From Anaerolineales bacterium (lineage in GTDB: Bacteria > Chloroflexota > Anaerolineae > Anaerolineales > Villigracilaceae): a DNA stretch of 9,150 nucleotides. Within the stretch, counting starts at the first letter, position 1. Each line of letters begins with the position of its first letter. The notes under the pieces are model-generated. The model was not told where the DNA came from. It saw only the letters and a list, made by a program, of their open reading frames with translations, and did no database searches. A program made the position numbers and the translations under genes. Where the stretch lies: contig JAFGKO010000366.1 in the NCBI GenBank assembly GCA_016928525.1, positions 1 to 9,150 on the forward strand, read 5' to 3'. Of the stretch, positions 1-9,150 are shown in pieces.

Positions 1-21
1 CTGATTTACTCAGTGATTACC

Positions 22-68
22 TGCGGGCAGAACTGGCTGCTCCACGAATTCAGGCTTTCCTGCCCGCA
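22..68. repeat. Perfect 9-bp inverted repeat upstream of the L,D-transpeptidase gene
   Basis: TGCGGGCAG at 22-30 is exactly complementary to CTGCCCGCA at 60-68, with a 29-nt spacer. It lies 59 bp before the start of the next gene. It could be a stem-loop, an operator for a dimeric regulator, or the tail of a terminator for a gene left of the window. There is no T-run after the right arm, so a terminator is the weaker choice. Confidence 0.5.
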
Positions 69-126
69 TAAGCGAAAGTCCTGATATATTCTGTTACCGG
101 CCATTGCTCGATCTGCCTGACAGATT

Positions 127-1230
127 ATGACAATCAAAAGGCCAACAACACCCATTTCTCGACGTGATTTCTTGAAACTAACGGCCAATGGAGTTGCCAC
201 CCTGACTCTGCGCCCCTTCTCGCCCACAAAGCTGTTTCAACTTCCTGACGCAGAAAAGTTGGGGCGAATTACAGTGGGCAAAATGGACTTGAAGGCCCGC
301 CCGAATGAAAACAGCCAGACAGTTGGCGCTCTATACGAAGATGCCATCGTACCCTGGTTGCGAGAAGTCGTGGGTTTACACCCAGGACGCGTCAACCAGC
401 GTTGGATTGAAACTCCGGATGGTTACATCTGGGGCGGATATGTTCAACCCGTATACAACGAGCCAAATGTTCCGGAAACAATCCTACCGCAACACCCGAA
501 CTTAGGCGCAGGTATGTGGGTAGAAGTGACTGTTCCATATGCCGACTTGATTCTGGATAACCCACCCGCCCGCGCTCCGTGGTTGAAATATCAAGCATCC
601 ATTAACTTGCCGGCACGGTTTTATTACAGTCAAATTATCTGGGTGGATCAAATCCGCACGGATAAAAATGGGCAGGTCTGGTATCGGCTAAACGAAAAAT
701 ATGGTTCAGGCGATATTTTCTGGGGCCACGCTGTGGCTTTCCGCCCATTATCGCCTGAAGACATTGCTCCAATTCACCCAGAAGTGGAAGGTAAACGCAT
801 TGAAGTAAATATTTGGTATCAGACTCTATCCTGTTTCGAGGGAAATAGAGAAGTCTATTTCGCTCGGATTTCAAGTGGCGCATTATTCGACGCCCTTGGA
901 AACCGGGTAGACGCCTGGTCTACACCGATCGGCGAATCGCCAATCTGGCGCAAGGGTGTCTCATTACCGTTGAGCGGTGGCAGCGCTTCGGCCGGGTGGA
1001 GCCTGCCTGCTGTTGGCTGGATCAGTCTGTTTGTTGGGACAGGTGTTGCCATCCATTCCACATTCTGGCACAACAATTATGGGGAGCCTTCATCGCGTGG
1101 TTGTGTGAACGTCAGCCCGGAAGATGCCAAATGGATTTTTCGCTGGAGCAGCCCTATCGTCCCGTATGATCCGGGTGATGTGACGGTCGAATGGCCGGGC
1201 GGCACCAAAGTGCTGGTAGTCGAATCGTAA
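127..1230 (+). CDS. Tat-exported L,D-transpeptidase (YkuD family) with SH3-like N-terminal region
   Basis: A 367-residue protein whose family forms 3-3 cross-links in peptidoglycan or attaches proteins to it, outside the cytoplasmic membrane. The N-terminus has a twin-arginine signal, S-R-R-D-F-L-K-L at about residues 12-19, followed by a hydrophobic stretch, so folded export through Tat is likely. Residues about 45-110 resemble a bacterial SH3-type wall-binding region (G-R-I-T-V...L-K-A-R-P-N-E-N-S). The C-terminal part has the YkuD active-site signature: His310 and His315 followed by S-S-R-G-C-V-N with catalytic Cys326. The ATG at 127 is chosen because it places the Tat motif correctly; no clear Shine-Dalgarno sequence precedes it, while TATATT near 87-92 could be a -10 element. 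It is convergent with the leftward operon and shares an intergenic hairpin with it. The family is confident; the exact cross-linking role is not determined by sequence. Confidence 0.9.
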   Translation: MTIKRPTTPISRRDFLKLTANGVATLTLRPFSPTKLFQLPDAEKLGRITVGKMDLKARPNENSQTVGALYEDAIVPWLREVVGLHPGRVNQRWIETPDGYIWGGYVQPVYNEPNVPETILPQHPNLGAGMWVEVTVPYADLILDNPPARAPWLKYQASINLPARFYYSQIIWVDQIRTDKNGQVWYRLNEKYGSGDIFWGHAVAFRPLSPEDIAPIHPEVEGKRIEVNIWYQTLSCFEGNREVYFARISSGALFDALGNRVDAWSTPIGESPIWRKGVSLPLSGGSASAGWSLPAVGWISLFVGTGVAIHSTFWHNNYGEPSSRGCVNVSPEDAKWIFRWSSPIVPYDPGDVTVEWPGGTKVLVVES

Positions 1231-1248
1231 AAGTAAGTTGAAACAAAA

Positions 1249-1278
1249 GCCACCCTATCCTGTTAGAGATGGGGTGGC
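1249..1278 (-). terminator. Rho-independent terminator of the leftward operon
   Basis: GCCACCCTAT (1249-1258) pairs with ATGGGGTGGC (1269-1278) over 10 bp with one G-U wobble. Read leftward, the stem is followed by TTTTGTTT, a good termination tail, so it mainly serves the cupredoxin gene ending at 1309. It may also stop the convergent transpeptidase transcript, although its rightward tail is poor in T. Confidence 0.8.
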
Positions 1279-1308
1279 GTCGTCTTGAAAATCCATAAGT
1301 GATACGAT

Positions 1309-1755
1309 TTATTCGACTGTGATAGGGAATTTCATTCCTGCCTCATAGTGACCTGGCGTGTGACAGGAAAACTCCAGGCTGCCAGCAGTTGTAGGCTGCA
1401 TGAAAGTATAGTCGAGCGTTTGTGTTGCTCCCGGGGGCAGGTCATCCTCTTCCACAAAGGCCAGTGCTAGCTCATCCATCTCTTCCATAGACATTTCCAT
1501 ACCCGCCATCATCGGTTCCATGATCATCATTTCATGGTTTACCTGACCTTCATTCGTGATGATAAAGTGATAAGGAACACCGACCTCGAATGTTTTCAGT
1601 GATGAATCGATCCCAAAATCAGTCAGTGTTACATTAACATTTATTGATCCGTCGGGGTTGGTGGAAGGGCCAGAAGCGCCACAGGCAGATAATATCAACG
1701 AAAAAGCAATGAGCACAGTGGTAATAAGCAAAGTAAGTCTGGTTTTGTTTTTCAT
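1309..1755 (-). CDS. Cupredoxin-domain lipoprotein (type 1 copper protein)
   Basis: 148 residues. The N-terminus is a lipoprotein signal with lipobox L-S-A-C (Cys25), so the protein is predicted to be anchored on the outer face of the membrane. The rest looks like a small cupredoxin fold: the first copper ligand is probably His74 in V-N-H-E-M-M, and the C-terminal cluster F-S-C-H-T-P-G-H-Y-E-A-G-M supplies Cys131, His136 and Met141, the usual Cys-x4-His-x4-Met spacing of type 1 sites. A Met/Glu-rich segment (residues 77-95, with M-M-A-G-M-E-M-S-M) lies between them and may bind extra copper. AAGGAG precedes the ATG at good spacing. It is the last gene of the operon, after a cytochrome c lipoprotein, so electron exchange with that cytochrome or copper buffering is a reasonable inference. 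Confidence 0.88.
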   Translation of the reverse strand: MKNKTRLTLLITTVLIAFSLILSACGASGPSTNPDGSINVNVTLTDFGIDSSLKTFEVGVPYHFIITNEGQVNHEMMIMEPMMAGMEMSMEEMDELALAFVEEDDLPPGATQTLDYTFMQPTTAGSLEFSCHTPGHYEAGMKFPITVE

Positions 1756-1825
1756 ATTTCTCTCCTTACGATAAAGTTGGTTTGGTTAATCCAGTGAAGG
1801 ATCTTCAAGACAAGCAATAGGTACA

Positions 1826-2329
1826 CTAAGGCAGCACTTTCAAAAAATCGAGCAGGTCAGCAAGATCCGCATCACTCATTTCCCAACGGGGCATATCGCT
1901 ATTGAACGAGTCTCCATCCGGATGTTGGCCGAGCACAACAGCATTGCGGAAGGTGTCCAGTTCGTATTCATCCATTGGCATTTCTTCAGCATCTTCGTCA
2001 TGATCGTTGATCAAAGCCGAATAGCGGATATCGGGTGCATCCATCCGTTGCATGTGCATCCAATGCAAACCGCCTCGCCCATCTTCGCCGTGACAGGAGA
2101 CGCATGCCAATCGGCCACCCATCATGCCTCCAAAACCCGGACCATCGCTATAGAGTATGTACTCACCACGGTTATTCGTGGCTGTAAAGTAAATTTGTTC
2201 TCCGTTGGAAGCATAATCCCGGTACGAAACAGGCCCCATGCCACGAGGCGACATGCTTACCGGCCAATAAATTCCACAAGCGACAAGCAGAATGCTCCCC
2301 AAGATTAAGATTGGTAAAGCTTTTTTCAT
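1826..2329 (-). CDS. Lipoprotein monoheme c-type cytochrome, Met/His-rich
   Basis: 167 residues from the ATG at 2329. A TTG six bases upstream would add two residues, but the ATG is preceded by AAAGGAAG and is preferred. The lipobox L-V-A-C (Cys18) predicts surface lipid anchoring. Heme attachment is at C-V-S-C-H (Cys76, Cys79, His80). The likely distal ligand is Met146 in S-D-M-P-R-W-E-M, followed by a C-terminal helix D-A-D-L-A-D-L-L-D-F-L, typical of class I cytochrome c. The region between carries many Met, His and Asp residues (H-W-M-H-M-Q-R-M and N-D-H-D-E-D-A-E-E-M-P-M), unusual for a plain electron carrier and suggestive of metal contact. Its role is probably electron transfer outside the membrane, with the downstream cupredoxin as a possible partner. 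Confidence 0.9.
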   Translation of the reverse strand: MKKALPILILGSILLVACGIYWPVSMSPRGMGPVSYRDYASNGEQIYFTATNNRGEYILYSDGPGFGGMMGGRLACVSCHGEDGRGGLHWMHMQRMDAPDIRYSALINDHDEDAEEMPMDEYELDTFRNAVVLGQHPDGDSFNSDMPRWEMSDADLADLLDFLKVLP

Positions 2330-2374
2330 TTGCAAATCTTCCTTTGTGTAGTGCTTCTCATTTCAATGAGGTCG

Positions 2375-2572
2375 TTAGGCATAAAAAGCCATATATCCAA
2401 CCAGGGCCGCCACTGCCAGGATGATCAGTAAGATAACCCAACCTACAGGCGTTGCCATCATGCCTGCCATCATCGCCATACCTCCCATTGCCATACCGCT
2501 GCCGAGTAACAACACAAGTGCAATCAGTAGCACAACCCCAATCACAATCAAGATGAGGTTTTGCGTATCCAT
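2375..2572 (-). CDS. Small Met-rich two-TM membrane protein
   Basis: 65 residues, almost entirely hydrophobic. Two transmembrane segments are evident: residues about 6-24 (L-I-L-I-V-I-G-V-V-L-L-I-A-L-V) and 43-63. They are joined by a glycine/methionine loop containing G-M-A-M-G-G-M-A-M-M-A-G-M-M, eight Met in about fifteen residues. Met clusters at membrane surfaces often bind Cu(I), so a role in copper passage or metal sensing is possible, but I recognise no family. AAAGGAAG precedes the ATG. It sits 34 bp after the CcdA-like gene and before the cytochrome gene, inside the same operon. Confidence 0.75.
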   Translation of the reverse strand: MDTQNLILIVIGVVLLIALVLLLGSGMAMGGMAMMAGMMATPVGWVILLIILAVAALVGYMAFYA

Positions 2573-2606
2573 ACTTTTTACTTCCTTTCTTGCGGGGGAA
2601 ATCCTA

Positions 2607-3371
2607 CTATCTTTTTGAAACGGCCTGCCCGCTTAGGTAACTGAGATAGGCCGGGACCAGCGGCAGCACGCACGGTGAAACGAACGACAAAAAGCCGGCC
2701 AAGATTGCGGTCAGATAGGTAGGTGCAGCGGCGTAGTTGGAGAAGGCATCAATAAAATATCCATACTGGAAGGCCCAAATCGCGATGCGGTTCATCGTAT
2801 TGGTAAGCAGCATCACGCCAATGATCAGGATGAACACACCGCTGGCAGTCTTGAAGACACGCTGATAGCGTTTCATACCGTTGAGCCAGCCGGAGGCTTG
2901 TTCAAGTCCCAGCGCCAACAGCAGGAAGGGAATCCCCAGACCGATGGAATAGCCTGATGACAGCCACATAGCCTGCCCAGCCGTTTCCTGGCTCAGACCG
3001 AGGGTCAGGATGGCTCCCAGGGTAGCGCCGATACACGGACTCCAACCCGCAGCGAAAATAACGCCCATTAAGGCCGAGCCGGCAAATGGTCCGTGTTGAC
3101 CGCCGAATTGAGCACGGGTATCGGTATAAAACCAGGGAATCCGCACAATATCCAGTGTCGCCAATCCAAAGATAATGACAATCACCCCACCGACACGGGC
3201 AATGAGGTCTTTATACTGGCCAAAGAACTGGCCTGCCAGCGTGACGGTCCCGCCCCAACCGATAATGAAGATCAGTGAAAATCCGGCTACGAATGCCAGC
3301 GCATGCGCAAAGGTGGTCAAGCGTTGGTTCAGGGATATAGTCTGCGAAGGGGCAGCAATAGGTTGGGTCAT
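2607..3371 (-). CDS. ccdA: CcdA/DsbD-type thiol-electron transporter with circularly permuted transmembrane order
   Basis: 254 residues. CcdA proteins carry electrons from cytoplasmic thioredoxin across the membrane through two intramembrane cysteines. Both are present: Cys113 in A-A-G-W-S-P-C-I-G-A and Cys234 in F-V-S-P-C-V-L-P-L-V-P-A-Y. The order is unusual. The protein begins with what is normally TM2 (F-A-H-A-L-A-F-V-A-G-F-S-L-I-F-I), runs through the TM4 S-P-C-I-G block, and ends with the block that is normally the very first TM (I-L-A-G-F-L-S-F-V-S-P-C-V-L-P-L), then S-Y-L-S-G and S-K-R. No second copy of that block exists at the N-terminus. Moving an out-to-in TM1 to the end keeps every helix orientation, giving both termini in the cytoplasm. 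Its ATG overlaps the TGA stop of the DsbA-like gene (ATGA), so translation is coupled, which supports a functional pair. Confidence 0.88.
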   Translation of the reverse strand: MTQPIAAPSQTISLNQRLTTFAHALAFVAGFSLIFIIGWGGTVTLAGQFFGQYKDLIARVGGVIVIIFGLATLDIVRIPWFYTDTRAQFGGQHGPFAGSALMGVIFAAGWSPCIGATLGAILTLGLSQETAGQAMWLSSGYSIGLGIPFLLLALGLEQASGWLNGMKRYQRVFKTASGVFILIIGVMLLTNTMNRIAIWAFQYGYFIDAFSNYAAAPTYLTAILAGFLSFVSPCVLPLVPAYLSYLSGQAVSKR

Positions 3372-4141
3372 TGAGCATTGTCTCCATTGTCCAGAATAGA
3401 TTCGATCACTTGCTGAAAATTCTCAAATGGCTGTGCTCCGATTACAGGTGTGCCATTGATGACAAAAGTCGGTGTGCTCTGCACGCCTAATTGTTGCGCC
3501 ATCTGCTTTTCTTGCTGGACGATGTCGGTGTATTTTCCAGAATCCAGGCATTGACTGAAGGCATCTTCATCCAGCCCTAATTGCCCGGCAAATTGCTTGA
3601 GATTGTCCTGGCTGAAGGCGCCCCTGTTTTCACCGTTCTGGTTCTCATATAAGAAATCGTGATATTCCCAAAAGGCGTCCTGCTCGGCAGCACATTCACT
3701 TGCTTCCGCGGCCCATTGAGATTCTGGCCCCAGAAAGGCGAAATGAACATAAGCCAGCTGGACCTTGCCATCTTGTACGTATTGTTCTTCGATCTGACGC
3801 CCCGCGTCAGTGGCGAATCGCCCGCAGTACGGTCACTGGAAATCGCCGAACTCGATCAAGGTCACCGGGGCATCTGGATTGCCTTTAAAATGCCTGGTCT
3901 GTGATACCAGGTAAGTCATCAACTCTTCATTCCCGACGTCTGCCTGTGATGGGGCAATCGATTGGGGAACTACGGCCTGTTCCTCTGAGCCACTAACCAA
4001 AGGACGCCCGTAATAACCACTGAGCAAGCCGATAATCAGCATGACAACGCCCACCAGTGGCGTTGCCCAGGACTGTATGTTTATCGTGATCGCGGGTGAT
4101 CTTTTTGGTTGAACTTCTTCTGGTTCTTTTATTTCTTCCAT
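3368..4141 (-). CDS. Membrane-anchored DsbA/BdbD-family oxidoreductase, predicted selenoprotein (U-P-Y-C)
   Basis: 257 residues if TGA at 3835-3833 is read as selenocysteine. Residues about 26-43 form one TM anchor, N-terminus inside. The thioredoxin-fold domain starts at about residue 84 (F-K-G-N-P-D-A-P-V-T-L-I-E-F-G-D-F-Q), followed by Sec103-Pro-Tyr-Cys106, exactly where DsbA relatives have Cys-Pro-Tyr-Cys. The same frame stays open for 154 more codons and encodes the rest of the family: the helical insert with Cys150 and Cys198, the cis-proline loop G-V-Q-S-T-P-T-F (Pro224) and the terminal helix. The final TGA overlaps the ATG of the CcdA gene. A standard call would end at 3833 as a 102-residue stub. 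A SECIS-like hairpin follows the TGA. AAAGG lies four bases before the ATG. The start of the gene overlaps the rhodanese frame by 149 nt. Predicted role: thiol-disulfide exchange outside the membrane, with electrons possibly from CcdA. Confidence 0.85.
3794..3810 (-). promoter_or_regulatory. Candidate bacterial SECIS hairpin for the DsbA-like gene
   Basis: Read leftward, CTGACGC (3810-3804), loop GGG (3803-3801) and GCGTCAG (3800-3794) make a perfect 7-bp stem. The loop starts 29 nt after the TGA, within the spacing usual for bacterial SECIS elements, and its first base is G as the consensus requires. A second small hairpin, GGCG-ATT-CGCC (3822-3812), lies between the TGA and this stem. Confidence 0.65.
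3833..3835 (-). other. In-frame TGA at the catalytic N-terminal Cys position: predicted Sec codon
   Basis: The codon replaces the first Cys of the C-P-Y-C active site (Sec103). Cysteines elsewhere in the gene use TGC or TGT. Homology continues unbroken across the codon, so neither a frameshift nor termination explains it well. Confidence 0.82.
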
Positions 4142-4565
4142 GTTGCCTTTCTATTTCCAGCCCGGCGTTCTCCCAGGCTACCATTCCGCCATCCAGGTTG
4201 TAAACATTGGTATATCCCAAACCAACCAGGGTTTCTGAAGCGATGGTGCTCATGCGGTCACTGCGACAGTAGATGACGATTTCAGCGTTCTTATCGGCAG
4301 GCAACATATCCAGGTTTTGAGCGATCTGGTCATGGGGTATAGAAACGTCTGTGTTTGGAATATCGCCTTCAAATGGGACGTGGACATTGACCAGCGTGAA
4401 TTCCTTGTTCTTCAGCATCAAGTGGAGTTCGTCTACGCTAATTTCCGTGTACGTTCCTCCCTGGACTTCAACTTGCTTGCCCGAGATTGACGTTCCTCCC
4501 GGTTGACAAGCTGCCAGCAAAAACAATCCAACCAATAACAGTATTACCGCTACATACCGTTTCAT
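3993..4565 (-). CDS. Rhodanese-domain lipoprotein
   Basis: 190 residues from the ATG at 4565, preceded by GAGGAG. The signal peptide ends in lipobox L-A-A-C (Cys20). The domain covers about residues 38-138: E-I-S-V-D-E-L-H-L-M-L at the start, catalytic Cys100 in V-I-Y-C-R-S-D-R-M-S, and the closing G-L-G-Y-T-N-V-Y-N-L-D-G-G-M-V-A-W motif. Rhodaneses carry sulfur, or selenium in some cases, as a persulfide or selenide on this Cys. The domain proper ends near residue 138; the last 50 residues are read from DNA that also encodes the DsbA-like N-terminus, and they look basic and non-family-like. A one-base shift near the GGG run around 4160 would instead stop at TAG 4153-4151, just before the next gene's ribosome site. 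The true end may therefore be about 4151. Confidence 0.83.
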   Translation of the reverse strand: MKRYVAVILLLVGLFLLAACQPGGTSISGKQVEVQGGTYTEISVDELHLMLKNKEFTLVNVHVPFEGDIPNTDVSIPHDQIAQNLDMLPADKNAEIVIYCRSDRMSTIASETLVGLGYTNVYNLDGGMVAWENAGLEIERQHGRNKRTRRSSTKKITRDHDKHTVLGNATGGRCHADYRLAQWLLRASFG

Positions 4566-4567
4566 AA

Positions 4568-4801
4568 CTAAATAATGTCTCCTCGCCAGCGATACCACAG
4601 CCAACCGAGAGGAATACCCAGGATTGTTCCCGCCAGCCCAATCGGGATAGACAGCCAGTGAACCTGGTGAGGGTAAGCTTCCAACACCATTCGAGAAATA
4701 AGATATGTAATGAAAAACAACCCGATCATCCAGAAATAGACCGCAACCGGCCAATCCTGTTGCTTCTTTTTGATAGCTGGTTTCTTCTGGGCTTTTGTCA
4801 T
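4568..4801 (-). CDS. Small two-TM membrane protein of unknown function
   Basis: 77 residues. A Lys/Gln-rich cytoplasmic N-terminus (K-K-P-A-I-K-K-K-Q-Q) precedes two predicted TM segments, about residues 19-36 (A-V-Y-F-W-M-I-G-L-F-F-I-T-Y-L) and 48-67 (L-S-I-P-I-G-L-A-G-T-I-L-G-I-P-L), then a basic end W-Y-R-W-R-G. A short H-Q-V-H lies in the connecting loop. AAGG precedes the ATG. The TAG stop is two bases before the rhodanese ATG, so the two are tightly linked. I recognise no family; it may be an accessory anchor for the neighbouring redox proteins. Confidence 0.72.
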   Translation of the reverse strand: MTKAQKKPAIKKKQQDWPVAVYFWMIGLFFITYLISRMVLEAYPHQVHWLSIPIGLAGTILGIPLGWLWYRWRGDII

Positions 4802-4816
4802 GTTGCCTTACCTACC

Positions 4817-4990
4817 TTATTTGTGATGGTGAGCTTCGTGTTTGCTGGAAGATAAGTACTTCTCCGGATCTTTATCAAACGAGGCCTTACATCCAAGGGA
4901 ACAGAAATAGTAAATTTGTCCTTTGTATTCCGATTTTCCAGCAGCACTCTGGGGATCAACATCCATCCCACATACAGGGTCTTTAGCCAT
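4817..4990 (-). CDS. YHS-domain metal-binding small protein
   Basis: 57 residues. It begins M-A-K-D-P-V-C-G-M-D-V-D, the classic YHS opening, and contains Y-K-G-Q-I-Y-Y-F-C-S-L-G-C-K-A-S-F, giving metal-binding Cys7, Cys30 and Cys34. The tail H-E-A-H-H-H-K adds a His cluster. Free-standing YHS proteins of this size commonly accompany copper or other heavy-metal genes and are thought to bind or deliver metal in the cytoplasm. GGAG stands at ideal distance from the ATG at 4990. Longer upstream starts in this frame would run through the preceding gene and are not credible. It is the second gene of the operon, 22 bp after the first. Confidence 0.9.
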   Translation of the reverse strand: MAKDPVCGMDVDPQSAAGKSEYKGQIYYFCSLGCKASFDKDPEKYLSSSKHEAHHHK

Positions 4991-5012
4991 TGTTATCTCC
5001 TTATGATCAAAT

Positions 5013-5354
5013 TTATGAATTTTCCATTGCAGGAAGCAACGCTTGAATGATGGTTTGGTCCATTGCTTGACTCGCCATATCCACCAGCGACAGGCTGGTT
5101 TGACCATCATGCCCATGCACAACAATTGTTGCGGGTTGTGCTTTCTGGCGATGCACCAGCAAAACCACCATCTGGCAAGTGCAATCGTTCGTGCCATGAT
5201 ATGGACAGGGACAGTCCACCTGTGCCATGCGCGCGGCATGCAAATCGAACGTTCGCTCGACCTGGAAACCACCTACCATGAGCCGCTGCATTGTCCAGGC
5301 AACAGTCGTTTCAGCAGATTGGTGTAAAGTCAATATGGAAATCAGGTTACTCAT
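5013..5354 (-). CDS. Cys/His-rich small protein of unknown function, first gene of the operon
   Basis: 113 residues, no signal peptide or TM segment. The centre has a dense metal-type cluster: C-P-C-P-Y-H-G-T-N-D-C-T-C (Cys48, Cys50, His53, Cys58, Cys60). After it come a beta-like stretch (M-V-V-L-L-V-H-R...A-T-I-V-V-H-G-H-D) and a helical end (D-M-A-S-Q-A-M-D-Q-T-I-I-Q-A-L-L). The paired C-x-C motifs suggest Zn or Cu binding, perhaps sensing or buffering. I do not recognise a family. The ATG at 5354 has AGGA nine bases upstream and a well-placed TATACT -10 element, which favours this start over the internal Met22 or Met26. As the leading gene of a metal/thiol operon, it could be its regulator, but no DNA-binding motif is obvious. 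Confidence 0.68.
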   Translation of the reverse strand: MSNLISILTLHQSAETTVAWTMQRLMVGGFQVERTFDLHAARMAQVDCPCPYHGTNDCTCQMVVLLVHRQKAQPATIVVHGHDGQTSLSLVDMASQAMDQTIIQALLPAMENS

Positions 5355-5360
5355 CCGGTT

Positions 5361-5390
5361 TAAATCCTGTCCCCATCAGTATAGGATTTA
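5361..5390 (-). promoter_or_regulatory. Operon promoter -10 element inside an 8-bp inverted repeat (candidate operator)
   Basis: TAAATCCT (5361-5368) and AGGATTTA (5383-5390) are perfect 8-bp complements separated by 14 nt. The leftward sequence TATACT (5383-5378), a five-of-six match to TATAAT, lies inside and overlaps one arm. A transcript start near 5371 would leave a short leader with AGGA before the ATG at 5354. A dimeric repressor bound here would block the -10 element. The -35 region is not clear. Confidence 0.6.
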
Positions 5391-5475
5391 GCGGCGGGGA
5401 AATACAGAGCTATCCAACGTATTTTTATATAGGCAATTTGGCGTATGTGTTCCTACAAAGAACTTGTGGTACAAA

Positions 5476-5489
5476 ATTCGTGTACGAAT
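5476..5489 (+). promoter_or_regulatory. Near-perfect 14-bp palindrome upstream of the selenoprotein thioredoxin gene
   Basis: ATTCGTGTACGAAT is self-complementary at 12 of 14 positions, failing only at the central pair. It ends 24 bp before the GTG start at 5514 and is flanked by A-rich runs, a typical place for an operator over or just after a promoter. A weak TTGTGG (5464-5469) and AATAAA (5487-5492) with a 17-bp spacer could be the promoter. Confidence 0.45.
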
Positions 5490-5513
5490 AAAAGAATATT
5501 CGAGGAGAATATT

Positions 5514-5894
5514 GTGAAGAAATTTTTTGTTTTGTTATTCGCATTCGGGATATTCGGCTTTTTAGCCGCTTGTGCCTTAACTCCGGAAAATCAAACCATT
5601 CAACCAACCGAGGGCAAATTGACCTTCGCCTTCTTTTATACCGATGGTTGACAGCCTTGAGCGAAAATGCAACCCATCGTGGATGGGCTCGAAAATAACT
5701 ATCAGAAAACAGTAGAATTTGTACGGATTAATGCTAGCACAAAAGAAGGCTTGGAGATCTTCAATGCTTATTCTTTGTTTGGACACCCCAGTTATTTGAT
5801 TTTGGATGATACAGGGAAAGTGCTTTGGCAGAGTGTGGGTGAACAATCTGAAGAAAGCATTGAAAATGTTCTAAGTTCAATATTAGAGGATTGA
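5514..5894 (+). CDS. Thioredoxin-like lipoprotein, predicted double selenoprotein (U-Q-P-U)
   Basis: 126 residues if both in-frame TGA codons are selenocysteine. The GTG start has GAGGAG upstream and opens a signal peptide ending in lipobox L-A-A-C (Cys20), so the protein is a membrane-anchored lipoprotein outside the cytoplasm. After a short linker comes the thioredoxin core: beta strand L-T-F-A-F-F-Y-T-D-G, then Sec46-Gln-Pro-Sec49, then the active-site helix A-K-M-Q-P-I-V-D-G-L. Further on are a strand V-E-F-V-R-I-N, the cis-proline loop F-G-H-P-S-Y (Pro92), strand Y-L-I-L-D-D and a final helix. Both TGAs sit exactly at the two C-x-x-C cysteines. The only other Cys, the lipobox one, uses TGT. 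A hairpin after the second TGA fits a SECIS. Ordinary gene calling would split the gene or drop it. It is divergent from the operon holding the DsbA-like selenoprotein and CcdA, which are possible partners. Confidence 0.85.
5649..5651 (+). other. Predicted Sec codon, first position of the UxxU motif
   Basis: The TGA replaces the N-terminal, attacking cysteine of the thioredoxin C-x-x-C site (Sec46). The lipoprotein half before it and the thioredoxin half after it share one frame. Confidence 0.82.
5658..5660 (+). other. Predicted Sec codon, second position of the UxxU motif
   Basis: The TGA replaces the C-terminal resolving cysteine (Sec49). Two independent nonsense mutations hitting only the two catalytic codons of an otherwise intact gene is an unlikely alternative. 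Confidence 0.82.
5673..5687 (+). promoter_or_regulatory. Candidate bacterial SECIS hairpin shared by the two UGA codons
   Basis: CCCATC (5673-5678), loop GTG (5679-5681) and GATGGG (5682-5687) form a perfect 6-bp stem. The loop begins 18 nt after the second TGA and 27 nt after the first, so a single element could serve both. The loop starts with G, as the bacterial consensus needs. GAG (5659-5661) with CTC (5688-5690) may add a lower stem. Confidence 0.65.
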
Positions 5895-5909
5895 TGTAGT
5901 CAGCCGACT

Positions 5910-6035
5910 GAACATTTGCAAGCCAAAGCCTACCAGTTACTGCAAAGTGGTGAGACCCCTTGTGTGCGCATGGGCAGGACAACCAGGGTCAGGCCGGCAG
6001 ACCTGGAAGCCTATATTAAACAAAATGTTCGCTGA
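5910..6035 (+). pseudogene. Truncated excisionase-like (HTH_17/MerR-type) DNA-binding fragment
   Basis: The open frame ending at TGA 6033-6035 encodes A-Y-Q-L-L-Q-S-G-E-T-P-C-V-R-M-G-R-T-T-R, followed by V-R-P-A-D-L-E-A-Y-I-K-Q-N. This matches the second half of the HTH_17 excisionase fold: recognition helix end, wing R-x-G-R, then R-x-x-D-L-E-A-Y. The first helix and the turn (usually E-A-A-x-x-L-G-V-S) are missing, and there is no ATG or ribosome site; only a TTG near 5910 could start it. It lies in frame with the selenoprotein gene after that gene's TGA stop, which is probably chance. It is best read as a decayed remnant of an integrative element or toxin-antitoxin-type regulator. Confidence 0.65.
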
Positions 6036-6090
6036 CAGAAATGGCAAAAATTCATAGCAAATCCCTGTTTCAGCAGATTGCAAAATAACT

Positions 6091-6137
6091 GGTTAACCCA
6101 TTAAGAAAGGGGGTGTAAATTTACGTCGCATAATGGG
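6091..6137. repeat. Nested palindromes and inverted repeat near the start of the accessory segment
   Basis: CCCATTA (6097-6103) is complementary to TAATGGG (6131-6137). Between them sits the perfect 10-bp palindrome GTAAATTTAC (6115-6124), and just left is GGTTAACC (6091-6098). No coding sequence covers this stretch. It could be an old recombination or regulator site; no function is proven by sequence. Confidence 0.45.
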
Positions 6138-6240
6138 CTGCGGATTACCCAATTGCCGCCTACGTGGATTGACAGCTTCTCCAAACAATCATAAAATTTG
6201 CTCACTCTAAATTTTCCACAATCTATGTTCTCCCCCTAAA

Positions 6241-6262
6241 AAGCCTGGCTGACGCCGGGCTT
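6241..6262. terminator. Terminator-like hairpin, possibly bidirectional
   Basis: AAGCCTGGC (6241-6249) pairs with GCCGGGCTT (6254-6262) over 9 bp with one G-U wobble and a TGAC loop. The rightward tail is TTCTCTCGTT-like and only moderately T-rich; read leftward the stem runs into TTTTTAGG. It separates the decayed region from the accessory genes. Confidence 0.6.
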
Positions 6263-6309
6263 CTCTCGTTCTACTTCCCCAAACCCAAACAACCAAATAA
6301 GGAGCTCCG

Positions 6310-6378
6310 ATGAACCTGATTTTCTCGTTCAGCATTCCCCCTCCCCTGCTTGAAGTAGTCCGCCACACGTTCTTCTAA
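6310..6378 (+). CDS. Possible 22-residue small protein
   Basis: The ORF starts at ATG 6310 with AAGGAG about nine bases upstream and ends at TAA 6376-6378. The product M-N-L-I-F-S-F-S-I-P-P-P-L-L-E-V-V-R-H-T-F-F is hydrophobic with a triple proline. It could be a leader peptide or the residue of a larger gene. Only the good ribosome site supports it. Confidence 0.3.
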   Translation: MNLIFSFSIPPPLLEVVRHTFF

Positions 6379-6412
6379 AACCACAACCATACTTAAACTG
6401 CGCGCCAACCCT

Positions 6413-6446
6413 GCCGACACACCCCAAAAACCCTGTGTGTGTCGGC
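6413..6446. repeat. 10-bp inverted repeat built from two opposed GCCGACAC motifs
   Basis: GCCGACACAC (6413-6422) pairs perfectly with GTGTGTCGGC (6437-6446), leaving a 14-nt loop. The arms are the same octamer that recurs in the primase gene and in the terminator loop at 8235. There is no T-run, so it is not a typical terminator. Confidence 0.7.
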
Positions 6447-6540
6447 CCCTTGAATCAAGAGGCCGCTGCTTGAACCACCTGAAAATCCAGACAAGGAGGT
6501 GACTTTACTCAAATCCAACAATTGAATATCTCCCCAACAC

Positions 6541-6586
6541 AAAACGGGCGCTGAGCCAGGTCAACACCTGGCCGGCGCCCGTTTTT
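6541..6586. terminator. Strong Rho-independent terminator with two-tier stem, likely bidirectional
   Basis: AAAACGGGCGC (6541-6551) pairs with GCGCCCGTTTT (6575-6585), and an inner stem CCAGGT (6556-6561) pairs with ACCTGG (6566-6571). A T-run ends at 6586; the A-run on the left gives a tail for leftward transcripts. Confidence 0.85.
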
Positions 6587-6594
6587 CGATTACC

Positions 6595-6692
6595 GCACCT
6601 TTGGTGCAGGACTTTCCTTTTCCACAGCGAGGACTCGCCGGGGTGCAAGGCCCGGCAAAAAAGATGACCGCCCAGCGCCAACTGGACGGTCA
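6595..6692 (+). ncRNA. Structured 5' leader: three consecutive hairpins
   Basis: Three stems follow one another before the ribosome site of the next ORF: GCACC-TTT-GGTGC (6595-6607); GCCGGG (6637-6642) with CCCGGC (6651-6656), followed by an A6 run; and TGACCG-C-CCAG (6665-6675) with CTGG-A-CGGTCA (6682-6692), 10 bp with one mismatch. This could be a cis-regulatory RNA or a small RNA after the terminator at 6541-6586. It matches no RNA class I recognise. Confidence 0.4.
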
Positions 6693-6708
6693 GAAGCAAG
6701 GTGAACAT

Positions 6709-6975
6709 ATGTTCTGCAAGAATAATACCACAACCAGCATGACTGTCAAGATCTCTGCGCCATTCAAACTGGATGCAGACCAACGCAAGGTGTTCGTCGA
6801 TAGCACCTTCGTCAACGTCGCCGCCCCCATTGGCCGACAAGACGGAGACTATCTGTACTCCGCTTCAGTTGCCATCCTGTGTGAGAACAATGCCGTCTAC
6901 ACCACCGCTCCCTTGTGGGCCAGTGTGGATGTGGAATGGGTGGATGCAGCCCAACCGGGCCGCCGGGATGCGTGA
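6709..6975 (+). CDS. Hypothetical 88-residue protein
   Basis: The ATG at 6709 has AAGG seven bases upstream. The internal ATG at 6739 (M-T-V-K-I-S) would give 78 residues and is possible. The protein looks beta-rich and polar: M-T-V-K-I-S-A-P-F-K-L-D, R-K-V-F-V-D-S-T-F-V-N-V-A, D-Y-L-Y-S-A-S-V-A-I-L-C, then P-L-W-A-S-V-D-V-E-W-V. There is no signal peptide or TM segment. I recognise no family. Reading further upstream to 6601 would cross the structured leader and is not supported. It is the first good ORF of the accessory gene set, followed 48 bp later by a small membrane-type ORF with a strong ribosome site. Confidence 0.65.
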   Translation: MFCKNNTTTSMTVKISAPFKLDADQRKVFVDSTFVNVAAPIGRQDGDYLYSASVAILCENNAVYTTAPLWASVDVEWVDAAQPGRRDA

Positions 6976-7023
6976 TCATGCATTCCTCGTGGAAGCATTT
7001 AACCCATCCCAAGGAGGTACCCA

Positions 7024-7170
7024 ATGAGAACCCTCGCGGCGTTACTCATCCTGGTCGCCATCGCCGCCAGACGCAGATCCCGCAGCGTTCTCCTGCGGGG
7101 CCAGCCGGTGCGCTTGTATTCCCTGGTTGGCGAAGCCCTGGTTGCCATCGCCCACTTGCTGGGCATCTAA
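7024..7170 (+). CDS. Small 48-residue protein with hydrophobic N-terminus
   Basis: ATG at 7024 with a near-perfect Shine-Dalgarno AAGGAGG (7011-7017). The product starts M-R-T-L-A-A-L-L-I-L-V-A-I-A-A, one short hydrophobic segment, then a highly basic patch R-R-R-S-R-S, then a mixed segment R-L-Y-S-L-V-G-E-A-L-V-A-I-A-H-L-L-G-I. It may be a small membrane or membrane-associated protein. No family is recognised. It precedes the primase gene by 39 bp and probably shares its transcript. Confidence 0.6.
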   Translation: MRTLAALLILVAIAARRRSRSVLLRGQPVRLYSLVGEALVAIAHLLGI

Positions 7171-7209
7171 CCGACTTGAACCCTGTGAAGAAAGGAGGTC
7201 GCAAGCGAC

Positions 7210-8205
7210 ATGGACGTCGATATTCTCACAGCCGCCGAAGAGATCATCGGTCCGGCGGTTCGGGTGGAACAACACAGGGGATGGGCAACTTTTTGGTGCC
7301 CCTTCCATAATGACTCGGACCGCGCTGGTCACGGTGGGCATCCCAATTTCGGGGTGCACCTGCTAGATGGTTACTGGAAGTGCCTGCGCTGCGGCGCCAG
7401 CGGCGGCTCGCTCAAGTCCCTGAGCTACAAGCTTGGCAAGGGCTGGCAACCGCCTGTATCGGCAGTCCTGCCGACACGCTTCGAGCGACCGCCGACACAG
7501 GTCGAACAACTGGACGAAGCAATGGCCGAGGCGCGCGTGAACCTGCAGCGCTCCCCAGCCTGGGGGTATCTGGCTGAACGCGGACTGCGCCCCTATACAT
7601 CCCTGGTGTACGGTCTGGGATACGGACTACCTGTTCCGGCCGTGCACCGGGAAGTTATCCAGGCGGCGGAGCAATCCCTGATGCTGCGACGGGACGGTAC
7701 CTGGCTATGGGCCGGCGGGGTAGTGTACGCCGATCCGCCGACACACCCGGCCGTCCTGAACGTACGCTACATCCCCGCCGAGCAGCTTCCCAAAGGCACG
7801 CGCCGCTTCATCCCGAAGAAAAACCACAAGACCTGGGGCCGGCGCGTACAGCCGCTGGGCGCCTGGCGCATCACCGGCGCCACGCGCACCCTGGTGGTGC
7901 TTGAAGGGCTGTTTGATATGCTCGTCACCGCCCAGAAACTGCATGAACTGGGGTGTGAAGCCGATACGGTCGCGATCTATACCAACGGAGCCAGCCCATC
8001 GGCAAAGATGTTGGACTGGTTTTGCCGACACAACCGATACGAATACATCCTGATCCGCGACCCGGATAAGGCAGGGCAGGAATGGGAAGAAAGCGTATCG
8101 GCAGCCATCCGACACGGCGGTGCGCCGATACACTGCCTGTGCCCACCCGACACACTCGACCCGGACGAAGCCATCCTTGCAGGATGGTGGTCGTCCATCA
8201 TCTAG
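7210..8205 (+). CDS. DnaG-like primase with CHC2 zinc finger and Toprim domain
   Basis: 331 residues. A CHC2-type zinc site is formed by Cys30 and His33 (F-W-C-P-F-H) and Cys58 and Cys61 (Y-W-K-C-L-R-C-G-A-S-G-G), with N-F-G-V-H between, as in DnaG relatives. The Toprim domain begins at T-L-V-V-L-E-G-L-F-D (conserved Glu232) and has D-P-D-K-A-G (Asp284, Asp286), the metal-binding DxD motif. This is a primase that would make RNA primers for a mobile element's own replication. At 331 residues it is far shorter than cellular DnaG, with only about 160 residues between finger and Toprim and no helicase-interaction domain; this is typical of plasmid or phage forms. The ribosome site AAAGGAGGT is about 11 bases from the ATG. 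Six copies of CCGACAC lie within its sequence. Confidence 0.87.
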   Translation: MDVDILTAAEEIIGPAVRVEQHRGWATFWCPFHNDSDRAGHGGHPNFGVHLLDGYWKCLRCGASGGSLKSLSYKLGKGWQPPVSAVLPTRFERPPTQVEQLDEAMAEARVNLQRSPAWGYLAERGLRPYTSLVYGLGYGLPVPAVHREVIQAAEQSLMLRRDGTWLWAGGVVYADPPTHPAVLNVRYIPAEQLPKGTRRFIPKKNHKTWGRRVQPLGAWRITGATRTLVVLEGLFDMLVTAQKLHELGCEADTVAIYTNGASPSAKMLDWFCRHNRYEYILIRDPDKAGQEWEESVSAAIRHGGAPIHCLCPPDTLDPDEAILAGWWSSII

Positions 8206-8224
8206 ATCACACCTACACAACTTC

Positions 8225-8255
8225 AAACCGGAGAGCCGACACGCTCTCCGGTTTT
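8225..8255 (+). terminator. Terminator after the primase gene, with GCCGACAC in its loop
   Basis: AAACCGGAGAGC (8225-8236) pairs perfectly with GCTCTCCGGTTT (8243-8254), followed by T. The loop is CGACAC, so the recurring octamer spans the stem-loop junction at 8235-8242. It partly separates primase and sigma-like expression. Confidence 0.82.
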
Positions 8256-8276
8256 CGCATTTAAGGAGCAAGCAAC

Positions 8277-8933
8277 ATGGTACCGGAAGACAAATTCGAA
8301 ATCTTGAACGCGGCTGCCTGGCGCGCCGCTTGCAAATTCAACAAAAACCCTGAAGACCAGCAGGACTGTTACGACTTCGTTCTCTATCACGCCGTCTTGA
8401 AGATCGGCGAAGAGCACAACGCCAGTTACATGCGCATGCGATGCGACTCGCTGGCCCGTAACTGGTATGACGACGATCACAACCGCCATGCGAAACGCGC
8501 GGAGTATGGCATAGACCTTGACGCGCTCCCCTTCACGCGCCCGGAAAACAACCGGCATATGACGCCCGAAGAGCAGATCATTTACCGAGAAGAGATCGAA
8601 GGGATCTACAGGCTTTTTACCGAGGTCGGATTATCGGACTTCGAAATGAAAGTGATCACCACTCGCGCAGAGGGTTTTATCACGGCCCGTCAGATCGCCG
8701 AGGTGGAAAATGTGAACTTCAGTCGTGTGGTAAAGGCTGCGGTACGCGTACGAAAAAAACTCGTGCCGGTGCTGCGTGAAATGGCAATCTCAAAGGGATA
8801 CAATCCAAACGGAAAACTTGCTCCCCGGCTGGGGCACAGCCGCGAAAACAAAAGCCAGAATAAGTGCGCGGACTACTACTATCCAAACCGTGAAAGAAAA
8901 AACAAAACTGCTGCCAGTGCTCAGGTAGGGTAA
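8277..8933 (+). CDS. Sigma-70-like (ECF/phage-type) transcription factor
   Basis: 218 residues, ATG at 8277 with AAGGAG upstream. The N-terminal 90 residues resemble a divergent sigma region 2 (A-A-W-R-A-A-C-K-F...D-C-Y-D-F-V-L-Y-H-A-V-L-K-I, then S-Y-M-R-M-R-C-D-S-L-A-R-N-W-Y). After a linker, residues about 105-170 resemble region 4: P-E-E-Q-I-I-Y-R-E-E-I-E-G-I, then F-E-M-K-V-I-T-T-R-A-E-G-F, and a helix-turn-helix A-R-Q-I-A-E-V-E-N-V-N-F-S-R-V-V-K-A-A-V-R-V-R-K-K-L. The last 40 residues are polar and basic. The match is by pattern only, and a sigma-like regulator of unknown specificity is the safest call. It could drive the other accessory genes. A strong terminator follows at 8953. Confidence 0.6.
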   Translation: MVPEDKFEILNAAAWRAACKFNKNPEDQQDCYDFVLYHAVLKIGEEHNASYMRMRCDSLARNWYDDDHNRHAKRAEYGIDLDALPFTRPENNRHMTPEEQIIYREEIEGIYRLFTEVGLSDFEMKVITTRAEGFITARQIAEVENVNFSRVVKAAVRVRKKLVPVLREMAISKGYNPNGKLAPRLGHSRENKSQNKCADYYYPNRERKNKTAASAQVG

Positions 8934-8952
8934 AGCATGTGGCACTGATCAC

Positions 8953-8990
8953 AAAGTCCCCGTATCCATCCGAGTGGATGCGGGGACTTT
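8953..8990 (+). terminator. Terminator after the sigma-like gene
   Basis: AAAGTCCCCGTATCC (8953-8967) pairs with GGATGCGGGGACTTT (8976-8990), about 15 bp with one G-U wobble and a small loop. The following sequence is moderately T-rich. Confidence 0.82.
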
Positions 8991-9000
8991 CCTCAACTTA

Positions 9001-9022
9001 TGTACTTTCAGTGTACTTTCTG
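9001..9022. repeat. Tandem 11-bp direct repeat TGTACTTTC(A/T)G
   Basis: TGTACTTTCAG (9001-9011) is followed directly by TGTACTTTCTG (9012-9022). It sits just after the terminator of the accessory gene set. It could be part of an attachment or protein-binding site; no gene is seen from here to 9150. Confidence 0.6.
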
Positions 9023-9150
9023 TCCGCTTGGTAGAACTTGCAAAACGTTAGCAGTTTTACGACTCTTAGATTCAACTCATAAGTGCAACAAAGGGCAGTC
9101 AAAAGGGGTAAGCTGGTGTAGGATAAGCTTTCCAGACTGCCAGGTCAAAG

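Follow-up and report, generated by a model that had tools for sequence, protein, structure and literature searches.

The gene at positions 5514..5894 (plus strand) of the DNA analysed here very probably encodes a predicted membrane-anchored thioredoxin with selenocysteine (Sec) at both catalytic positions (UxxU), likely an extracytoplasmic reductant that works beside copper-handling and cytochrome c proteins. The DNA, referred to below as the window, is a stretch of 9,150 nucleotides (contig JAFGKO010000366.1) from an Anaerolineales bacterium of the phylum Chloroflexota. Dozens of Chloroflexota genomes have the same UGA pair followed by a single predicted hairpin, and a two-selenium membrane-anchored enzyme is therefore predicted. 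An earlier note, made from the letters of the window alone, had proposed a UxxU double selenoprotein. This reading is now supported by the conserved UGA pair, a constrained hairpin, Sec machinery in most of the carriers checked, and the existence of CxxC and UxxC relatives; selenium incorporation at both UGAs is a prediction from sequence. Redox sites with two Sec are rare, and little is understood of diselenide chemistry in living cells. The UxxU family has been hidden because gene callers reduce it to a 'hypothetical protein' of about 75 residues.

The reading frame starts at GTG 5514, with a Shine-Dalgarno-like GAGGAG (5502..5507, plus strand) 6 nt upstream of it, and its translation is VKKFFVLLFAFGIFGFLAAC...FFYTDG-U-QP-U-AKMQPIVDGL...SLFGHPSYLIL...ED. 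Exactly two internal TGAs are found in the frame, at codons 46 and 49 (5649..5651 and 5658..5660, plus strand), while the third (5892..5894) is the terminator. Read as predicted Sec46 and Sec49, they occupy the first and second catalytic positions, respectively, and give the motif UQPU. The earlier note had described two TGAs placed exactly on the C-x-x-C positions, a lipoprotein signal, a thioredoxin fold, and an intact cis-proline loop and terminal helix, and each part of this description was confirmed. The signal region reads FGFLAAC, with the lipobox LAAC at 5562..5573 (plus strand); Cys20, the predicted lipidation site, is unchanged across 30 aligned homologs. The loop with the predicted cis-proline, GHP at 5781..5789 (plus strand), was recognized in the translation and the homolog alignment, and it is followed in the translation by a C-terminal helix.

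Assignment to the thioredoxin family is based on profiles and on a structural model. With Cys put at both TGAs, the frame matches PF00085 (Thioredoxin) at 30.9 bits (cut-off 23.5), and the same profile matches 30 of 30 homologs at E <= 0.001. An AlphaFold model built from 30 homologs gives a confident thioredoxin fold (mean pLDDT 90.3, pTM 0.77), and the best PDB matches of the model are mostly thioredoxins or thioredoxin-fusion chains (for 3hhv, TM 0.66/0.80 and rmsd 1.4 A). The TrxA equivalog models scored below their cut-offs (TIGR01068, 38 of 96.8 bits; NF047697, 40.2 of 140 bits), as did the ResA model (34.7 bits, cut-off 170), and in NCBIfam release 20.0 no model scored above cut-off for the window protein. 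The UxxU metal-binding family NF041115 matched neither the window protein nor any of the 30 homologs. The peroxiredoxin-type profile PF00578 had no match in the window protein and matched 2 of the 30 homologs, and membership in the peroxiredoxin (Prx) or selenoprotein L (SelL) families was rejected on this basis.

The recurrence of the UGA pair was followed in 396 genomes of the class Anaerolineae, 261 of which have some match to the gene. In the best 50 rows, a ranking that is unbiased, two in-frame TGAs occur in 47, one in 1 and none in 2. The 47 two-TGA rows are spread over 44 genomes, placing the family in at least 44 of the 396 class genomes. When the DNA of all 47 was read, both TGAs were on the motif and UxxU was obtained in every case (47/47). 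The best 31 rows comprise 30 with UxxU (one of them, L073, with UQPU) and 1 with UxxC. The middle residues differ (QP, IP, AP, AN, VP, SP, AA, PP, GP, PS, PA, TP), and both U are kept; UGPU, for example, was read at L071 (G220:C1). UxxC and CxxC relatives were also found. The earlier note had suggested a homolog search for such forms, and had named stop codons elsewhere in the homologs as a sign of decay; in the two-TGA rows read, both in-frame TGAs stand on the motif. Given the recurrence of a motif-placed UGA pair, chance is therefore excluded.

In a 400-genome sample of the phylum, two-TGA rows were listed for G352, G377, G001, G003, G022, G150, G235 and G730, those of G150 and G235 being counted without motif confirmation. 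G730 (L130, UIPU) is the sole genome among the phylum-sample matches listed that lies outside the class sample. The motif was also counted at 43 loci, a count that is not unbiased because 40 regions were drawn from rows with two TGAs. The pattern used there demanded U in the motif and G-H/Q-P downstream, and L099 (UAPU) was thus missed. Of the loci scanned among L104 to L147, 12 yielded no motif (L105, L108, L118, L119, L121, L126, L127, L133, L135, L140, L143 and L147). On a tree of 66 rows and 84 columns, in which many forks are unresolved and from which six near-identical rows were excluded, the UxxU label requires 2 changes (shuffled mean 16.8), and one suffices in 12% of bootstrap trees. 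A scan of IMG/VR for relatives returned none.

That automatic annotation would lose the gene, as the earlier note had expected, is evident in the databases, which hold mostly stumps of about 75 residues beginning after the second UGA. Of 116 close database proteins, 99 start with MQP or MKP at the residue that follows the second TGA; 12 are similar stumps of 71-76 aa in which the first residue or two are different; and 1 (P0084) has an unrelated start. P0260 is likewise a 75-aa 'hypothetical protein', on a contig of 4,668,611 bp that bears the name Candidatus Roseilinea. These listed stumps would agree with decay of the gene, or with a true independent gene of 75 aa that begins at ATG 5667. 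We find either highly improbable: the part 5' of UGA1 and both UGAs are conserved at the DNA level in 51 genes including that of the window, and the ATG 5667 stump is without the first strand and without the active site of the modelled fold. Nonsense decay and an independent 75-aa gene were both rejected on these grounds.

The remaining 4 of the 116 close proteins are long (P0003-P0006) and read WQPW or WGPW, with TGA translated as tryptophan, and one further database row (P0239) is also WxxW. These five rows are what a reading of UGA as tryptophan (code 4 or 25) can draw on, and we consider that reading scarcely credible. In the family genes, TGA is confined to the two motif positions and tryptophan is encoded by TGG 29 times; relatives have Cys at these positions; and both Sec genes of the window have TGA as their stop codon. 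Tryptophan was rejected because of the TGG usage, the restriction of TGA to the motif and its use as a stop.

Downstream of the UGA pair lies a predicted SECIS hairpin (5671..5689, plus strand), the core stem of which pairs 5673-5677 with 5683-5687 around the loop centre GUG (5679-5681). Its consensus in the family is CCCAUC-GUG-RAUGGG, and the loop starts 18 nt past UGA2 and 27 nt past UGA1. According to the rules for bacterial SECIS elements given in the part of a 2026 review available to us, the distance from UGA to loop is 16-37 nt, a G stands in the first two loop positions, and the folding energy is at most -7.5 kcal/mol (PMC13188914). The window hairpin folds at -8.9 kcal/mol and agrees with these rules in its spacing to both UGAs, its loop G and its energy.

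Codon usage indicates that the hairpin is under constraint. Codons 8-12 after UGA1 encode Pro-Ile/Val-Val-Asn/Asp-Gly with near-frozen synonymous usage in 31 genes: CCC is used in 30/31, ATC in 29/29, GTG in 31/33 and GGG in 27/27 cases, vs 64/242, 81/178, 101/236 and 89/318, respectively, in the remainder of these genes (Fisher p 6e-9 to 9e-15, values that are indicative because the genes are related). The full 5-bp stem CCCAU/AUGGG is present in 27 of the 31 genes, whereas a synonymous-codon null averaged 1.7 and never exceeded 6 in 2000 trials.

The stem also goes with predicted Sec. Among 53 distinct relatives that carry Sec codons (UxxU and UxxC together), 48 have it, vs 2 of 15 distinct Cys relatives, 7 of these 15 being ordinary CGPC thioredoxins. 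L120 and L123 (repeats of included loci) and L125 (wrong frame) were dropped from the Sec set, and no full stem was read in L108, L110b and L111b, which are Cys relatives outside the 15-row count. Among the 53 Sec relatives, pair 27-37 is C-G in 46, U-G in 3 and U-A in 4, and pair 28-36 is A-U in 48 and G-C in 5. Two-sided changes amount to 15 cells vs 2.6 in shuffles (0/500 reach 15) and involve 4 such pairs; in the narrower set of 31 rows there are 5 such cells vs 1.4. A control slid by +1 comes near in two-sided cells (14 vs 15), but 48.5% of its cells are paired vs 90.3%. RNAalifold predicted no structure on the 31 rows, and single-sequence folding of both window hairpins, this one and that of the DsbA-like gene described below, is little better than that of shuffles (z -0.5 to -1.1).

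Two observations concern single-Sec and Cys relatives. L116, L117, L128, L129 and L132 are UxxC thioredoxin relatives of the same class that carry the same hairpin type with compensated stems, and UGA-bearing thioredoxins are therefore a wider theme in Anaerolineae. L104 (CGTC) is the sister of L129 (UGTC) and has a complete stem despite its Cys; it looks like a recent Sec-to-Cys replacement. What a second selenium contributes can be judged against the UxxC and CxxC relatives, which serve as natural controls.

Within the UxxU family the hairpin varies unusually little and seems to serve two UGAs, so that the decoding of two Sec codons by one hairpin can be tested directly. The arrangement could also be seen as a selenium-dependent switch, in which read-through of two UGAs from one hairpin would be inefficient, termination the main output, and the selenium status of the cell what is reported. 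The sharing of a single hairpin by two UGAs, with UGA1 more distant than UGA2, is compatible with this view. We regard it as unlikely, as conservation 3' of the UGAs extends to the individual residues of the protein, including an invariant Pro and the GHP loop, and this points to selection on the product.

Sec machinery was examined in relatives that carry the UxxU gene. The first three carriers all have SelB above cut-off (3/3) and tRNA-Sec (3/3). SelB is above cut-off in 37 of the 44 carriers and in 314 of the 396 class genomes, and with SelB this widespread its co-occurrence with the gene does not discriminate. SelA was found in 10 of 13 carriers and SelD above cut-off in 6 of 7, every SelD having one internal TGA itself. 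ARAGORN named tRNA-Sec(tca) in 9 of 13 fetched loci and none on three SelB loci; in another check, tRNA-Sec was above cut-off in 6 of 10 genomes. The Rfam tRNA-Sec model is also above cut-off in 5 of 14 control genomes, and therefore only hits of 67-74 bits that ARAGORN named tRNA-SeC were relied on. Among the seven carriers other than those 37 with SelB above cut-off, SelB is split over two contig pieces and SelA is partial in G374; G279 has broken SelB pieces together with SelA and tRNA-Sec; G192 has SelA and an end piece of SelB; G155 has SelA and tRNA-Sec; G312 has tRNA-Sec; and G315 has at most a SelB-like fragment. In G327 (L070), which is one 5.6-Mb contig, the UGAs and hairpin are intact, but no SelA, SelB, SelD or tRNA-Sec was found. 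This may reflect a recent loss of the Sec genes, a gap in the assembly, or a genuine difficulty for the selenoprotein model.

UGA can be decoded as cysteine via a tRNA-Cys with a UCA anticodon. If this took place here, the product would be an ordinary CxxC thioredoxin, with a residue that suits catalytic positions, and the lack of Sec genes in the carrier G327 would fit. We find this explanation very unlikely, since the carriers have tRNA-Sec(tca), SelA, SelB and SelD, the hairpin goes with the Sec relatives and not with the Cys relatives, and ordinary TGC/TGT codons are used for Cys 35 times in the same genes.

The window contains a second gene with a UGA at a Cys position, which was absent from the earlier note. 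It encodes a DsbA-like predicted selenoprotein (UPYC; 3368..4141, minus strand) with the TGA codon (3835-3833) at the first Cys of the motif. It matches PF13462 at 137 bits and resembles the catalogued selenolipoprotein family NF041057, against which it scores 169 bits (cut-off 190). Its predicted SECIS, CUGACGC-GGG-GCGUCAG (3794..3810, minus strand), is based on sequence and fold, and the loop lies 29 nt past the UGA. The stop of this gene is an ordinary TGA overlapping the ATG (as ATGA) of a gene for a CcdA/DsbD_TM-type membrane protein (2607..3371, minus strand). The CcdA-type protein is circularly permuted: the membrane segment that normally comes first stands at the C-terminus. Compared with a CcdA of ordinary order (L065), its residues 26-195 correspond to 54-232 and its residues 220-245 to 14-39. 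The CcdA in L070 is collinear with the permuted protein, and for the 120 matches listed of 7690 (window included), a single alignment covers 94-100%. P0062, a stump of the UxxU family, and P0129, a relative of the permuted CcdA, are both on a 92,142-bp contig with the same sources; therefore, the UxxU gene and the permuted CcdA probably occur together in a close relative.

The other neighbours on the minus strand include a cytochrome c lipoprotein (1826..2335; PF00034), a cupredoxin-like lipoprotein (1309..1755) with sub-threshold matches to PF00127 (20.5 bits, cut-off 21.2) and CopI NF051440 (43.9, cut-off 280), and a YHS-domain protein (4817..4990; PF04945, 68 bits in the enclosing ORF 4817-5272). 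A rhodanese lipoprotein ORF (3993-4565, minus strand) overlaps the DsbA-like gene by 149 bp in another frame, which is unusually long for an overlap. On the plus strand, the later part of an HTH_17 domain (5898-6032; 25.8 bits, cut-off 27) follows right after the UxxU stop; as a remnant without its first part, it is probably a decayed gene. Positions 7210-8933 (plus strand) encode a primase-like protein (Toprim/CHC2; phage primase families) and another with a weak resemblance to sigma factors, which suggests a mobile-element segment adjoining the redox genes. Scans of the window for tRNA and Rfam families gave nothing beyond two sub-threshold microRNA matches, taken as chance.

Gene neighbourhoods were counted within 4.5 kb at the 43 carrier loci, with a query set that contains the window genes and hence gives self-matches in the window. 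Cytochrome c genes were found at 23 loci, Cu-ATPase at 16, DsbA-like at 12, histidine kinase at 8, response regulator at 5, YHS at 5, cupredoxin at 4, MFS transporter at 4, CcdA at 3 and rhodanese at 3, and the marker genes are mostly on the same strand as the UxxU gene. The markers of the window itself lie on the strand opposite the UxxU gene, and no Cu-ATPase is in view there. Two of the neighbouring ATPases are copper-translocating by NCBIfam (TIGR01511, 602 and 589 bits, cut-off 397). Of the 43 loci, 32 have one or more markers of the copper, cytochrome or Dsb kind. The same queries gave 0 matches in 30 control loci (99.7 kb), which flank SelB-like and tRNA genes and are shorter and from fewer genomes than the carrier loci. 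Fusions are also seen: at L066:1155-1961 (minus strand), one protein joins the UxxU domain to a cytochrome c domain, and the gene that follows is DsbA-like with UPYC, and P0254 is a second UxxU-cytochrome c fusion, the database entry of which begins after the UGA.

A double selenoprotein might, on the other hand, be a general envelope thiol thioredoxin or one of peroxide defence, with the copper and cytochrome neighbours incidental. We give this a real but minor share of our confidence. In keeping with it, the family is generic (PF00085 in all 30 homologs), and copper, cytochrome and Dsb markers are all missing from 11 of the 43 loci (MFS only at 4, histidine kinase only at 1 and nothing at 6), some of them ending at contig edges. 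Against it stand the frequencies of cytochrome c and Cu-ATPase at carrier loci, set beside none in the controls, and the two cytochrome c fusions.

The copper and cytochrome neighbours and the fusions therefore led us to propose an extracytoplasmic diselenide/diselenol reductant, the chemistry and partners of which are inferred. SelB, acting on the single hairpin, would deliver Sec-tRNA to both UGA2 and UGA1, and the product would be exported and lipidated at Cys20. The two Sec could then cycle between diselenide and diselenol beside the His-Pro loop, with electrons presumably coming from a CcdA-type or other membrane reductase. The UxxU protein would reduce the Cys pairs of cytochrome c (CxxCH) or of copper-site proteins before haem attachment or metallation. 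ResA is an anchored thioredoxin acting for cytochrome c, and the ResA/CcdA pathway provides electron supply and Cys reduction for cytochrome c. The role of the UxxU protein would parallel those of ResA and TlpA, which act with Cys; neighbourhood and fusions are the basis for suggesting such a role for copper and haem proteins. In its widest form, the proposal is that thioredoxins with an obligate diselenide form a widespread, uncatalogued bacterial family, that one SECIS programs two Sec two residues apart, and that the product serves the assembly of copper sites and cytochrome c in the Chloroflexota envelope as a dedicated reductant of low potential; we hold this full version tentatively, at slightly less than an even chance. 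The recurring copper-pump and cytochrome c neighbours provide a concrete function to test.

Bacterial UxxU motifs are known in other families. The review cited above covers 119 families, and its available part gives UxxU for Prx-like PF00578, metal-binding NF041115 and FmdB, and enters thioredoxin PF00085 as UxxC only (PMC13188914). A double-Sec thioredoxin lipoprotein is absent from these 119 families, as far as the available part of the review extends, and no description of one was met in a literature search. The novelty claimed in the earlier note therefore stands in part: UxxU itself is known in bacteria, and a double-Sec site in a thioredoxin-family lipoprotein is, within the sources searched, new.

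Compared with known systems, the window protein is closest in family to the Sec thioredoxin UxxC (PF00085; Table 1 of PMC13188914, as available), with which it shares Sec at the first position and a SECIS downstream. It differs in having predicted Sec at both positions, in being a predicted lipoprotein, and in the His before the loop proline. SelL shares UxxU and the expected diselenide; in the available part of its description, SelL has a Prx-like fold and occurs in aquatic eukaryotes, whereas the window protein is bacterial and of the thioredoxin family (PMC2398784). UxxU is likewise shared with the prokaryotic families Prx-like PF00578, Prx-like 2 (GOS), NF041115 and FmdB, in so far as the available parts of both sources describe them (PMC13188914, PMC2398784), but these have other domains than the window family, which is typified by PF00085. 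The Rcas_1661 family (seleno)lipoprotein NF041057, 'DsbG-like' with UxxC, resembles the DsbA-like gene of the window and differs from the UxxU gene as a separate gene with one Sec. TlpA (PMC6696091, as far as available) and ResA thioredoxins are, like the window protein, membrane-anchored and extracytoplasmic in a copper or cytochrome c neighbourhood; they use CxxC, whereas UxxU is predicted for the window protein.
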